Of a stretch of DNA of 64,000 nucleotides, positions 1 through 64,000 are shown piece after piece. Every line of letters starts with the position of its first letter. The stretch's first letter is position 1. The notes beneath the pieces were generated by a model. It was not told the DNA's origin. It saw only the letters and a list, made by a program, of their open reading frames with translations, and searched no databases. A program made the position numbers and the translations under genes. Origin of the DNA: Tahibacter soli (GTDB taxonomy: Bacteria > Pseudomonadota > Gammaproteobacteria > Xanthomonadales > Rhodanobacteraceae); NCBI RefSeq assembly GCF_025717065.2, contig NZ_JAOVZO020000017.1, forward strand, positions 124,001 to 188,000, written 5' to 3'.

Positions 1-304
1 CGAGCGCGATGCCGCTGCGCCGCGCGGCCAGATGCGGCGCGATCGCTTCGCGCAGCGCGAACGGGTTGCACGTCGCGTAGTCCGGCCGCGGCAGGCTGGC
101 CGCCTGCAGCGCCAGCGCGTCGTCGTTGACGAGGCGGCCGTGCGCATCGGGTTCGCAGCCGCTCGCGACCGGCTTCATGCCGACGGCGCGGGCGCCGCGC
201 GCGTTCAGCGCGGTCAGGAGGGCGACGCTGGCCCAGGTTTTGCCGATACCGGTGTCGGTACCGGTCACGAAACAGCCGCGGGCGGTCGGATTGGCGGTGG
301 ACAT
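1..304 (-). CDS. bioD: Dethiobiotin synthetase, N-terminal part (runs off left edge)
   Basis: This is the ATP-dependent carboxylase that closes the ureido ring of dethiobiotin from 7,8-diaminopelargonic acid, the penultimate step of biotin synthesis in the cytoplasm. About 101 codons are visible from an ATG at 304 reading left. The N-terminus contains the P-loop GTDTGIGKT at about residues 14-22, followed by GMKPVASGCEP, the family's substrate and phosphate-binding segment, and then NDDALALQAAS. The C-terminal half lies outside the window. It is divergent from the methionine sulfoxide reductase gene, with 122 bp between the two starts. Confidence 0.9.
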   Translation of the reverse strand, partial: MSTANPTARGCFVTGTDTGIGKTWASVALLTALNARGARAVGMKPVASGCEPDAHGRLVNDDALALQAASLPRPDYATCNPFALREAIAPHLAARRSGIAL

Positions 305-426
305 CGCGGTCGCGCAAGGAAAGGCGCGCGGATTATGCCGCAGCGCGTCGCGCGGGCACTTGATTCCGCACCGAGCGAGCAAACGTTGCCGTGTGGCACA
401 CTAGCGGTCTGACTTGGGGAATAACG

Positions 427-915
427 ATGTTCGACGCGGCACCGATCGAAGCGGGTTCGAAGGCGCAGCTGTACGACGCGCTCGCCGGACAGGTGCGCGG
501 ACTGTTGCACGACGAGCGCGACCGTGTCGCGAACGCTGCGAATTTTTCAGCGCTCGTGTATCACGCGCTGCCGGACCTCAACTGGTGCGGCTTCTACTTC
601 TACGACGGCACCGAGCTCGTCGTCGGCCCGTTCCAGGGCAAGCCGGCGTGCGTGCGCATCGCGCTCGGCCGCGGTGTCTGCGGGACGGCCGCGGCCACCC
701 GGCAAACGCAGCTCGTGCCCGACGTGCACGCGTTCGAAGGCCATATTGCCTGCGACGCGGCGTCGCGGTCGGAGATCGTCGTGCCGTTGTACCGCGGCGA
801 TGCGCTGATCGGCGTCTGGGACGTCGACAGCCCGATTCCGGCGCGTTTCGACGAGGACGACCGCGCCGGCATGCAGCGGCTGTGCGCACTGTTTCTCGAA
901 TCCATCCACGCTTGA
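427..915 (+). CDS. msrC: Free methionine-(R)-sulfoxide reductase (GAF domain)
   Basis: A 162-residue single GAF-domain enzyme that reduces free L-methionine-(R)-sulfoxide in the cytoplasm with thioredoxin-supplied electrons. The three cysteines of the family are present at C75, C85 and C109. They have the same spacing as Cys84, Cys94 and Cys118 of the E. coli fRMsr, each offset by nine residues. The segments NWCGFYFYD and SEIVVPL are typical of the fold. The ATG at 427 is preferred over an upstream in-frame start at 391 because it has a purine-rich GGGGAA just upstream and gives the usual family length. Confidence 0.93.
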   Translation: MFDAAPIEAGSKAQLYDALAGQVRGLLHDERDRVANAANFSALVYHALPDLNWCGFYFYDGTELVVGPFQGKPACVRIALGRGVCGTAAATRQTQLVPDVHAFEGHIACDAASRSEIVVPLYRGDALIGVWDVDSPIPARFDEDDRAGMQRLCALFLESIHA

Positions 916-980
916 ACCGCCGTCACGCCGCGGTCCGCCGATCGCGGTAAGTTAGCGGCGACAGAACGACCGGAGATCGC

Positions 981-1412
981 ATGGCCAGCAACGACAAGAT
1001 CCGCAACGTCGGCCCGAAATCGGCCGCCTGGCTGCGCCAGGTCGGCGTGCGCACGATCGACGACCTGCGTCGCGTCGGGCCTATCGAGGCGTTCATGAAG
1101 GTCAAGCGCGCCGGCTTCCGCCCGAGTCTGAACCTGCTCTACGCGATGCAGGGCGCGCTCGACGACTGCCATTGGGCCGACCTCTCCGAAGAAGTGAAGT
1201 CGAGCCTCGTGCTCGCGGCCGAATCGGCCGAAACGGCGAACCCGATCAAGAACCGCTGGGACAAGGCGGCCGCGCGCAGCGCCGCGCGCGACGGATCGGG
1301 CAAGTCGAGCGAATCCGGCGGCGAAGATGCCGGGCGCGACGAGGGCGACGGATTCGGCGACGGCGACAGCGGAGTGCGCGAGATTACGGGGACGTCGCGG
1401 GATTTTGATTGA
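981..1412 (+). CDS. TfoX C-terminal-domain protein
   Basis: A 143-residue protein whose first 85 residues form a TfoX/Sxy C-terminal-type helix-hairpin-helix domain (IRNVGPKSAAWLRQVGV near the start, then FRPSLNLLYAMQGAL). The TfoX N-terminal domain is missing, so it is a stand-alone C-domain protein of unproven function and not necessarily a competence regulator. The last 50 residues are a low-complexity tail rich in Gly, Ser, Asp and Glu. The start ATG follows GGAG at a normal distance. The insertion sequence lies just downstream and does not interrupt the gene. Confidence 0.8.
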   Translation: MASNDKIRNVGPKSAAWLRQVGVRTIDDLRRVGPIEAFMKVKRAGFRPSLNLLYAMQGALDDCHWADLSEEVKSSLVLAAESAETANPIKNRWDKAAARSAARDGSGKSSESGGEDAGRDEGDGFGDGDSGVREITGTSRDFD

Positions 1413-1428
1413 TCGCCTCGTTTTTGCT

Positions 1429-1447
1429 CGTCATCCCGGCGCAGGCC
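1429..1447. repeat. REP-like hairpin, left remnant split by the IS
   Basis: The sequence CGTCATCCC plus GGCGCAGGCC is the left half of a palindromic unit. Joined to 2754 onward it reads ATCCCGGC-GCAG-GCCGGGAT, an 8-bp stem with a 4-nt loop. The insertion sequence lies at the tip of this stem. Confidence 0.75.
1438..1447. repeat. Target-site duplication, left copy (10 bp)
   Basis: GGCGCAGGCC occurs immediately outside both ends of the insertion sequence, here and at 2744-2753. Confidence 0.85.
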
Positions 1448-1464
1448 CACTGCTGTCCGGAATA
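1448..1464 (+). repeat. IS left terminal inverted repeat
   Basis: The sequence CACTGCTGTCCGGAATA is repeated in inverted orientation at 2727-2743. Confidence 0.88.
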
Positions 1465-1552
1465 TTTGTATACGAGCAAGCGAAAAGTGTTGCGGCGCTT
1501 GGATTAACGGGTTAAGACCCTGAGCGCCAACTCAAATCCGAGCGCCGCAACG

Positions 1553-2722
1553 ATGTACAGAGTAAGCCGCCTGGGCGAACTATTGGAAGAGAGCTTCCGC
1601 GCCCGCTTCGACGCGCAGGTGCGTCAGCACAACGCCGACAAGCACCTCAAGAAGTTCAAACGCTGGGACCAGTTCGTGGCGATGACCTGTGCGCAGTTGC
1701 AGGGCGCCACGAGCCTGCGCGCGCTCACCGGCGGTCTGAAGGCGCTGTCGAACCACCACTATCACCTGCGCACCAGACTCGTTGGCCACTCGACCTTGGC
1801 CGATGCCAACCAGCGCGATCCGGCGGTGTTCGGAGCGGTGGCGCAAATGCTGATGTCGCAGGTGGCGCGCAAGCTGCGCAAGGAGTGCCAGCGGACGCTG
1901 GTACGGATCGACTCGACCTCGATCACGCTCAAAGGCAACGGCTTTGACGCGTGGACGTCCGATACGAGCAACTGCTTCACGCAAGGGCTGAAGCTGCATG
2001 TGGCGCTCGACGATGCGGATGTGCCGGTCTATCACAGCATCACGGCGGCCAACGTCAACGATGTGACCGAAGGAGCGAAGATACCGATCGAACGCGGCAC
2101 GACGTACGTGTTCGACAAGGGCTACTGCGACTATGGCTGGTGGTGGTCGATCCACCAGGCCGGCGCATGGTTCGTCACGCGAGTGAAGACCAACGCGGTG
2201 CTGAAGGTCGAGCAGACACTGCCGATTCCTCCGGGCAATCGATCCCGGATTCTGGCTGACGAAGTCGTGCGTCTGAGCAACAAGAACCCCGGCGCGGGCC
2301 GCAAGAATCCTTATACCGCGCGGCTGCGGCGTATCACGATACGAAGAGACAACGACCAGACGCTCGTGCTGATCAGCAACGACCTGGACCGCAGTGCTGC
2401 GCAGATCGCCGCCTGCTATCAACAACGCTGGGACGTCGAATTGTTCTTCAAGTGGCTCAAGCAGCACTTGAACATCAAGCGCTATCTGGGCCGATCTCCC
2501 AACGCGGTGCGTACACAATTGCTCATCGCGCTGATCGTCTATCTGCTCGTGGCCTTGTTAAGACATCGCACGAAAACCGACGCGACGCTCTGGCTGTTCA
2601 CCGCCGTTCTACGCATGACTTTGTTCGAGCGGCCGCAGTTGCACGAGGACATGCGACAACGACGAGCGACCAAGGCTGCCGAGCTCGATGCTCGACAGCC
2701 TCAACTGGCTGATTGGAAATGA
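1553..2722 (+). CDS. IS4-family transposase (DDE)
   Basis: A 389-residue cut-and-paste transposase. The catalytic core is readable: a first aspartate in RIDSTSITLKG, a second in VFDKGYCDYG, and the IS4 Y-(2)-R-(3)-E-(6)-K signature in YQQRWDVELFFKWLK. The N-terminal 70 residues (KRWDQFVAMTCAQLQGATSLR) match the DUF4372-type leader of this subgroup. The frame is uninterrupted and all catalytic residues are present, so the protein is probably active. It fills nearly the whole element, and its stop codon lies just inside the right inverted repeat. Confidence 0.93.
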   Translation: MYRVSRLGELLEESFRARFDAQVRQHNADKHLKKFKRWDQFVAMTCAQLQGATSLRALTGGLKALSNHHYHLRTRLVGHSTLADANQRDPAVFGAVAQMLMSQVARKLRKECQRTLVRIDSTSITLKGNGFDAWTSDTSNCFTQGLKLHVALDDADVPVYHSITAANVNDVTEGAKIPIERGTTYVFDKGYCDYGWWWSIHQAGAWFVTRVKTNAVLKVEQTLPIPPGNRSRILADEVVRLSNKNPGAGRKNPYTARLRRITIRRDNDQTLVLISNDLDRSAAQIAACYQQRWDVELFFKWLKQHLNIKRYLGRSPNAVRTQLLIALIVYLLVALLRHRTKTDATLWLFTAVLRMTLFERPQLHEDMRQRRATKAAELDARQPQLADWK

Positions 2723-2726
2723 TATT

Positions 2727-2743
2727 TATTCCGGACAGCAGTG
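2727..2743 (-). repeat. IS right terminal inverted repeat
   Basis: This is the reverse complement of the left end, 17 of 17 bases identical. The preceding bases differ, which sets the inner limit of the repeat. Confidence 0.88.
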
Positions 2744-2753
2744 GGCGCAGGCC
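2744..2753. repeat. Target-site duplication, right copy (10 bp)
   Basis: This is identical to 1438-1447 and directly abuts the right inverted repeat. Confidence 0.85.
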
Positions 2754-2822
2754 GGGATCCAGCTCTTGACGTCGCGGCCTTGCCAAGCCCGAAAGCTCGA
2801 CCCCGGCCTGCGCCGGGGCGAC
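2744..2822. repeat. REP-like unit, right part with inverted partner
   Basis: The stretch starts with the right half of the interrupted palindrome (GCAGGCCGGGATCCAGCT). About 40 bases later it carries an inverted partner, CCCCGGC-CTGC-GCCGGGG at 2801-2818. The reverse complement of the partner aligns with the first unit (GTC..CCCGGCGCAGGCCGGG), so before insertion this was a head-to-head REP pair. It lies between the convergent TfoX-like and phosphoribosyltransferase genes and may also end transcription. Confidence 0.7.
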
Positions 2823-2834
2823 AGGCACCGGCAG

Positions 2835-4250
2835 TCACGCCTCGCTGCGCCCCCGCACCTGCGCAAACGTCCAATCCTGCAATAGTTCACCGTTCTCCCA
2901 CACCGTGACCATCGCGTGTTCCCAGCCCGCGTCGGGGACGTAGTCGTCGACGCGCGCCACGTCGTCGGGCACCGCCACGGTGCGCCAGCTGCCGAATTCG
3001 CGGTGATGCAGGAGCGCCAGGCGCCCGCGCTTGGACTGCTTGCCCGGGTCGGTGATCGGCGCCTTGAACACGTCGATCCACGCGCCGTCGATTTTCGCCG
3101 CCGAACACTTCAGCGCGAATTTCTGCGTGTCCCGATTGATGCCCTGCAATAGCGCCCCGCCCATGCCGAACGCGAGGTTTTCGGCGCTGTAGCCGCCCTT
3201 CGTCACGCGCTCGAGGATCGCGCGGATGCTGTTCGGATTGATGCCGTCGCCCTGGATCAGCCGCACGTGCTTGAGCACTTTGTAGCCCTTCGCGTTGACC
3301 GTATGGCCGAACGTTTCGTCGAGCAGCGTCAGGCACTGGTGCACGACGTCGACCGGCTCGCCCGAATCGGGCCGCACGACGAGCGTCGCGCCGCTCGCGA
3401 TCACTTCGTCGCGCAGCGTCTTGCCCCAGTGTTCGCGGATCGCGCGGTAGATGTCGTAGCTGTCCGACACCACCGCGACGACGGCCCCGGGTTTGGCGAA
3501 CTGGCGAAGCATGTTGCGGTACGCGTCGACCTCGCGTTCGCGGCCCCAGCTCGTGATCGTCGAATGCTCGGCCGCCGGTATCGAAAACGCGGCCATCGGC
3601 TCGTGATAGTACGCGCGCGCCGTCAGCACGCCCGATACGGTGTCGGTGCCGAGGAAGTTCACGAGATGCGCCGCGCCGCCGAGGCCCGCCGATTCGGCGC
3701 TCGATACGCCGCGCGCGCCGAAGTCGTGCAGCTTGAAGCCGATCTGCGCGGCCGGGTCGTCGCACGAGAGCTCGAGGTAGTAGCGGATCGTCTGCTTCAG
3801 ATGCCAGCTCTGCGTCGCGACCGTCACCGGATACCACAGGCGCAGCAGCAGCGTTTCGAGATAGGAGGGCAGCCAGTAGCTGTCCGGGTCGGTCGATTCG
3901 ATCGTCACGAGCGCGTGGTGCGTCGGCACGACCGTGCCCTCGGGCACCGCGCGGATGCGTAGCGGAAGGCGGCCGCCGAACGTGTCGACGATGCGCCGCC
4001 AGCCGGCCTCGTTGAACGGCTCGCCGTGCGCGGCGAAGAAATCGCGCGCCTCGTCGACCATCGCGTGCGTGACCGGCGTGCCGAGGTATTCCTTCAATAT
4101 CGCCTGCAGTCCGAAGAACAGCGTGCGCTCGTAGACGCCGCCGCGCGATTCCACATAGAAAAAAGTCGCTTCGGTATGCGGCGGATACTGCAGCCAGTGG
4201 CTCGCCTTGTAGCTGTCGGTGTTGAGGATCAGGTTTTCGAGGTGACGCAT
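2835..4250 (-). CDS. nadV: Nicotinamide phosphoribosyltransferase
   Basis: A 471-residue cytoplasmic enzyme that condenses nicotinamide with PRPP to give NMN. It has the Nampt hallmarks KLHDFGARGVSSAES, LVNFLGTDTVSG and PAAEHSTITSWG. These correspond to the human Nampt segments around Asp219, the GTDTV loop and the phospho-histidine His247. The N-terminus NTDSYKASHWLQYP and the PRPP/ribose segment VVRPDSGEPVDVV are also present. The ATG at 4250 has GGGAG seven bases upstream. The partner adenylyltransferase ends 51 bp upstream on the same strand, so the pair makes a two-step route from nicotinamide to NAD. Confidence 0.93.
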   Translation of the reverse strand: MRHLENLILNTDSYKASHWLQYPPHTEATFFYVESRGGVYERTLFFGLQAILKEYLGTPVTHAMVDEARDFFAAHGEPFNEAGWRRIVDTFGGRLPLRIRAVPEGTVVPTHHALVTIESTDPDSYWLPSYLETLLLRLWYPVTVATQSWHLKQTIRYYLELSCDDPAAQIGFKLHDFGARGVSSAESAGLGGAAHLVNFLGTDTVSGVLTARAYYHEPMAAFSIPAAEHSTITSWGREREVDAYRNMLRQFAKPGAVVAVVSDSYDIYRAIREHWGKTLRDEVIASGATLVVRPDSGEPVDVVHQCLTLLDETFGHTVNAKGYKVLKHVRLIQGDGINPNSIRAILERVTKGGYSAENLAFGMGGALLQGINRDTQKFALKCSAAKIDGAWIDVFKAPITDPGKQSKRGRLALLHHREFGSWRTVAVPDDVARVDDYVPDAGWEHAMVTVWENGELLQDWTFAQVRGRSEA

Positions 4251-4301
4251 GGTGCGACTCCCGCGCCGCGAAGGCGGCGCCGAACGGATGGGGTGCGGCG
4301 C

Positions 4302-5336
4302 TTACGCGACGCCGAGGAAGAACTGCAGGATGTGGTAGTGGTCGTCGTAGAACTGGTCTTCGAGATCGAGCGCCTGCGCCAGCGGAATCCAGCGCGCCTT
4401 GTCGGCGTCGTCGGCGCCGCGCACGGGCGGCAGCTCGCCCGAGGCGAATTCGAAATGGAACGCGTGCGTGATCGTGCGGCCGCGCTGCGAGCGCTGCGGA
4501 TGGTCGAACACGCGCTGCGCCTTGAGCGAACCTTTGAGCACCGGCGCCGGCAGCTTCAGGCGCGTCTCCTCGCGCAGTTCGCGCAAGCAGGCGTCGAGCA
4601 GCGTTTCGGTCTGGCCGACGAAGCCGCCCGGCAGCGCCCACAGGCCCTTGCCGGGCTCGGCGCCGCGGCGCACGACGAGCACGTGGCCCGAATGCACGAC
4701 GATCGCGTCGACCGTGACGAACGTCGGCGGATACGGCGCGGCTTCCCACGCCTTGCGGTAGTTCTTCAGAAACGTGAACTCGCGCGACAGCTGCGCGAAA
4801 GCGGGCGTGCGGCGGAACGCCTCGAGCATCGCGGCGACCGGTGTCGGAACGTTCGCGCGGATCAGCAATTGTCCGCCCTCGTCGGCGCTGAACAGATGCT
4901 CGCGGATCTCGGTCGCCGACAGCACCGCGCTGTATTGCACGGCGGCGAGTTCCCACTGCGGAAACTCGCGCAGGTAATAGCTCGACGCGTCCTTGTCGAA
5001 GCCGGTGAGACCGACGGTCGCGTCGCTCGCGCCGCCGTCGTCCGCGATCGCCGCGGCCACTTCGCGCTGCACGCCGCCGATCCACGCGGCCTCGTTGTAC
5101 AGATGGTCGGGCAGTGCACGCAGCAGCACGCGGTCGGCGTCGCCGCCGAGCGCGGCTCGGATCATCACTTCGCGTTCGTTCGCGTTCCACGGATTCGTCG
5201 TGGTGCGCGGCTTGCGTGCCGAGCCCACGAGCACGATCACTTTGCGGGCCAGCGTCAGCGCGTGGCGGACGACCGCGTGATGGCCGTTGTGATACGGCTC
5301 GAAACGGCCGATGAACACCAGATAGTCGTAACGCAT
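4302..5336 (-). CDS. Bifunctional NMN adenylyltransferase / Nudix hydrolase
   Basis: A 344-residue fusion. Residues 1-180 are a NadM-type nucleotidyltransferase with the signature GRFEPYHNGHHAVV. Residues 200-344 are a Nudix domain whose box reads GGFVGQTETLLDACLRELRE followed by ET, matching GX5EX7REUXEE. The first half makes NAD from NMN and ATP; the Nudix half probably hydrolyses ADP-ribose, as in known NadM-Nudix proteins. The start at 5336 is preferred to the ATG six bases upstream, because GAGGG lies six bases from 5336 but touches the other. It is transcribed with the phosphoribosyltransferase gene. Confidence 0.9.
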   Translation of the reverse strand: MRYDYLVFIGRFEPYHNGHHAVVRHALTLARKVIVLVGSARKPRTTTNPWNANEREVMIRAALGGDADRVLLRALPDHLYNEAAWIGGVQREVAAAIADDGGASDATVGLTGFDKDASSYYLREFPQWELAAVQYSAVLSATEIREHLFSADEGGQLLIRANVPTPVAAMLEAFRRTPAFAQLSREFTFLKNYRKAWEAAPYPPTFVTVDAIVVHSGHVLVVRRGAEPGKGLWALPGGFVGQTETLLDACLRELREETRLKLPAPVLKGSLKAQRVFDHPQRSQRGRTITHAFHFEFASGELPPVRGADDADKARWIPLAQALDLEDQFYDDHYHILQFFLGVA

Positions 5337-5384
5337 GAGCATCCCTCATGGCGGTAAAGGCGCCGGGTCTATCCCGGCGACAGG

Positions 5385-5407
5385 CTTATGCTAAGAATGA
5401 GCATAAG
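5385..5407. promoter_or_regulatory. Inverted repeat in the divergent nadM-like / recC promoter region
   Basis: CTTATGCT and AGCATAAG form a perfect 8-bp inverted repeat around a 7-base spacer. Each arm contains TATGCT, a fair -10 hexamer on its own strand, so the palindrome could be an operator, two facing -10 elements, or both. It lies 49 bp upstream of the NAD salvage start and 93 bp upstream of the recC start. No regulator gene (such as NrtR) is adjacent. Confidence 0.5.
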
Positions 5408-5499
5408 TGATCGTCAAGTGCCGGATGCGCATCGGAACGCGCACCGCGTCGCAATACGAACACGGCGGGTATCATGGGACTCGACACACGAGAGCGACG

Positions 5500-8400
5500 A
5501 TGCGAGGCGAGGCGATCACCCCGGGCCTGATGGTCCTGCAAGGCAACCGGCTGGAAGACCTGCGCGACGTGCTGGCGCTGTGGCTGCGCCGCGAACCGCT
5601 CGCGCCGCTCGAAAACGAAGTCGTGCTCGTGCAGTCCAACGGCATCGCGCAGTGGTTCAAGCTCGCGCTGGCGCGCCCGGAGCGCGACGGCGGCCTCGGT
5701 GTCGCCGCGGCGGTCGACGTGTCGCTGCCGGGCCGGTTCCTGTGGAACGCGTATCGCGCCGTGCTCGGCGACGACCTGCCCGAGACCTCGCCGTTCGACC
5801 GCTCGCGGCTCGTCTGGCGCCTGATGCGCCTCGTGCCCGCGCAAATGCACAAACCCGCATTTGCCACGTTGCGGCATTATCTCGCCGACGACGACGATCT
5901 GAAGAAGCGCCATCGCGTCGCCGAACGCATCGCCGACCTGTACGACCAGTACCAGGTCTACCGCGCCGACTGGCTCGCCGACTGGGCCGATCGCCGCAAC
6001 ATCTGGCGCGACGCCGCGGGCCGGCCGCACGCGCTGCCGGAGGCGCAGGCATGGCAGGCGTCGCTGTGGCGCGCGCTGCTCGCCGACGTCGGCATGCCGG
6101 CCGCCGCGCAGCACCGCGGTGCGCTGCAGCTCGCGTTCGTCGAGCGGCTCGCGGCGGCAGCGGCGCGACCGGCGAAGCTGCCGCGCCGGGTGGTTGTGTT
6201 CGGCATCTCGTCGCTGCCGCGGCAGACGCTCGAGGCGCTGCATGCGCTGTCGCGCGTGACGCAGGTGCTCGTCGTCGTCGCCAATCCGTGCCGCTACTAC
6301 TGGGCCGACATCGTCGAGCACCGCGACCTCGCGCGCGCCGCCGCGCGGCGCCAGCCCGACAAGCCCGGCATGCCGGTCGCGCCCGACGCGAGCGAGCTGC
6401 ACCTGCACGCCAATCCGCTGCTGGCGAGCTGGGGCAAGCACGGCCGCGACTACCTGCGCCTGCTCGACGAGATGGACCGGCCCGACGACTATCGCGAACG
6501 CTTCAGCGCGTGGGGCCGCGCGATCGACCTGTACGGCGAACCCGAGGCGCGCGGTCTCCTCGGCGACGTGCAGCGCGCGATCCTCGACCTTGCGCCGCTG
6601 CCGGCCGACCCGGCGCTGCGGCCCGTCGTCGAGGCCGGCGACGCGACGCTCGATTTCCACATTGCGCACAGTGCGCGGCGCGAACTCGAAGTGCTGCACG
6701 ACGCGCTGCTCGCGCGCATGGAACGGGCGGCGCGCGACGGCGATCCGCTCGCGCCGCGCGACGTCATCGTCATGGTGCCCGACATCCACGCGTACGCGCC
6801 GCTGATCCGCGCGGTGTTCGGACGCTACGCGCCCGGCGACGAGCGCTACGTTCCTTTCGCCGTGGCCGACCAGCGCGCGCGCGGCAACTCGCCGCTGCTC
6901 GTCGCCGTCGAGCATCTGCTCGGCCTGCCCGAGTCGCGCGTCGGCGCGAGCGAACTCGTCGACCTCCTCGACGTGCCGGCGCTGCGCCGCCGCTTCGGCA
7001 TCGACGCCGAACAGCTGCCGCTCGTGCGGCGCTGGGTCGAGGGCGCCGGCATCCGCTGGGGCCTCGACGCCGCGCAGCGTGCCAGCCTCGGCCTGCCGCC
7101 GCTCGCGCAGAACACGTGGCGCTTCGGCCTGCGCCGCATGCTGCTCGGCTACGCGGTCGGCGACGGCGCCGGGCGCGACGGCATCGATCCCTACGGCGAA
7201 GTCGGCGGCCTCGACGCCGCGCTCGTCGGTGCGCTCGCGCAGCTCGTGCAGACGCTCGAACGCCACTGGGCCGCGCTGCGCACGCCCGCGTCGCCGGCGC
7301 GCTGGGCCGAGCGCCTGCGCGCACTGCTCGACGACTGCTTCGAGCCGCGCGACGACGAGGAAATGATCGCGCACGACCGTCTGGTCGCCGCGCTCGAACA
7401 CTGGCAGGACGCCTGCGCCGAAGGCGAACTCGACGAGGCGCTGCCGCTCGCGGTCGTGCGCGAGGCGTGGCTCGAAGGCCTCGACGAGGGCGGCCTGTCG
7501 CAACGGTTCCTGTCCGGCGGCGTCGCGTTCGCGACGCTGATGCCGATGCGCGCGATTCCGTTTCGCGTGATCGCGCTGCTCGGCATGAACGACGGCGACT
7601 ATCCGCGCGCGCAGCCGCCGAACGAATTCGACCTGATGGCGTGGCCCGGCGCCTACCGCGCCGGCGACCGTTCGCGCCGCGAGGACGATCGCTACCTGTT
7701 TCTCGAAGCGCTGCTGTCGGCGCGCCACGCGCTGCACGTCTCGTGGGTCGGCCGCAACGTGCGCGACGACAGCGAGCGCCCGCCGTCGGTGCTCGTGGGC
7801 CAGCTGCGCGACTATCTCGCGGCCGGCTGGCAAGGCGCGAACGGTGCGCCGCTGCTCGACGCGCTGACCACGACGCATCCGCTGCAGCCGTTCAGCACCG
7901 CGTACTTCGGCGGCGACGCGCGTCTGTACACGTACGCGCGCGAGTGGCGCGAAGCACTTGCCGGCGCCGACGCGGCGGCGCCGGCGGAACTGTCCGAATG
8001 GACCTCGCCGTCGCCGCTGACGTTGAACGACGTCGGCAGTTTTCTGCAGCGGCCGGTGCGCTATTTCTTCCAGCAGCGCCTGAAAGTGTTCTTCGAGGAC
8101 GCGGACGGCGCCGACGACGATCAGGAAACGTTCGCGTTCGACGTGCTCGACAACCACCGCACGTCGCGGCGACTGCTCGATCGCGGCCTCGCGGCCGACG
8201 ACGCGGCCGGCGGCGTCGCCGCGGTCGACGCAGCGGCCGAGCGCCTGCGCCGCGGCGGCGAACTGCCGCTGGCCGCGTTCGGCGAACTCGCGCTGGCCGA
8301 GCCGCTTGCGCACGCGCACGAGGCGCACGCGCGTGCGCGCGAGCACGCCGCGCGCTGGCCCCACGTGTTGCCGCGCGTGGAGCTGTCGTTCGCGCGCGCC

Positions 8401-8934
8401 GGCCTGCGCATCGAGGACTGGATCGCCGACCTGCGCGCGAACGACGCCGGCGAGCGCGTGCGCATCGAAGCGGCGGCGATGCCGCTTTCGGAAGGCAAGA
8501 CGATCAAGTACCACCGCTGCGTATCGGTCTGGGCGACGCACGTCGTCGCGCACGCCGCGGGCCTTTCGTTCGCCACGTGGCTCGTCGCGCCGGACGCGGC
8601 CTACCGCCTCGCGCCGCTCGACCACGACGACGCGCTCGCGCTCGTCGACCGCATCGGTTTCGCCTACGCGCACGGGCTGCGCGCGCCGCTGCCGGCCGCG
8701 CGCAAGACCGCGTTCGCGTGGATCGCCGCCGAGGACCGCGGCGCCGACGGCGCGATCAAGGCGGCGAGCGCCTACGAGGCGCGCGATTTCGGCAGAGGCG
8801 GCGAGGCGTCTGAAGATCCGTATCTCGCGCGCAGCTTTCCCGACTTCGCGGCATTGCACGACGCCGGCTTCGAGCGCTGGCTCGACCTGTACCGGCCGCT
8901 GGCGCAGCGCCTGCAGCGTGGAGACGACGCGTGA
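5500..8934 (+). CDS. recC: Exodeoxyribonuclease V subunit gamma (RecC)
   Basis: A 1144-residue RecC subunit of the RecBCD helicase-nuclease, which processes double-strand ends for recombination and scans for the regulatory Chi sequence. The N-terminus carries the typical LMVLQGNRLEDLRDVLALWL and VVLVQSNGIAQWFKLALA. The inactivated helicase core is followed by RVIALLGMNDGDYPR and PNEFDLM. The C-terminal part, with LTLNDVGSFLQRPVRYFFQQ, is the dead nuclease-like domain. Length is close to E. coli RecC (1122). The ATG at 5500 is preceded by GAGAG; earlier in-frame starts lack a ribosome site. It overlaps recB as GTGA. Confidence 0.95.
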   Translation: MRGEAITPGLMVLQGNRLEDLRDVLALWLRREPLAPLENEVVLVQSNGIAQWFKLALARPERDGGLGVAAAVDVSLPGRFLWNAYRAVLGDDLPETSPFDRSRLVWRLMRLVPAQMHKPAFATLRHYLADDDDLKKRHRVAERIADLYDQYQVYRADWLADWADRRNIWRDAAGRPHALPEAQAWQASLWRALLADVGMPAAAQHRGALQLAFVERLAAAAARPAKLPRRVVVFGISSLPRQTLEALHALSRVTQVLVVVANPCRYYWADIVEHRDLARAAARRQPDKPGMPVAPDASELHLHANPLLASWGKHGRDYLRLLDEMDRPDDYRERFSAWGRAIDLYGEPEARGLLGDVQRAILDLAPLPADPALRPVVEAGDATLDFHIAHSARRELEVLHDALLARMERAARDGDPLAPRDVIVMVPDIHAYAPLIRAVFGRYAPGDERYVPFAVADQRARGNSPLLVAVEHLLGLPESRVGASELVDLLDVPALRRRFGIDAEQLPLVRRWVEGAGIRWGLDAAQRASLGLPPLAQNTWRFGLRRMLLGYAVGDGAGRDGIDPYGEVGGLDAALVGALAQLVQTLERHWAALRTPASPARWAERLRALLDDCFEPRDDEEMIAHDRLVAALEHWQDACAEGELDEALPLAVVREAWLEGLDEGGLSQRFLSGGVAFATLMPMRAIPFRVIALLGMNDGDYPRAQPPNEFDLMAWPGAYRAGDRSRREDDRYLFLEALLSARHALHVSWVGRNVRDDSERPPSVLVGQLRDYLAAGWQGANGAPLLDALTTTHPLQPFSTAYFGGDARLYTYAREWREALAGADAAAPAELSEWTSPSPLTLNDVGSFLQRPVRYFFQQRLKVFFEDADGADDDQETFAFDVLDNHRTSRRLLDRGLAADDAAGGVAAVDAAAERLRRGGELPLAAFGELALAEPLAHAHEAHARAREHAARWPHVLPRVELSFARAGLRIEDWIADLRANDAGERVRIEAAAMPLSEGKTIKYHRCVSVWATHVVAHAAGLSFATWLVAPDAAYRLAPLDHDDALALVDRIGFAYAHGLRAPLPAARKTAFAWIAAEDRGADGAIKAASAYEARDFGRGGEASEDPYLARSFPDFAALHDAGFERWLDLYRPLAQRLQRGDDA

Positions 8935-11900
8935 GCGAGCCGCTCGTTCCATTGACGTTTCCGCTCGACGGCGTGCGCCTGATCGAGGCGAGCGCCGGCA
9001 CCGGCAAGACGTGGACGATCGCGGCGCTGTACCTGCGCCTCGTGCTCGGCCACGGCGCGCCGGCGCTGTGGCCGCCGCGGATACTCGTCGTGACGTTCAC
9101 GCGCGCGGCGACCGCGGAACTGCGCGAGCGCATCCGCGCGCGGCTCGTCGAAGCCGCGACTGCGATGCGCGGCAATGCGACGGACGATGCGTTGCTGCAA
9201 GAACTCCTGGCGTCGTATGCGAACGAACCGGCGCGCGCCGACGCGGCGCGGCGCCTGGAAATCGCCGCGCAGTGGATGGACGAGGCGGCGATCCACACGA
9301 TCGACGCGTGGTGCCAGCGCATGCTCGCCGAACACGCGGTCGCGAGCCGCACGCCGTTCGGCCTGACGCTCGTCGCCGACGAAACCGAACTCGTCGCCGA
9401 CGCCGTGCGCGACTACTGGCGTGCCGAGGCCTATGCGCTCGATGCCGCGCAGGCGCAGGCGCTGCGCGCCGTGGCCGCGACACCGAACGACCTTGCGCGT
9501 CTCGTCGCGCCGCTGCTCCAGCGCGGCGGCGACGCGCGCGTCGTCGGCATCGATGCGCCGGCGGCGTCGCTGCGCGACACGATCGCGCAGCGCGAAGCTG
9601 CCATAGCCGCGCTGCGCGACGGGTGGCACGCGCGCGCCGACGCGCTGGAAGCGTTGCTGCATGGTCTTATCGACGCCAAGCGCGTGAACGGCAGCATGCT
9701 CCAGCGGCGCCACTGCGATCCTTGGATCGCGCATCTGCACGCGTGGGCCGACGGCGCCGAGGCCGAACCGCTGCCGGTCGGGAAAGCCGCCGATCGCTTG
9801 ACGCGCGCCGGCATCAACGAGGCGCTCAAGCCAGGCGCGCCTCCGCTGGCGCACGACGCCAGCGAACTTCTCGACACGTTGGCCGCGCTCCCCGACGCGC
9901 TCGAACGCCTCGACCTCAAGCCGCGCGTGATCGCGCATGCGCTGGGCTGGGTGCGTGCGCGCCTCGCCGCCGAAAAGCGCCGCCTCGCCGTGGCGGGGTT
10001 CGACGACGTCAAGCGGCGCCTCGCCGACGCGGTGTCGGCCGACGACGGCGCGCCGCTGCGCGACGCGATCGCCGGGCAATACCCGATCGCGCTGATCGAC
10101 GAATTCCAGGACACCGATCCGGCGCAGTGGCGGCTGTTCCGCGCGATCTACGCGGGGCGGGGCGACACAGGGTTGTTCCTGATCGGCGATCCGAAGCAGG
10201 CGATCTACGGTTTCCGCGGCGCCGACATCCGCACGTATCTCGACGCGGGCGCCGCGGCGCGACCGCCGCACTACACGCTGTCGACGAACCATCGCTCGAG
10301 CGCCGCGCTCGTCGCCGCGGTCAATCGCGTGTTCGCGTACGGCGAAACCTGGCCGCGCGGCGCGTTCGCGTTCGACGGCGCGCTGCGCTTTCACGACGTC
10401 GAGGCGGCCGGACGCAAGACGCGTTTCGTCGACGACGCACGATCGCCGGCGCTGACGTTCTGGCTGCACGACGACGGCGTCGCCGTGCCGTCCGGCGCGT
10501 ATCAGGCGCGAATGGCGCGCGCGTGCGCCGCGCAGATCGCCGCGCAGCTCGTGCGCGCGGGCGAGCGGCGCTGCGGCATGGTCGACGCCGAAGGCGGCTA
10601 CACGCCGCTCGCCGCGGCCGATATCGCCGTGCTCGTGCGCAACGTCGCCGAGGCGCGCGCGATGCAGTCGGCGCTCGCCGATCGCGGACTGCGCTGCGTG
10701 TATCTGTCCGATCGCGATTCGGTGTTCGCGAGCGACGAGGCGCGCGACATGCTGCGCTGGCTGCGCGCGGTCGCCGAACCCGGCGTCGAGCGACCGCTGC
10801 GGGCGGCGCTCGCGACGGCGACGCTCGGCCTGTCGTGGGACGAACTCGATCGCCTGAATCGCGACGAAGTGCATTGGGAAGCGTGCGTCGAACGCTTCCG
10901 CGATCTGCACCGCCTGTGGCGCGGCGCCGGCGTGCTGGCGATGCTGCAGCGCCTGCTGCACGAGTTCGGCGTGCCGGCGCGCCTGCTCGCCGCGAACGGC
11001 GGCGAGCGCGCATTGACGAACCTGCTGCATCTGGCCGAACTGCTGCAGCACGCCGCGCAGACGCTCGACGGCGAAGCCGCGCTGGTGCGGCACCTGGCCG
11101 AATCGATCGCGTGGATCGACGAGGCGCAGACGGCCGAAGAGGCGATCGTGCGGCTCGAAAGCGACGCGGGGCTGGTCAAGCTCGTCACCGTGCACAAATC
11201 CAAAGGTCTGGAATATCCGCTCGTCTACCTGCCGTTCGCGTGCTCGTTCAAGGACGCGTCGCGCTCGCCGTACCGGCTCTCGTACGACGCGGACGGCGCG
11301 CTCGTCGTCGATCTCGCGCGCGCCGACGGCGACCGCGACGACGACGCGCGGCTGCAGGAAGACCTGCGCGTGCTGTACGTCGCGCTGACGCGCGCGCGCT
11401 ACGCGTGCTGGCTCGGCGTCGCGCCGGTCACGCGCGGGCAGAACAAGTCGCCGCTCGTGCATCGGAGCGCGCTCGGGTATCTGTTGTCCGGCGGCGAGCC
11501 GATCGCCGCGGGCGGCGAACTCGCGCAGCGGCTGGCACGGCTCGCCGGCGACTGCGATGCGATCGCCGTCGTCGCGCCGCCGCAATCGGACGCTCAGGTC
11601 GCGCCCGCCGCCGCGCCGGATCTCGCGCCCGCGCGGCGCTACCAGGCCGCGCCGCTGCCGCGCTGGTGGATCGCGAGCTACAGCGCGCTGCGCATCGGCG
11701 GCGAGGCCGCGCCCGCCGCGCCCGACACGGCCGGCGAGGACAATCTCGTCGAACAGGCCGGCGCCGACGCGCGCGTGCGCGGCGCGACGCCGCCGGCCGC
11801 GGCGCCCGACCTGCCGCTCGCGGATTTTCCGAAAGGCCCCGCGGCCGGCACGTTCCTGCACGGCCTGCTCGAATGGGCGGCCGAAAAGGGTTTCGCGCGC

Positions 11901-12560
11901 AGCGCGACGGCGTCGCCCGAGGCGCACGACATGATCGCGCGGCGCTGCCTGACGCGCGGCTGGAGAGACTGGATACGGCCGCTCGACGCGTGGCTGCCGA
12001 TGTTCCTGCGCCAGCCGCTCGCGTTGCCGGGCGCGGAACCCGTCTGCCTCGCCGCGCTCGGCGACGGCGATCGCTACCAGGCCGAACTCGAGTTCTGGTT
12101 CGAGGCGCACGACGTCGATCCGCGCCGGCTCGACGCGCTCGTCGCCCTGCGCACGCTCGGCGGCGTCGAACGCGCGCCGCTCGACGCCGACCGGCTCAAC
12201 GGCATGTTCAAGGGCTTCATCGATCTCGTGTTCGAGCACGACGGGCGCTGGTACGTCGCCGACTACAAATCGAACTGGCTCGGCCGCGAGATCGGCGACT
12301 ACGCGGCGCCGGCACTCGCCGCGTCGATCGCGCAACATCGCTACGAAATGCAATATTGCCTTTATCTGCTCGCGGTGCACCGGCAGCTGCGCGCGCGCCT
12401 GCCGGACTACGACTACGACCGCCACATCGGCGGCGCCGTGTACGTCTACCTGCGCGGCGTCGACGGCGGCGCGCACGGCGTGCACGTCGAACGGCCGCCG
12501 CGCGCGCTGATCGAGGCGATGGACGCGCTGTTCGCCGGGCAGGTGCGCGATGGCCGCTGA
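8931..12560 (+). CDS. recB: Exodeoxyribonuclease V subunit beta (RecB)
   Basis: A 1209-residue UvrD-family helicase with a C-terminal nuclease domain, the 3'-5' motor and only nuclease of RecBCD. Walker A reads EASAGTGKTWTIAAL at about residues 18-32. Motif II is in IALIDEFQDTDPAQW, with FLIGDPKQAIYGFRGAD following, and a late helicase motif is LVTVHKSKGLEYPLVYLPF. The nuclease active site is visible as GFIDLVFEHD-x-RWYVADYKSNWLG (Asp and Lys of the RecB nuclease family). It starts at a GTG that overlaps the recC stop (GTGA), so the two are translationally coupled. Confidence 0.95.
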   Translation: MSEPLVPLTFPLDGVRLIEASAGTGKTWTIAALYLRLVLGHGAPALWPPRILVVTFTRAATAELRERIRARLVEAATAMRGNATDDALLQELLASYANEPARADAARRLEIAAQWMDEAAIHTIDAWCQRMLAEHAVASRTPFGLTLVADETELVADAVRDYWRAEAYALDAAQAQALRAVAATPNDLARLVAPLLQRGGDARVVGIDAPAASLRDTIAQREAAIAALRDGWHARADALEALLHGLIDAKRVNGSMLQRRHCDPWIAHLHAWADGAEAEPLPVGKAADRLTRAGINEALKPGAPPLAHDASELLDTLAALPDALERLDLKPRVIAHALGWVRARLAAEKRRLAVAGFDDVKRRLADAVSADDGAPLRDAIAGQYPIALIDEFQDTDPAQWRLFRAIYAGRGDTGLFLIGDPKQAIYGFRGADIRTYLDAGAAARPPHYTLSTNHRSSAALVAAVNRVFAYGETWPRGAFAFDGALRFHDVEAAGRKTRFVDDARSPALTFWLHDDGVAVPSGAYQARMARACAAQIAAQLVRAGERRCGMVDAEGGYTPLAAADIAVLVRNVAEARAMQSALADRGLRCVYLSDRDSVFASDEARDMLRWLRAVAEPGVERPLRAALATATLGLSWDELDRLNRDEVHWEACVERFRDLHRLWRGAGVLAMLQRLLHEFGVPARLLAANGGERALTNLLHLAELLQHAAQTLDGEAALVRHLAESIAWIDEAQTAEEAIVRLESDAGLVKLVTVHKSKGLEYPLVYLPFACSFKDASRSPYRLSYDADGALVVDLARADGDRDDDARLQEDLRVLYVALTRARYACWLGVAPVTRGQNKSPLVHRSALGYLLSGGEPIAAGGELAQRLARLAGDCDAIAVVAPPQSDAQVAPAAAPDLAPARRYQAAPLPRWWIASYSALRIGGEAAPAAPDTAGEDNLVEQAGADARVRGATPPAAAPDLPLADFPKGPAAGTFLHGLLEWAAEKGFARSATASPEAHDMIARRCLTRGWRDWIRPLDAWLPMFLRQPLALPGAEPVCLAALGDGDRYQAELEFWFEAHDVDPRRLDALVALRTLGGVERAPLDADRLNGMFKGFIDLVFEHDGRWYVADYKSNWLGREIGDYAAPALAASIAQHRYEMQYCLYLLAVHRQLRARLPDYDYDRHIGGAVYVYLRGVDGGAHGVHVERPPRALIEAMDALFAGQVRDGR

Positions 12561-14508
12561 CGCGATCGCGCGCGAACTCGACCGCGCCGTGGCCAACGAC
12601 GACCTGCGCGCGCTCGACCGCGCGTTCGCGCTGTTTCTCGCCGAACTCGATCCGGCCGCGTCGCCCGCGCTGCTCCTCGCCGCGGCGCTGTGCAGCCGCG
12701 CGCTCGGCACGGGACATCCCTGCCTGGATCTCGCCGATCCCGACATCGCCGAACTGCGCGAAAAGTGGCGAGGCTTCGCGCCGGAACTCGGCGACGTCGA
12801 AACCTGGCGCGCGCACCTCGCGGCAGCGCCGCTCGTCGCCGGCGATGACGCGCCGCTCGTCGTCGCCGACACGCGCGTCTATCTGCGCCGCTACTACGAC
12901 TACGAACGCTCGGTCGCCGCCGCGATCACGGCGCGCGTCGCGCGACCGCCGTCGCCGCCCGAGGGTCTCGCGCACGAACTCGACCGGTTGTTCGGACCGG
13001 CGCGGGCCGGCGTCATCGACTGGCAGAAGATCGCCTGCGCGCTCGCCGCGCGCGGCGCGTTCGCGGTCATCACCGGCGGACCGGGCACCGGCAAGACGAC
13101 GACGGTGGTCAAACTGCTCGGCCTGCTGCAGACGCTCGCGCTGCGCGACGAGACGCGCACGCGCCTGCGCATCCGCCTCGCCGCGCCGACCGGCAAGGCC
13201 GCCGCGCGGCTGAACGAATCGATCGCGCAGCAGATCGACCGGCTCGACGTCGACGCGGCGGTGAAGGAGGCGATTCCGGCCGAGGTGTCGACGCTGCACC
13301 GCCTGCTCGGCAGCCGGCCGGACACGCGCCGCTTTCGACACCATCGCGGCAATCCGCTGCACCTGGACGTGCTCGTGATCGACGAGGCGTCGATGGTCGA
13401 TCTCGAACTGATGAGCGCGGTGCTCGACGCGCTGCCCGACGCCGCGCGGCTCGTGCTGCTCGGCGACAAGGACCAGCTCGCGTCGGTCGAAGCCGGCGCC
13501 GTGCTCGGCGACCTGTGCCGGCACGCGGCCGGCGGCGGCTACGACGCGGCGACGGTCGCGTGGCTCGCCGAGGTCTGCGGCGAAGACGTTTCGGCGTACG
13601 CGGCGACCGGCACGCCGCGTGCGCTCGACCGGCACATCGCGATGCTGCGCACGAGCCACCGTTTCGGCGGCGACAGCGCGATCGGCAAGCTCGCGCTAGC
13701 GGTGAACCGCGGCGACGCGGCGGCCGTGCGCGCCGCGTTCGCGGCGGGCGGCGACGTTGCACGACTCGAGGCGGCTACGCGGCCCGACGTCGCCGCCGCG
13801 CGGCTCGCGGTGCCGCCGCGCGACGCGACGTCGCGCCAGCTCGGCCTGTTCGACGCCGCGCCGGCCGAGCCCGGTTATCGCCACTATCTCGACGTGCTCG
13901 CGCGAGCGCGGCCGGCCGAGCGTGCCGAACCCGACGCGTGGCAGCGCTGGGCCGGCGACGTGCTCGCGGCGCGCAACGCGTTTCAACTGCTGTGCGCCGT
14001 GCGGCACGGCGACGCCGGCGTCGTCGGCGTCAACGACGCCCTCGCGCAGGCGCTCGTCGAGGCCGGCCTCGTGGCGGCCGGGCACGAGTGGTACGAAGGC
14101 CGGCCGGTGATGCTCACGCGCAACGACTACGGCCTGGGCCTCATGAACGGCGATCTCGGCGTCGCGCTGCGCGTGCCCGACGATGCGGGTCGCACGCGTC
14201 TCCTCGTCGCGTTCGCCGTGACCGACGCGCAAGGCCGGCGCCGCCTGCGCTTCGTCGCGCCGAGCCGGCTCGACGCGGTCGAAACGGTGTACGCGATGAC
14301 GGTGCACAAGTCGCAAGGTTCTGAATTCGAACATGTCGCGCTCGTGCTGCCGGTCGACGACGCCGGCGTCGTCACGCGCGAACTCATGTACACCGCCGTG
14401 ACGCGCGCGCGGCGCCGGTTCAGCCTGATCGCCGACGCGGCGGTCGTCGACGGCGTGGTGCAGCGCGTCGTGCGGCGCAGTTCGGGCCTGGCCGCCGAAT
14501 GGTCTTAA
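12550..14508 (+). CDS. recD: Exodeoxyribonuclease V subunit alpha (RecD)
   Basis: A 652-residue superfamily 1B helicase, the 5'-3' motor of RecBCD. Walker A is VITGGPGTGKTTTVVKLL at about residues 172-189, motif II is VLVIDEASMVDLELM, motif III is LVLLGDKDQLASVEAG and the C-terminal UvrD-like segment is YAMTVHKSQGSEFEHVALVL. The N-terminal 100 residues form the RecB-interacting region. Its ATG lies 11 bp inside the end of recB, which completes a tightly packed recC-recB-recD operon. Confidence 0.95.
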   Translation: MAADAIARELDRAVANDDLRALDRAFALFLAELDPAASPALLLAAALCSRALGTGHPCLDLADPDIAELREKWRGFAPELGDVETWRAHLAAAPLVAGDDAPLVVADTRVYLRRYYDYERSVAAAITARVARPPSPPEGLAHELDRLFGPARAGVIDWQKIACALAARGAFAVITGGPGTGKTTTVVKLLGLLQTLALRDETRTRLRIRLAAPTGKAAARLNESIAQQIDRLDVDAAVKEAIPAEVSTLHRLLGSRPDTRRFRHHRGNPLHLDVLVIDEASMVDLELMSAVLDALPDAARLVLLGDKDQLASVEAGAVLGDLCRHAAGGGYDAATVAWLAEVCGEDVSAYAATGTPRALDRHIAMLRTSHRFGGDSAIGKLALAVNRGDAAAVRAAFAAGGDVARLEAATRPDVAAARLAVPPRDATSRQLGLFDAAPAEPGYRHYLDVLARARPAERAEPDAWQRWAGDVLAARNAFQLLCAVRHGDAGVVGVNDALAQALVEAGLVAAGHEWYEGRPVMLTRNDYGLGLMNGDLGVALRVPDDAGRTRLLVAFAVTDAQGRRRLRFVAPSRLDAVETVYAMTVHKSQGSEFEHVALVLPVDDAGVVTRELMYTAVTRARRRFSLIADAAVVDGVVQRVVRRSSGLAAEWS

Positions 14509-14820
14509 CCGGCTCTTAGCAGGTGCAACCCGGGTTCGTACGAAAAGTAGCGTAGAACTTTTCGCCCTGCTAGAGTCGCAACGCCTTCACGGGAGTCCAC
14601 ACATGAACTACGCGCCTTTGTCGCGAGTTGCAGGAATCCTGTTTGTCCGCCGCCGCGCCGTCGCCTTGTCCCGGGACAGCGCGGGCCGCGCGGCCTCGCG
14701 CGCGCTCGCATACCGCACGCAAACGTAACGCATCGCTACGCGACGACGCGGCGCCGCGAACGCCGCGCGTCGAGCGGTCGCCGAAGGCGGCCATCGTTGT
14801 CCTCACTGGGGAGGGTTCGA
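14509..14820 (+). other. Intergenic region upstream of the M36 peptidase gene
   Basis: This 312-bp gap contains an 8-bp perfect inverted repeat at 14541-14564 (CGAAAAGT, 8 bases, ACTTTTCG). It also contains a 41-codon open frame at 14603-14728 with its own ribosome site, and GGGGAGGG right before the peptidase ATG. The promoter of the peptidase gene must lie here, but no clear -35/-10 pair was found. Confidence 0.45.
14603..14728 (+). CDS. Possible 41-residue leader or small protein
   Basis: The ATG is preceded by GGGAG with a 7-base gap, which is a better ribosome site than chance placement would usually give. The frame encodes a short Arg- and Ala-rich peptide (MNYAPLSRVAGILFVRRR at its start) and ends in TAA 92 bp before the peptidase start. 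No homologue is recognised. It may be an unstable leader peptide or an accident in GC-rich DNA. Confidence 0.25.
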   Translation: MNYAPLSRVAGILFVRRRAVALSRDSAGRAASRALAYRTQT

Positions 14821-17800
14821 ATGAACGGATCAAGATCGTACCGGTGGTCGCCATGGCTGATGGCGGCGGCGTTCGCCGGTGCCGCGCACGCGGCGCCGCC
14901 GGCGCTCGACGCGCGCACGCAATGGCTCGGCGGCGACGGGCCGGCGGCGAAGTCCGACGCCGTGCCGCTTGCGCCGGCCACGCGCGCGGGCCGCCGCGCC
15001 GCGTTGATCGACGCGGCCGGCCGGGGCACGGGTACGCAGCGTGCCGATCTCGTGCCGGCGGCCGTGCACCAGCAGGCCGGCGCCGCGTCGGTCGTGCAGT
15101 ACCGGCAGGAAATCGACGGCGTCGAGGTGTACCGCGCGCGCCTGTCGGTGCTGCTCGGCGCCGACCTCGCGCCGCGCGCGTCCGGCGGCGCCCTGGCGGC
15201 GAAAACCGGGCCGGTCGCAGGCGCCGCGTTCCGCCTCGACGCCGCGCAGGCGCTGGCCGCCGCGTTGCCGGGCGTCGATGCGTCGCTCACCGCCGCGCCG
15301 CGCGAGGTCGGGCAGGCCGGCCGCTACACGCGGTTCGCGCTGGCCGCGACGGCGGAATTCGCGCCGGGCCGTCCGGCCCGCATCAAGCGCGTGTGGTATC
15401 CGACCGCCGAGGGTCTGGAACCCGCGTACTACGCCGAGGTGACCGGCACGAAGCGCGGCGCGGACCGGCCGATCGGCCTCGCGCTCGTCGTCTCGGCCGA
15501 CGACGGCCGTACGCTGGCCTCGCACAGCCTCATTCACGACGCGCTGCCGTTCTCGTACCGCGTGATGGCCGATGCGAACGGCAAGCCCTACTTCGATCCG
15601 TACGGTTTCACGAACCCGCATCCCACCGGCCTGCCGGACGGCTGGCTGCCGACCGTGCAGGCGCCGATGCATCTGCTGCCGCGCGTGCACGGCGGCATCA
15701 GCACCGGCGATCCGTGGCTCGCCGACGACGCGACGCAGACGCGCGGCAACAACGTCGACGCTTTTTTCAACGCCGAGACGTTCGACGTCGACGGGTTCTG
15801 CGACTACAACGGCTGGGGCCCCGGGTTCAACGCGGCCGAGGGCGACTTCCGCGCGCCGGTGACGGGCCTGCGCCGTTTCGACTACGCCTACGACGTCGAC
15901 CTGCACGCGAGCGACTACTCGCAATGCGACGACGCGCCGGTGCCGATTCCGGTCGGCGACACGCAGCTCAACGCGAAAATCGTGCAGATGTTCTACATGA
16001 CGAACTGGCTGCACGACCTGTTCTACGACTTGGGCTACGACGAGGAAGCCGGCAACCCGCAGGCGAACAACTACGGCCGCGGCGGCATCGAGAACGATCC
16101 GCTGATCGTGCATGCCGCCTACGACACGACGTTCACATTCGCGCCGGCCGACGGCGAAAGTCCGTCGGTGACCTACGGCTTCAACACGTGGACCGACCGT
16201 CGCGACGTCAGCGCGCTCGACTTCGGCGTGCTCGCGCACGAATGGGCGCACACGATGTTCGGACGCCTCGTCGGCACGTCGTTCTATCTCGGCCAGGAGG
16301 GCGCGCTGAACGAGGCGATCGCCGATTTCGTCGGCATGTTCCTGATGGTGCGCGACCAGGACCGCTATCTCGACGGCCCGGTGGCGTTCAACGGCAAATA
16401 CGCGGTCGGCGCGTACATGAACGGCAACTACAGCTATCCCGGCGACCCGCTGCCGCCGGTGGGCACGCCGGGCTGGCCCGACAACACGTACTACCACGGC
16501 ATCCGGCGCTTTCCGTCGACGATCGATCTCGCCGCGAACCCGCTGACGTTCAAGAACATCGGCGTCGATCACCCGGTGCCGCAAAGTGCCAATGCGTACG
16601 ACTGGAAACAGCGCTCTTTGCTCAATTCGGAAATCCACACCGCCGGCGAGGTGTACACGGCGGCGCTGTGGCAGTGCTCGCGCAACATTCTCGCCGCCGC
16701 GCCGCGCGCGCGGTTCGACCGCACGCACAAGCAGTTTCTCGCGTGGCTCGTCGCCGGCATGAAGCTGACGCCGCCCGAGCCGACGTACACCGAGGCGCGC
16801 GACGCGCTGCTGATGGCGATACGCGCCGACGACACGCTCGACTATCTGCGCTGCCGCGCCGGCTTCGCCGCCCGCGGCATGGGCGCCGGCGCGATACCGC
16901 CGCCGCGCCATTCGTTCGGCCTGCGCGGCACGGTCGAAAGCTTCGACGATGCCGAACGGGCGCTGACGGTGATTTCGACGAAGCTCGAGGAAGTCTCCGG
17001 CGCCGACGGCGACGGCGTGCTCGATCGCGGCGAAGTCGGCCGTCTCGTCGCGACGGTGCGCAACACCGGTTTCTCGCCGCTGTCGCACGTGTCGATCGTC
17101 GTGCTGCCGCAGTTCGGCCGCTACGCGCTGCCGGGCGGCATCGCCGCCGGCGACGTGACCTTGCAGCCGGGCGAGGAACGCACGCTGACGCTGCCGTTGA
17201 ACGTCGCCACGTCGACGCCGTCGGCAACGCTCGCGATCGACGTGCAGGCGCTCGCGCTGCAGTTTCCGCCGGTCGCCACGCACCGCGAAACGCCGATCGT
17301 CGTGAACTACGACCTCGTGCGCGACAGCGGCACCGACGCGCTCGCGGCGGCGTCGACGTTCGATGCGAACTGGACGCGCGAGTTCACCGATCCGTCGAAC
17401 CACGGCTGCGCGCGCGGCATGTGTTCGGCCGACACGACCGTACCCGGCGCCTACGCCGACATGCTCGACTGGCAGCGCGTGACGCACCTGGGCGAAACCG
17501 CGTACCGCATCGGCGACGAACGCCTCACGTTCGATACCGGCATCGCGACCGCGGCGTTCCAGACGCTGCCCGCGGGCCCGGTGTCGATCACGCTGCGGCA
17601 CGACTACGACTTCACGCGCAACCAGCCGTCGCCGACGGTGCCGCAGATCGCCAACGGCGTCGGCACGGTGCAGATCGAAGTGAACGGCGGCGGCTGGATG
17701 CCGATCGCGCCGTTCGTCGTGTCGGGCCAATGGCAGTTCACCGGGACCTCGGGCGGCTGGCGCGAGGACACGATCGTGCTCAATCCGCCGCTGATCGCCG

Positions 17801-17940
17801 GCCGCACGCTGCGGCTGCGCCTGCACGCGCGCGCGCCGAGCATCTTCTATCCGGACGACGCGCACTGGGCGATTTCGCGCGTCACGATCAACGGGGCGGC
17901 GACGCCGGTGTTCAGCACGGTGCACCCGGACGGGAGCTGA
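14821..17940 (+). CDS. Secreted M36 family (fungalysin-type) zinc metallopeptidase
   Basis: A 1039-residue exported peptidase. It has a signal peptide (WLMAAAFAGAAHA, cleavage near residue 25) and an FTP-type propeptide to about residue 280. The M36 catalytic domain has zinc ligands H473 and H477 and catalytic E474 in LAHEWAHTMFGR, and the third ligand E498 in GALNEAIADF. The C-terminal 350 residues are beta-rich: a CARDB-like repeat (VTLQPGEERTLTLPLN) and a jelly-roll-like end. The ATG at 14821 follows GGGGAGGG; an upstream in-frame start at 14797 has no such site. A strong terminator follows. Confidence 0.9.
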   Translation: MNGSRSYRWSPWLMAAAFAGAAHAAPPALDARTQWLGGDGPAAKSDAVPLAPATRAGRRAALIDAAGRGTGTQRADLVPAAVHQQAGAASVVQYRQEIDGVEVYRARLSVLLGADLAPRASGGALAAKTGPVAGAAFRLDAAQALAAALPGVDASLTAAPREVGQAGRYTRFALAATAEFAPGRPARIKRVWYPTAEGLEPAYYAEVTGTKRGADRPIGLALVVSADDGRTLASHSLIHDALPFSYRVMADANGKPYFDPYGFTNPHPTGLPDGWLPTVQAPMHLLPRVHGGISTGDPWLADDATQTRGNNVDAFFNAETFDVDGFCDYNGWGPGFNAAEGDFRAPVTGLRRFDYAYDVDLHASDYSQCDDAPVPIPVGDTQLNAKIVQMFYMTNWLHDLFYDLGYDEEAGNPQANNYGRGGIENDPLIVHAAYDTTFTFAPADGESPSVTYGFNTWTDRRDVSALDFGVLAHEWAHTMFGRLVGTSFYLGQEGALNEAIADFVGMFLMVRDQDRYLDGPVAFNGKYAVGAYMNGNYSYPGDPLPPVGTPGWPDNTYYHGIRRFPSTIDLAANPLTFKNIGVDHPVPQSANAYDWKQRSLLNSEIHTAGEVYTAALWQCSRNILAAAPRARFDRTHKQFLAWLVAGMKLTPPEPTYTEARDALLMAIRADDTLDYLRCRAGFAARGMGAGAIPPPRHSFGLRGTVESFDDAERALTVISTKLEEVSGADGDGVLDRGEVGRLVATVRNTGFSPLSHVSIVVLPQFGRYALPGGIAAGDVTLQPGEERTLTLPLNVATSTPSATLAIDVQALALQFPPVATHRETPIVVNYDLVRDSGTDALAAASTFDANWTREFTDPSNHGCARGMCSADTTVPGAYADMLDWQRVTHLGETAYRIGDERLTFDTGIATAAFQTLPAGPVSITLRHDYDFTRNQPSPTVPQIANGVGTVQIEVNGGGWMPIAPFVVSGQWQFTGTSGGWREDTIVLNPPLIAGRTLRLRLHARAPSIFYPDDAHWAISRVTINGAATPVFSTVHPDGS

Positions 17941-17950
17941 TGCACCGTGC

Positions 17951-17990
17951 GCGCCGCATCCCGGTCGGGCCGGGATGCGGCGCGTTCTTT
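17951..17990. terminator. Bidirectional terminator between peptidase and mmsB
   Basis: A 14-bp perfect stem (GCGCCGCATCCCGG with its complement) and a 5-base loop are followed by GTTCTTT. It lies between two convergent genes, so it can end transcription from both sides. Confidence 0.8.
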
Positions 17991-17993
17991 CGC

Positions 17994-18884
17994 TCAGACG
18001 TCCTTCGCCACGAGCTTCACGACGCTCGAGAAATCGAGGCCGCCGTTGCCCGCGCGGCTGTTCATCGCGTACAGGTTGCGCGCCAGTTCGCCGAGCGGGA
18101 TCGACGCGCCGACGCCCATCGCCGCTTCGGCGGCGAGGCCCAGATCCTTGAGCATCAGATCGTTGCCGAAACCGCCGGTGTAGCCGCGCGACGCCGGCGC
18201 GTTCGCGTGGACGCCCGGCCACGGATTGCACACCTCGGTCGCCCAGCTGCGGCTCGTGCTGACGGCCATCATCTGCGACAGCACGTTCGGATCGAGCCCG
18301 TGCGCCACGCCCAGCGCGATGGCTTCGCCGGTCACCGCCATGATCGCGCCGAGCGCCATGTTGTTGCACAGCTTGGCGACTTGGCCCGCGCCGCTCGCGC
18401 CCACGTGGAAAATGTTCTTTCCCATCGCCTGCAGCACCGGGAGCGCACGCTCGAGCGCCTGCGCTTCGCCGCCGACGATGAAGGTCAGCGTGCCGGCCGC
18501 GGCACCGGCGGTGCCGCCGGACACCGGCGCGTCGATCATCGCGACGCCGCGCGCGGCGGCCGACTCGGCCACTTTTTTCGCCGACGCCGGTGCGATGGTG
18601 CTGCTGTCGATGACGAGCGCGTCCGGCGACAGCGTCGCCAGCAGGCCGTCGTCGCCGAGGTAGAGCCGCTCGACGTGGCGGCTGGCCGGCAGCATCGAAA
18701 TCACGACCTCGGCGCCGGTCGCCGCGTCGGCCGCGTTCGCGGCGGCGTGTGCGCCGGCGGCAACGGCGGCGTCTACTGCGGCGGGCACGAGGTCGAAGAC
18801 GCGCACGGCATGGCCGGCCTTGACGAGGTTCGCGGCCATCGGGCCGCCCATGTTGCCGAGGCCAATGAAAGCGATGCGGCTCAT
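17994..18884 (-). CDS. mmsB: 3-hydroxyisobutyrate dehydrogenase
   Basis: A 296-residue NAD-dependent beta-hydroxyacid dehydrogenase that oxidises 3-hydroxyisobutyrate to methylmalonate semialdehyde in valine degradation. It has the Rossmann motif IAFIGLGNMGGPMAANL at the N-terminus, the substrate-binding segment DAPVSGGTAGA and the catalytic lysine in GQVAKLCNNM. It is the last gene of the valine operon and its ATG overlaps the upstream stop as ATGA. Confidence 0.93.
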   Translation of the reverse strand: MSRIAFIGLGNMGGPMAANLVKAGHAVRVFDLVPAAVDAAVAAGAHAAANAADAATGAEVVISMLPASRHVERLYLGDDGLLATLSPDALVIDSSTIAPASAKKVAESAAARGVAMIDAPVSGGTAGAAAGTLTFIVGGEAQALERALPVLQAMGKNIFHVGASGAGQVAKLCNNMALGAIMAVTGEAIALGVAHGLDPNVLSQMMAVSTSRSWATEVCNPWPGVHANAPASRGYTGGFGNDLMLKDLGLAAEAAMGVGASIPLGELARNLYAMNSRAGNGGLDFSSVVKLVAKDV

Positions 18885-20047
18885 GCGGAAGTCTCCGTGT
18901 CGGCGCGCAGGTCGGCGAGCGGATGCGCGTCGCCGGCCCACGGCGGATTGAGGAAGGTCTCGGCCCAGGCCGGCGTGGCTTCGACCAGCGTGGACGGGTT
19001 CCAGCGCGGGTTGCGGTCCTTGTCGATCAGCAGCGCGCGGATGCCTTCGGCGAAATCGCCGTGCGCGGCGCATTGCAGCGAGACGACGTATTCGAGCCGG
19101 AACGTGTCGGCCAGCGAAAGCGTCGCCGCGCGGCGCTGCAGCTCGTAGCCGAGCCGCGCCGAGCCCGGCGCGCCGGCGGCGAGCGCGGCTTGCGCGTTGC
19201 GCAGCCACGCATCGTCGGGTGCGGCGCTCGCGATCGCCGCGACGACGGTCTCCAGATCGTCGTGTCCGCACAGCGCGGCGACGAGTTCGGCATGCCGCTG
19301 CAGCGGACCGGCCGCGGCCGGTTGCGCGAACGACTGCAGCAGCGCGCTCAGGCGCTCGTGGTCGTCGTCGGCGTTCTTACTCCAGTCGACGGCGAGCAGC
19401 GCGGCCGTCGTTTCGTCGCGTCGCGCATCGGCGATGCAATAGTCGGCGAGTCCGGCACGGATCGCGTCGCCGGCATCGAGCGGCGCTCCGGTCAGCGCGA
19501 GAAACAACCCCGCGCGATCCGGCACGCGGTTGAGCAGCCAGCTGCCGCCGACGTCCGGATACAGGCCGATCGCGATCTCGGGAAACGCGAGCTTCGAACG
19601 CTCGCCGACCACGCGATGGCTCGCGCCCGACATCAGGCCGATGCCGCCGCCCATGACGATGCCGTGGCCGAAGCACAGGATCGGCTTTTTATACGTGTGG
19701 ATGCGATGGTCGAGCCGGTATTCCGTCGCGAAGAAATCGCGCGCGTAGACGTTGTCGCGCGGATCGCGGCTGCCGCTGTCCCGGTACTCGCGCATGCCGC
19801 GATACAGCCCGTGCAGATCGCCGCCGGCGCAGAACGCTTTTTCGCCCGCGCCTTGCAGCACGACGACGGCGATGCCGTCGTCGTTCGCCCAGGTGGCGAG
19901 CTGCGCGTCGAGCAGCCGCGCCATGGCCAGCGAGAGTCCGTTGAGCGTCTTCGGCGCATTCAACGTGGCGATGCCGATGCGCGAGACCCCGCCGGCCGCG
20001 CGCTCCTCGAACAGCACCGGCGCCGGTTCGGTCGTGACGTCGTTCAT
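18881..20047 (-). CDS. 3-hydroxyisobutyryl-CoA hydrolase
   Basis: A 388-residue crotonase-fold thioesterase that releases 3-hydroxyisobutyrate from its CoA ester. The oxyanion-hole segments are AFCAGGDLHGLYRG and GHGIVMGGGIGLM, and ALPEIAIGLYPDVGGSW has the usual FPEIAIGLYPDVG form of HIBCH rather than of ordinary enoyl-CoA hydratases. The length matches the hydrolase subgroup (about 380) and exceeds that of hydratases. The ATG at 20047 overlaps the stop of the upstream hydratase (ATGA). A start 12 bases earlier is possible but would break that coupling. Confidence 0.9.
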   Translation of the reverse strand: MNDVTTEPAPVLFEERAAGGVSRIGIATLNAPKTLNGLSLAMARLLDAQLATWANDDGIAVVVLQGAGEKAFCAGGDLHGLYRGMREYRDSGSRDPRDNVYARDFFATEYRLDHRIHTYKKPILCFGHGIVMGGGIGLMSGASHRVVGERSKLAFPEIAIGLYPDVGGSWLLNRVPDRAGLFLALTGAPLDAGDAIRAGLADYCIADARRDETTAALLAVDWSKNADDDHERLSALLQSFAQPAAAGPLQRHAELVAALCGHDDLETVVAAIASAAPDDAWLRNAQAALAAGAPGSARLGYELQRRAATLSLADTFRLEYVVSLQCAAHGDFAEGIRALLIDKDRNPRWNPSTLVEATPAWAETFLNPPWAGDAHPLADLRADTETSA

Positions 20048-20841
20048 GCGTTCTTCCATTGCGGTGCGCGCTTTTCCAGAAATGCCGCCACGCCTTCGAT
20101 CTGATCGGCCGTGTCGAACAAGTCGACGAACGCCTCGCGCTCGCCGACCAGCGCCGTCGCGTGCGACTGCGTGCGCGTCGCCTGCACGAGCGCCTTGCAC
20201 GCGGCGACGCTGGTCGGGCTCTGTTTGGTCGCCTTGTGCGCCCATTCGAGCGCGCGCGTCTTCGCTTCGCCCTTGCCGACGACTTCCTCGACGAGGCCGA
20301 TGCGCAGCGCGGTCGGCGCGTCGACGCGCTCGCCCAAGAGGATCATGCGCTTGGCCCAGCCTTCGCCGACCAGTCGCGGCAGATTCTGCGTGCCGCCCGC
20401 GCACGGCAGCAGGCCGACCGTCGCCTCCGGCAGCGCCACCTGCGCCTGTTCTTCGATGATGCGCAGATCGCAGGCGAGGGCGCATTCGAGTCCGCCGCCC
20501 ATCGCGTAGCCGTTGATCGCGGCGATGCTGACGCCGCGAAACGCGCTCAGCGTCTCGAACGCTTCGCCGAAACGGCGCGCGGCCTCGCGCGCCAGGGCCT
20601 TGTCGCCGTCGGCGAACTGCTTGAGATCGGCGCCCGCGGAAAAGAACTTCTCGCCCTCGCCGGTGACGACGAGCGCGTAGATCTCGCGGTCGGCATTCAG
20701 CGCGCGCACGAGATCGCGCAGCGCCGACAGGCTGTCGCGCGTGAAGGTGTTCGCCGGAGGGTTGCTCAGCGTGACGATCGCGGTATGGCCGTCGATGTCG
20801 AGCCGGAGCCCCGTCCACGTCTTGTCGGTGTAGCCGCTCAT
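20044..20841 (-). CDS. Enoyl-CoA hydratase
   Basis: A 265-residue crotonase-family protein, by position the methacrylyl-CoA hydratase of valine degradation. It carries KFFSAGADLKQF and NGYAMGGGLECALACDLRI for the oxyanion hole and LPEATVGLLPCAGGTQNLPRL with the catalytic glutamate region. It overlaps the genes on both sides by ATGA. Confidence 0.9.
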   Translation of the reverse strand: MSGYTDKTWTGLRLDIDGHTAIVTLSNPPANTFTRDSLSALRDLVRALNADREIYALVVTGEGEKFFSAGADLKQFADGDKALAREAARRFGEAFETLSAFRGVSIAAINGYAMGGGLECALACDLRIIEEQAQVALPEATVGLLPCAGGTQNLPRLVGEGWAKRMILLGERVDAPTALRIGLVEEVVGKGEAKTRALEWAHKATKQSPTSVAACKALVQATRTQSHATALVGEREAFVDLFDTADQIEGVAAFLEKRAPQWKNA

Positions 20842-22028
20842 CGCAATTCCTCGTCCGTATTCAACAGGTGGCGCGCGACGATCACGCGCATGATTTCGTT
20901 CGTGCCTTCCAGGATCTGGTGCACGCGGCAGTCGCGCAGCAGGCGTTCGATCGGGTATTCGCGGATGTAGCCATAGCCGCCGTGCAGCTGCAGCGCGTCG
21001 TTGCAGATCGAAAAACCGGCGTCGGTCGCGAAGCGCTTGGCCATCGCGCACCAGACCGTCGCGTCGGACGTGCGCGCGTCGAGCTTGCGCGCGGCGGTGT
21101 GCACCATCTGCCGCGCGGCGACGAGCTGCGTCGCCATGTCGGCGAGCTTGAACTGCAGCGCCTGGAATTCGGCGAGTCTGCGCCCGAACTGGCGGCGCTC
21201 GCCGAGGTAGCGCCGCGCGGCGTCGAGCGCGCCCTGCGCCGCACCGAGCGAACACGCGGCGATGTTGATGCGCCCGCCGTCGAGCCCCTTCATCGCGATG
21301 CGAAAGCCTTCGCCCTCGTTGCCGACGAGGTGCGACACCGGCACGCGCACGTCCTCGAACGTGACGCCGCGCGTGGGCTGGCTGTTCCAGCCGAGTTTTT
21401 CTTCCTTGCGGCCGTAGACGATGCCCGGCGTGTCGGCCGGCACGGCGAACGCGCTGATGCCGGCCGCGCCGTCGCCGCCGGTGCGCGCCATCACCACGAG
21501 CATGTCGGTGGCGCCGGCGCCGGAAATGAACGCCTTGCTGCCGTTCAGCACGTACGTGTCGCCGTCGCGCACCGCGCGGGTTCTGAGCGAGGCCGCGTCC
21601 GATCCCGAGCCCGGTTCGGTCAGGCAGTACGACGCGAGCTTCGCGCCGGATGCGAGCGGCGGCCCCCACGCGTCGCGCAGCGCGGGCCGCGCATGCGCGG
21701 TCAGCATCCACGTCGCCATGTTGTGGATGCTGACGAACGCGGCGGTCGACGGATCGACCGCGGCGAGTTCCTCGAACACGATGGCGGCGTCGAGCCGCGT
21801 CAACCCGGTGCCGCCCGCGATCGCGTCGACGTACAGCCCGCAGAAACCGAGTTCGCCGGCCTTGGCGATCGTCGCGCGCGGAAACGTGCCTTCGGCGTCC
21901 CAGCGCGCCGCGTGCGGCGCGAGTTCGGCCTGCGCGAAGTCGCGCGCGGCCTCGCGATACGCGAGCTGCTCCTCGTCGAGCGCCGGCGTCGCCGGTGCCG
22001 TCGCGCGGATGTCCATGACGGCGGCCAT
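20838..22028 (-). CDS. Acyl-CoA dehydrogenase (isobutyryl-CoA dehydrogenase by context)
   Basis: A 396-residue FAD-dependent dehydrogenase that by context oxidises isobutyryl-CoA to methacrylyl-CoA and passes electrons to ETF. Family signatures are ASYCLTEPGSGSDAASL, the C-terminal FAD segment DALQLHGGYGYIREYPIERLLRD and the catalytic glutamate in HQILEGTNEIMRVI. The ATG at 22028 shares one base with the mmsA stop (TGATG). Substrate is inferred from the operon; 2-methylbutyryl-CoA could also be used. Confidence 0.9.
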   Translation of the reverse strand: MAAVMDIRATAPATPALDEEQLAYREAARDFAQAELAPHAARWDAEGTFPRATIAKAGELGFCGLYVDAIAGGTGLTRLDAAIVFEELAAVDPSTAAFVSIHNMATWMLTAHARPALRDAWGPPLASGAKLASYCLTEPGSGSDAASLRTRAVRDGDTYVLNGSKAFISGAGATDMLVVMARTGGDGAAGISAFAVPADTPGIVYGRKEEKLGWNSQPTRGVTFEDVRVPVSHLVGNEGEGFRIAMKGLDGGRINIAACSLGAAQGALDAARRYLGERRQFGRRLAEFQALQFKLADMATQLVAARQMVHTAARKLDARTSDATVWCAMAKRFATDAGFSICNDALQLHGGYGYIREYPIERLLRDCRVHQILEGTNEIMRVIVARHLLNTDEELR

Positions 22029-23551
22029 CACGTGAGGCTGATCGTGGTGTTGACCCCGAGATGCCGCGTCTCGTCGTCGAACCAGCGCGCCGTGACGGTC
22101 TTGGTCTGCGTGTAGAACGCGACCGCCTGCTTGCCGTACGGACCGAGGTCGCCGAGCTTGGACGCGCGCGATCCGGTGAACGAGAACATCGGCACCGGCA
22201 CCGGAATCGGCACGTTGATGCCGACCTGCCCGACGTCGATGTCCTCCTGGAACCGGCGCGCCGCCGCGCCGCTCTGCGTGAAGATCGCGGTGCCGTTGCC
22301 GTTCGGATTCGCGTTGACGAGTTCGATCGCGGCGTCGAGCGAGTCTGCGGCGAGAATCACGAGCACCGGACCGAAGATCTCCTCGTCGTAGATGCGCATG
22401 CCCGGCTTCACGCCGGAGAAGATCGTGGGACCGACGAAGTTGCCGCGCTCGTACCCGGGCACCGCCGGCGCGCGGCCGTCGAGTTCGAGCGTCGCGCCTT
22501 GCTCGATGCCGCTGGCGATGAGTGATTCGACGCGTTCGCGCGCCGCGCACGAGATCACCGGACCGACGTCGGTGCCGGGCTCGGTGCCTGCGTTGACCTT
22601 GAGCGTTTTCGCTTTTTCGACGAGTTGCGGAATCCACGATTGCGCATCGCCGACGAGCACCGCGGTCGACGCCGCCATGCAGCGCTGGCCGGCCGCGCCG
22701 AACGCCGCGCCGACCATCGCGTTCAAGGTCTGCTCGCGGTTCGCGTCCGGCAGCACGACGGCGTGGTTCTTCGCGCCCATCATGCACTGCACGCGCTTGC
22801 CGGCCTGCGAGGCGCGACGATAGACGTGCGTGCCGACGCGCGTGGAACCGACGAACGAGATCGCCTTGATGTCCGCGTGGTCGCAGATCGCGTTGACGAC
22901 GTCCTCGCCGCCGTGGACGACGTTGAGCACGCCCTTCGGGATGCCGGCGTCGAGCGCGAGCTCGACGAGGCGCATCGTCACCATCGGATCCTGTTCCGAC
23001 GGTTTGAGCACGAACGTGTTGCCGGTGGCGACGGCCATCGGAAACATCCACAGCGGAATCATCGCGGGGAAATTGAACGGCGTGATGCCGGCGCACACGC
23101 CGAGCGGCTGCTGCAAGGTATACGTATCCACGCCGCCGGCGACGTTGTTGGCGATCTCGCCGAGCTGCAGGTTGCCGATCGCCGCGGCATGCTCGACGAC
23201 TTCGAGGCCGCGAAACACGTCGCCTTCGGCATCGGGCAGCGTCTTGCCCTGCTCGGCGGTCAGGATCGCGGCCAGCTCGCCCATATGCGCGCGGATCAGC
23301 TGCTGGTATTTCAGGAACACGCGGGCTCGCGCGCCGATCGGCGTCTTGCGCCAGGTCGCGAAGGCGCGCCTGGCGGCGGCCACCGCCGCATCGATCTCGT
23401 CCGGCGTCGCGAACGGCACGCGTGCGAGCACTTCCTGCGTCGCGGGATTGACGACGTCGCGCCAGTGCGACGTTTTCGATTCCACGAACTCGCCGTCGAT
23501 CAACAGCTTGACGGTCGCGACGTCGGTCGCGGCGTGATGGGGCTTGTACAT
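22028..23551 (-). CDS. mmsA: Methylmalonate-semialdehyde dehydrogenase (CoA-acylating)
   Basis: A 507-residue aldehyde dehydrogenase that turns methylmalonate semialdehyde into propionyl-CoA, CO2 and NADH, the last step of valine degradation. It has the NAD-binding [23 protein letters not shown], and the catalytic cysteine in [14 protein letters not shown]. It is the first gene of the operon. The ribosome site is GGAG about 13 bases from the ATG. The leader upstream holds a cobalamin riboswitch on the same strand with no gene between. Confidence 0.94.
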
Positions 23552-23695
23552 GATGTCTCGTCTCCGTATCGCTCACCCGCGAAGCGGATGTGCGGGAGCA
23601 AGACAAGTCGAATCGAAGCGGCGGACGCGCGTCGAATCAGCTCGTCCGGTTGCCCGCCGCAACACCCGAGGAGAACGCCGCACGCGGCGTCCACC
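23552..23695 (-). promoter_or_regulatory. Expression platform between riboswitch and mmsA
   Basis: The octamer CGGGTGTT (minus strand, 23661-23668) is an exact complement of AACACCCG in the L5 loop of the aptamer (23779-23786). That is the arrangement expected for the L5-L13 kissing loop that reports ligand binding. It lies among alternative pairings of GCCGC and GCGGC repeats (acgccgc, gcggcgt, gcggcgg). A further hairpin lies at 23571-23599, just above the mmsA ribosome site. No T-rich terminator is obvious, so translational control, Rho-dependent control or RNA remodelling are all possible. Confidence 0.65.
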
Positions 23696-23889
23696 ACAGG
23701 CCGGTCTCCGGGCTTGCGAGCGATGCGTCGCGCATCACCCCGGCACCTTCCCGCGATACGTCGCAGTGGTTTTCGAGCCGGGTGTTCTCGCCTACCGTTG
23801 CGGGGGCAGCGCCGGCATGGGATCGACTCGATCCGCACCGGCTTCCCGTTTCACCCTGCGCACCGGAATGGCGGCGGCAGGGCACCTGT
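23696..23889 (-). promoter_or_regulatory. Cobalamin riboswitch aptamer
   Basis: Read on the minus strand the conserved core is complete: AGGTGCC after the P1 strand ACAGG, then CAGGGTGAAACGGGAAGCC, GGTGC, GCTGCCCCCGCAACGGTA, CCACTG, GGGAAGG, GGTGATG and the B12 box AAGCCCGGAGACCGGCC at 23699-23715. The 3' P1 strand CCTGT closes the domain. Adenosylcobalamin or a related corrinoid is the known ligand of this class. The only downstream gene on that strand is mmsA, so it should control valine degradation. Confidence 0.93.
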
Positions 23890-23938
23890 AGCCGGTCGAG
23901 TGTAGGCCGGCGGACATCGACGCGACAAGCGCGGCGGA

Positions 23939-24952
23939 TCAGTTCACCGCGATCGCGACCTTGCCGAAGTGGCTGCCCGCGTCGAGATACGCATACGCAT
24001 CGCGCGCTTCGCCGAACGCGAACACGCGGTCGACGACCGGACGGATGCGATGCAGCGACACGAAGCGCGCGAGGTCTTCGAGCATCGCGAGGCTGCCGAC
24101 GTAGATGCCGGTCACGTGCTTGGCGCCGCGGATCAGCGTCATCGGGTCGATGTCGCCGCCGAAGCCGCTGACGCCGCCGACGATCGCGATCGTGCCGCCC
24201 ATGCGCGTCGCCGCGACCGAGCGGCGCAGCGTGCCGGTGCCGCCGACTTCGACGACGAGATCGACGCCTTCGCCGTTCGTCGCGCGCAGCACGTCTTCGT
24301 GCCATTCCGGCGATGTGCGGTAGTTGATCGTCACGTCGGCGCCGAGGCTGCGCGCGCGTTCGAGCTTCGCGTCGCTGCCCGAGGTGATCAGCGTGCGCAG
24401 GCCGGCGGCCTTCGCCAGCTGCAGCGCCCAGATCGACACGCCGCCGGTGCCGAGCAGCAGCACGCTGCCGCCGGTCGGCACGCGGCCTTCGACGAACAGC
24501 GAATTCCACGCGGTCGCGCCGGCGCAGGTGAGCGTCGCCGCCTCGGCGTAGTCGAGATGTTCGGGCACCGCGAACAGGGCGTCTTCGGAAACGACGATTT
24601 CTTCGGCGAGCGCACCGTCGATCAGGCCGCCGAACGACAGCGCCGACTTCGCCGGCGTCTGGCGGCCGTCGATCCAGTTCGCGAAAAACGTCGTCGCAAC
24701 GCGGTCGCCGGGCTTGAATCGCGTGACGCCCGGGCCGACGTCGATCACGTCGCCGGCGCCGTCGGACGCGGGAACCACGGGTTTGACGTCGCCGCCGAGG
24801 TAGCTGCCGCGAATCACCATGAGATCGCGGTAGTTCAGCGCCACGGCGCGGATGCGCACGCGCACCTCGCCGGGACCCGGCGCGACGCTCGCGCGGTCGA
24901 TCGCCACGATGCCGTCGAAGTTCTTGCCGGGGTGTACGTGATAAGCCTTCAT
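23939..24952 (-). CDS. Zinc-type MDR alcohol dehydrogenase / quinone oxidoreductase family protein
   Basis: A 337-residue medium-chain dehydrogenase/reductase. It has the GroES-like N-terminal half (ALNYRDLMVIRGSYLGG) and a Rossmann half with LLLGTGGVSIWALQLAKAAG. The catalytic zinc cysteine and the cysteine-rich structural zinc loop are not evident, which fits the zinc-free quinone-oxidoreductase branch. The substrate is unknown. It is divergent from a LysR-type regulator that probably controls it. The gene ends 50 bp before the cobalamin riboswitch on the same strand. Confidence 0.85.
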   Translation of the reverse strand: MKAYHVHPGKNFDGIVAIDRASVAPGPGEVRVRIRAVALNYRDLMVIRGSYLGGDVKPVVPASDGAGDVIDVGPGVTRFKPGDRVATTFFANWIDGRQTPAKSALSFGGLIDGALAEEIVVSEDALFAVPEHLDYAEAATLTCAGATAWNSLFVEGRVPTGGSVLLLGTGGVSIWALQLAKAAGLRTLITSGSDAKLERARSLGADVTINYRTSPEWHEDVLRATNGEGVDLVVEVGGTGTLRRSVAATRMGGTIAIVGGVSGFGGDIDPMTLIRGAKHVTGIYVGSLAMLEDLARFVSLHRIRPVVDRVFAFGEARDAYAYLDAGSHFGKVAIAVN

Positions 24953-25017
24953 CGCCTGCTCCTGGAGTCGTAGATCGTCGCGGCCGGTTGCCGCGGCGGG
25001 ATGGCGAGCAAGATATA

Positions 25018-25076
25018 GGTTCCTTGACGTCCGTAGTGGCGAGCGTTTCTACTATCTGTGTAGCCATACAGGAACC
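25018..25076. promoter_or_regulatory. Inverted repeat in the LysR / MDR divergent promoter
   Basis: GGTTCCT at 25018-25024 and its complement AGGAACC at 25070-25076 flank the gap between the two divergent starts. A TTGACG lies at 25024-25029. The arrangement would suit LysR-type regulation but the spacing is wide, and no perfect T-N11-A palindrome stands out. Confidence 0.3.
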
Positions 25077-25085
25077 AATGACGCG

Positions 25086-26021
25086 ATGAACGACCGCCTG
25101 ACCGGCATCGATACGTTCGTCGGCGCCGTCGACGCCGGCAGCTTCGCGCTCGCCGCCGAGCGCATGGGGCTGTCGCGCTCTGCCGTCGGCAAGACCATCG
25201 CGCGGCTCGAGCACCGGCTCGGCACGCGCCTGTTCCACCGCACCACGCGGCAGCAGAGCCTCACCGAAGACGGCCAGGCCTACTACGAGCGCTGCGTACG
25301 CGCGCTGGCCGAGCTCGACGCGGCCGAAGCGACGCTCGCGAGCGGCCGGCGCGAGCCGCGCGGTCGCCTGCGCGTGAGCGTGCCGCTGCTGTTCGGACGG
25401 CATTGCGTGGCGCCGGTGATGATGGCGCTCGGGCGCGAGTATCCGAAGCTACAGGTGGAAATGTCGTTCAGCGACCGCGTGGTCGACATGGTCGAGGAGG
25501 GCTTCGACCTCGCCGTGCGCATCGGCACGCTGCGCGACAGCGCGACGCTCGCGGCGCGCCGGCTCGGCACGCAGGCGATGGGCATCTGCGCGTCGCCGGC
25601 ATACCTTGAACGGCACGGCACGCCGCAGAACGTCGAGGATTTCGCGTCGCATACCGCGATCGTCTACGGTTCGAACGGCCAGTCGGCGCAATGGCGATTG
25701 CGCGACGTCGACGGCCAGGTGCGCGAGCCGGCGATCGGCGTGCGCCTGCGCTTCGACGACGTGCAGGTGATCGCCGACGCGGCCGTCGCGGGTCACGGCC
25801 TCGCCTGGCTGCCGTGCTGGCTGATGGCGCCGCATCTGAAAACCGGCGCGCTGACGCTCGTGATGAACAGCCGGCGCACGGTCGCGAGCGACATCCACGC
25901 GGTGTGGCCGCAGACGCGCTACCTGCCGTCGAAGACGCGCGTGGCGATCGACGCGCTCGTCGCGCAGGTGCCGCCGCTCCTGGCCGAACCGTCACCGCTC
26001 GAATCGGGGAGCGTTGCATGA
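25086..26021 (+). CDS. LysR-family transcriptional regulator
   Basis: A 311-residue regulator. The N-terminal winged helix is LTGIDTFVGAVDAGSFALAA with recognition helix SRSAVGKTIARLEHRLGTRL. An effector-binding domain of the periplasmic-binding-protein type follows from about residue 90. It belongs to the subgroup that often represses a divergent oxidoreductase gene, which fits its position opposite the MDR dehydrogenase. Its stop overlaps the start of the next gene (ATGA). Confidence 0.92.
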   Translation: MNDRLTGIDTFVGAVDAGSFALAAERMGLSRSAVGKTIARLEHRLGTRLFHRTTRQQSLTEDGQAYYERCVRALAELDAAEATLASGRREPRGRLRVSVPLLFGRHCVAPVMMALGREYPKLQVEMSFSDRVVDMVEEGFDLAVRIGTLRDSATLAARRLGTQAMGICASPAYLERHGTPQNVEDFASHTAIVYGSNGQSAQWRLRDVDGQVREPAIGVRLRFDDVQVIADAAVAGHGLAWLPCWLMAPHLKTGALTLVMNSRRTVASDIHAVWPQTRYLPSKTRVAIDALVAQVPPLLAEPSPLESGSVA

Positions 26022-26614
26022 AGCCGACATTTTTCAAGACTGCCGCCGATTTCGGCCGCTGGCTCGCCAGGCACTACGCTACCGAAACGGAATTGCTCGT
26101 CGGTTTCTGGAAGCGCGAATCGGGCAAGCCGAGCATGACGTGGCCCGAATCGGTCGACGAGGCGCTGTGCGTCGGCTGGATCGACGCGGTGCGCCGTCGC
26201 ATCGACGACGACAGCTACACGATCCGCTTCACGCGACGCAAACCGGGCAGCGTCTGGAGCGCGGTCAACGTCGCGAAGATCGAGGCGCTGATCGCCCAGG
26301 GTCGCGTGCTGCCGGCGGGGCTCGCCGCATACGCGCACCGCAAGGACGAGAAAACCGCCATCTACGCGTTCGAGCAGAAAGAGGTCGTGCTGAGCGCGGA
26401 ATTCGAAGCGCTGTTCCGGCGCAACGCGCAGGCGTGGACGTTCTTCGAAAAGCAGCCGGCGTGGTTCCGCAAGCGGATGTGCTGGCACGTCATGAGCGCG
26501 AAGAAGGACGAGACGCGGCTCAAGCGCCTGGAGAAACTGATCGTCGATTCCGAACGCGGCGTCACCGACAGGGAGCGGTACCGCACGCCGGCGAAGCCGC
26601 GCGCGGCCGACTGA
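26018..26614 (+). CDS. YdeI/OmpD-associated family protein
   Basis: A 198-residue protein of the YdeI family (DUF1801-related). It has FGRWLARHYATETELLVGFWKR, WPESVDEALCVGWIDAVRR and TRRKPGSVWSAVNVAKIEAL in the family order, then a basic C-terminal tail with RDR/RYRTPAKPR. The biochemical role is not known; family members have been linked to antimicrobial-peptide resistance and cell-envelope traits. It is translationally coupled to the LysR gene. Confidence 0.85.
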   Translation: MKPTFFKTAADFGRWLARHYATETELLVGFWKRESGKPSMTWPESVDEALCVGWIDAVRRRIDDDSYTIRFTRRKPGSVWSAVNVAKIEALIAQGRVLPAGLAAYAHRKDEKTAIYAFEQKEVVLSAEFEALFRRNAQAWTFFEKQPAWFRKRMCWHVMSAKKDETRLKRLEKLIVDSERGVTDRERYRTPAKPRAAD

Positions 26615-26641
26615 CCGCGAACGCCGGCGGCCCGGCGTTCT

Positions 26642-26805
26642 AGTGGCCTGTAACAGATGAATCGGAAGCGGCATCGCGAAGGACGCATCGTGCAGGACGC
26701 CGCTGCGGAGCGAGGCCGACAGCACCCGCTATCGGCCGAGTGAGCAGCAAGTCCTGCGCGGCCAGGACGAGCGAGCTGCTTTCGATTTGTCTGTTGCAGG
26801 CCACT
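26642..26805. repeat. 164-bp self-complementary element (MITE- or REP-like)
   Basis: The outer 31 bases (AGTGGCCTGTAACAGAT at the left edge) pair with the right edge (GTCTGTTGCAGGCCACT) with only five differences. Pairing continues with interruptions to a central GGCCGA...TCGGCC hairpin. The element sits between two convergent genes. A second element of almost the same length and a similar edge (CTAGTGTCCTGT) lies at 34272-34436. Candidate roles are a non-autonomous mobile element, a bidirectional terminator or a structured RNA. Confidence 0.6.
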
Positions 26806-26811
26806 TGATCG

Positions 26812-27582
26812 TCACTTCACGTCGAACCCGTACTTCTCGAACACCGCGCGTGCGGCCGGCGTGCGCAGCAGCGCGTGCAGCTTCTTCGCTTCGTCCGACG
26901 CATGGCCGCGGATCAGCGCGAGCGGGTACACGATCGCCTCGTGGCTGCCGGCCGGAAACGTCGCGACGACGCGTACGGCGGGTTCCGAGACCGCGTCGGA
27001 GCGATACACGATGCCGAGCGGCGCCTCGCCGCGCACGACGAAATTGAGCGCCGCGCGCACGTTGTCGGCCGCGACGACGCGCGATTCGACGGCGGCCCAC
27101 ATGCCGAGCTTCGTCAGCGCCGCCTTGCCGTATTTGCCGGCCGGCACGCTGCTCGGTTCGGCCATCGCGAGGCGCCCGTCGCCGAGCGCGGGCAAGAGCG
27201 ACGCGCCTTCGCGCAAGTCGGCGGCGATCGTGCTGTCCTTCGCCGCGACCAGCACGAGCGCGTTGCCGACGAGGTCGACGCGCGTGCCGGCTTCGACGAG
27301 GTCTTTCTTCGCGACGTAGTCCATCCAGTCCTTGTCGGCCGAGACGAACAGCGCGGCCGGCGCGCCGGCTTCGATCTGCTTGGCGAGCTGCGAACTCGCG
27401 CCGTAGCTCGTCTTGATCGTGCCGATCGCCTTGGCTTCCGGCGTTTCGAGCAGCGTGTCGAGCGCGGGCTTCAGGCTCGCCGCGGCGAAGACGATCGTGT
27501 CGTCGGCGTGCGCGGGCAGTGCCGCAACGGCGAAGATCGCTGCGGCGGCAACCGCGCGCAGGCGTCGTACGAATCGCAACAT
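26812..27582 (-). CDS. modA: Molybdate ABC transporter substrate-binding protein
   Basis: A 256-residue periplasmic protein with a signal peptide (AAAAIFAVAALPAHA). It has the ModA signature IVFAAASLKPALDTLLE, KTSYGASSQLAKQIEAGAPAALFVSAD and GIVYRSDA, so it should bind molybdate or tungstate. No modB permease or modC ATPase gene follows; the next gene is convergent and a palindromic element lies between. It lies 11 bp after a SUOX-fold gene and behind a ModE-type operator. Confidence 0.92.
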   Translation of the reverse strand: MLRFVRRLRAVAAAAIFAVAALPAHADDTIVFAAASLKPALDTLLETPEAKAIGTIKTSYGASSQLAKQIEAGAPAALFVSADKDWMDYVAKKDLVEAGTRVDLVGNALVLVAAKDSTIAADLREGASLLPALGDGRLAMAEPSSVPAGKYGKAALTKLGMWAAVESRVVAADNVRAALNFVVRGEAPLGIVYRSDAVSEPAVRVVATFPAGSHEAIVYPLALIRGHASDEAKKLHALLRTPAARAVFEKYGFDVK

Positions 27583-27593
27583 GTCGCTTTCTC

Positions 27594-28103
27594 CTATTTT
27601 GAATGCTGTGCCGGCGCCGAGCGCAGTTCGATGCGCTCGACCTGGCGCACCCAGCGGCCGGGGCGTTTTTCGTCGGGCACGACGAGGCGGAACGGCCCCT
27701 CGTGCGCGTCGAGCGGCTTGCCGTCGCGCGTGTCGGCGAGAATCGCGCGCGTCGCGCCGAACGCGGCGTCGAACTCGGCGAGCGAAAACACGACGCGATA
27801 GCCGTCGGCGGCGCCGACGACGAGGTAGCTCGCGAGCTTGCCGCCGCGCAGCGCGTCGCCGAGCGGCGCGCCGGCCTGCTTGAGCAGTTCGTCGACCGCG
27901 ACGCCCTGCCAGTTGCCGGGCTTGCCGTGGTCCGACGCCTCGATCGTCGTGCGCGGCAGCTTCGCGAGCGCCGCGCGATCGAACGACGAGGGCTTGGCGA
28001 ATTCGCCGTCGAAGTGCACGGCGGGTTCCTGTGCCGGAGCGGCACCGGTGAGGAGCAGCGCAAAGCAGAGCGCGAGTGAGCGGAAGGGCATCGGAAGAAT
28101 CAT
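27594..28103 (-). CDS. Exported SUOX-fold (oxidoreductase molybdopterin-binding type) protein
   Basis: A 169-residue protein with a signal peptide (LALCFALLLTGAAPA) and one small sulfite-oxidase-type fold: FDRAALAKLPRTTI, WQGVAVDELLKQAG, YLVVGAADGYRVVFSLAEFD and GPFRLVVPDEKRPGRWVRQV. The mature part has no cysteine at all, so the thiolate that binds molybdenum in true SUOX enzymes is absent. It is more likely a binding or accessory protein than an enzyme. It lies directly upstream of modA and directly downstream of a ModE-type box. An alternative start is the ATG at 28091. Confidence 0.82.
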   Translation of the reverse strand: MILPMPFRSLALCFALLLTGAAPAQEPAVHFDGEFAKPSSFDRAALAKLPRTTIEASDHGKPGNWQGVAVDELLKQAGAPLGDALRGGKLASYLVVGAADGYRVVFSLAEFDAAFGATRAILADTRDGKPLDAHEGPFRLVVPDEKRPGRWVRQVERIELRSAPAQHSK

Positions 28104-28107
28104 CGGT

Positions 28108-28133
28108 TCGCTATGTTCAATCGAATATAGCGA
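28108..28133. promoter_or_regulatory. ModE-type operator
   Basis: TCGCTAT and ATAGCGA form a perfect 7-bp inverted repeat around 12 bases, and the TT/AA pairs just inside the spacer extend it. This closely resembles the known ModE operator (CGCTATA-N-TATAACG type). It lies 5 bp before the start of the SUOX-fold gene and within the 56-bp gap behind modE. Confidence 0.75.
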
Positions 28134-28159
28134 GCGACCGGGACACGCGCCAGCGCGGG

Positions 28160-28504
28160 TCAGCGCACGAGGCGTTTGCGCAAGGCGGCGACGTCGGCGG
28201 CGATGGCCTGCGCGCAGGCGGCTTCGATGCGGCGGTAGCGCGAGAGCACTTCCTCGCCGAGCGGCGTCAGCTGCGCGCCGCCGCCGCCCTTGCCGCCGGT
28301 GGCGGTATCGACGACGGGTGCGCCGAAATCGGTGTTGAGCGCATCGATCAACTGCCATGCGCGGCGATAGCTCATGCGCATGCGCCGGCCGGCCGCGGAA
28401 ATCGAACCGGTGTCGCGGATGCCCTCGAGGAGGTCGGCTTTGCCGGGGCCGAGGGCGGCTTTTTCGTCGATGAGTACGCGCAGGTGGAAGGTGGGTTTTG
28501 GCAT
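28160..28504 (-). CDS. ModE-type DNA-binding protein (winged helix only)
   Basis: A 114-residue LysR-like winged-helix protein with the ModE N-terminal features GKADLLEGIRDTGSISAAGR, MRMSYRRAWQLIDALN and the Gly-rich wing GGKGGGGAQLTPLGEEVL. The C-terminal molybdate-binding Mop domains of E. coli ModE are missing, so any metal sensing must be indirect or use another site. It sits 56 bp upstream of the SUOX-fold gene and a palindromic ModE box lies between. Confidence 0.88.
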   Translation of the reverse strand: MPKPTFHLRVLIDEKAALGPGKADLLEGIRDTGSISAAGRRMRMSYRRAWQLIDALNTDFGAPVVDTATGGKGGGGAQLTPLGEEVLSRYRRIEAACAQAIAADVAALRKRLVR

Positions 28505-28651
28505 GGCGGGATGGTAGCGCTGGCGCGCGATAGTTGCTTTTGTTCAGGCATGGCATTGAACAAAGCGTTTCGCTCGCTGCCGCGAGCGAGCAGAGAGAGA
28601 TTGCTTGTCCAATCCCTCTCTGCACTCTCCAAGGACACCCCGACGGCCGCG

Positions 28652-28751
28652 GTTTGCGGGCATCCGTGCCCGCAAACTCCGCGAGATCGCTCCGGGGTTC
28701 GTTGATGGGCCATCCATGGCCCGTCAACGAACTGCGCACATCCTGTGCGCA
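28652..28751. repeat. Triple hairpin repeat with ATCC-type loops
   Basis: Three perfect or near-perfect stems follow one another. GTTTGCGGGCA (28652-28662) pairs with 28667-28677. A 17-bp stem at 28697-28713 pairs with 28716-28732 with one T-G wobble. TGCGCACA (28733-28740) pairs with 28744-28751. All three turn at ATCC or TCC. Related hairpins occur at 52574-52611, so this is a dispersed repeat family. Confidence 0.6.
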
Positions 28752-29016
28752 CCCGCTGCGCGGGCTGATCCTCCGCAATCTCGCCGCGACCGACGGGGCC
28801 CCGGGTAGAGCGGGCGGCTTCCTGCCGCCAGAAGCAACGGCAACAGCGTGGCGCTTCTACAGAGCCGTCATACCGGCGAAGGCCGGACTGCATAGGCATG
28901 GATGCCGAAGCGAACATTCGCGCAGCGAATGGGCCGAAGGCCGAGCCGCTGATGCGGCGAGTCATCCAGCTTTTGCGCAAAGTAAACACATGAACACCAA
29001 GTTGCGCCACGCATAG

Positions 29017-29048
29017 CCCTCTCCCCAAGCTCCGCTTGGGGGAGAGGG
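29017..29048. repeat. REP-like hairpin, CCCTCTCCCC family
   Basis: CCCTCTCCCCAAGC, a TCC loop and GCTTGGGGGAGAGGG make a stem of about 14 bp, followed by the family tail TTGGGTGAGGGGG. Other copies are at 48384, 48484, 52526 and 52679. Confidence 0.75.
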
Positions 29049-29168
29049 TTGGGTGAGGGGGCGACGCTTCGGTCTTCGTTGTCGTTTCGTCCGGCGAGAA
29101 GCTCAAGCTCGCGGCGTTGAGCGCAATACAAAGCTCGCTGCGGTCGTCGCAGCCTGGCACCGTGCTCA

Positions 29169-29214
29169 GCCCGTCAAGGACTGCGCAAGTTCGCTGCGCG
29201 AATCCTTGACGGGC
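29169..29214. repeat. 12-bp stem-loop
   Basis: GCCCGTCAAGGA at 29169-29180 is complementary to 29203-29214. The loop contains two TGCGC motifs. Confidence 0.5.
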
Positions 29215-29334
29215 TTCCGCTCGGTGCTCTGAAAGGTCGCCCACAGCGACCAATCGCTGGAAGGGCGAAAGCGCGAACGGCGCGGTTCTGACCCACGCCG
29301 TTCGCTAACCACAAACCACTGATTGGAGTGGATC

Positions 29335-29544
29335 ATGGCTAAGCGAAATCATATCTCACGCAAACCTTCCACAAAGCAAATTCGCATCGGTACGGCCCAC
29401 TATTCCCAAGGCCTCTACTCCGCCGCGCGCCCCGTCCCCTACATCCGCCTGCGCGGCGACTGGCTCACTGCCGCCGGTTTCGCCCCCGGCGATGACATCT
29501 TCATCCGCATCACACGCGGCCGCCTCGTCATCACCCGCACGTAG
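29335..29544 (+). CDS. SymE-family type I toxin homologue
   Basis: A 69-residue protein of the SymE family. The core YIRLRGDWLTAAGFAPGDDI followed by FIRITRGRLVI matches the AbrB-like SymE domain, and the N-terminus is basic (MAKRNHISRKPSTKQIRIG). In E. coli SymE is SOS-induced and controlled by the antisense RNA SymR. The ATG at 29335 has GGAG six bases upstream; a TTG 12 bases earlier would also be in frame. No LexA box was found upstream. A 13-bp stem follows the stop. Confidence 0.82.
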   Translation: MAKRNHISRKPSTKQIRIGTAHYSQGLYSAARPVPYIRLRGDWLTAAGFAPGDDIFIRITRGRLVITRT

Positions 29545-29553
29545 CGCCATCAA

Positions 29554-29584
29554 CGCGGAAGCCTCGCCCGTCGAGGCTTCCGCG
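29554..29584 (+). terminator. Stem-loop downstream of symE
   Basis: CGCGGAAGCCTCG and CGAGGCTTCCGCG form a perfect 13-bp stem with a 5-base loop, 9 bp after the symE stop. No T-run follows, so it may stabilise the mRNA end or act only weakly as a terminator. Confidence 0.5.
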
Positions 29585-29719
29585 CGTCGTCGCACAAGCG
29601 TACGGCGGCGTCGCGCGCAAGCGTGTTCTCCTCAAGGGAATCAGGTTGCGACAACACGCATGCTGCGAGCGCGTCGATTCGCACGACCGTGCGCTCGCGC
29701 TCGCGCAAGGAGGTGCGCC

Positions 29720-30301
29720 TTGAAGGTTTCGCTGCGAGAGCTTCACGGACCCTGGGATTGCGGCTGGGCTCTCGACAAACACACGATCAGCAGCGTCTGC
29801 ATCGGGCGCGACGAAGATGGCCGACCGATTTTCGACACCGAGCGCACCGAGATCGGAGAAGCCGTCTACCGATTGAAGTATCGTGGCGAACTGACACAGG
29901 CCGTGCCGCTGGCACAGGCGGTTGCCGCGAATATTTGCCCCAGGTTCGCTCGTGTCGATGCGATCGTACCGATGCCGGCCTCGCAACGACGTGTGCGGCA
30001 GCCCGTCGGCGAAGTGGCCGCTGCGCTTGGCAGGCTCCTGGGCCGGCCGGTGCTCCATGGGTTGTTGACGCGCCGCCCGCCCGCCGTGCCGATGAAGAAT
30101 TTGCCGACCAAGACCGAAAAGATCGACGCGATCGGCGACAGCTTCGGCGTGATCGACCGCATTTCCGGCGGCGCTTCCCGCAGTATCCTGTTGCTGGACG
30201 ATCTGTTCGACACCGGCGCTACAATGGAGGCCGCGTGCGGAGCATTGCGCGCGTATACGAAAATCGGGCGCATCTACGCGGCCGCATTGACGTGGAAGTA
30301 G
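29720..30301 (+). CDS. ComF-like phosphoribosyltransferase
   Basis: A 193-residue protein of the type I phosphoribosyltransferase fold. The PRPP-binding motif is LLLDDLFDTGATM, with acidic pair D160-D161 and T165-G166. VDAIVPMPASQRR with YRLKYRGE upstream is the ComF-like arrangement. The N-terminal zinc-finger cysteines of ComF are missing. The start is a TTG at 29720, chosen because a perfect AAGGAGGT lies five bases before it. The next gene begins 3 bp after the stop, so the two form a unit. The reaction is unknown. Confidence 0.82.
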   Translation: MKVSLRELHGPWDCGWALDKHTISSVCIGRDEDGRPIFDTERTEIGEAVYRLKYRGELTQAVPLAQAVAANICPRFARVDAIVPMPASQRRVRQPVGEVAAALGRLLGRPVLHGLLTRRPPAVPMKNLPTKTEKIDAIGDSFGVIDRISGGASRSILLLDDLFDTGATMEAACGALRAYTKIGRIYAAALTWK

Positions 30302-30304
30302 CTC

Positions 30305-30865
30305 ATGGCGACGAAAGTCTTCATCGCAGGTTCGATGAACATCAAACGTCTCGACCCGAAGGTCAAGGCGCGTATCGACAATATCGTCGCCCGGGACTTC
30401 GAAGTCGTCGTCGGCGATGCCGACGGCGCGGACGCGTCGGTTCAGCGTCACCTGTTCGATCACGGTACGACGCGGACCACGGTCTACTGCAGCGGCCAGC
30501 TGCCGAGAAACAACGTCGGCAGCTGGCCCGTGCAGCGGGTCGAAACTCGCCACGCGAAGGGTTCGCGCGCGTATTTCACGGCCAAAGATGTGCGCATGGC
30601 GGAAGTCGCCGACATCGGCCTCATGATCTGGGACACGAAGAGCACAGGCACGCTCAACAACATCGTCGAGCTGCTTTCGCGGCGAAAGAAATCCGTCGTT
30701 TTCGTCGAGAAAGCCGGCGTCTTCAGGAACGTCGGCTCGATCGAGGAACTTGAAGCGCTGATCGCGTACATGTCCGACGCGGCGAAGCGGCAGGCCGACG
30801 AAAAAATCGGACTGTTCGACCGGATCGACCGAATGAAGCACGAACCGGTGCCGCTGTTCGGATGA
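30305..30865 (+). CDS. SLOG-fold (YspA/DprA-like) protein
   Basis: A 186-residue protein with a Rossmann-like N-terminal half: VFIAGS strand, then EVVVGDADGADASVQRHL with G37-D38-A39-D40-G41-A42-D43. This resembles the GGARGAD/GD-GVD loop of SLOG-superfamily nucleotide-binding proteins. Later come RMAEVADIGLMIWDTKSTGT and a charged helical C-terminus. SLOG proteins bind nucleotides or nucleotide-derived ligands and occur in conflict and signalling systems. The function here is not established. It follows the phosphoribosyltransferase gene by 3 bp. Confidence 0.75.
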   Translation: MATKVFIAGSMNIKRLDPKVKARIDNIVARDFEVVVGDADGADASVQRHLFDHGTTRTTVYCSGQLPRNNVGSWPVQRVETRHAKGSRAYFTAKDVRMAEVADIGLMIWDTKSTGTLNNIVELLSRRKKSVVFVEKAGVFRNVGSIEELEALIAYMSDAAKRQADEKIGLFDRIDRMKHEPVPLFG

Positions 30866-30917
30866 CCGCCGGGAACTGCGCGCGCGTTTTCCAAGATTCG
30901 CGTCAACGCCGGGATTC

Positions 30918-31772
30918 CTACGGAATCTCCACCGCATTCCCCCTCCGGTCATACGCATAACTCACGATCGACGCCGGAAACCCCGACACCGACGGCTGGC
31001 TCGACCCGCTCGTGGTCAGCCGCGCATACCCGTAGTTCGTCCTGCCGCTCTGCGGATTGAAGATCCGGAATCCTACGTATCCGTCGAACCCCGCCGCCGA
31101 GCGCCACGCCGCCGAACCGGCCGCGGACGTCGGATATCCGTAGGCCTTTTCCGGTCCGACCGTATCGCCCGACTGCAGCGGCACCGAGACGCCGTCTTCG
31201 CCTTCGACATCGGTCACGATGCCGTACGCATCGGCCGGCGTGGACATCGGAAACCGGAACACGAGGTACACGCGCGTCTGCACCGGAAAGCTCGCCGCGG
31301 GCCGCAGCTGAAAATCGCTGCTGCACGGCGCGCCCGACGTGCCGGCGCAGTGCTCGCCGGTGATCCAGTTGAAGCTCGTGCCGAGGATCGCGTTCTGGAT
31401 CGGTACGTCGTAGTCGTCCGCCCGCACGATGTCGGCGTCGAAATCGCCCTGCATCACGACGTCGTCGGCCGACAGCACGAACGTCGCGGTGATGCCGCAG
31501 TCGCCGAGGATGATGTCGGTGGTCCACGTGCCGTCGCCGTTGTCGTGGACGCCGCACGAGCCCATGTCGACGCCGCCGAGGCGATAGCCCGGGTCCGCCG
31601 CGATCGCGAACGTGGCGGTCGCGCCTTCGTCGACGACGAGCGACGGCGGCTCGACCGTCCCGTGCCCCACGACATTGCCGGTGACGGTGTGCTGCGGCGT
31701 GCCGCCCGGCTGCGCGAGCGACCAGAACGGAAACAGGGCCAGTGCGAACAGCGTTGCGATGCGAACGTTCAT
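30918..31772 (-). CDS. Secreted protein with bacterial-repeat domain
   Basis: A 284-residue exported protein with a signal peptide (ATLFALALFPFWSLA). Residues 25-85 form an InlB-type beta repeat (GHGTVEPPSLVVDEGATATF and PGYRLGGVDMGSCGV). The C-terminal 170 residues form a separate beta-rich domain ending with PASIVSYAYDRRGNAVEIP, a pattern seen in secreted proteins of this bacterial order. No catalytic motif is visible. The ATG at 31772 gives a proper signal peptide; an earlier start would add an Arg-rich stretch. Confidence 0.7.
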   Translation of the reverse strand: MNVRIATLFALALFPFWSLAQPGGTPQHTVTGNVVGHGTVEPPSLVVDEGATATFAIAADPGYRLGGVDMGSCGVHDNGDGTWTTDIILGDCGITATFVLSADDVVMQGDFDADIVRADDYDVPIQNAILGTSFNWITGEHCAGTSGAPCSSDFQLRPAASFPVQTRVYLVFRFPMSTPADAYGIVTDVEGEDGVSVPLQSGDTVGPEKAYGYPTSAAGSAAWRSAAGFDGYVGFRIFNPQSGRTNYGYARLTTSGSSQPSVSGFPASIVSYAYDRRGNAVEIP

Positions 31773-31887
31773 GCGGAATCCTGATCGGTGCGAAGGGAAG
31801 CGCGCCGACCTCGCCGGCGCCGCCATGACAGCGCCGTGATGCTCCCGCCGCCGCCGTGCGCGGGGCTATGCCGAATCGGTAGCGGTT

Positions 31888-34221
31888 CTATTGCGCTTGT
31901 GTAGCCGCACCGTTGTCGGGCGGCACCGGCCGCTCGCCGGCGAGCCGCCGTACCGCCGCGAGCGCGTTGCGCGCGGCGCCTTCCTGGCCGAGCGCGCGGT
32001 ACAGCGACAGCTGCAGCACGGCGCAGTCGTAGTCGGCCTCGGCGTAGCGCGCGACGAGGCCGAGCACGGTCGCCGCCTGCGACAGCTCGCCCCGCGCGAG
32101 CAGCCAGCGGCCGTACGAACCGGCGACTTCGGCCAGCGCGTTCGGCACGCCCCAGCGTTTCGCGCCGGTCAGCGCGTCGTCGTACGCGTGCCGCGCGTCG
32201 GCGTCGCGACGCTCGGCCGCGGCCTGTTCGGCCACGGCCAGCCGTGCGTACAGCGTTACCACCGGATCGTCGTCGCCGGCGGCCCAGGCGGCGAAGGCGC
32301 GCGTTTCCTCCGCTGCTTCGCCCGTGCGGCCGAGCGCATGCAGGCTGCGGATCGCGATCAGCCACGCGTCCGCGCGCACCGTGCCGTAAGGCGGCGCCGG
32401 CAGGTCGGGCAGCGCCTGGCGTGCGAGCAGCAGGGCGTCGCCGGCGCGGCCCGCGGCGAGGTTCAGACGGGCCTGGCCCGTGCGCGCGATCGCGCGCTCC
32501 GGCGCATACGGCGCGCCGTCGGCTTCGTGCAGCACTTCGTCGAACAGCTGCCGCGCCTCGCCGAGCCGGCCGTTGCGCGCGAGCGCGTCGGCGCGCTGCA
32601 GCTTGGTCAGATAGCGGATGCTCGCGTCGGCGACGCGGTCGATCAGCGCCAGCGCGCGGTCGTTCATCTTGAGCGCCTCGAGCGGTTGCAGCAGCGCCAG
32701 ATGCGTGTCGGTCTGGTTGTTGAGCGACGCGACCACTTCGTTGTGCATGCCGAAGCGCGCGAAGCGCTCGCCGATGCGCTGCTGGATCGCCACGGCTTCG
32801 GCGTAGCGGCCCTGCGCCATTTCCAGCGTGCTCTCGTTGCCTTCCACCTTGGTCAGCTGCAGCGCGTCGCCGGCGAGGTTCGACGCCACGCGCGCCTGCG
32901 CGAAATCCCGCGCGGCGAGGTCGTACTCGTGCCGCAGCAGCCGGATGATGCCGCGGTCGTTGTACACGCGTCCGAGTTCGTCCGGCCGGCCCGCGGGCTC
33001 GAGCAGCGCGATCGCGCGGTCGCAGGCCGGCAGCGCCGCGTCCATGCGATTGGTGCGGGCGAGCGCGATGCAGTAGTAGCTCTGCGCGCGTGCGTGCAGC
33101 AGGGGTTCGGCCTCGGCCGACACGTGCGCGACGAGCGTCGCGAGGCGGTCGCGCGACGCTTCGAACGCGCCGCCGCGCAGGTCGATTTGCGCGAGCCGCA
33201 GCTGCATTTCGGGCGCGGCCTGCGTGAGCGTGTCGGCGGCGGCGATCAGCGCGCGCGCCTGCGCCGGATCGCCGGCGAGCCGCGCGGCGTCGACGCGCTG
33301 CAGCCGTTCGGCGAGCGACAGCCCGGTCGCGCCCGGCGCGGCGTCGGGGCGCCGCCGGCCGAGCAGGTCGAGCAGCTGGTCGGCCACCTGCGCGCCGGCA
33401 CCGATCGCGTTGTCGGTCTGCGCCTGCGCGGCGTGCGTCGCGCCGTCGGGTTCGATCAGCTCGGCGCGCACGAACCACGCGTCGCCCGCGCGCCGCACTA
33501 CGGCCGCGACGACATGGCTGCGCACGGCGACGCCGCGCGCGAGCGCGACGGCCGCGTCGCGCGCGGTGCCGGCCGGCACGAGGCGCACGACGTTATCGCT
33601 CGGCAGCACCGTGACGCCGGCCGCGCGCAGGCGCGAGGCGATGTAGTCCATCAGCCCGAGCCGCAGCCAGCCGTCGTCCGCGTTCGCGGCTACGTCGACG
33701 GGCAGCACGACCGTGACGTCGGCGGCGAGCGCCGCCGCGGGCGGCGCCGTCGTGGTGACGGTGTCGCGCGAGCGCAGCCAGACCAGGGCGCAGGCGAGCG
33801 CCAGCAGCGCGAGCATGGCGTAGAGCGGTGCACGCGGCGTGCGCGCCGGAGGCACGGCGACCGGCACGGCGGCGACCGGCGCGGGCGCGTCGGCGGCGGG
33901 CGGTTCGAAGCGCGTCGGCGCGCCCCATTGATAGCCGAAGCGCGGCACGGTGCGCAGATAGCGCTGCTCCTCGGCGGTGTCGCCGATCGCGCGCCGCGCG
34001 ACGAGGACGGTCTTGCCCATCACCGCGTCGCTGATGCCGGCCTTGCCCCAGACGGCCGCGACGAGTTCGTCGCGGCCGACGGCGCGGTCGCGATGTTCTA
34101 TGAGGTAGGCGAGGCAGTCGAACACGACGGGCGCGAGGTTGACGCGCTCGCCGCCGCGCAAGAGTTCGCGCGCGGCGATGTTGATCGCGCAGTCGCCGAA
34201 ATGAAAAACGCCGTGGATCAT
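31888..34221 (-). CDS. CadC-like winged-helix regulator with TPR-type C-terminus
   Basis: A 777-residue protein. It has an OmpR-type winged helix without receiver domain (residues 1-105; DELVAAVWGKAGISDAVMGK and YLRTVPRFGYQW), a Pro/Ala-rich linker, one membrane helix (APLYAMLALLALACALVWLR, about 132-150), and about 600 residues of alpha-helical TPR-like repeats outside. This topology resembles CadC and ToxR: signals sensed by the periplasmic part act on DNA directly. A paralogue of the same layout lies at 54746-57100. The start at 34221 was chosen because MIHGVFHFGD begins the domain normally. Confidence 0.82.
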   Translation of the reverse strand: MIHGVFHFGDCAINIAARELLRGGERVNLAPVVFDCLAYLIEHRDRAVGRDELVAAVWGKAGISDAVMGKTVLVARRAIGDTAEEQRYLRTVPRFGYQWGAPTRFEPPAADAPAPVAAVPVAVPPARTPRAPLYAMLALLALACALVWLRSRDTVTTTAPPAAALAADVTVVLPVDVAANADDGWLRLGLMDYIASRLRAAGVTVLPSDNVVRLVPAGTARDAAVALARGVAVRSHVVAAVVRRAGDAWFVRAELIEPDGATHAAQAQTDNAIGAGAQVADQLLDLLGRRRPDAAPGATGLSLAERLQRVDAARLAGDPAQARALIAAADTLTQAAPEMQLRLAQIDLRGGAFEASRDRLATLVAHVSAEAEPLLHARAQSYYCIALARTNRMDAALPACDRAIALLEPAGRPDELGRVYNDRGIIRLLRHEYDLAARDFAQARVASNLAGDALQLTKVEGNESTLEMAQGRYAEAVAIQQRIGERFARFGMHNEVVASLNNQTDTHLALLQPLEALKMNDRALALIDRVADASIRYLTKLQRADALARNGRLGEARQLFDEVLHEADGAPYAPERAIARTGQARLNLAAGRAGDALLLARQALPDLPAPPYGTVRADAWLIAIRSLHALGRTGEAAEETRAFAAWAAGDDDPVVTLYARLAVAEQAAAERRDADARHAYDDALTGAKRWGVPNALAEVAGSYGRWLLARGELSQAATVLGLVARYAEADYDCAVLQLSLYRALGQEGAARNALAAVRRLAGERPVPPDNGAATQAQ

Positions 34222-34271
34222 GCGCGGCAGAGTAGCGGGCGGGGGCGGCGGCGGGAATCGCGGATGCGTCG

Positions 34272-34436
34272 CTAGTGTCCTGTCCGGTGAGTTGCTTGAA
34301 GAACTCGCGAGCGGCTTTGGCCGCGAATCCAGGCGCACTGACGAGTCGTACCGGCGGTACGGCGAGGAAGTGCAACGACGAGTCGCGGCCAAAGACGTCG
34401 CGAGAATTCATGCGAACTCATCGGACAGGACACTAG
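34272..34436. repeat. 165-bp self-complementary element, second copy type
   Basis: The 15-base edges CTAGTGTCCTGTCCG pair perfectly, and pairing continues inward (TGAGTT, CTCGCGA, CTTTGGCCGCGA) to the centre CGTACCGGCGGTACG. The length is within one base of the 26642-26805 element and the edges share the CTAGTG-CCTGT pattern. The right edge overlaps the last codon of the neighbouring AraC gene. Confidence 0.65.
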
Positions 34437-35266
34437 GCAGACGCCTGCGACGCATCGTTCGCCTTCCACTCCCGCGGCGACACGCCGCACGCCGCCTTGA
34501 ACGCGCGCGACAACGCCGCGACGCTGCCGTAGCCCACGTCCGCGGCCACGTGCTTGAGCGCGTGGCCGCGCCGCAGCAGGTCCTGCGCGACGCAGATGCG
34601 GTACGCGCCGAGATAGTCGCCCGGCGTCGCGCCGACCACGGCCTTGAACGTCGCCGCGTAGTGGCTGCGCGACATGCCCGCGCGCTGCGCGAGCCGCTCG
34701 AGCGGCCACGCATCGCCCGGCGCTTCGTGCATCGCCACGAGCGAGCGCGCGAGCTGCGCGTGCGCGAGGCCCGCGAGCGCGCCTTCGCGCACCGCGCCGG
34801 CGTTCATCAGCGCGCGCAGGATGTGGATCAGCACCACTTCGAACAACCGGTCGACCACCGCCTGCCGCCCGCACGCCGCGCCGAACGCTTCGCGAAACAG
34901 CGCGTCGAGCAGCGCCTGCGCGCCGTCGAGGTCGGCCAGCGGCATCACCACGAGCGCCGGCAGCGCGTCGGCGATCGGTCCGCCGCCGCCGCCGAACGAC
35001 ACGTTCGCGCAGGCCATGTCGGCGCCGGTCTCGGCGTCCGTCGTGAAGCGGTGCGCGAGCGGTTTCGGCGTGAACACCACGCTCGGCCGGTCGACGCGCC
35101 GCCGCCCCCGCCGGCCGTATTCGACGAACACCGGCCCGCGCTTGACGAGGTGCAGCTGTCCGAGCCCGTGCCGCGGCGCGAAATCGGTCACGCCGCACAG
35201 CGGGCCGGAATGAAACATGCGCGCGCTGAGCGAGAAGCGGCGCAGCAGCGCGTCGAGACGATCCAT
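34433..35266 (-). CDS. AraC-family transcriptional regulator
   Basis: A 277-residue regulator with an N-terminal cupin-type sensing domain (AraC_binding-like, LHLVKRGPVFVEYGRRG) and a C-terminal double helix-turn-helix (LERLAQRAGMSRSHYAATFK and HVAADVGYGSVAALSRAFK). It lacks a recognised ligand. The gene diverges from an AhpD-like gene 114 bp away and probably regulates it. Its TAG stop (34433-34435) lies inside the edge of the palindromic element. Confidence 0.9.
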   Translation of the reverse strand: MDRLDALLRRFSLSARMFHSGPLCGVTDFAPRHGLGQLHLVKRGPVFVEYGRRGRRRVDRPSVVFTPKPLAHRFTTDAETGADMACANVSFGGGGGPIADALPALVVMPLADLDGAQALLDALFREAFGAACGRQAVVDRLFEVVLIHILRALMNAGAVREGALAGLAHAQLARSLVAMHEAPGDAWPLERLAQRAGMSRSHYAATFKAVVGATPGDYLGAYRICVAQDLLRRGHALKHVAADVGYGSVAALSRAFKAACGVSPREWKANDASQASA

Positions 35267-35380
35267 GGCGGTTTCGGACTCACGATCAACTTTCGGCGAC
35301 TTTACATCACCGTAACGCCGATACGCGACGGCAAAGTAGCGGCGTGCGATCCGCACCGACCGAAACGCAAGGAGATCCTC

Positions 35381-35923
35381 ATGTCGTACATCCCCACCGT
35401 CGACCGCAACCGTCTCGACGCCGTCACCAACGCCGCGCTCGACGGCGTGAAGGCCAAGCTCGGCAGCGTGCCGAATATGTTTCTGACGTTCGCGCACACG
35501 CCGGTCGCGCTGAACGCCTACAACCAGCTCGCGGCCGTCACGAGCGGCGGGCGTTTGAACGCCAAGCAGCGCGAGCAGATCGCGCTCGCGGTCGGCGAGG
35601 CGAACGACTGCACGTACTGCGTCGCCGCGCACGGCGCGATCGGCAAGCTCGTGGGCCTCAACGCGAACCAGATCGATCTTGCGCGCGGCGCGCAGGCCGA
35701 CAACCCGCGCGACGCGGCGATCCTCGAACTCGCGCGCCGCATCGTCGAGACGCGCGGCCACGTGCCGACCGCCGAACTCGACGCGTTCAAGGCCGCCGGC
35801 TTCGGCGACGCCGACATCCTCGAAGTGCTCGTCAACGTCGTTTTGAACATCTATACGAACTACACGAACCACATCGCGCGCACCGACGTCGATTTTCCGG
35901 TCGTCGCCCGCCAGGCGGCGTAG
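35381..35923 (+). CDS. Carboxymuconolactone decarboxylase family protein (AhpD-like)
   Basis: A 180-residue AhpD-fold protein with the redox-active CxxC and proton-relay histidine in NDCTYCVAAHGAIG, and NYTNHIARTDVDFP near the C-terminus. Proteins of this kind are peroxidases or peroxidase-related reductases. The start is preceded by AAGGAG. It is divergent from an AraC regulator, an arrangement common for this family. Confidence 0.88.
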   Translation: MSYIPTVDRNRLDAVTNAALDGVKAKLGSVPNMFLTFAHTPVALNAYNQLAAVTSGGRLNAKQREQIALAVGEANDCTYCVAAHGAIGKLVGLNANQIDLARGAQADNPRDAAILELARRIVETRGHVPTAELDAFKAAGFGDADILEVLVNVVLNIYTNYTNHIARTDVDFPVVARQAA

Positions 35924-36045
35924 CCGTCATCCGGCGCGCGGTTTACGCCATTGGGCGAATACGAAGCCGCGCGCCCCTTTCGGCACATACCCGCTGCGTC
36001 CCCGGCCGCTAGCCTCACCCGTTGGCGACCGGAACGGGGCGACAC

Positions 36046-37560
36046 ATGACGACGAAACGATGGCTCGCGGCGCTGGCCGCGGCAGGCTGGCTGGCGTTCG
36101 CGGCGATGCCCGCGACCGCCGCGGAAGGCGGCAAGGACAAGGACGCCGCCGAAGCGAAAAGCGACAAGGGCGACGACAAGGACAAGCCCGTTGCGTTTCC
36201 GGCCGATCGCACGGTGCGACAGAGCATGTCGCTCGCGGGCAGGAAACTCGATTACGACGCGACGGTCGGCTCGCTGCCGGTGCTCGACGAGAAGGGCAAG
36301 ACGATCGCCGACGTGATGTACGTCGCGTACACGATGCCGGGCCGCGACCGCCCGGTGACGTTCGCGCTGAACGGCGGCCCCGGCGCGTCGTCGGTGTATC
36401 TCAATCTCGGTGCGCTCGGCCCCAAGCGCGTGCAGTTCGGCGCCGAAGGCAACAGCCCGTCCGACCCGGCGACGCCGGTCGACAATCCCGGCACGTGGCT
36501 CGACTTCACCGACCTCGTGTTCATCGATCCGGTCGGCACGGGCTTCTCGCGCTCGCGCATTCCCGACGAGGAGGCGAAGAAGAAGTTCTACGCGACGCAG
36601 GTGGACATCGAATACCTCTCGCGCGTCGTCTACGACTGGCTGGTGAAGAACAATCGGCTGCAGTCGCGCAAATATCTCGTCGGCGAAAGCTACGGCGGTT
36701 TTCGCGGGCCGCGCATGACGCATTACCTGCAGACGCGCCTCGGCGTCGCGATGAACGGCCTCGTGCTCGTCTCGCCGTATCTCGATCCGGCCGCGCGCGA
36801 GAACGGCGACCTGTCGCCGCTGCCGTGGATGCTCACGCTGCCGACGATCGCGGCGTCCAATCTCGAACGCCACGGCAAGCTGACCGACGCCGCGATGGCG
36901 CAGATCGTCGAGTACACGCGCGGCGAATACGTGACCGACCTGCTCAAGGGCCGCGCCGATCCGCAGGCGCTCGACCGCATCGTCAAGCGCGTGACCGAGC
37001 TGTCGGGTCTCGATCCCGCGTTCGTGCGCCGCTCCGGCGGGCGCCTGGAAACGCAGGCGTTCCTGCGCGAAGTGTTCCGCGAGGAAGGCAAGCTGGGCAG
37101 CCGCTACGACGCGAACGTCACGGCGTGGGATCCGTTCCCGTTCGATCCGGATTCGCGCACGAACGACCCGATTCTCGACGCGATCATCGCGCCGACGACC
37201 ACCGCGATGGTCGACTTCATCACGCGCGAAGCCGGTTGGAAATATGCTGGCCGTTACAACGCGCTGAGCTACGAGGTCAACGAGATGTGGAACCGCGAGG
37301 GCGGCCGCCGCGGCTCGGTGACGGAGCTGCGCCAGGCGGTGGCGATCGATCCGAAGCTGCAGGTGCTGATCGTGCACGGCTGGGGCGATCTGTCATGCCC
37401 GTTCATGGCGTCGCGCCTGATCGTCGACCAGATGCCGGTGATGGGCGACGCGAACCGCGTGCAGGTGAAGTCGTACGCGGGCGGCCACATGTTCTACAGC
37501 CGCGGCGACAGCCAGGCGGCGATGCGCCGCGATGTGATGGCGGTGTACGCCAAGCACTGA
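36046..37560 (+). CDS. Secreted S10 serine carboxypeptidase
   Basis: A 504-residue exported peptidase. After the signal peptide (AGWLAFAAMPATA) comes a 30-residue linker rich in Lys, Asp and Glu. The catalytic triad of family S10 is visible: S215 in VGESYGGFRG, D448 in VHGWGDLSCP and H481 in YAGGHMFY. FALNGGPGASSVYLNLGALGP is the oxyanion-hole segment of these enzymes. Expected role: removal of C-terminal residues from peptides in the periplasm or outside the cell. The ATG at 36046 was chosen over an in-frame TTG 24 bases upstream. Confidence 0.92.
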   Translation: MTTKRWLAALAAAGWLAFAAMPATAAEGGKDKDAAEAKSDKGDDKDKPVAFPADRTVRQSMSLAGRKLDYDATVGSLPVLDEKGKTIADVMYVAYTMPGRDRPVTFALNGGPGASSVYLNLGALGPKRVQFGAEGNSPSDPATPVDNPGTWLDFTDLVFIDPVGTGFSRSRIPDEEAKKKFYATQVDIEYLSRVVYDWLVKNNRLQSRKYLVGESYGGFRGPRMTHYLQTRLGVAMNGLVLVSPYLDPAARENGDLSPLPWMLTLPTIAASNLERHGKLTDAAMAQIVEYTRGEYVTDLLKGRADPQALDRIVKRVTELSGLDPAFVRRSGGRLETQAFLREVFREEGKLGSRYDANVTAWDPFPFDPDSRTNDPILDAIIAPTTTAMVDFITREAGWKYAGRYNALSYEVNEMWNREGGRRGSVTELRQAVAIDPKLQVLIVHGWGDLSCPFMASRLIVDQMPVMGDANRVQVKSYAGGHMFYSRGDSQAAMRRDVMAVYAKH

Positions 37561-37575
37561 CGAGGCTGCAATGCG

Positions 37576-37605
37576 GCGGGCGCTGGTCCGTGACCCAGCG
37601 CCCGC
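37576..37605. terminator. Bidirectional terminator candidate after the S10 gene
   Basis: GCGGGCGCTGG and CCAGCGCCCGC form an 11-bp perfect stem with an 8-base loop between the convergent S10 and sulfatase genes. A short CTCCCTCTG follows without a T-run. Confidence 0.6.
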
Positions 37606-37625
37606 GCACTCCCTCTGTCCCGGTG

Positions 37626-39635
37626 TCAGGCCGTCAATGCCGGCGCGGTTTCCTGCTCCGGCGTCGACAGCCATTCCGCCTCGTAGCGTTCGAGCAGCCG
37701 GCGCAGGCGCTGCGCCGTTTCGCGCATTTCAGGGTCGGTGTAGCCGGCCGGCAGATCGTCGATCGGCGTCGGGAACGCGCCGTTCGTCACGAGCAGGTTC
37801 GTCGACTCGCAGCCGTCGCGGTCGAGGTCGTACAGCTCCCACTCGTCGGCCGCCTCGCCGCTCGGATCGAAATAGCGCGCGAGCTTCCACTCGCCCGAGC
37901 GGACGCAGCGCACATGGTTCGGCTGGCAGACCGGGCCGGGTTTGAGCGTCGGCACCGGCCCGTTGTGCGGCACCTTGCTGCTGCCGGTGCGCACCGCGTC
38001 GACCATTTCGAGATACACCTTGAACTCGCGGTCGGAATGAATCTGATGCGGGTCGCCGTCGGCGTGCAGGCGCTGCGTGATTTCGTCGTCGGTCGCGAAC
38101 AGCACGCCCTCGCGCGGGCGGCCGTCGGCCTCGCGCGGCACGTCTTCGTGGCCGCGTATCACCGGCGCGAGATCGACGCCGGGGAACGGCGGCACCGGGC
38201 GCGTCTTGCGCAGGTCGTGGCGGATGCGCGCGATTTCGGCGTCGTCCACGCCGGCGAGGCCTAGCAGCGTCGGCACGATGTCGATGTGGCTCGTCAGCGC
38301 GTCGATCTGGCGCATGTCGGGCCGGTGATTGATGTGCCGCGACTGGATCACCACCGGCACGTGCAGCGCTTCCTGATACGCCGTGTGCCATTTTTCGATC
38401 AGGTAGCTGTGCGCGGCGCCGTACTCGCCGTGGTCGGCCATGAACACGACGATGGTGTTGTCGCGCTGGCCCGACTCGTCGAGCGCATCGAGCACGCGGC
38501 GGATGTGGCCGTCGACGAGGTGCTGCAGCCACGCGTAGTACTGCAGGAACTTCACCGCGCCGTCGTGCGGATCCTTCGTCAGCTGGAACGGAATCGCGGA
38601 CATCAGGCCCGCGGTGACCGGGTCGAGACCCGCCTGTTCCGACGCCGAAAGCCCGGTCTTCGACGCGAGCGCGAGGCCCATCTTGTACGAGTAGTCGAAC
38701 TGGCACGCCGGCTTGTTCGCGAGCGATTCGTCGAGCGTCGGCGGCGCGCACGCGTTCTCCTGCGGAAAGCCATGCGGATTCAGGTCGATGCGCAGCGAAC
38801 CCGCGGTCGGCGGATTCGACAGCGCGCCCTTCGCCGGCACGACGAGCGGCCCGAGCTTTGGCGAATCGGGATCGAGGCCGCGCGGCAGCGCCGGGTACGT
38901 GGCGATGTCGTGCGGATTGGCAAACGAGGCGACCGCGAGCCACGGCTTGGGCTCGGTGCTCGGACCTTCGGCGAGCGGCGCGGTCTGCAGCTGCTGCGCG
39001 AGCTTGCGGTTGTAGACGAGGCCGAGACCCTGGCCGCGCAGGAAGCCGCAGGCGAGGTCGGCGAAACCGACGTCGCGATACGCGCCGAGGTTGTTGATGC
39101 TCGAGCCGTGCGGCTCGGGCCACGACAGCTCCCAGTCGTCGAAGCCGTAGTCGTGCAGGCTGTGGCCGGGCGGATTGCTGACGTGCCACTTGCCGAAGTA
39201 GTGCGTGCGGTAGCCCGCGCCGCGAAACCAGTGGCCGAGCGTCGGAATGCCGTCGGCGGCGAGCCACGGAAACGCCGCGGCGTCGCCGTTCTTGAACAGG
39301 CCGTCGGTCTGCGTGACGCCGGTGCGCGTGCCGTACTGGCCGGTCATCAGCGCGGTGCGGCTCGGGATGCACGCCGACGAGGCGATGGTGTGGCGGCGCA
39401 GCACGACCGAGTGCTTGCGCAGCGACCACAGGCCGGGAAAGAACTCGCGGTAGCGATTGGGCGCGTCGGGTTCGCCCTGGAATCCGACGATGTCCTTGAG
39501 ACCCGGCGCGAAACCGCCGTCGGGGCCGTAGGCGAAGCGCGGAAAGCGCAGCTGGTCGACGAGGATGACGAGAACGTTGGGTCTGCTCGGGGGCTTGCCT
39601 GGTTGACCATGTGGCACCTTCGTTGGGAGGGACAC
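37626..39635 (-). CDS. Sulfatase family hydrolase
   Basis: A protein of about 669 residues of the alkaline-phosphatase/sulfatase fold. The formylglycine motif C-x-P-S-R lies in SSACIPSRTALMTGQYG. Metal ligands are expected in NVLVILVDQLR at the N-terminus and in IVVFMADHGEYGAAHSY. No signal peptide is evident, so it may act in the cytoplasm or be exported by another route. The substrate is unknown. The start is uncertain: in-frame GTG codons at 39635 and 39617 are both possible, and an ATG at 39809 would add an unlikely Arg-rich stretch. Confidence 0.83.
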   Translation of the reverse strand: MSLPTKVPHGQPGKPPSRPNVLVILVDQLRFPRFAYGPDGGFAPGLKDIVGFQGEPDAPNRYREFFPGLWSLRKHSVVLRRHTIASSACIPSRTALMTGQYGTRTGVTQTDGLFKNGDAAAFPWLAADGIPTLGHWFRGAGYRTHYFGKWHVSNPPGHSLHDYGFDDWELSWPEPHGSSINNLGAYRDVGFADLACGFLRGQGLGLVYNRKLAQQLQTAPLAEGPSTEPKPWLAVASFANPHDIATYPALPRGLDPDSPKLGPLVVPAKGALSNPPTAGSLRIDLNPHGFPQENACAPPTLDESLANKPACQFDYSYKMGLALASKTGLSASEQAGLDPVTAGLMSAIPFQLTKDPHDGAVKFLQYYAWLQHLVDGHIRRVLDALDESGQRDNTIVVFMADHGEYGAAHSYLIEKWHTAYQEALHVPVVIQSRHINHRPDMRQIDALTSHIDIVPTLLGLAGVDDAEIARIRHDLRKTRPVPPFPGVDLAPVIRGHEDVPREADGRPREGVLFATDDEITQRLHADGDPHQIHSDREFKVYLEMVDAVRTGSSKVPHNGPVPTLKPGPVCQPNHVRCVRSGEWKLARYFDPSGEAADEWELYDLDRDGCESTNLLVTNGAFPTPIDDLPAGYTDPEMRETAQRLRRLLERYEAEWLSTPEQETAPALTA

Positions 39636-39838
39636 CCGCGCGTTGACGATTTTACATGTTGCTATGTCGACAGGTGGCGAAGGCGCGATTGGCCGCGCGC
39701 TCGCCGGGTGCGCCGTTCCGACGCGCACCGGATCGCAAAGCGCGGTCGCGTCCGGCTTACTATCGCGGTCGACCCGACGACGTCCCGGCGCCAGGACGCT
39801 CACGTTCATAGCTCGTGCTAATGCAAGGACTTGCCGAC

Positions 39839-40213
39839 ATGACGACGAAACGCATCATCGGCCTCGCCGCGATCGCCCTGATCGTGCCGGCCGCCTCGCA
39901 CGCCTCGTGGTTCGAGTACTGCGATCTGCGCGGGGCGATCCGCAACGTCGAAAAAACGGACGACGGCTACGTCGTCGTCGTCTCGGTGACCGACGCGGCG
40001 CGTTCGAAGGAAAACGGCGAGCTCGGCTACACCGACTGCGGCGAACATCGGGGCAAGGACACGACGCTGACATTGACCGACGATGCCGTACCGGTCGTGG
40101 GCGATCACATCGCGTTCTCGCGCTCGGCGGTCGACGGGTTCACGGCCGACGGCAAGTTCGCGGGCACCACGGTGACGACGCATCTGATCAAGTTGAACAA
40201 GGCGAAGCCATGA
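39839..40213 (+). CDS. Small secreted protein of unknown function
   Basis: A 124-residue exported protein with a signal peptide (IIGLAAIALIVPAASHA). The mature part is beta-rich and has two cysteines (EYCDLRG and YTDCGEH) that could form a disulfide. I do not recognise the family. Its stop overlaps the start of a NIPSNAP-type gene (ATGA), so the two are co-translated. Confidence 0.7.
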   Translation: MTTKRIIGLAAIALIVPAASHASWFEYCDLRGAIRNVEKTDDGYVVVVSVTDAARSKENGELGYTDCGEHRGKDTTLTLTDDAVPVVGDHIAFSRSAVDGFTADGKFAGTTVTTHLIKLNKAKP

Positions 40214-40557
40214 GGCGCCTCGTCGAAATCCGCTCGTACAAACTCAAGCCCGGGACGCGCGACGCGTTCCACGCCGCGATGGCGGGCGTCGCGGTGCCGA
40301 TGCTGCGGCAGTGGCATACCGACGTCGTCGCGTTCGGTCCGTCGGCGCACGCAGCGGATACGTATTTTCTCGTCCGCGCGTACGCCGACCTCGACGATCT
40401 CGACGCGCGGCAGGACGCGTTCTACGGTTCCGACGCGTGGCGTTCGGGGCCGCGCGAATCGGTGATCTCGCTGATCGGCACGTTCTTGAACACGGTGCTG
40501 TGGCTGTCGGCCGACGGCGTCGAGGACTTGCGTCGCAGCAACGCCGTCGCCACATAG
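40210..40557 (+). CDS. NIPSNAP family protein
   Basis: A 115-residue ferredoxin-like alpha/beta barrel domain of the NIPSNAP family: VEIRSYKLKPGTRDAFHAAM at the N-terminus, AADTYFLVRAYADLDDLDAR in the middle. The function of bacterial members is not known. It is coupled by ATGA to the secreted-protein gene and ends 10 bp before the convergent esterase gene. Confidence 0.85.
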   Translation: MRRLVEIRSYKLKPGTRDAFHAAMAGVAVPMLRQWHTDVVAFGPSAHAADTYFLVRAYADLDDLDARQDAFYGSDAWRSGPRESVISLIGTFLNTVLWLSADGVEDLRRSNAVAT

Positions 40558-40567
40558 CCTCGCCGCG

Positions 40568-43426
40568 CTACGGCACGTACTCGACCTTGAGCTTCGCCGT
40601 GGCGCCCTTGTCGATCCACACGTAGTTCGTCGCCGCGGGATTCTGCGCGAACCGCAGCCGCAGCTGCGTGCGTCCCGCGCGGTTGATCGCCGCGAGGCCC
40701 GGCGCGCCGAATGCCGCGCTGTTCTGCGTGCCCGACGTGAATCGCGCGATCGTCGATGCCGCGCTCGCACCCGTCGCCGCGCCGTAGTCCGCCGCTTCGA
40801 TCGCGCAGCCGCCGTAGCAGCCGCCGTTGACGTCGACGACGAGCGTGTTGCCGGCCGGATCGTTCCACGGATTGCCCGACGCGCTGCGCCACGCGACCGT
40901 CAGCACCGCGCCGGTGATCGTCGCGCCGTCGGGCAGCGCGGTCGTGTCGAACGACAGCACCGCGCGATTGAACTTGCCGTCGACGCCGCGACCGAGCGCG
41001 AGGCCGCTCGACGCTTCGAGCGTGCCGACCGCGGCGCCGCTGCCGTCGGCGTTCGCCTTGACGTAGCCGTCGTTCGCGTCCTCGTTGTCGAAGACGAGGC
41101 TCGTCGCCGCGCCGCCGCCGCCGACGTTCACCGTCGTGTCGCCGTCGCTGCCGGCGTTGCCGGCCGGATCGTACGCCTTGGCGAGCAGCGCGTAGCTGCC
41201 GGCGGCGAGGCCCGACGTATTCCACGTGTATACGAACGGCGCGGCGGTGTCGACGCCGATCAGGCCGCCGTTCGCGTAGAACTCCACCTTCGTCACCCCG
41301 TTCGCGTCGCTCGCGCTCGCGACGAGATCGACGCTGCCCGACACGGTCGCGCCGTTCGCCGGTGCGGTGAGGTCGACGGCCGGCGGCGTCGTGTCGACGT
41401 CGCGGTCGGCGTTGGCGATCAGCACGTCGTCGACGTTCGCGCGCGCCCATGCTTCGAGGCAGACGTTCGCGGTGGCGCCCACTTCGAACCGCAGCGTCGC
41501 GGTCTGGTTCGCGAACGCGGCGAGGTCGATGTTCTCGCGGCGCTGCCACGCCGTATCGGCGTACGCGGCGTACGTCACCACGCGTTCGTCGACGGTCGTC
41601 GCGTTCACCTTGACGCGAAAATACGCGCTGTAGCTCGCGTTCGCGTTGGCCTTCAGATCGAGCTTGCGCGCGTACGACAGGCGCGGGCTGGCGCCGAACG
41701 TCACGCTGCGCGTGAGGTATTTGGTCTTCGTGCCGACCGAGCAGCCGGTGCCGGACGACGCCGCGCCGTACGACGACTGGCTCGCGCCCGGGCCGGCCGT
41801 CGCGTTCGCGGCGTCGGCGACGAAGTCGCCGCTCCAGCCGGCGTTGTCGAAATAGTCGCCGTTGCCGTCGCGGTTCGAATAGCGCTCGTCGAGCGCCGCG
41901 ACGTTCTGCGTGATCGTGACGAGCGCGTTCGCGCCGGTCGCGACGTTGCCGCTGGCATCGCTCGCGCGCACGCCGATCGCGTGGCCGCCGGCGCTCGCCG
42001 ACGTCGTGTTCCAGTCGAGGGTCCAGGGCCCCGCGGCGCCCGCGCGATTGCCGGTGCCGAGCACGTTGCCGTCGAGCAGGAACACCACGTCCGTGACGCC
42101 GACGTCGTCGCTCGCCTGCGCAGCGAGCGTGACCGACCCCGACAGCGTCGCGCCGTCGGCCGGAAACACGAGCGAGACGATCGGCGGGGTCGTGTCGACG
42201 ATGCCGCCCGACACCGTCACCGCGACCGGCGCCGACGTCGCGGTGTTGCCGGCCGCGTCGAACGCGCGGGCGCGCAGTTCGTGGCTGCCGTTGGATGCGG
42301 CCGAACTGTTCCACGTCGCGGCATACGGCGCGGCGGCGTCGCTCGCGAGCAGCGCGCCGTCGACGAGAAATTCGACGCGCGAGACGCCGGCGTTGTCGCT
42401 CGCCGTGGCGATCAGCGCGATGCTGCCCGAGACGGCCGCGCCGTTCGCCGGTGCGGTCAGGGCCACCTGCGGCGGCGTGCCGTCGGTGTTGTCGAGGCCC
42501 CAGAAGCGGCCGATGTACCAGCTCGAGCAGATGTTGACGTCGAGGATGTAGGCGCCGGCCGTGCCGCACTGCGTCGGGCCGGTGCCGGGATCGACCGGCG
42601 TGCCGTGGCCCATGCCCGTGATCAGGACGGTTTCCACGCGCGCGACGCCGTTTGCGTCGTTGTATACCTTGTGCGGGTAGCCCGCGAACGTGTCCTGCAC
42701 GTCGGGCGTCTGGTCGATGCCGTGCACGTCGGTCCACTGCTGCAGGCTTTCGGTCGCGTTGACCGGCCGCACCGTCGTGTCGGCGTCGCCGTGCCAGATC
42801 GACACGATCGGCCACGGCCCGGTCCAGCTCGACGCGGCGCGCACCTTCGCGCCCCATTGCGCGGGCGTGAGGTCGACGCCGGGACTCATGCAGTTGAACG
42901 CCGCGGTCGTGCCGGTGCCGCAGCCGTAGGGAATGCCGGCGACGATCGCGCCGCCGGCGAACGCGTCGGGATACGTGGCCAGCAGCACCTCGGTCATCGC
43001 GCCGCCGGCGGAAAGGCCGGTGACGTAGACGCGCGCGGCGTCGCTGCCGTGATCGGTGCGCATGCGGTCGATCATCTGCTTGATCGACAGCGGCTCGCCC
43101 TGGCCGCGCTGCATGTCGCCGCTTTCGAAGAAGTTGAAGCAGCTCGTCGCGTTGTTCGCGCTCTGCTGCTGCGGCAGGAGCAGCGCGAACTGCCAGCGGT
43201 CGGCGAGCATCTGCCAGCCGGTTTCGGCGTCGTACGCGGCGGCGCTCTGCGCGCAGCCGTGCAGCGCGACGACGAGCGGCGCGTTCGCCGGCAGTCCGGC
43301 CGGCACATATTTGAACATTTTCAGATTGCCGGGATTGCTGCCGAAGCCCGTCACTTCGGTCAGCGCGGCAGCGTCGCGCGCCGCGAGCGCGGCGACGGCG
43401 AAGAGGACAGCGGCGAGCGTTCTCAT
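40568..43426 (-). CDS. Secreted PHB-depolymerase-type esterase with Ig-like repeats
   Basis: A 952-residue exported hydrolase. The signal peptide is followed by an esterase catalytic domain of the PHB depolymerase/feruloyl esterase type (residues 25-320). Its lipase box G-L-S-A-G holds S139, LVVALHGCAQSAAAY is the oxyanion region and SIWHGDADTTVRP holds the aspartate. Three bacterial Ig-like repeats follow, each starting with a PP-x-V-x-L pattern and containing VEFLVDG or VEFYANG. A further beta-domain and a terminal DNRF-type module complete it. Likely substrates are extracellular polyesters or esters of plant polymers. Confidence 0.87.
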   Translation of the reverse strand: MRTLAAVLFAVAALAARDAAALTEVTGFGSNPGNLKMFKYVPAGLPANAPLVVALHGCAQSAAAYDAETGWQMLADRWQFALLLPQQQSANNATSCFNFFESGDMQRGQGEPLSIKQMIDRMRTDHGSDAARVYVTGLSAGGAMTEVLLATYPDAFAGGAIVAGIPYGCGTGTTAAFNCMSPGVDLTPAQWGAKVRAASSWTGPWPIVSIWHGDADTTVRPVNATESLQQWTDVHGIDQTPDVQDTFAGYPHKVYNDANGVARVETVLITGMGHGTPVDPGTGPTQCGTAGAYILDVNICSSWYIGRFWGLDNTDGTPPQVALTAPANGAAVSGSIALIATASDNAGVSRVEFLVDGALLASDAAAPYAATWNSSAASNGSHELRARAFDAAGNTATSAPVAVTVSGGIVDTTPPIVSLVFPADGATLSGSVTLAAQASDDVGVTDVVFLLDGNVLGTGNRAGAAGPWTLDWNTTSASAGGHAIGVRASDASGNVATGANALVTITQNVAALDERYSNRDGNGDYFDNAGWSGDFVADAANATAGPGASQSSYGAASSGTGCSVGTKTKYLTRSVTFGASPRLSYARKLDLKANANASYSAYFRVKVNATTVDERVVTYAAYADTAWQRRENIDLAAFANQTATLRFEVGATANVCLEAWARANVDDVLIANADRDVDTTPPAVDLTAPANGATVSGSVDLVASASDANGVTKVEFYANGGLIGVDTAAPFVYTWNTSGLAAGSYALLAKAYDPAGNAGSDGDTTVNVGGGGAATSLVFDNEDANDGYVKANADGSGAAVGTLEASSGLALGRGVDGKFNRAVLSFDTTALPDGATITGAVLTVAWRSASGNPWNDPAGNTLVVDVNGGCYGGCAIEAADYGAATGASAASTIARFTSGTQNSAAFGAPGLAAINRAGRTQLRLRFAQNPAATNYVWIDKGATAKLKVEYVP

Positions 43427-43523
43427 GCTTGCATCCCCAGGTTGGCCGGGGCGCATTTCTTCATATCGCCGTCGGGCGCGCCATTGTCCAAAAGGGCACG
43501 CGGGCGAATGTCCGCGGTACAAA

Positions 43524-44855
43524 CTAGGGAAACAGGATCGTCACGCCGAAGCCCCTGCCGCCGACGCCGTCGCCGACCGCGATCGTCGCGCCGTGCGACG
43601 CGGCGATGCGCGCGACGAGCGACAGGCCGATGCCGCTGCCGCGCTCGCGGCTGCCGGCCACGCGATAGAAGCGGTCGAAGATGCGTTCGCGCTCGTCGGG
43701 CGCCACGCCCGGCCCGTCGTCGGCGACGCAGAGCGTTCCGCCGCCGCCGTCGCGCGGCGCGCAGCGGATTTCCACGCGCGCGCCGGCGCCGCCATAGCGC
43801 AGCGCATTGTCGATCAGGTTGCGCAGCTGGATGCCGAGTTCGTCGACGTCGCCGACGAGCGGGCACGGTTGCGTCGACAGCACGATCTGCTGCGCGTTGC
43901 GCCGCGCGCTCGCGGCGTAGTCGCGCGCGACGAGTTCGGCGAGTTCGGCAAGATCGGTGCGCCGCCGCCGCGCGCCGTCGGCCGACGCGTCGAGCCGCGC
44001 AAGATCGAGCAGCTGTTCCGACAGTCGCGCGCCGCGGTCGATGCCGGCGGCGAGCAGGCGCAGCGCTTCGTCCTTGTCGGCGACGTCGTGCGCGCGCAGC
44101 GCGATCTGCGCGTGCGCCGACAGTACCGCCAGCGGCGTGCGCAGTTCGTGCGCCGCGTCGGCGACGAAGCGGCGCTCGCCCTGCACCGCGCGGTCGAGCC
44201 GCGCGAGCTGCGCGTTGAACGTGTCGACGAGTCCGCGCAGTTCCGACGGCAGCTGCGCGGTCGGCAGCGGCGCAAGATCGAACGTGGCGCGCGCGGCCAC
44301 CGCCTCGCACAGCGCGTCGACGGGTTTGAGCGACCAGCGGATGCCGAGCCACAGCGCGGCGGCGAGCAGCGCGAGCAGCAGGCCGACGGTCGTGAGCGTC
44401 GCGCCGGCGAGCCAGCGCGCGATCTGCTCGAGATGGCTGTGCGCCTTGGCGGCCTGCACCTGGATGCCGTGCGCGGCGTCCGACACGGCGTAGACGCGAA
44501 AGCGCGCGCCGTCGATGTCGCGCTCGTCGAAACCGTCGAGAAAATCGGGCTTGATCGGCGCGGCCGGCGCGTCGTGCGAGCGGATCAGCAGCGTGCCGCC
44601 GGCCCACACCTGGTAGATCATGTCGTCGCGCATCCACACGTTCGCGGGCAGGCCGGTGACCGGCGCGATCGCGAGCAGTTCGCGATCGCGCGGCATCGTG
44701 CGCGCGATCGTCTGCGCGTTCGCCGCCAGCGAGCCGTCCCACAGGCCGGTGCCTTCGCGCTGCATGAACATGGCCCACAGCGCGACCCACAGCAGCCAGA
44801 AGCCGAGGAACGCGCCGACGAGCACGCCGAACAGCCGCCTGCGCAGCGACGTCAT
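43524..44855 (-). CDS. Sensor histidine kinase (QseC/PmrB-like)
   Basis: A 443-residue membrane kinase. Two membrane helices (VLVGAFLGFWLLWVALWAMF at the N-terminus and TLTTVGLLLALLAAALWLGI around residue 165) bracket a periplasmic sensor domain. A HAMP-like linker is followed by the phospho-accepting H236 in ADAAHELRTPLAVL, the N-box DNALRYGGAGA, and G-boxes VADDGPGVAP and GSGIGLSLV. It overlaps the response-regulator gene by ATGA. Confidence 0.93.
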   Translation of the reverse strand: MTSLRRRLFGVLVGAFLGFWLLWVALWAMFMQREGTGLWDGSLAANAQTIARTMPRDRELLAIAPVTGLPANVWMRDDMIYQVWAGGTLLIRSHDAPAAPIKPDFLDGFDERDIDGARFRVYAVSDAAHGIQVQAAKAHSHLEQIARWLAGATLTTVGLLLALLAAALWLGIRWSLKPVDALCEAVAARATFDLAPLPTAQLPSELRGLVDTFNAQLARLDRAVQGERRFVADAAHELRTPLAVLSAHAQIALRAHDVADKDEALRLLAAGIDRGARLSEQLLDLARLDASADGARRRRTDLAELAELVARDYAASARRNAQQIVLSTQPCPLVGDVDELGIQLRNLIDNALRYGGAGARVEIRCAPRDGGGGTLCVADDGPGVAPDERERIFDRFYRVAGSRERGSGIGLSLVARIAASHGATIAVGDGVGGRGFGVTILFP

Positions 44856-45517
44856 GCGCGCGCCTGCCCGAGGCGGTAGCCGTAGCCGCGCAGCGTCGCG
44901 ATCAGGTCGTCGCCGAGCTTGCGCCGCAGCTGGTGCACGTACACCGCGATCGTATTGCTCTCGATCGCGCCGTCGCCGCCGTAGACGAGGTCTTCGAGCT
45001 GCTCGCGCGTGACGATGCGGCCCTGCCGCTCCATCAGCGCGAGCAGCGTGCGGTATTCGTGGATGCTCAGGGCGACGGCCGCGCCGTCGCGCGTGACGAC
45101 GCGCCGCGCCGGATCGAGTTCGACGCCGCCGCAGCGCAGCACGGGCGCGACGCGTCCGCTGCTGCGCCGCGCGACGGCGCGCAGCCGCGCGTACAGTTCG
45201 TCGAACTGGAACGGCTTGACGAGGTAGTCGTCGGCGCCGGCGTCGAGCCCTTCGATGCGGTCGCTGAGCGCGTCGCGCGCGGTGACGATCAGCACCGGCG
45301 TCGCGTCGTAGCGCGCGCGCAGCGTCCGCAGGAGTTCGATGCCCGAGCCGCCGGGCAGGGCGAGATCGAGCAGCACCGCGTCGTATGCGTGGTCGACGAG
45401 CGCGATGCGCGCGGTCGCGGCGTCGCGCGCCTGATCGCAGCGCCAGCCGTTCTGGCGCAGGCCGGCGTCGACCGCTTGCGCGAGCGGGGCGTCGTCTTCG
45501 ACGAGAAGAATGTGCAT
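44852..45517 (-). CDS. OmpR-family response regulator (QseB/PmrA-like)
   Basis: A 221-residue regulator. The receiver domain has the acidic pocket (LLVEDD), phospho-acceptor Asp in AVLLDLALPG (about residue 51) and LVKPFQFDEL. A winged-helix DNA-binding domain follows (LSIHEYRTLLALMERQGRIV, ESNTIAVYVHQLRRKL). It is the first gene of the kinase operon and sits across from a methyltransferase gene with a PmrA-like box between. Confidence 0.94.
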   Translation of the reverse strand: MHILLVEDDAPLAQAVDAGLRQNGWRCDQARDAATARIALVDHAYDAVLLDLALPGGSGIELLRTLRARYDATPVLIVTARDALSDRIEGLDAGADDYLVKPFQFDELYARLRAVARRSSGRVAPVLRCGGVELDPARRVVTRDGAAVALSIHEYRTLLALMERQGRIVTREQLEDLVYGGDGAIESNTIAVYVHQLRRKLGDDLIATLRGYGYRLGQARA

Positions 45518-45563
45518 CGATCGATTCTGCGTTGCGGAGCGGCGTTCAGCATGCGGCGCCGCG

Positions 45564-45580
45564 ATTAAACCAGCCTTAAT
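45564..45580. promoter_or_regulatory. PmrA/QseB-type binding box
   Basis: The sequence ATTAAA-CCAGC-CTTAAT has TTAA half-sites 11 bp apart, matching the YTTAAK-N5-YTTAAK pattern of PmrA-type response regulators except for A at two variable positions. The bases also form a GATTAA/TTAATC inverted repeat. It lies 45 bp before the methyltransferase start and 46 bp before the response-regulator start. Confidence 0.6.
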
Positions 45581-45624
45581 CGGCCCCGGGCACGATCGGC
45601 GCCGGTTCCCAACGAGACGCCCGC

Positions 45625-46200
45625 ATGTCCGTCGCCGAAAGCCTGATGTTCCTGCGTTCGTGGTTGCGCAATCCGCGCCGCGTCGGCGCCGTCGCCCCGT
45701 CGGGGCCGGCGCTCGCGCGGCGCATCACCGCCGAAATCACGCCCGCGAGCGCGCCGGTGATCGAACTCGGCCCCGGCACCGGCGCGTTCACGCAGGCGCT
45801 GCTCTTGCGCGGCGTGCCGCCGGACCGTCTCGTGCTGATCGAGGCCGACCGCGCGTTCGCGCGCGCGCTGGAGGCGCGCTTCCCGACGCTGCGCATCCTC
45901 GCGATGGACGCGGCACGGCTCGGCCAGATCGAACCGCCGTTCGGCGACGAGCGCGCCGGCGCGGTCGTCAGCGGCCTGCCGCTGCTGGCGATCCCGGTGC
46001 CGGCCGTCGACGCGATCGTCGCCGGTGCTTTCGCGCAGTTGCGCGCCGGCGGCTGCTTCTACCAGTTCACCTACGGGCCGCGCTGCCCGGTGCCGCGCGC
46101 GACGCTCGATCGGCTCGGCCTCGTGGCCGAGCGCATCGGTTTCGCGGTGTGGAACCTGCCGCCGGCGAGCGTCTACCGCATCCGACGGTCGGCCGGCTGA
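45625..46200 (+). CDS. Class I SAM-dependent methyltransferase (phospholipid N-methyltransferase-like)
   Basis: A 191-residue protein of the PmtA-like family. The SAM motif is VIELGPGTGAFTQALL, LIEADRAFARALEARFP follows, and MDAARLGQI holds the acidic adenine site. In members of this family the substrate is phosphatidylethanolamine, giving phosphatidylcholine, but the short form seen here has not been tested. No membrane helix is evident. The gene is divergent from a two-component system with a PmrA-like box between, which suggests it is regulated by that system. Confidence 0.8.
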   Translation: MSVAESLMFLRSWLRNPRRVGAVAPSGPALARRITAEITPASAPVIELGPGTGAFTQALLLRGVPPDRLVLIEADRAFARALEARFPTLRILAMDAARLGQIEPPFGDERAGAVVSGLPLLAIPVPAVDAIVAGAFAQLRAGGCFYQFTYGPRCPVPRATLDRLGLVAERIGFAVWNLPPASVYRIRRSAG

Positions 46201-46217
46201 CGCGATTCATACGAACG

Positions 46218-46245
46218 TTTGCTTTTTTGCGCGCACGAGTATAAA
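46218..46245 (+). promoter_or_regulatory. Possible promoter upstream of the lipase-like gene
   Basis: A TATAAA at 46240-46245 is preceded by TTTGCT 16 bases upstream. The setting is AT-rich for this genome. It could serve the gene at 46389. Confidence 0.4.
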
Positions 46246-46388
46246 AACGCGCGGTTCGGTCGCGTTCTGGGGAGCGGGCGGAACAACGACAGCGGGGCGT
46301 CGACAGACTCTCGCCAGGGAAGGCATGCACGTTGGACAGGGAACGACCCCGTCAAACCAGCAGTCCGGCATTCCTGGGAGGGGATACT

Positions 46389-48281
46389 GTGTCCACGAAA
46401 CGCACCGCGTTGTACCTTTTGTGCCTCTTTGCTTTTTCCGCATCGTCCGCGCAGGCCGCCGAAGGCCCCGTCGCCAAACAGCTCGCCGGTCCGCCGGCGG
46501 AGTTCGACGCGATGCGCGCGCCCGATCCGGCGCAGTCGGCGATCTATTCGAAATCGGCGCTGATTCCGGTCGGCGCGGTGGAAGGCGGCTGGCAGGGCCG
46601 CCTGCCGGTCGAAAACGGGCGTCTGCGCTTTCTCGTGTTCGGCGGCGGTTCGGTCGAAGTCGCGCCGCCGGGCGGACGTTTCGCCGAAGCCGCGGGCGTC
46701 GCGCGCGCCGGCGCCGCCGAGTTCGGCATCGAACAGGCGAGCTATCCGGCCGACTACTACACGCTCGACGACGTCGCCAACGGCGAGTGGACGGTCAAGA
46801 TCGACGGCAACGCGCGCGGCGGCTACGTGCTGCTCGAGGGCGACGAGTCGGTGGAACTCGTGTCGTATCCGACGCACCGGCGGCAGATCGTCGGCGAGTC
46901 GATCGGCGTCGTCGCGGCGCTGTCGGCCGGCGGCGCGAAGGACGAGGCGCTCGTCGGCAACGCCGCGGGCCGCGTCGATACGGCCGTGCTGCGCGTGACC
47001 GGGCCGGACGGCAAGGTGCAGGAACTGCCGATGTTCGACGACGGCCGCCACGATGACGGCGCCGCCGCCGACGGCGTGTACGGCGCCGCGTTCGACGCGC
47101 GCGCGGCCGGCGCGTATCTCGCGCAGACGATCGTGCGCGGCGCGAACGGCAAGGGCCGGCCGCTCGTGCGCAGCGCCGAGCACCTGATGACGGTCGTCGA
47201 ACGGTCGCTGTCGCTCGCCGGCGGCGAGGCCGCGGCGAAGTCGACCGGCGACGGGCGCTACGCGCTCGGCATTCCGGTGACCGCGCGCAAGCTCGATCAG
47301 CACTACCGCGCGTTTGCGCAAGTGTGGGGCACCGGTGCCGACGGCAATGCCGTGCCGGTGGCGTGGGTCGGCGGCATGACCACGCCGAAGGCGGGTCTTG
47401 CGAGCCTCGGCCTCGACGCGCGCTGGATCGCGCGCAGCGGCGCGAAGGCGCCGTTCGAACTGCGCGACGTGCGCATCGAGGACCCCGACCACTTCGTGCC
47501 GCTCGCGACCGCGCAGCGCATGCCGCTCGCGTTGCCGAACGCGCGGCTGCCGGCCGCCGGCGCGTCGGAGGCGATCGACGAGCGCATGACGATGGGCGTG
47601 CGGCCGGCCGCGACGAAGGGCACCGGCCAGCGCCTGATTCTCGTGCACGGCTACTGCTCGGGCGGCGTCTGGCCGGCGTCGCAGTTCACGACGGCGTCGA
47701 CGTTCCTCGATACGAACCAGAACCGCAGCCACGATGCGTTCGCGCGCCTGCTGCAGACGTACGGCAGCACGTGGGCGTCGTTCGGCACCGTGGCGCACAG
47801 CCAGGGCGGTGCCGCCGCGCTGCACCTGTACACGTACTACTGGAGCGGGCTCGACTACGCGACCGGCAGCCGCCTGATGCAGTCGGTCGGCACGCCGTAC
47901 CAGGGCACGAACCTCGCCGGCATCCTCGCCACGCTCGGCTCGTGGTTCGGCGTCGGTTGCGGTACGAACGACAATCTGAGCTACAGCGGCGCGACCGCGT
48001 GGCTCGCCGGCATCCCGAATGCCAATCGTGCCAAGGTGAACTATTACACGACGGCGTTCAAGACGACCAACTGGTGGACGAACGACTACTGCAACGTCGC
48101 GACCGACCTCGTGCTCAACGACCCCGAAGACGGCACGACCGAGCAGTCGAAAGGCCAGCTGCCGGGCGCGGTCAACCGCGGTCACACGACAGGGCAGTGC
48201 CATACCACCGGCATGCGCGATCCGGCGCAGTACCAGGACGCGAGCCGCAACGCGACGATGAACGCCAACGCCGCGAGATAG
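46389..48281 (+). CDS. Secreted lipase-like alpha/beta hydrolase
   Basis: A 630-residue exported protein starting at a GTG that lies behind GGAGGGG. The signal peptide is LYLLCLFAFSASSAQA. The N-terminal 400 residues are beta-rich with two repeats (choice-of-anchor-like; VLRVTGPDGKVQELPMFDDG). The C-terminal 230 residues are an alpha/beta hydrolase with LILVHGYCSGG, the nucleophile S471 in VAHSQGGAAAL and GTNDNLSYSG downstream. The layout resembles proteins annotated as conditioned-medium-factor-type lipases in this order, but that name is from memory and not proven here. Confidence 0.8.
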   Translation: MSTKRTALYLLCLFAFSASSAQAAEGPVAKQLAGPPAEFDAMRAPDPAQSAIYSKSALIPVGAVEGGWQGRLPVENGRLRFLVFGGGSVEVAPPGGRFAEAAGVARAGAAEFGIEQASYPADYYTLDDVANGEWTVKIDGNARGGYVLLEGDESVELVSYPTHRRQIVGESIGVVAALSAGGAKDEALVGNAAGRVDTAVLRVTGPDGKVQELPMFDDGRHDDGAAADGVYGAAFDARAAGAYLAQTIVRGANGKGRPLVRSAEHLMTVVERSLSLAGGEAAAKSTGDGRYALGIPVTARKLDQHYRAFAQVWGTGADGNAVPVAWVGGMTTPKAGLASLGLDARWIARSGAKAPFELRDVRIEDPDHFVPLATAQRMPLALPNARLPAAGASEAIDERMTMGVRPAATKGTGQRLILVHGYCSGGVWPASQFTTASTFLDTNQNRSHDAFARLLQTYGSTWASFGTVAHSQGGAAALHLYTYYWSGLDYATGSRLMQSVGTPYQGTNLAGILATLGSWFGVGCGTNDNLSYSGATAWLAGIPNANRAKVNYYTTAFKTTNWWTNDYCNVATDLVLNDPEDGTTEQSKGQLPGAVNRGHTTGQCHTTGMRDPAQYQDASRNATMNANAAR

Positions 48282-48383
48282 CGGCGAGTTCGACCGCGCG
48301 GCGCCGAAGGCGTCGCGCGGCTATCGGTCTGAGACGCGCTTGAACGTTTTTGCGCCATGGCTGGCGACAATGGGAATACGGCT

Positions 48384-48414
48384 CCCTCTCCCCCGACGCC
48401 GTCGGGGGAGAGGG
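48384..48414. repeat. REP-like hairpin, CCCTCTCCCCC family
   Basis: A 14-bp perfect stem (CCCTCTCCCCCGAC, GCC loop, its complement). The tail is CTGGGGTGAGGGGG. Confidence 0.75.
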
Positions 48415-48423
48415 CTGGGGTGA

Positions 48424-48476
48424 GGGGGCGACGCGTCGCACTGCCTCGACCCTGACGCGTGCGACGCGTCGCCCCC
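48424..48476. repeat. 17-bp perfect stem with 19-base loop
   Basis: GGGGGCGACGCGTCGCA at 48424-48440 is the exact complement of 48460-48476. It lies between two REP-like hairpins and may be the joint of a composite repeat. Confidence 0.65.
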
Positions 48477-48483
48477 TTCCCGA

Positions 48484-48514
48484 CCTTCTCCCCAAACGAG
48501 TTTGGGGGAGAAGG
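48484..48514. repeat. REP-like hairpin, CCTTCTCCCC family
   Basis: CCTTCTCCCCAAAC, loop GAG, and TTTGGGGGAGAAGG. One base is unpaired. The copy stands in inverted relation to the one at 48384 through the central stem. Confidence 0.7.
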
Positions 48515-48540
48515 AGTTTCCCAGGAGCGGAACGAACACC

Positions 48541-49992
48541 ATGCGCAGCATTCTCGCTATCGCCGGCCTGACGCTCGGCCTCGCCGCCCGCGCCGTCACC
48601 TACGCGCCGACGCCGACCCAGGACGATCTGAACAACCCGCACAAGGGCTTCATGCTGTGGGGTACGACGTGGGGGCCCGGCGACGAGGAAGGCAACTACT
48701 ACGGGTCGAGCGTCTATCACGTCTACGTGCCGTGGCGCGAAGTCGAAACGGCCGACCAGGTGTTCGACTGGACGACGTTCGAGGCGAACCACTTCGCGCC
48801 GATCCTCGCGGTCGACGCGCAGGCGACGTTCGTGCTGCGCCTCGTCGCCGACTATCCCGACGGCGTCGGCACGGGCCTCGCCGCGCACTACACCGGCGGG
48901 CAGAACGAACGCGACTATCCGCTGTTTCTCGAACAGCCGCCGCTCAACATTCCCGGTACCGACTACGCGTCGTGCGACGGCGACGGCCCGGGCCGCGCGC
49001 CGGGCTGGAACACCGCGGCGTTCCAGACGCAGGCCGTGCAGCTGATCCAGGCGTTCGCCGCGCGCTACGACAACGATCCGCGCATCACCGCGATCCAGGT
49101 GGGCCTGCTCGGCCTGTGGGGCGAATGGCATCAGACGGGCTGCGAATCGCTCGAACCCGGCAACGCCGTGAAGGTCGCCGTGCGCGACGCGTACGCGCAG
49201 GCGTTCACGCATGCGCGGCTGCAGACGCGCTATCCGCGCAACCCCGACGCGGTCGGCGTGAACTTTGGCTTCCACGAAGACTACTTCCCGTCGTTTACCA
49301 CAACGTGCATTTATGGATTTCCGGCGTGCGAGGCGAGCGGCGACTGGAACATGGAATACGGCTTCGCCAACGTGGTGCCTGCCGCGCGCGAGAACTGGCG
49401 CGTCAATCCGATCTCCGGCGAAAGCCCGCTGCAGTCGCAGAAAAACGCCTGGACGAACGATACGGCCGACATCCTGACGGTGCTCGGCAACTACCATTTC
49501 AGCTTTCTCGGCCCGGCCGGCAAGCACGAAGAGAACGGCTTCGCCGCGCAGCTCGCGCCGATCAAACGCAAGCTCGGCTACGACTTTTCCGTCGCGGCGC
49601 TGACGCTGCCCGACACGCTCGGCCAGCTCTCGTCGCTGCCGTGGCGGCTCGATCTCGCCAATCGCGGCAGCGCGCCGGCGTATCACGGGTTCGAGCCGCG
49701 CCTGGACTTCGTCGGCGCCGGCGGCGCGGTGGCCGCGACCGCGCGGCTCGCCGCCGACCCGCGTACCGCGTTGCCCGGCGCGACGACGCGCTACGCGGGC
49801 CGCTTCGTGCTGTCGGGCATCGCGCCGGGCACGTATTCGCTGCGGCTGGCCGTGGCGTCGACGAGCGCCGGCCGCAACGGCATCGTGCTGCAGAACGCGC
49901 CGCGCGACACGGCCGGCCGCGTCGTGCTCGGCGACGTGGCGGTCGGCGGCACCGGGGACCGCATCTTCGCGGACGGCTGCGAAGCGCCGTAG
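48541..49992 (+). CDS. Secreted DUF4874/DUF4832 protein (glycosidase-like barrel)
   Basis: A 483-residue exported protein. A short signal peptide (ILAIAGLTLGLAARA) leads to an N-terminal DUF4874-like segment with NPHKGFMLWGTTWGPGDE, then a beta/alpha-barrel-like core (AIQVGLLGLWGEWHQTGC) and a DUF4832 C-terminal domain. A short beta domain and the C-terminal end DRIFADGCEAP follow. The barrel region resembles a glycoside hydrolase but catalytic acids are not proven. The upstream REP cluster separates it from the lipase gene. Confidence 0.72.
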   Translation: MRSILAIAGLTLGLAARAVTYAPTPTQDDLNNPHKGFMLWGTTWGPGDEEGNYYGSSVYHVYVPWREVETADQVFDWTTFEANHFAPILAVDAQATFVLRLVADYPDGVGTGLAAHYTGGQNERDYPLFLEQPPLNIPGTDYASCDGDGPGRAPGWNTAAFQTQAVQLIQAFAARYDNDPRITAIQVGLLGLWGEWHQTGCESLEPGNAVKVAVRDAYAQAFTHARLQTRYPRNPDAVGVNFGFHEDYFPSFTTTCIYGFPACEASGDWNMEYGFANVVPAARENWRVNPISGESPLQSQKNAWTNDTADILTVLGNYHFSFLGPAGKHEENGFAAQLAPIKRKLGYDFSVAALTLPDTLGQLSSLPWRLDLANRGSAPAYHGFEPRLDFVGAGGAVAATARLAADPRTALPGATTRYAGRFVLSGIAPGTYSLRLAVASTSAGRNGIVLQNAPRDTAGRVVLGDVAVGGTGDRIFADGCEAP

Positions 49993-50045
49993 CCGCGCGC
50001 GGCCAGGGGATTGCGCAAAGTCCGGCGAGGCAGATATGTTAGTGC

Positions 50046-50053
50046 TTACGTAA
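50046..50053. promoter_or_regulatory. TTACGTAA palindrome before the MarR-GNAT gene
   Basis: An 8-bp palindrome lies 3 bp before the first possible ATG (50057) and 15 bp before the preferred start. It could be an autoregulatory MarR site; only one short copy is seen. Confidence 0.3.
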
Positions 50054-50068
50054 ATCATGGAGCACGAC

Positions 50069-51052
50069 ATGGCCTTTCTCGCCGATCTTGGCCTCCTGGC
50101 GCTCGGCAGCCGCGCGAGGGCGTTGTCCGACCAGCTCTACGGCATCGCCGACGCGGTGTACCGCGCCCGCGGGTCGCAGGTGCAGGGGCGCTGGTTTCCG
50201 GTGCTGCGGCTCATCAGCGACGAAGGGCCGCAGACGGTCGGGGCGATCGCCGCGTCGATCGGGCAGACGCATTCGGCCGTCAGCCAGCTCGCCGACAAGC
50301 TCGTGCGCGAAGGCTGGCTGCGCTCGGTCGCGGACAAGACCGACAAGCGCTGCCGGCGCCTCGCGCTGACGCCGAAGGCGCAGGAGGCGATCCGCGACGC
50401 GCGGCCCGCGTGGCGCGCGCTCGTCGACGTGCTCGGCGAGCGTTGCCGCGCCGCGAACGTCGACATCCTCGGCGCGCTCGATGCGTTCGAGCGCGTGCTC
50501 GACGAATCGCTCGCCGACGCGATCGTCGCGCGCAGCACCGAGGTCGATCGCGACGCCGTGCGCGTGGTCGCGTTCGAGCCGTCGCTGCGCGAGCATTTCT
50601 ACCGTTTGAACGCCGACTGGCTGCGCAAGTATTTCTATCTCGAGGAGATCGACCATCGCGTGCTGTCGCATCCCGAGGAGGAGCTGATCGCGCCGGGCGG
50701 CGACGTGCTGTTCGCGCGGCTCGGCGACGCGGTCATCGGCACGTGCGCGCTGAAGTTCGATTCGCCCGGCACGTACGAGCTCACGAAGATGGCGGTCGAC
50801 GAGCGCTATCACGGTCTCGGCATCGGCCGGAAGCTGCTGCAGGCGGCGATCGAGGCGTTCCAGGCGCGCGGCGGGCGCACGCTGTTTCTCGAATCGAACC
50901 GCAAGCTCACGCCCGCGCTGCGCCTGTACGAGAGCATGGGCTTCGAGCACCAGCCGACGCTGAAACCCGATTCGCACTACTCGCGCTCGGACGTCTATAT
51001 GATCTGGCGCGATCCGGGCGCGGCCGCGCCCAAGCGCAGGAAACAGGCGTGA
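50069..51052 (+). CDS. MarR-type regulator fused to GNAT acetyltransferase
   Basis: A 327-residue fusion. Residues 1-145 are a MarR winged helix (ADAVYRARGSQVQGRWFPVL, TVGAIAASIGQTHSAVSQLADKLV) and residues 165-310 a GNAT domain with acetyl-CoA loop VDERYHGLGIGRKLLQAAIEAF and LRLYESMGF. The start at 50069 has GGAG six bases upstream; an in-frame ATG at 50057 lacks one. The gene overlaps the next GNAT gene by GTGA. MarR-GNAT fusions are known; the acceptor substrate is unknown. Confidence 0.87.
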   Translation: MAFLADLGLLALGSRARALSDQLYGIADAVYRARGSQVQGRWFPVLRLISDEGPQTVGAIAASIGQTHSAVSQLADKLVREGWLRSVADKTDKRCRRLALTPKAQEAIRDARPAWRALVDVLGERCRAANVDILGALDAFERVLDESLADAIVARSTEVDRDAVRVVAFEPSLREHFYRLNADWLRKYFYLEEIDHRVLSHPEEELIAPGGDVLFARLGDAVIGTCALKFDSPGTYELTKMAVDERYHGLGIGRKLLQAAIEAFQARGGRTLFLESNRKLTPALRLYESMGFEHQPTLKPDSHYSRSDVYMIWRDPGAAAPKRRKQA

Positions 51053-51549
51053 CCGATATCCGCCGGGCCGGCGCCGCGGACGCCGACGGCCTCTGGGACA
51101 TCTTTCGCGACGTCGTCGCCGGCGGCGACACGTACGTGTTCGGCGCCGACACGCCGCGCGACTTCGCCGACGCGTACTGGCTCGGGCCGGACGTGGCGAG
51201 CTGGGTCGCGGTCGACGGCGATCGCGTGCTCGGCATGTACAAGCTCGTGCCGAACCAGCGCGACCATGGCGCGCACGTCGCCAACGGCTCGTACATGGTC
51301 GGTTCGGCCGCGCGCGGGCGCGGCGTCGGCGAAGCGCTCGGCCGGCACAGCCTCGTCGAGGCGCGCAGGCTCGGCTATGCGGCGATCCAGTTCAACTTCG
51401 TCGTCAGCACGAACACGGCGGCGGTGAAGCTGTGGCAGCGGCTCGGCTTCGACATCGTCGGCACGCTGCCGCGGGCGTTCCGGCATGCGCGGCTCGGTTT
51501 CGTCGACGCGTACGTGATGTTTCGTTCGCTCGACGATATCGACGTCTAG
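51049..51549 (+). CDS. GNAT family N-acetyltransferase
   Basis: A 166-residue acetyltransferase. The acetyl-CoA binding segment is VGSAARGRGVGEALGRHSLVEA and the late motif is FNFVVSTNTAAVKLWQRLGF. It starts at a GTG overlapping the fusion gene (GTGA). Its TAG stop shares three bases with the stop of the convergent LysR gene (51546-51549, CTAG). Confidence 0.88.
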   Translation: MTDIRRAGAADADGLWDIFRDVVAGGDTYVFGADTPRDFADAYWLGPDVASWVAVDGDRVLGMYKLVPNQRDHGAHVANGSYMVGSAARGRGVGEALGRHSLVEARRLGYAAIQFNFVVSTNTAAVKLWQRLGFDIVGTLPRAFRHARLGFVDAYVMFRSLDDIDV

Positions 51550-52418
51550 ACCAAGCCGAGCAGCCACTGCCGGAACGCCGCAATCTTCGGCGAGGCCGCC
51601 CGCGCGCTCGCGTACACGAGCCAGTAGCTCGCCGCCTCGCGCACTTCCACCGCGAACGGCGGCACGAGCCGGCCGCTCGCGAGATCGTCGGCGAAGAACG
51701 CCGGCGAAATCATCGCCGCACCGCCGTTCGCGAGCGCGGCCTTCACCTCGAACGACTGCACGCCGAGATCCATTTCTACCATTCTGGATACGGCCGTCTC
51801 GGGCACGCCGGCCGTGCGAAACCATTCGTGCCACCACACCGGCCGGCCGTACAGCGGCATCCGGAGCAGGTCGGCCGGTTTCTTCAGGCGCCGCGCCGCG
51901 ATCGTTTCCGGCGCGCAGACGGCCGTGTAGGTGCTTTGCATCAGGCGGTGCGCGGTCAGGCCGGGCCACGGGCCGACGCCCACGCGCAGGCCGACGTCGA
52001 ATGCGCCGTCGGCGATGTCGGCGAGCACGATCGAGGTATCGATGCGCACCGCCAGACTCGGATGCGCGATCTGGAACTCGCCGAGCCGCGGCGCGAGCCA
52101 GTTGCCGGCGATCGTCGGCAGCGCCGTGATCGACAGCACCTCCTGTGCCTGCGCGACTTCCGCGCCGACCGCGCGGCGCAGTCGCGAGAACGCATCGACG
52201 ACCGCCGCGCCGAGACGCTCGCCGGTGTCGGTCAGCACGACGTGACGGCCTTGCCGCCGGAACAGCGCGACGCCGAGTCGCGTCTCGAGCGCCTTGATCT
52301 GGTAGCTGACCGCAGCCTGCGTCATGTGCAGCTCGTCGGCGGCGCGCGTATAGCTCTGGTGCCGCGCGGCGGCTTCGAACGCGCGCAGGGCGGAGAGCGG
52401 AGGGAGCAAGGTTTCCAT
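51546..52418 (-). CDS. LysR-family regulator, GcvA-like
   Basis: A 290-residue regulator. The winged helix is LSALRAFEAAARHQSYTRAA with TQAAVSYQIKALETRLGVAL, the GcvA/AmpR signature, and the ligand domain has SITALPTIAGNWLAPRLG and WWHEWFRTAG. Its target gene is not apparent; the upstream side faces the REP region and the LysE gene at 52730 on the other strand, so it may regulate that exporter. Confidence 0.9.
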   Translation of the reverse strand: METLLPPLSALRAFEAAARHQSYTRAADELHMTQAAVSYQIKALETRLGVALFRRQGRHVVLTDTGERLGAAVVDAFSRLRRAVGAEVAQAQEVLSITALPTIAGNWLAPRLGEFQIAHPSLAVRIDTSIVLADIADGAFDVGLRVGVGPWPGLTAHRLMQSTYTAVCAPETIAARRLKKPADLLRMPLYGRPVWWHEWFRTAGVPETAVSRMVEMDLGVQSFEVKAALANGGAAMISPAFFADDLASGRLVPPFAVEVREAASYWLVYASARAASPKIAAFRQWLLGLV

Positions 52419-52525
52419 AAGGCGAGCTTATAGGCGGTGGGTCGATTCCAGCTTGTCACTCCTCTCATGGGAACGCAATCTAGCCGCATCAACTATCAGC
52501 CGGCCTATTGTGCTGCCGCGCAAAG

Positions 52526-52557
52526 CCCTCTCCCCCAAGCTTGCTCGGGGGAGAGGG
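52526..52557. repeat. REP-like hairpin, CCCTCTCCCCC family
   Basis: CCCTCTCCCCCAAGC with a nearly complete partner GCTCGGGGGAGAGGG. The tail is TTGGGTG. It forms an inverted pair with 52679-52709. Confidence 0.72.
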
Positions 52558-52573
52558 TTGGGTGGCCGCTCCT

Positions 52574-52611
52574 GTGCATCCTGCACTCGCGGCATTAGTA
52601 CATCCATGTAC
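52574..52611. repeat. Two short ATCC-loop hairpins
   Basis: GTGCA-TCC-TGCAC (52574-52586) and GTACAT-CC-ATGTAC (52598-52611). They share the ATCC turn with the triple hairpin at 28652-28751. Confidence 0.55.
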
Positions 52612-52678
52612 GTCAAGGGGGTGACGCCGCGTACTTCCTCGATCCCGACGCAGCGCGAGACGCCGCCCCCTCACCCAA

Positions 52679-52709
52679 CCCTCTCCCCCGCAGGCTTGCG
52701 GGGAGAGGG
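52679..52709. repeat. REP-like hairpin, inverted partner
   Basis: CCCTCTCCCCCGCAGGCTTGCGGGGAGAGGG is written here only by its ends: CCCTCTCCCCC...GGGGAGAGGG. It is preceded by CACCCAA, the complement of the TTGGGTG tail of the 52526 copy. Confidence 0.72.
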
Positions 52710-52729
52710 AGCAATGCAGAGGCTTTGCC

Positions 52730-53347
52730 ATGGACTTTCTCCACCTTGGAATCTTTGCACTCGCGCTCGCCGTCGCGGGCGTGACACCCGGCCCGAGCGT
52801 CATCGCGGTCGTCTCGCGCGTGCTCGGGCGCGGTCCGGTCGGCGCGCCGATGTTCTGCCTCGGGCTCGTGCTCGGCGATCTCGTCTGGCTCAGCGCCGCG
52901 GCGTTCGGCCTCGCAGCGCTCGCGCAGATCTACGCGCCGGTGTTTCTCGCGATCCGCTACGCGGGCGCCGCGTTTCTCGTCGTGCTCGCGTGGAAGCTGT
53001 GGCGCTCGTGCGGCGAGGCGCTCGACGTCGCCGCGCCGCCGGCGCGCGGCGAGGGCCTGCGACTCGTCGCGGCCGGCCTGTCGATGGCGCTGGGCAATCC
53101 GAAGGTGATGCTGTTCTATCTCGCGCTGCTGCCGGCGCTGATCGATCTCGACGCGATCCGCGCGGTCGACTTTCTCGCGCTGTCGGTCGTCACCGTCTGC
53201 GTCGTCAGCGGCGTGCTCGCGTTCTACGTGCTGCTCGCGCAGCGCGCGCGCCGGCTGTTCGCCTCGCCGCGCGCGCTGCGCGCGGTCAACCGGGTCAGCG
53301 GCGCGACGATGTTCGGCTGCGCGCTGGTGCTGCTCGTCACGAAGTAG
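52730..53347 (+). CDS. LysE/RhtB-family amino acid exporter
   Basis: A 205-residue inner-membrane protein with about six membrane helices. The family N-terminus VAGVTPGPSVIAVVSRVLGRG and the central MALGNPKVMLFYLALLPAL are clear. Expected to export amino acids or derivatives. The ATG follows GCAATGCAGAGG. It lies just behind a REP pair, and a GcvA-like LysR gene is divergent across it. Confidence 0.9.
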   Translation: MDFLHLGIFALALAVAGVTPGPSVIAVVSRVLGRGPVGAPMFCLGLVLGDLVWLSAAAFGLAALAQIYAPVFLAIRYAGAAFLVVLAWKLWRSCGEALDVAAPPARGEGLRLVAAGLSMALGNPKVMLFYLALLPALIDLDAIRAVDFLALSVVTVCVVSGVLAFYVLLAQRARRLFASPRALRAVNRVSGATMFGCALVLLVTK

Positions 53348-53426
53348 CGATCGCGGCAACGGCGATCCGGCAAACCGCTACGCGGTCGCTGGATCGGGCG
53401 GTGGCGCTCGGGCATGCTTGCCGCGC

Positions 53427-54701
53427 ATGTCGATCCCGTTCGAACTCGCCCGTACGACTTTTCGCCTGTTGCGGCGCCACTGGCCGCCGCTCGTCGCGCT
53501 CGTGCTCGCAGGCTACGTCGCCGACGCGTGGCTGCTGCGCGGCGTCGTCGAAATCGGCATCCGCAATCACGTGCTCGGCCTGTCGCTGCTGTCGCCGCTC
53601 GTCGTGGTGCAGCTCGTCGTCGTCGTCGCGATGTTTCATGTGCTGCGTCCGTCGCTGCCGTCGCTCACGGCCGCGATCGAGAATCCGGCCGACGCCGCGA
53701 CGCCGACGGGCGCCGACCGTTTCACGGCCGTGCTCGCGCTCGCGCTCGTGCCGTTCTTCGCCTACTACGCGGCGTGGGGATTCCTCGGCGAAACGATCCG
53801 CGAATATTCGCTCGCGGGCCTGTCGCGCGATCCGTTCGGAAAGAACGGGCCGCTGCTCGACACCGGCAAGTCGTACGGCCTGCTGATGTCGGTCGGCGCA
53901 TCGTGGCTGCTGCGCCGCTACGCGAAGGCGCGCGAGGCGCGCAAGCATTCGCCGTGGTGGCAGACGCTGATCGTGTTGTGCGAGGCGAACTGGGTGTTCA
54001 TCGGCCTGTTCGTCGTCACGCGCTGGAAAGATGCGGCGATGAAATGGCTCGAGTCGCGCGTCGTGTGGCAGTACCTGGGCGGCGCCGATCCCGCGGCCGA
54101 CGTCGCGCCGCCGGTGCTCGCCGAAGGCTGGCCGACACTCGTCGACGCGCTGACGAACGCCGGGCAGGGCGTGTTCTTCGCCGCGTTGCTGCCGATCGTC
54201 TGGCTCGCGCTGACCGCGCTGAACTTCGGCCGCGACCTGTCGGAAAAGACGCTGCTCGCGACCGACCGGCGGCTCGAGCGCGTTGTCACCGGCTACGATG
54301 CGCTGCCGTCGCTCGTGCGCCGCTTCGGCGACGACCTCGTCAAGGGTTATCGCTCGCGCTACGTGCCGGTCGCCAACAGCGTGCGTCTGACCTTGAATGC
54401 GGGTCTGCCGCTGCTGCTCGCGTTCTGCGTCGGCTATCGCGGGCTCGAATGGCTGTCGGCGCAGGCGTGGATCGGCGCGACGCACCTGATGGGCCCGCAT
54501 CCGATCGACTTCTGGCGCGCCGCGGGCGATGCGCTCGCGCTCGTCGTCGGCGGTCCGCTCGGTACGCCGAGCATCGTGTTCGAGCCGCTGCGCATCTGCC
54601 TGCTCGCCGCGACGCTCGAACTCGGCGTCGCCGCGTGGGTCCGGCGGCGCGAGCCGGCGCCGCCGGCCGAAGACGCGACCGCGCAGCCGCAGGCGGTCTG
54701 A
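53427..54701 (+). CDS. Polytopic membrane protein of unknown function
   Basis: A 424-residue inner-membrane protein with about six hydrophobic segments (for example LVALVLAGYVADAWLL, LLSPLVVVQLVVVVAMFHVL, ALALVPFFAYYAAWGFL and LPLLLAFCVGYRGLEWL) and a charged C-terminal tail rich in Pro and Ala. I recognise no family. A cytoplasmic-type stretch with GKSYGLLMSV lies near the middle, but no complete nucleotide-binding motif is present. It is followed by a CadC-like regulator 44 bp later. Confidence 0.72.
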   Translation: MSIPFELARTTFRLLRRHWPPLVALVLAGYVADAWLLRGVVEIGIRNHVLGLSLLSPLVVVQLVVVVAMFHVLRPSLPSLTAAIENPADAATPTGADRFTAVLALALVPFFAYYAAWGFLGETIREYSLAGLSRDPFGKNGPLLDTGKSYGLLMSVGASWLLRRYAKAREARKHSPWWQTLIVLCEANWVFIGLFVVTRWKDAAMKWLESRVVWQYLGGADPAADVAPPVLAEGWPTLVDALTNAGQGVFFAALLPIVWLALTALNFGRDLSEKTLLATDRRLERVVTGYDALPSLVRRFGDDLVKGYRSRYVPVANSVRLTLNAGLPLLLAFCVGYRGLEWLSAQAWIGATHLMGPHPIDFWRAAGDALALVVGGPLGTPSIVFEPLRICLLAATLELGVAAWVRRREPAPPAEDATAQPQAV

Positions 54702-54745
54702 CGCCGCGTCATTGACAGTCGCCGCGACGCGACGCATACAGCGCC

Positions 54746-57100
54746 ATGTCTTCGCCCGTCTACCGCTTCGGCGCCTGCCGTCTCGACCCGACCAAGCGCG
54801 AGCTCGCGCGCGACGACGCCATCGTCGACGTGCCGCCGCGCGTGTTCGCGTGCCTCCTGTACCTCGTCGAGCAGCGCGAGCGCGCGGTCGATCGCGCCGA
54901 GCTGATCCGCGCGGTCTGGCGACGCGACAACGTTTCCGACACGCAGCTGTTCCAGCTCGTGCTGCGCGCGCGCCGCGCGGTCGGCGACGATGCCGACAAC
55001 CCGCACGCGATCCGCACGATCGTCGGATTCGGCTATCGCTGGATCGCGCCGACGACGGTCGAGACGCCCGAAGCGGAACCCGGCATCGAACCGGTTCGGA
55101 CCGAACCGGCGCTGACCGAGCCGACGCCGCCGCCGCAACCGCCGCGCCGTCGCCCGCTCGCCTGGGGCATCGCCGCTGCGCTCGTACTCGCACTGCTCGC
55201 GTTCGCGTGGTTGCGCACGCCGCCGGCGGAGCAAGCGCCTCCGGCGGCCGTCGCCGAGACGGCGCGCATCGCCGTCGTGCCGTTGAATATCGAGGCGAAC
55301 GCGCAATCGGATGCCGCGTGGGTGCGCTACGGCGGCATGGACCTCGTCGCCGACCGGCTGCGTCGCAGCGGTCTCGTCGTGCAGACGAGCGAGGCGACGC
55401 TCGGCGCGGTGATGGCGGCGGGCGAGGCGGCGCCCGGCGACGCGCTGCGCCGCGCCGGGACGATCGGCCTCGTCGTGGGCGGCGACGTCGCGCGCCGCGA
55501 CGGCGCGTGGCACGTGACGCTGCGCGCCGAGCGGCCCGGCGCGAACGCGCTGCGCGGCGACGCGGCCGACGCCGACCTGATGCGCGCGCTGCGCGCCGCG
55601 GGCGACGCGCTGCTGACGGCGCTCGGCCGCGGCGCGCCGACCGACGCGATCGACGCGCCGGTCGCGCAGCTTCTGTCGCAGGCGCGCGCCGCGATGCTCG
55701 CCGACGACGCGAAGGCCGCGAAGGCGGCGATCGAAGCGGCGGCGCCGGGTCTGCGCGACGATCCCGAGGTGCGCCTGATGCGGGCGCAGATCGACGCGCG
55801 CCTGGGCCGGTTCGCCGACGCGCAGAACGCGATCACGGCGCTGCTCGCCGACGCGAACGCGTCCGACGCCTACCTGCGCATGCGCGCGCTGATCGTGCGC
55901 GGCGCGGCGTACATCCCGCTCGGCGACGCCGACCGCGCGCGCGCCGATTTCGACGCCGCGCTCGCCGTGCCGGGCGCCGAACGCTACGCGCACGCGCGCG
56001 GCGACGCGTACGCCGGGCGCGGCGCGACCGGTACGATGCGCAACGATTTTTCCGCCGCGGCGAACGATCTGGGCCAGGCGCGCGTGCTGCTCGACCAGAG
56101 CGGCGACGCGCTCGGCGTGGCGCGCGTCGATCTCGAATGGGCGCTGCTCGATCACGCGCGCGGCGCGGCCGAACCCGCGGCGACGCGCTTCGCGCAGGCC
56201 GCGCGGCAGTTCGAGGCGCTCGCGGCGAAACGGCCGCTCAAGAGCGCGCTGATCGGCCTCGAGGACGTGCAGTACGACCAGTTGCAGACCGCCGCGGCGA
56301 TGGCGACGAGCGACCGCGCGTGGGCCACGCTCGCGGCCGGCGGCGATCCGCTGTTGCGCCGCGTGATGAGCATCCAGCGCGTGAAGATCCTGATCGCGAC
56401 CGGGCGTTTGCGCGAGGTCCACGACGTGCTGGCCGCGATCGAGTCGGGCAATCTCGACTATCTCGCCGAATCGCACGACGACACGCGGTTGCGCCTGGCG
56501 CGCACCGAACTCGCCTGGCGCGAAGGCCGTCCCGACGACGCCGCGCGCGAAGCACAGCTGTTGCCGAACGGACGCTGGCCCGACGGGAGCGAAGACGTGC
56601 TCGCGGCCAAGGCGTCGCTATGGCGCCAGCGCGTGCTGCCCGACAGCGCGTTGCCGGCGGCAGCGCTGCCGCCGGCGACGCACGACGCGCCCGGCGTGCG
56701 CCACGCCGCGCCGTACCGCGCGCTCGCCGAGGCCGAGCGTCTCGTGCGCGTCGATCGCGTCGCCGACGCCGAACGGCAGTACCAGGAGGCGCTGCGCCTC
56801 GCCGACGAAACCGGCGGGCCGCTCGTACTCACGACGATCGCCGCGTCGTACGTGCCGGTGCTGATCGGCGACGGCCGCACGCGCGACGCGGCGACGCTCG
56901 CGGCGCGCATCGCGGTCTGGGCGAGCGACGACTACGAGGCGGCGCTGATCCAGCTGCGCGTCGCGCACGCCCTCGGCGAGCGCACGGCGTGGCAGTCGGC
57001 GCTCGACAACGTGCGCCGGCTCGCCGGCGAGCGCCGCGTGCCGGCCGAACTCGAAAAGACGCCGCCGGAGCGTGCGGCACCGGAGCAGGTAAGACACTGA
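54746..57100 (+). CDS. CadC-like winged-helix regulator with TPR-type C-terminus (paralogue)
   Basis: A 784-residue protein with the same layout as 31888-34221. It has an OmpR-type winged helix (RAELIRAVWRRDNVSDTQLF, IRTIVGFGYRWIAPT), a Pro/Glu-rich linker, one membrane helix (LAWGIAAALVLALLAFAWL, about 138-157) and about 600 residues of helical repeats. Both end with the same motif, VRRLAGER-x-VP. It probably senses a periplasmic signal and acts on DNA from the membrane. The neighbouring secreted-protein pair downstream (185 bp) is a plausible target. Confidence 0.82.
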   Translation: MSSPVYRFGACRLDPTKRELARDDAIVDVPPRVFACLLYLVEQRERAVDRAELIRAVWRRDNVSDTQLFQLVLRARRAVGDDADNPHAIRTIVGFGYRWIAPTTVETPEAEPGIEPVRTEPALTEPTPPPQPPRRRPLAWGIAAALVLALLAFAWLRTPPAEQAPPAAVAETARIAVVPLNIEANAQSDAAWVRYGGMDLVADRLRRSGLVVQTSEATLGAVMAAGEAAPGDALRRAGTIGLVVGGDVARRDGAWHVTLRAERPGANALRGDAADADLMRALRAAGDALLTALGRGAPTDAIDAPVAQLLSQARAAMLADDAKAAKAAIEAAAPGLRDDPEVRLMRAQIDARLGRFADAQNAITALLADANASDAYLRMRALIVRGAAYIPLGDADRARADFDAALAVPGAERYAHARGDAYAGRGATGTMRNDFSAAANDLGQARVLLDQSGDALGVARVDLEWALLDHARGAAEPAATRFAQAARQFEALAAKRPLKSALIGLEDVQYDQLQTAAAMATSDRAWATLAAGGDPLLRRVMSIQRVKILIATGRLREVHDVLAAIESGNLDYLAESHDDTRLRLARTELAWREGRPDDAAREAQLLPNGRWPDGSEDVLAAKASLWRQRVLPDSALPAAALPPATHDAPGVRHAAPYRALAEAERLVRVDRVADAERQYQEALRLADETGGPLVLTTIAASYVPVLIGDGRTRDAATLAARIAVWASDDYEAALIQLRVAHALGERTAWQSALDNVRRLAGERRVPAELEKTPPERAAPEQVRH

Positions 57101-57284
57101 TCCGTCACGCTTCGTCATACGCCTGACATCGGTCTTACACGAAGCGCGGCCGGCAGAAGCGGCGAGGAAGACGATCGGAAGGCCCGGCGAATGGACGCGA
57201 GGCGGGGCGGCGGCCTAGAACCGGGGCTCCGCCGTCCGTGCCGGCTTCCACCGGCGCGCCTTGCCAGCCCAACCACGCCACGCC

Positions 57285-58031
57285 ATGAAACCCATACTCG
57301 TTTTCCTCTTCGCCGCGTTCGCGGCCGGCGCCGTACACGCCGACACGGCGCCTGCGCAGACGGTCGCGTCCGTCTCGCGTTCCGGCCTGCCGACAGGGTG
57401 GTCCGTCCGGCTCACGCCGCAGCAGCTCATCCACAACGCGCGGGTCGCCGACTGTTTCGACCGCGTCTTCCACGACAATCTCGACGGCGGCGCTGGCCGC
57501 GGCTGCGCGACCGGAGACGGCGGCGGCCTGCAGGTGTACGCCGACCGCGCCGCGTTCATGTCCGCGCTCGCGCCGGGCTACGTCGAGAACGCGTTCGACG
57601 CCGTCACCCCGGGCATGTCGGGCGCCCTCCAGTACGCCACGGGCGGCTACGAGTACACGGTCTTCACGCAGTTCAACCGCGACGGCGGCCTGTACAACGG
57701 CGCCGGATTCGTCTCGACCGACCGCGTCGAAGACGCCGTGACGCTGTTTTTTCTGAGCGGCGCGCCGGTGCACGCGCTCGGCGCCGACCTGTGGCCGTCC
57801 GACTTCGCGTTGCATCGGGTCGACGGCATGATCTCGGTCGAGATCTGGCTCGAAGACGGCACGATCGAAACGGTGACGCCCGCCGGTCCCGGCGACTTCA
57901 CCGGCTTCGTCTCCGAATCGCCGATCGTGATGGTGATCGTCGACGCGCCGGACCTCGCGTCGGTCCCGCCCGCGCAGTCGCCCGATCGCTGGGCGACGCT
58001 CGACAACCTCGTCATCGGAGACGTGCCGTGA
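57285..58031 (+). CDS. Secreted beta-domain protein, first of a pair
   Basis: A 248-residue exported protein with a signal peptide (ILVFLFAAFAAGAVHA). The middle has VADCFDRVFHDNLDG, a degenerate form of the FADGFD motif. It is followed by a beta-sandwich domain: VYADRAAFMSALAPGYVE, GGYEYTVFTQFNRDGGLY, APVHALGADLW, and the end WATLDNLVIGDVP. The same domain closes the next protein. The stop overlaps the next start by GTGA. Function unknown. Confidence 0.65.
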   Translation: MKPILVFLFAAFAAGAVHADTAPAQTVASVSRSGLPTGWSVRLTPQQLIHNARVADCFDRVFHDNLDGGAGRGCATGDGGGLQVYADRAAFMSALAPGYVENAFDAVTPGMSGALQYATGGYEYTVFTQFNRDGGLYNGAGFVSTDRVEDAVTLFFLSGAPVHALGADLWPSDFALHRVDGMISVEIWLEDGTIETVTPAGPGDFTGFVSESPIVMVIVDAPDLASVPPAQSPDRWATLDNLVIGDVP

Positions 58032-59512
58032 GCGCGCGCTCCCTTCCCGCCATCGGAAACGCCACCGTGCCCTCGATCTTCCTGCGCGCCGTGCTGGCGC
58101 TGACCGGCTTCATCGCGTTCGTCCACACCGCCCGCGCCGACATGGCCGTCAGCGCGACCAGCCCGCAGAGCACCTACGTCGCGGGCCGCACCAACACGTT
58201 CGCGCTCGATCTGAAGCTCACCTCGGCCGCGTGGGAGAACGTCGACAACATCCGCTTCGCGACGCCGGCCGGCGTCGCGATCTCGGCGATCCGCCATATC
58301 GACGGCTTCCACACCTGCCCCGACGGCATCCGGCTCGTCCTCGGCATGGGCACGCCGTCGGGCGGCTGGGTGCATCCGGGGCATCCGAGCGGCTGCGGCT
58401 ATTTCGGCGGCGCGCCGTACGGCGAACCGCAGGCCGTGCAGGTGGACCTGGACATCCCGGCGGCCTACGCCGGCAGTCTGCCGCTGACCATCTATGCCGA
58501 CGGCGACACGTGCTGCGGCGACGCTCCGCACGACGGCAACGTGACGCTGACGTTCGCGCCCGACCCGACGATCGTCGCCGGCGCGCCGCGCGCGGCGGTC
58601 GGGCCGGACACGCTCGCCGTCGCGATGAAACGCGAGGCGACGCAGAACGCGGCGCTCGGCATCGTCAACGTCGGCGGCGGCACGCTCGGCTACGCCGTGG
58701 CGTTCGCCGACGGCCAGGCCGCCGACTGCGCGACGCCGGCGAACCTGCCGTGGCTGCGCGCGACGCGTACGAGCGGCGCGCTCGCCGCCGGCCAGAGCGC
58801 CGACGCCGGGCTCGTCGTCGACACGCACGGCCAGGCGGCCGGCACGTACACGGCGCTCGTGTGCGTCGCGACGAACGATGCGAGCGCGTCGATGCGCTTC
58901 GTGCGCGTCACGGCCGACGTGTCGGCCGACGCGTGCGACGCCGACGATCGCGTGTTCGCCGACGGCTTCGACGGCATCGCGGCCGCGTGCGGCGAGGCGC
59001 GCGGCGTCTACGCGAACCGCGACGCGTTCGTCGCGAGCGTCGCGCCGGGCTACAGCGAAGAGCGCTACACCGGCCTGCGCACCGGTTATCTCTACGGGCC
59101 GGTGGAGTTCGGCAACGACGACTGGCGCTACCGCGTGTACTCGCACGACGGCGCGGTCGGCGGCCTGTACCTGTTCCCCGGCGCGGGCGTGATGTCGACG
59201 GCGGCGGCGTTCGACCATCTGACGATCACGTTCACGGGCGCGCCGGTGACGGCGCTCGGCGGCAACTTCTACGGCACGCTGTTCCACACGAACACGAGCA
59301 CGACGATGCACGTCGTGCCGACGACGCGCGTGGTGCTGACGCTCGACGACGGCACGGTCGAGACGTTCACCGCGAGCGCGCGCGACGCGTTCCGCGGCAT
59401 CGTCGCGACGAAGCCGATCCGCACGCTGACGATCGCGACGCCCGACGAGGACGTCGACGGCAATATCGCCTGGGGCGTGGCGGACAATCTGATCGTCGGT
59501 CGCCGCCGGTAG
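58028..59512 (+). CDS. Secreted multi-domain protein, second of the pair
   Basis: A 494-residue exported protein starting at a GTG (overlap GTGA with its neighbour). It has a signal peptide (ALTGFIAFVHTARA), an N-terminal beta domain with six cysteines in two groups, a 100-residue BACON/Ig-like domain (LGIVNVGGGTLGYAVAF), the linker DDRVFADGFDG, and a C-terminal domain related to its neighbour (VYANRDAFVASVAPGYSEE and AWGVADNLIVG). Likely an extracellular or surface-attached protein; no catalytic site is evident. Confidence 0.68.
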   Translation: MSARSLPAIGNATVPSIFLRAVLALTGFIAFVHTARADMAVSATSPQSTYVAGRTNTFALDLKLTSAAWENVDNIRFATPAGVAISAIRHIDGFHTCPDGIRLVLGMGTPSGGWVHPGHPSGCGYFGGAPYGEPQAVQVDLDIPAAYAGSLPLTIYADGDTCCGDAPHDGNVTLTFAPDPTIVAGAPRAAVGPDTLAVAMKREATQNAALGIVNVGGGTLGYAVAFADGQAADCATPANLPWLRATRTSGALAAGQSADAGLVVDTHGQAAGTYTALVCVATNDASASMRFVRVTADVSADACDADDRVFADGFDGIAAACGEARGVYANRDAFVASVAPGYSEERYTGLRTGYLYGPVEFGNDDWRYRVYSHDGAVGGLYLFPGAGVMSTAAAFDHLTITFTGAPVTALGGNFYGTLFHTNTSTTMHVVPTTRVVLTLDDGTVETFTASARDAFRGIVATKPIRTLTIATPDEDVDGNIAWGVADNLIVGRRR

Positions 59513-59517
59513 TCGGA

Positions 59518-59552
59518 GCGCTGACGGGCCGGCGCCGCCGACCCGTCAGCGC
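59518..59552. terminator. Bidirectional terminator candidate
   Basis: GCGCTGACGGG and CCCGTCAGCGC form an 11-bp perfect stem with a 13-base loop between convergent genes. The right arm contains the TGA stop of the minus-strand gene. Confidence 0.6.
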
Positions 59553-60106
59553 AACCGCAGGCGCAGCCGCGCCGGTTTTTCGGCGGCGAGGCGGATCACC
59601 GCGTCGACGTCGCCCGCGGCGTCTTCCGGCACGAGAAAATCCTGCTCGAAAAGAAACGGCTGCGCGACCTGCGGCGCGTTGTCGTACGTGCCGTTGCAAC
59701 GTGTCGGTACGTCGCGCCGCGCGGCCGTCACGCCGGCGCCGGGATTCCAGCGGCGCCCACGACCGTCGACGAGTTCGAGCGTGCAGCGGTCGAGCGCTTT
59801 CACCGCGGCCTCGTCCTTCGCGCGCAGCGCGACGCGCACGCGTACGAGGCGCGTGCCCTGCGGCAGCGTCGCCGCCGTCAGCGCCTTGCCGGCATCGGGC
59901 GGTTGCCCGGCCCAGGTGTCGTAGCGATCGATGCGCCACTCGCTGCCGCCGTAGTCCTGCGTCGCGCCGACGGCGGCGACGGTTTCGACCACGGCGTGCT
60001 TTGTACGGTATTCCAGAAAGTCGTCGCCGCTCGCGGTCCACAGCGCGAGCGGCGCGAGCACGACGAGTGCGGCGAGGCCGCGGCGATACGTGCGGCTTGC
60101 GCTCAT
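59546..60106 (-). CDS. Membrane-anchored protein, third of an operon
   Basis: A 186-residue protein with an uncleaved-looking N-terminal hydrophobic segment (GLAALVVLAPLALWTASG) and a beta-rich exported part (EWRIDRYDTWAG, LVRVRVALRAKDE, PFLFEQDFLVPEDAAG). The pattern resembles DUF4352-type beta-sandwich lipoproteins but is not diagnostic. Its ATG overlaps the upstream stop (ATGA). Confidence 0.6.
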   Translation of the reverse strand: MSASRTYRRGLAALVVLAPLALWTASGDDFLEYRTKHAVVETVAAVGATQDYGGSEWRIDRYDTWAGQPPDAGKALTAATLPQGTRLVRVRVALRAKDEAAVKALDRCTLELVDGRGRRWNPGAGVTAARRDVPTRCNGTYDNAPQVAQPFLFEQDFLVPEDAAGDVDAVIRLAAEKPARLRLRLR

Positions 60107-60681
60107 CGCCGCACCAGGTCGTAGAACTCGCGCGGCGCCGGCGCCGCGGCCAGGCGCAGATCGAGTTGCAGTTCGGAATCGAGGATCGCGATCGGCGAAT
60201 CGGCGAGCACGAGTTGCGCGCCGGCGACCTGGTCGGCCGGCAGTTCGAAAACGAGCACGCCGCGGCTTTCGATGCCGGGCTGCAGTTCGGCGCCGCTCAG
60301 CTGCCGCGTGCTGCCGAGCCGTTCGGTGCGCGCATAGCGGCGGCCGTCGCGCGTCAGGATCTGCGCCTTGCCGATCGACACCGGTTCGTCGACGGCTTTG
60401 GCGGTCGCGTCGACGACGAGCCAGACGCCGCTCGTGTCGTGCTGCGACAGCGATTCGGGCACGCCGGTTTTTTCGGTGCGGATCGCGCGCGCGGTCAGAA
60501 CGGTGTCGGCGCGCGCGGCGAAGCGGCGCGCCTGCGTCCACTCGCCGAGCACGCCGCGTTCGACGATCGGGCCGGTCATGCCGTCGTAGTTCGGTATCGA
60601 CTCGCGCATGGCCAGGAGCAGCGCGAGCGACACGAGCACCCGCCATGCCGAACGCCGTCGTGCCGCGGCGAGCGTGCTCAC
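60103..60681 (-). CDS. Membrane-anchored protein, second of the operon
   Basis: A 192-residue protein with an N-terminal membrane segment (AWRVLVSLALLLAM) and a beta-rich exported domain (VWLVVDATAKAVDEP, ESRGVLVFELPADQVAGAQL). The FELP segment resembles the closing strand of DUF4352 domains. It starts at a GTG that overlaps the previous stop (GTGA). Function unknown. Confidence 0.6.
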   Translation of the reverse strand: MSTLAAARRRSAWRVLVSLALLLAMRESIPNYDGMTGPIVERGVLGEWTQARRFAARADTVLTARAIRTEKTGVPESLSQHDTSGVWLVVDATAKAVDEPVSIGKAQILTRDGRRYARTERLGSTRQLSGAELQPGIESRGVLVFELPADQVAGAQLVLADSPIAILDSELQLDLRLAAAPAPREFYDLVRR

Positions 60682-61343
60682 GGCGCACCTCGCGCGTCGG
60701 GCGATTCCACCTTGAGTTTCACCTGAGCCATCGGTTTGGGATTGAACCAGCCTTCGCCGCCGAGCAGGTTGTCGCGGTCTTTGTGGATTTTGCTGATCAC
60801 CGTGACCGGCAGCGGATCGGGAATCGTCGTGCCGAGCGGAATCTCCCACGACAGCGCGACACGCTCGGTCATCTTCGGATGCAGCGCTAACAGGATCGTG
60901 CCGTCGCGCAGCAGCGTCATCGCCGGCAGCGCCTTCGGCGCGATCGCGGAAAGCTCGACGCGCAGCGCCGACGCGATGTCGTTGCTCGACGCGTGCGTGC
61001 GATTGGTCAGTTCGGCCTCGACCGTGAGCGCGGCCTTGCCGGTCGGCACGGCGCGGCCGTCGGGGCGGCGGGCGCTGAGCGTCGCGCGGTGCACCGCGAC
61101 GCGCCATTGGCCGGTGTCGATCGCCTTGCCGGCGTCGAGTTTCGGCAGCGCGGGTTTCGGTGCCGCGGCGAAACCGCCGGCGAGCCATGCGACGAGCACG
61201 GCGATCGCGCCGACGCTGCCGACGACGATCCATGTCGACCTGCGCTCCTCGATGCCGTCGAGCGCGCGCAGGGAAGGCAGGCGAAGTTTCAGAAGGCAGT
61301 CTCGCGCGTGAACCTGTGCGAAGTGTCGCATGCGCGCCGGCAC
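60678..61343 (-). CDS. Membrane-anchored protein, first of the operon
   Basis: A 221-residue protein with a membrane helix at about residues 38-58 (TWIVVGSVGAIAVLVAWLAG) after a short cytoplasmic N-terminus. The exported part has WRVAVHRATLSARRPDGRA, ALTVEAELTNRTHASSND and ALSWEIPLGTTIPDPLPV. A beta-sandwich similar to those of the next two genes is likely. No homologue is recognised. It leads a three-gene operon whose members overlap by four bases each. Confidence 0.6.
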   Translation of the reverse strand: MPARMRHFAQVHARDCLLKLRLPSLRALDGIEERRSTWIVVGSVGAIAVLVAWLAGGFAAAPKPALPKLDAGKAIDTGQWRVAVHRATLSARRPDGRAVPTGKAALTVEAELTNRTHASSNDIASALRVELSAIAPKALPAMTLLRDGTILLALHPKMTERVALSWEIPLGTTIPDPLPVTVISKIHKDRDNLLGGEGWFNPKPMAQVKLKVESPDARGAP

Positions 61344-61429
61344 GTCGTTGCTGAACGTGTCACCGATTCAACGCGGGGGAAACACGCGCGGCCGTCGCGA
61401 CGACGGCCGCGCGATGTTCTGCGCGGGGC

Positions 61430-62458
61430 TTACGCCGCGCGCGCGGCGGCGAGTGCCGGCGCGGCGGCGCTGCCGTTTTCGGCGCGTGCCGCAAGCTGCC
61501 GCCAGTGCGGCGGCTGCGGCCAGTCCGGCGTCGTGACGCCGTCGAGCACGCGGCGCAGGCCGCGGCGGTCGAGCTGCGGCGCGAGATCGGCGATGAGGTC
61601 CAACGCGTAGTCGCGCAGCACGCGGTCGCGGCGCAGCACGACCCACGTCGTGCAGACCGGAAACAGGCCCGGCGCCGGCAGCGCCTTGAGATCGACCTGG
61701 TCTTCCGGCGTCATCGCCATCTCGGCCAGCACGCCGACGCCGAGACCGGCGCGCACGTACGTCTTGATGAGATCGGCGTCGCGCGCGGTGATCGCGATGC
61801 GGGGCAGGAGGCCCGCGCCGAGAAACGCGCGGCGCAGCGACGAGTCGGGCTTGAGCGACGATTCGTAGCTGACCAGCGGGTATTCGGCGAGTTCGTCCAG
61901 GCGCGGCGCGGCGTCGAGCCGGGCCAGCGGATGCGAGCGCGGCACGAGCACGTGGCGGTCCCAGCGGAACAGCGGCACGGCGAAGCCGCCCGCGGGTACG
62001 CTGCCGGCCGTCGAGACGAGCGCGATGTCGGCTTCGCCGCGTTCGAGCAGTGCCAGCACTTCGGCGTCGCCGCTGGGCTTCAGGTGCACGCTGACCTGCG
62101 GGTAGCGGCGCTTGAGCGCGGCGACGGTGCGCGGCAGTACGAAGCGGGCTTGGGTATGGGTCGTGGCGATGCGCAGTTCGCCCTGCGCTTCGTTGCGCAG
62201 ATTCGCGGCGAGCGCGCGGATGTTGGCGGCCTCGGCGAGGATGACGCGCGCGCGGTCGATGACCTGCACGCCGGCGGGCGTTATGCGTTCGAGGCTTTTG
62301 CCCTTGCGGGCGAAGATCTGGAAACCGAGTTCGTCTTCAAGCTGCTTCAACTGCTTGGAGATGCCCGGCTGCGTGGCGTGTACGCGCTCGGCGGCGAGCG
62401 TGATGTTCAGGCCGGAATCGGCAATGGCAATCAGGTAGCGCAGTTGGGTCAGGGTCAT
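61430..62458 (-). CDS. cysB: CysB-type LysR-family regulator
   Basis: A 342-residue CysB/Cbl-type regulator. The winged helix is MTLTQLRYLIAIADSGLNIT with ATQPGISKQLKQLEDELGFQ. The ligand domain carries ATTHTQARFVLPRTVAALK and YVRAGLGVGVLAEMAM, typical of CysB proteins that sense O-acetylserine or sulfate status. It is divergent from cysG, which makes siroheme for sulfite reductase. The start at 62458 is the family start; the open frame extends further upstream without homology. Confidence 0.9.
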   Translation of the reverse strand: MTLTQLRYLIAIADSGLNITLAAERVHATQPGISKQLKQLEDELGFQIFARKGKSLERITPAGVQVIDRARVILAEAANIRALAANLRNEAQGELRIATTHTQARFVLPRTVAALKRRYPQVSVHLKPSGDAEVLALLERGEADIALVSTAGSVPAGGFAVPLFRWDRHVLVPRSHPLARLDAAPRLDELAEYPLVSYESSLKPDSSLRRAFLGAGLLPRIAITARDADLIKTYVRAGLGVGVLAEMAMTPEDQVDLKALPAPGLFPVCTTWVVLRRDRVLRDYALDLIADLAPQLDRRGLRRVLDGVTTPDWPQPPHWRQLAARAENGSAAAPALAAARAA

Positions 62459-62830
62459 GACGGCCTTCTCTGAGGAGATCGCAAGAGTTCGGAGGCGACG
62501 GCTACGTTGCGCCAATACGTAAACGAATAATTCGTACAGATTCGATTGAGGGTATTCATCGGTTTCATAGCGCTCTCCACTGCGGTGATGTTCGCCCCGG
62601 ACCGGCTCTTTGAGGTCGGCCTCTGATGCGAACGGGGTTGATACGATCATAACCACGGATCATTTGGCCGTCTATACGGCTCTCCGTGGAGACATGCCGC
62701 GAGGGCATATCGGCAAAGCGTTTGCTCACTTCCGTGCGTCGAGGTCGGCCCTCAGCATGATCGGCAGGCACGCGGTACCGGTTCGAGCCGTATCTCCGCG
62801 TATTCCCGACGATTTATGCAAAGTGCCGCC
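62459..62830. other. Divergent cysB / cysG regulatory region
   Basis: This 372-bp gap holds no gene. It has a 13-bp palindrome ACGAATAATTCGT at 62523-62535 close to the cysB start, a GCCGT/ACGGC hairpin at 62667-62680 and a TCTCC/GGAGA hairpin at 62681-62692 in the cysG leader. The long leader on the cysG side suggests control at the RNA level or by CysB binding. No riboswitch class is recognised. Confidence 0.5.
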
Positions 62831-64000
62831 ATGTCCTCGCCCCGACTGTATCCGATCTTTGCCGAACTTTCCGCCCGACCGGTACTGGTCGTGGGCGGCG
62901 GCGCGGTCGCGCAGCGCAAGGTCGCGGCGCTGCTCGAAGCGGGTGCCGACGTGCGTATCGGTGCACCGGTACTGAATTGCGAACTGGCCCAGTGGGTTGA
63001 CGCCGGCCGCGTGCGCTGGATCGAAGGCCGCTTCGCGCCCGAATGGCTCGACGACGTCTGGCTCGCGATCGCCGCGACGTCCGACGCGGCCGCGAACGCG
63101 GCCGTCGCGGCGGCGGGACTTGCGCGGCGCGTGTTCGTCAATGTCGTCGACGACGCGGCGCTGTCGTCGTTCCAGGTGCCGGCCATCGTCGATCGCTCGC
63201 CGCTCGTCGTTGCCATTTCCAGTGGCGGCGCGGCGCCGATCCTCGCGCGGCGCGTGCGCGAGAAACTCGAAACGCTGCTCGATCCGTCGCTCGCTTCTTT
63301 GGCGCGGCTGGCCGAGCGTTGGCGCGGGCGCATCCGTGGGCGCCTCGCCGACCTCGGCCGGCGGCGACGTTTTCTCGAACGCGTGTTCGACGGTCCGATC
63401 GCCGATCTCGTGCGCTCGGGCCGCGACGACGCGGCCGACGCCGCGCTCGGCGCGGCGCTCGATCGCGCCGCCGCACAGGCTTTGCCCCGAGGCTCGGTCG
63501 TCCTGGTCGGTGCCGGCCCGGGCGATCCGGGCCTCCTTACCTTGAAAGGGTTGCGCGCGCTGAACGAAGCCGACGTGATCCTGCACGACCGCTTGGTGAG
63601 CCGCGACGTGCTCGCGCTCGCGCGCCGCGACGCAACGTTCGTCGAAGTCGCGAAGGAAGCCGGCAACCACCGCACGACGCAGGACGGCATCCACGCGCTG
63701 ATGCTCGAACACGCGCAGGCCGGACGCCGCGTGGTGCGGCTCAAGGGCGGCGATTCGTTCATCTTCGGCCGCGGCGGCGAGGAGCTGGAATTCCTGCGCA
63801 GCCACGGCATCGCCTACGAAGTGGTGCCCGGCATCACCGCGGCGCTGGCATGTGCCGCGTATGCCGGCATTCCGCTGACGCATCGCGATCACGCGCAGTC
63901 GGTGCGCCTCGTCACCGCGCACTGCAAGGATTCGCTCGACACGCTCGACTGGCGCGCGCTCGCGGCCGAGCGCCAGACGCTGGCCGTGTACATGGGCGTC
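62831..64000 (+). CDS. cysG: Siroheme synthase, N-terminal part (runs off right edge)
   Basis: 390 codons of a multifunctional enzyme that makes siroheme from uroporphyrinogen III. The first 210 residues are the precorrin-2 dehydrogenase/ferrochelatase part with [22 protein letters not shown], and [18 protein letters not shown]. From residue 215 the uroporphyrinogen methyltransferase begins: [39 protein letters not shown] and [20 protein letters not shown]. The C-terminus is beyond the window. It is divergent from a CysB-type gene, which suggests control by sulfur supply. Confidence 0.93.

Follow-up and report, generated by a model that had tools for sequence, protein, structure and literature searches.

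Why a catabolic operon should stand behind a sensor of vitamin B12 is the question raised by a locus of Tahibacter soli in which a cobalamin riboswitch directly precedes mmsA and four further genes of valine degradation. The sequence-only reading of this DNA had recognized both RNA and operon, and had explained their association by the end product of the pathway, propionyl-CoA, for which the B12-dependent methylmalonyl-CoA mutase (MCM) would be needed. The first part of that interpretation, a canonical aptamer in front of a valine operon, holds and extends to relatives, but the MCM rationale does not, and a different B12-dependent partner for the operon is proposed here.

The riboswitch and its target

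In the window (the whole stretch of DNA that was analysed, 64,000 nucleotides), Rfam gives a single match that reaches its gathering score, a cobalamin riboswitch aptamer (RF00174) at 23682..23904 on the minus strand, identical with G000:C17:147682-147904. The match is complete, spanning positions 1-189 of the 189 in the model, and scores 106.3 bits (E = 1.3e-25) where 31.5 would suffice for the gathering score, so that the covariance model bears out what had been claimed by inspection, a cobalamin aptamer with core and B12 box on the minus strand directly 5' of mmsA. The interval first assigned to it, 23552-23889, overlaps the aptamer but misses 15 nt at its 5' end, and on its 3' side ends immediately 5' of the mmsA start codon (23551). 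The distance between aptamer and mmsA is 130 nt. Within the aptamer, the segment AAGCCCGGAGACC at 23703..23715 (minus strand), read from the sequence and which we take to be the B12 box, is largely invariant in the 12 Lysobacterales leaders described below, and the conserved core and B12 box show invariant columns in their alignment. The L5 loop GCCCCCGC at 23800..23807 (minus strand) is identical in 11 of these leaders, that of Stenotrophomonas mori having one extra C.

The five genes that follow are co-directional on the minus strand and almost abutting, and the earlier assignment of mmsA and four further valine genes is borne out by family models over cut-off for four of them and by domains for the fifth. 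mmsA (22028..23551) encodes a CoA-acylating methylmalonate-semialdehyde dehydrogenase (TIGR01722 MMSDH, 748.5 bits, cut-off 448.5). The next gene (20838..22016) encodes an acyl-CoA dehydrogenase with Acyl-CoA_dh domains, for which no NCBIfam model scores over cut-off and which, from its operon context, is presumed to be an isobutyryl-CoA dehydrogenase. It is followed by an enoyl-CoA hydratase (ECH; 20044..20841; NF006566, 441.2 bits, cut-off 286), a 3-hydroxyisobutyryl-CoA hydrolase (HIBCH; 18881..20047; NF004127, 336.8 bits, cut-off 274, with an ECH_2 domain) and mmsB, the 3-hydroxyisobutyrate dehydrogenase gene (17994..18884; TIGR01692 HIBADH, 394.8 bits, cut-off 291.6). The RNA itself is ordinary. 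Elsewhere in the window, an M36-type metallopeptidase gene (14797-17940), convergent to the valine operon, scores 508 bits, under cut-off, with a myxosortase-dependent M36 model, and at 26812-28504 one gene resembles, by eye, that of a molybdate-binding protein and another that of a ModE regulator.

Conservation of the switch with the operon

The sample used for conservation comprised 147 genomes of the family, including that of T. soli (6.65 Mb in 23 contigs), and an mmsA orthologue was defined by E < 1e-290. Such orthologues occur in 11 of the 147 genomes, from eight genera, and scanning their upstream regions, as had been suggested in the sequence-only reading, revealed a cobalamin riboswitch directly 5' of mmsA in all 11 (nhmmer), the aptamers of the ten other than T. 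soli scoring 97.1-115.1 bits (cmscan). Six family genomes that have only a more distant MmsA (E 1e-150 to 1e-153) are outside this count. Among 80 listed named loci with a close mmsA, three have the switch (nhmmer): L005, which is from the same genome as the family genome G089 (Luteibacter, placed by NCBI taxonomy in the Rhodanobacteraceae, order Lysobacterales), L043 from S. mori, whose aptamer is the weakest (76.3 bits), and L045 from Undibacterium crateris (109.4 bits; both cmscan). None of the 46 loci scanned with Rfam (cmscan) among the other 77 listed has a cobalamin riboswitch at mmsA. A class-wide sample of 369 genomes contains just four close mmsA genes at E 1e-220, those of T. soli and L141-L143, and the last three have no riboswitch in the flanking DNA examined.

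The gene order mmsA, acyl-CoA dehydrogenase, ECH, HIBCH, mmsB is preserved in all 12 other riboswitch loci, and the gene upstream of the switch in T. soli (23939-24952) has no match above 40% identity in the examined flanks of these 12. Since the order of the five downstream genes is kept and the upstream gene is not, the switch travels with the operon. A quick MmsA tree of 92 rows places all riboswitch rows from Lysobacterales, 12 in number, in one clade with nine switch-less rows (SH-aLRT 99), and the Undibacterium protein falls outside that clade, on a long branch. Aptamer and mmsA are separated by ~105-136 nt in the Lysobacterales loci (that of T. soli, L101-L110 and L043, 12 in all) and by ~270 nt in Undibacterium. 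These leaders offer no space for an additional conserved gene and show no trace of one, a point that had been raised as a possible objection. The Undibacterium leader is differently built, and in it a terminator-like site occurs at chance level (one found, 0.9 expected). The position of this MmsA in the tree and the different leader suggest a second origin of the mmsA switch in Undibacterium.

The leader and a putative expression platform

Two elements between aptamer and mmsA, both on the minus strand, are complementary to L5. A hairpin at 23649..23663 (GUUGC-GGCGG-GCAAC) contains GCGGnGGGC, found in 12/12 leaders and complementary to L5 bar one bulged base, and a P13-like hairpin at 23569..23582 (UCGC-GGGUGA-GCGA) contains CGCGGGT, again in all 12, within which GCGGG is complementary to L5. 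The Shine-Dalgarno (SD) sequence GGAG at 23562..23565 (minus strand), invariant in the 12 leaders and predicted to be paired, lies 3 nt after the P13-like hairpin, and a few nucleotides further in one genome (G028). In the btuB leader of T. soli, too, the two L5-complementary elements follow one another in this order, and the second is immediately adjacent to the SD. In riboswitches of this class, the ligand lets L5 dock on a hairpin beside the SD, which blocks access of the ribosome. From complementarity, L5 may pair with either hairpin of the mmsA leader. Folding gives a mean SD pairing of 0.84 versus 0.73 in 200 shuffled sets, of which five reach the observed mean, a modest excess, and about half of the shuffles match the observed pairing in six of the 12 leaders when these are taken one by one. 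For the 3' part of the leader, RNAalifold returned only a three-pair hairpin lacking covariation, and compensatory changes are absent from a stretch that does not vary.

IcmF as the probable B12-dependent partner

Of the 147 family genomes, 135 have the mutase domain PF01642, with a best score of 396.6 bits. Most of these matches lie in open frames of ~1200 residues of the type of the fused isobutyryl-CoA mutase (IcmF). Free-standing MCM genes elsewhere reach 790-802 bits (Variovorax and its kin) or 666-679 bits (two Paraburkholderia), and none of the 147 genomes, that of T. soli included, shows an MCM-like PF01642 score. This conclusion rests on PF01642, since TIGR00641 at E 1e-100, which gives 0/147, is a cut that also hides IcmF (378 bits as protein). 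For prpB, a gene of the methylcitrate cycle, 140/147 genomes exceed the cut-off, again including T. soli. The MCM link made in the sequence-only reading is thus contradicted by the gene content of the family.

IcmF is established to convert isobutyryl-CoA to butyryl-CoA with adenosylcobalamin, and isobutyryl-CoA is the first CoA ester in the breakdown of valine. The T. soli protein scores 1672.8 bits with NF045497 (cut-off 1500) and 1304.6 bits against the Cupriavidus metallidurans IcmF structure 4xc6, in two stretches (21-732 and 772-1156), and combines a B12 domain, a G-protein domain and a mutase domain in a single chain. The signature of isobutyryl-CoA mutases (ICM) is presumably given by Phe598 and Gln742 of IcmF, in place of Tyr89 and Arg207 of MCM, and the T. 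soli motifs RMFAGEG and DQAQN have Phe and Gln at those positions. Both ICM motifs are present in 20/20 sampled family loci and in 12/12 loci L156-L167, with DQGQN in Undibacterium. A fusion of mutase and G-protein also figures in the available text of PMC10356863. In T. soli and five of the ten other riboswitch genomes of the family, IcmF lies within ~3 kb of a gene of the Glu/Leu/Phe/Val dehydrogenase family, for which the best NCBIfam model in T. soli is a tryptophan dehydrogenase, below cut-off. On gene content, the B12-dependent partner of the valine operon is most likely IcmF, which would act at the entry of the pathway rather than at its end.

The distribution of the two genes is consistent with this, IcmF being present in 12 of the 13 genomes with an mmsA switch (the 11 family genomes and Undibacterium, the exception being S. 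mori), although the 11 family genomes are kin and the counts far from independent. Among 46 genomes with a close mmsA and no switch, six have an IcmF type (four of them also an MCM), 12 have MCM alone and 28 have neither. PF01642 is near-universal in the family and hence does not discriminate within it. Inside the Lysobacterales clade, IcmF occurs in 11/12 genomes with the switch versus 1/8 without (Fisher 0.0008, which is descriptive as the rows are related; L141 is not among the eight). Seven of these eight (L006, L010, L011, L014, L015, L031 and L033) have neither mmsA switch nor IcmF, and all seven have MetH and cobalamin riboswitches elsewhere, as does the eighth, L016, where there is none at mmsA (L016 is a MAG, and L006 a MAG of unknown completeness). 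The absence therefore concerns the isobutyryl-CoA branch point and not the use of B12 in general. There are counter-cases, with IcmF but no mmsA switch in L016 and in Ralstonia (L060), and with IcmF plus MCM but no switch in four more.

The exception in the other direction, S. mori, has no IcmF found and no MetH or NrdJ over cut-off, and its mmsA switch (L043:5672-5874) departs from the others in the aptamer core. The same organism has a further RF00174 site, a short way 5' of an nrdA-like gene. With none of those three enzymes over cut-off and the mmsA aptamer the weakest and altered in its core, the S. mori switches are apparent relics of a lost use of B12, in the course of decay.

The cobalamin regulon

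The genome of T. soli has four RF00174 sites, and the other three precede btuB (TIGR01779), metE (TIGR01371) and nrdA (TIGR02506), each over cut-off. MetE and NrdAB are B12-free counterparts of the B12-dependent enzymes MetH and NrdJ, both of which are present in T. soli and score above cut-off in 12 of the 13 genomes with a switch at mmsA. Because metE and nrdA carry switches in a genome that also has MetH and NrdJ, the valine operon may be seen as a third B12-free stand-in, with IcmF as its counterpart. This would fit surveys that, in their accessible text, count isozymes of B12-dependent enzymes among cobalamin riboswitch targets (PMC3766115), and work with parts from P. megaterium in which riboswitch repression of MetE was matched to the use of MetH (PMC9600662).

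A proposed choice between two isobutyryl-CoA routes

Taken together, we consider it probable, at about two chances in three, that the RNA is a cobalamin OFF switch which decides by which of two routes isobutyryl-CoA is used, the valine operon being a B12-free stand-in for IcmF. When B12 is present, adenosylcobalamin would bind the aptamer and L5 would dock on the P13-like hairpin beside the SD, lowering translation of mmsA and of the operon, and isobutyryl-CoA would be converted by the B12-dependent IcmF to butyryl-CoA, which would enter ordinary beta-oxidation. Under B12 scarcity, IcmF would be idle and the operon expressed, taking isobutyryl-CoA by the classical B12-free route to propionyl-CoA, for the methylcitrate cycle. 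The aptamer, the operon, their conservation, IcmF, the lack of a detected MCM and the metE and nrdA switches are parts of this model read from sequence; ligand binding, the OFF direction, docking and the in vivo substrate of IcmF are parts that we infer, the OFF direction from the class of the RNA, the regulon and analogy.

The rationale offered at first, that B12 controls valine flux since propionyl-CoA needs MCM, has the logic of the pathway in its favour, and Variovorax and other Comamonadaceae do have MCM alongside the valine genes. It is nevertheless hardly credible here, given the PF01642 and prpB results, the lack of a riboswitch at mmsA in all 12 MCM-only genomes and the fact that an OFF switch would work in the wrong direction, and for the Tahibacter genome it is rejected, barring an undetected MCM. 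The same PF01642 and prpB results led us to drop the idea that the operon is a B12-repressed propionate shunt like that of Caenorhabditis elegans, where, in the text available, five matching activities make up a pathway repressed by B12 (PMC4951191). No MCM was found for such a shunt to stand in for, a methylcitrate gene is present, mmsB matches 3-hydroxyisobutyrate dehydrogenase over cut-off, and malonate semialdehyde seems to be served by an MmsA paralogue encoded next to transaminase and amidohydrolase genes, which makes this reading very improbable. That second MmsA (52% identical; G000:C23, L135:3351-9085) shares a cluster with omega-aminotransferase and amidohydrolase genes, in what is probably a pyrimidine/beta-alanine route to acetyl-CoA. 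Handling of methylmalonate semialdehyde from pyrimidine or beta-alanine was accordingly discarded as a role for the valine operon and assigned to the separate cluster.

An unlikely but more serious alternative takes the same genes in the opposite sense. The IcmF reaction can run both ways, and iso-fatty acids are abundant in Lysobacterales, so that with B12 IcmF might make isobutyryl-CoA from butyryl-CoA while the oxidising operon is shut, sparing isobutyryl-CoA for iso-branched fatty acids. The gene content expected is identical to that of the OFF switch between two catabolic routes, but no tie of IcmF to lipid genes was noticed in passing and its neighbour is a gene of an amino-acid dehydrogenase family, which speaks against it. 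Finally, the riboswitch might be a non-functional or generic leader copied before mmsA, with no specific logic. Its platform resembles that of btuB, whose aptamer is the closest to that of mmsA among the others in the genome (62% vs 56%), and the S. mori switch looks like a relic; yet the core and the platform loops are preserved through eight genera, there is a second, differently built case in Undibacterium, and absence of the switch is accompanied by absence of IcmF, so that we regard this as improbable.

Relation to known systems

The closest likeness to the proposed catabolic switch is with the cobalamin riboswitches of metE and nrdAB, which are of the same aptamer class and repress a B12-free enzyme when MetH or NrdJ can work. 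The difference is that a whole five-gene route is controlled here, and that IcmF is not an isozyme but turns the common substrate over in another reaction. The btuB riboswitch is alike in having two loops complementary to L5, with the second right next to the SD as in the T. soli btuB leader, but serves transport rather than a catabolic operon. The worm shunt is B12-repressed through five matching activities but, according to the available text, bypasses an MCM of a kind not found here and is under promoter control rather than that of an RNA switch (PMC4951191).

The sequence-only reading was aware of no described case of such control, but a cobalamin riboswitch before mmsA has been published in Streptomyces griseus, with the same RNA family, the same gene and valine genes (accessible text of PMC8914203). 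It differs in belonging to an actinobacterium and in acting by premature termination of transcription, which its authors interpret as repression by cobalamin (PMC8914203). In the text available, these authors state that there were no cobalamin-related studies on valine degradation enzymes, and the main text contains neither the word isobutyryl nor mutase and names no B12-dependent partner (PMC8914203). Isobutyryl-CoA mutase genes of Streptomyces cinnamonensis are named in a reference title in PMC6759758; if S. griseus has ICM, three lineages combine an mmsA switch with this enzyme. No statement of a link between mmsA switch and IcmF was found in the literature searched, in which coverage of subscription journals is thin.

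Whether cobalamin riboswitches evolved repeatedly, in Lysobacterales, Undibacterium and Streptomyces, to arbitrate between isobutyryl-CoA mutase and the classical valine route, which would settle what isobutyryl-CoA mutases do physiologically, as a shortcut of valine catabolism avoiding propionyl-CoA, is in our judgement evenly balanced. If the proposed model is true, a metabolic branch point joins the short list of B12-dependent and B12-free alternatives switched by a riboswitch, IcmF, best known from structure and biochemistry, acquires a likely cellular job, and the switch known in front of mmsA in Streptomyces is accounted for. The valine operon switch would then be a pathway-level version of the rule of B12-free alternatives, the reason for the target being new within the literature searched.

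Other cobalamin riboswitches

Some further sites deserve mention in their own right. The nrdA riboswitch of T. soli (L138:4518-4651) is unusually short, with 134 nt and 68.2 bits, the other three in the genome being 195-223 nt. At L086:1501-2036, two adjacent cobalamin riboswitch matches on opposite strands, the second by nhmmer only, precede nrdA and a btuB-like gene. QueH is a B12-independent epoxyqueuosine reductase able to replace the B12-dependent QueG, and in another genome of the same order (G469) a cobalamin riboswitch of 90.8 bits lies directly 5' of queH (PF02677, 217.9 bits) on the minus strand (L152:656-1715), which makes this gene a candidate for a further B12-free stand-in under B12 control.
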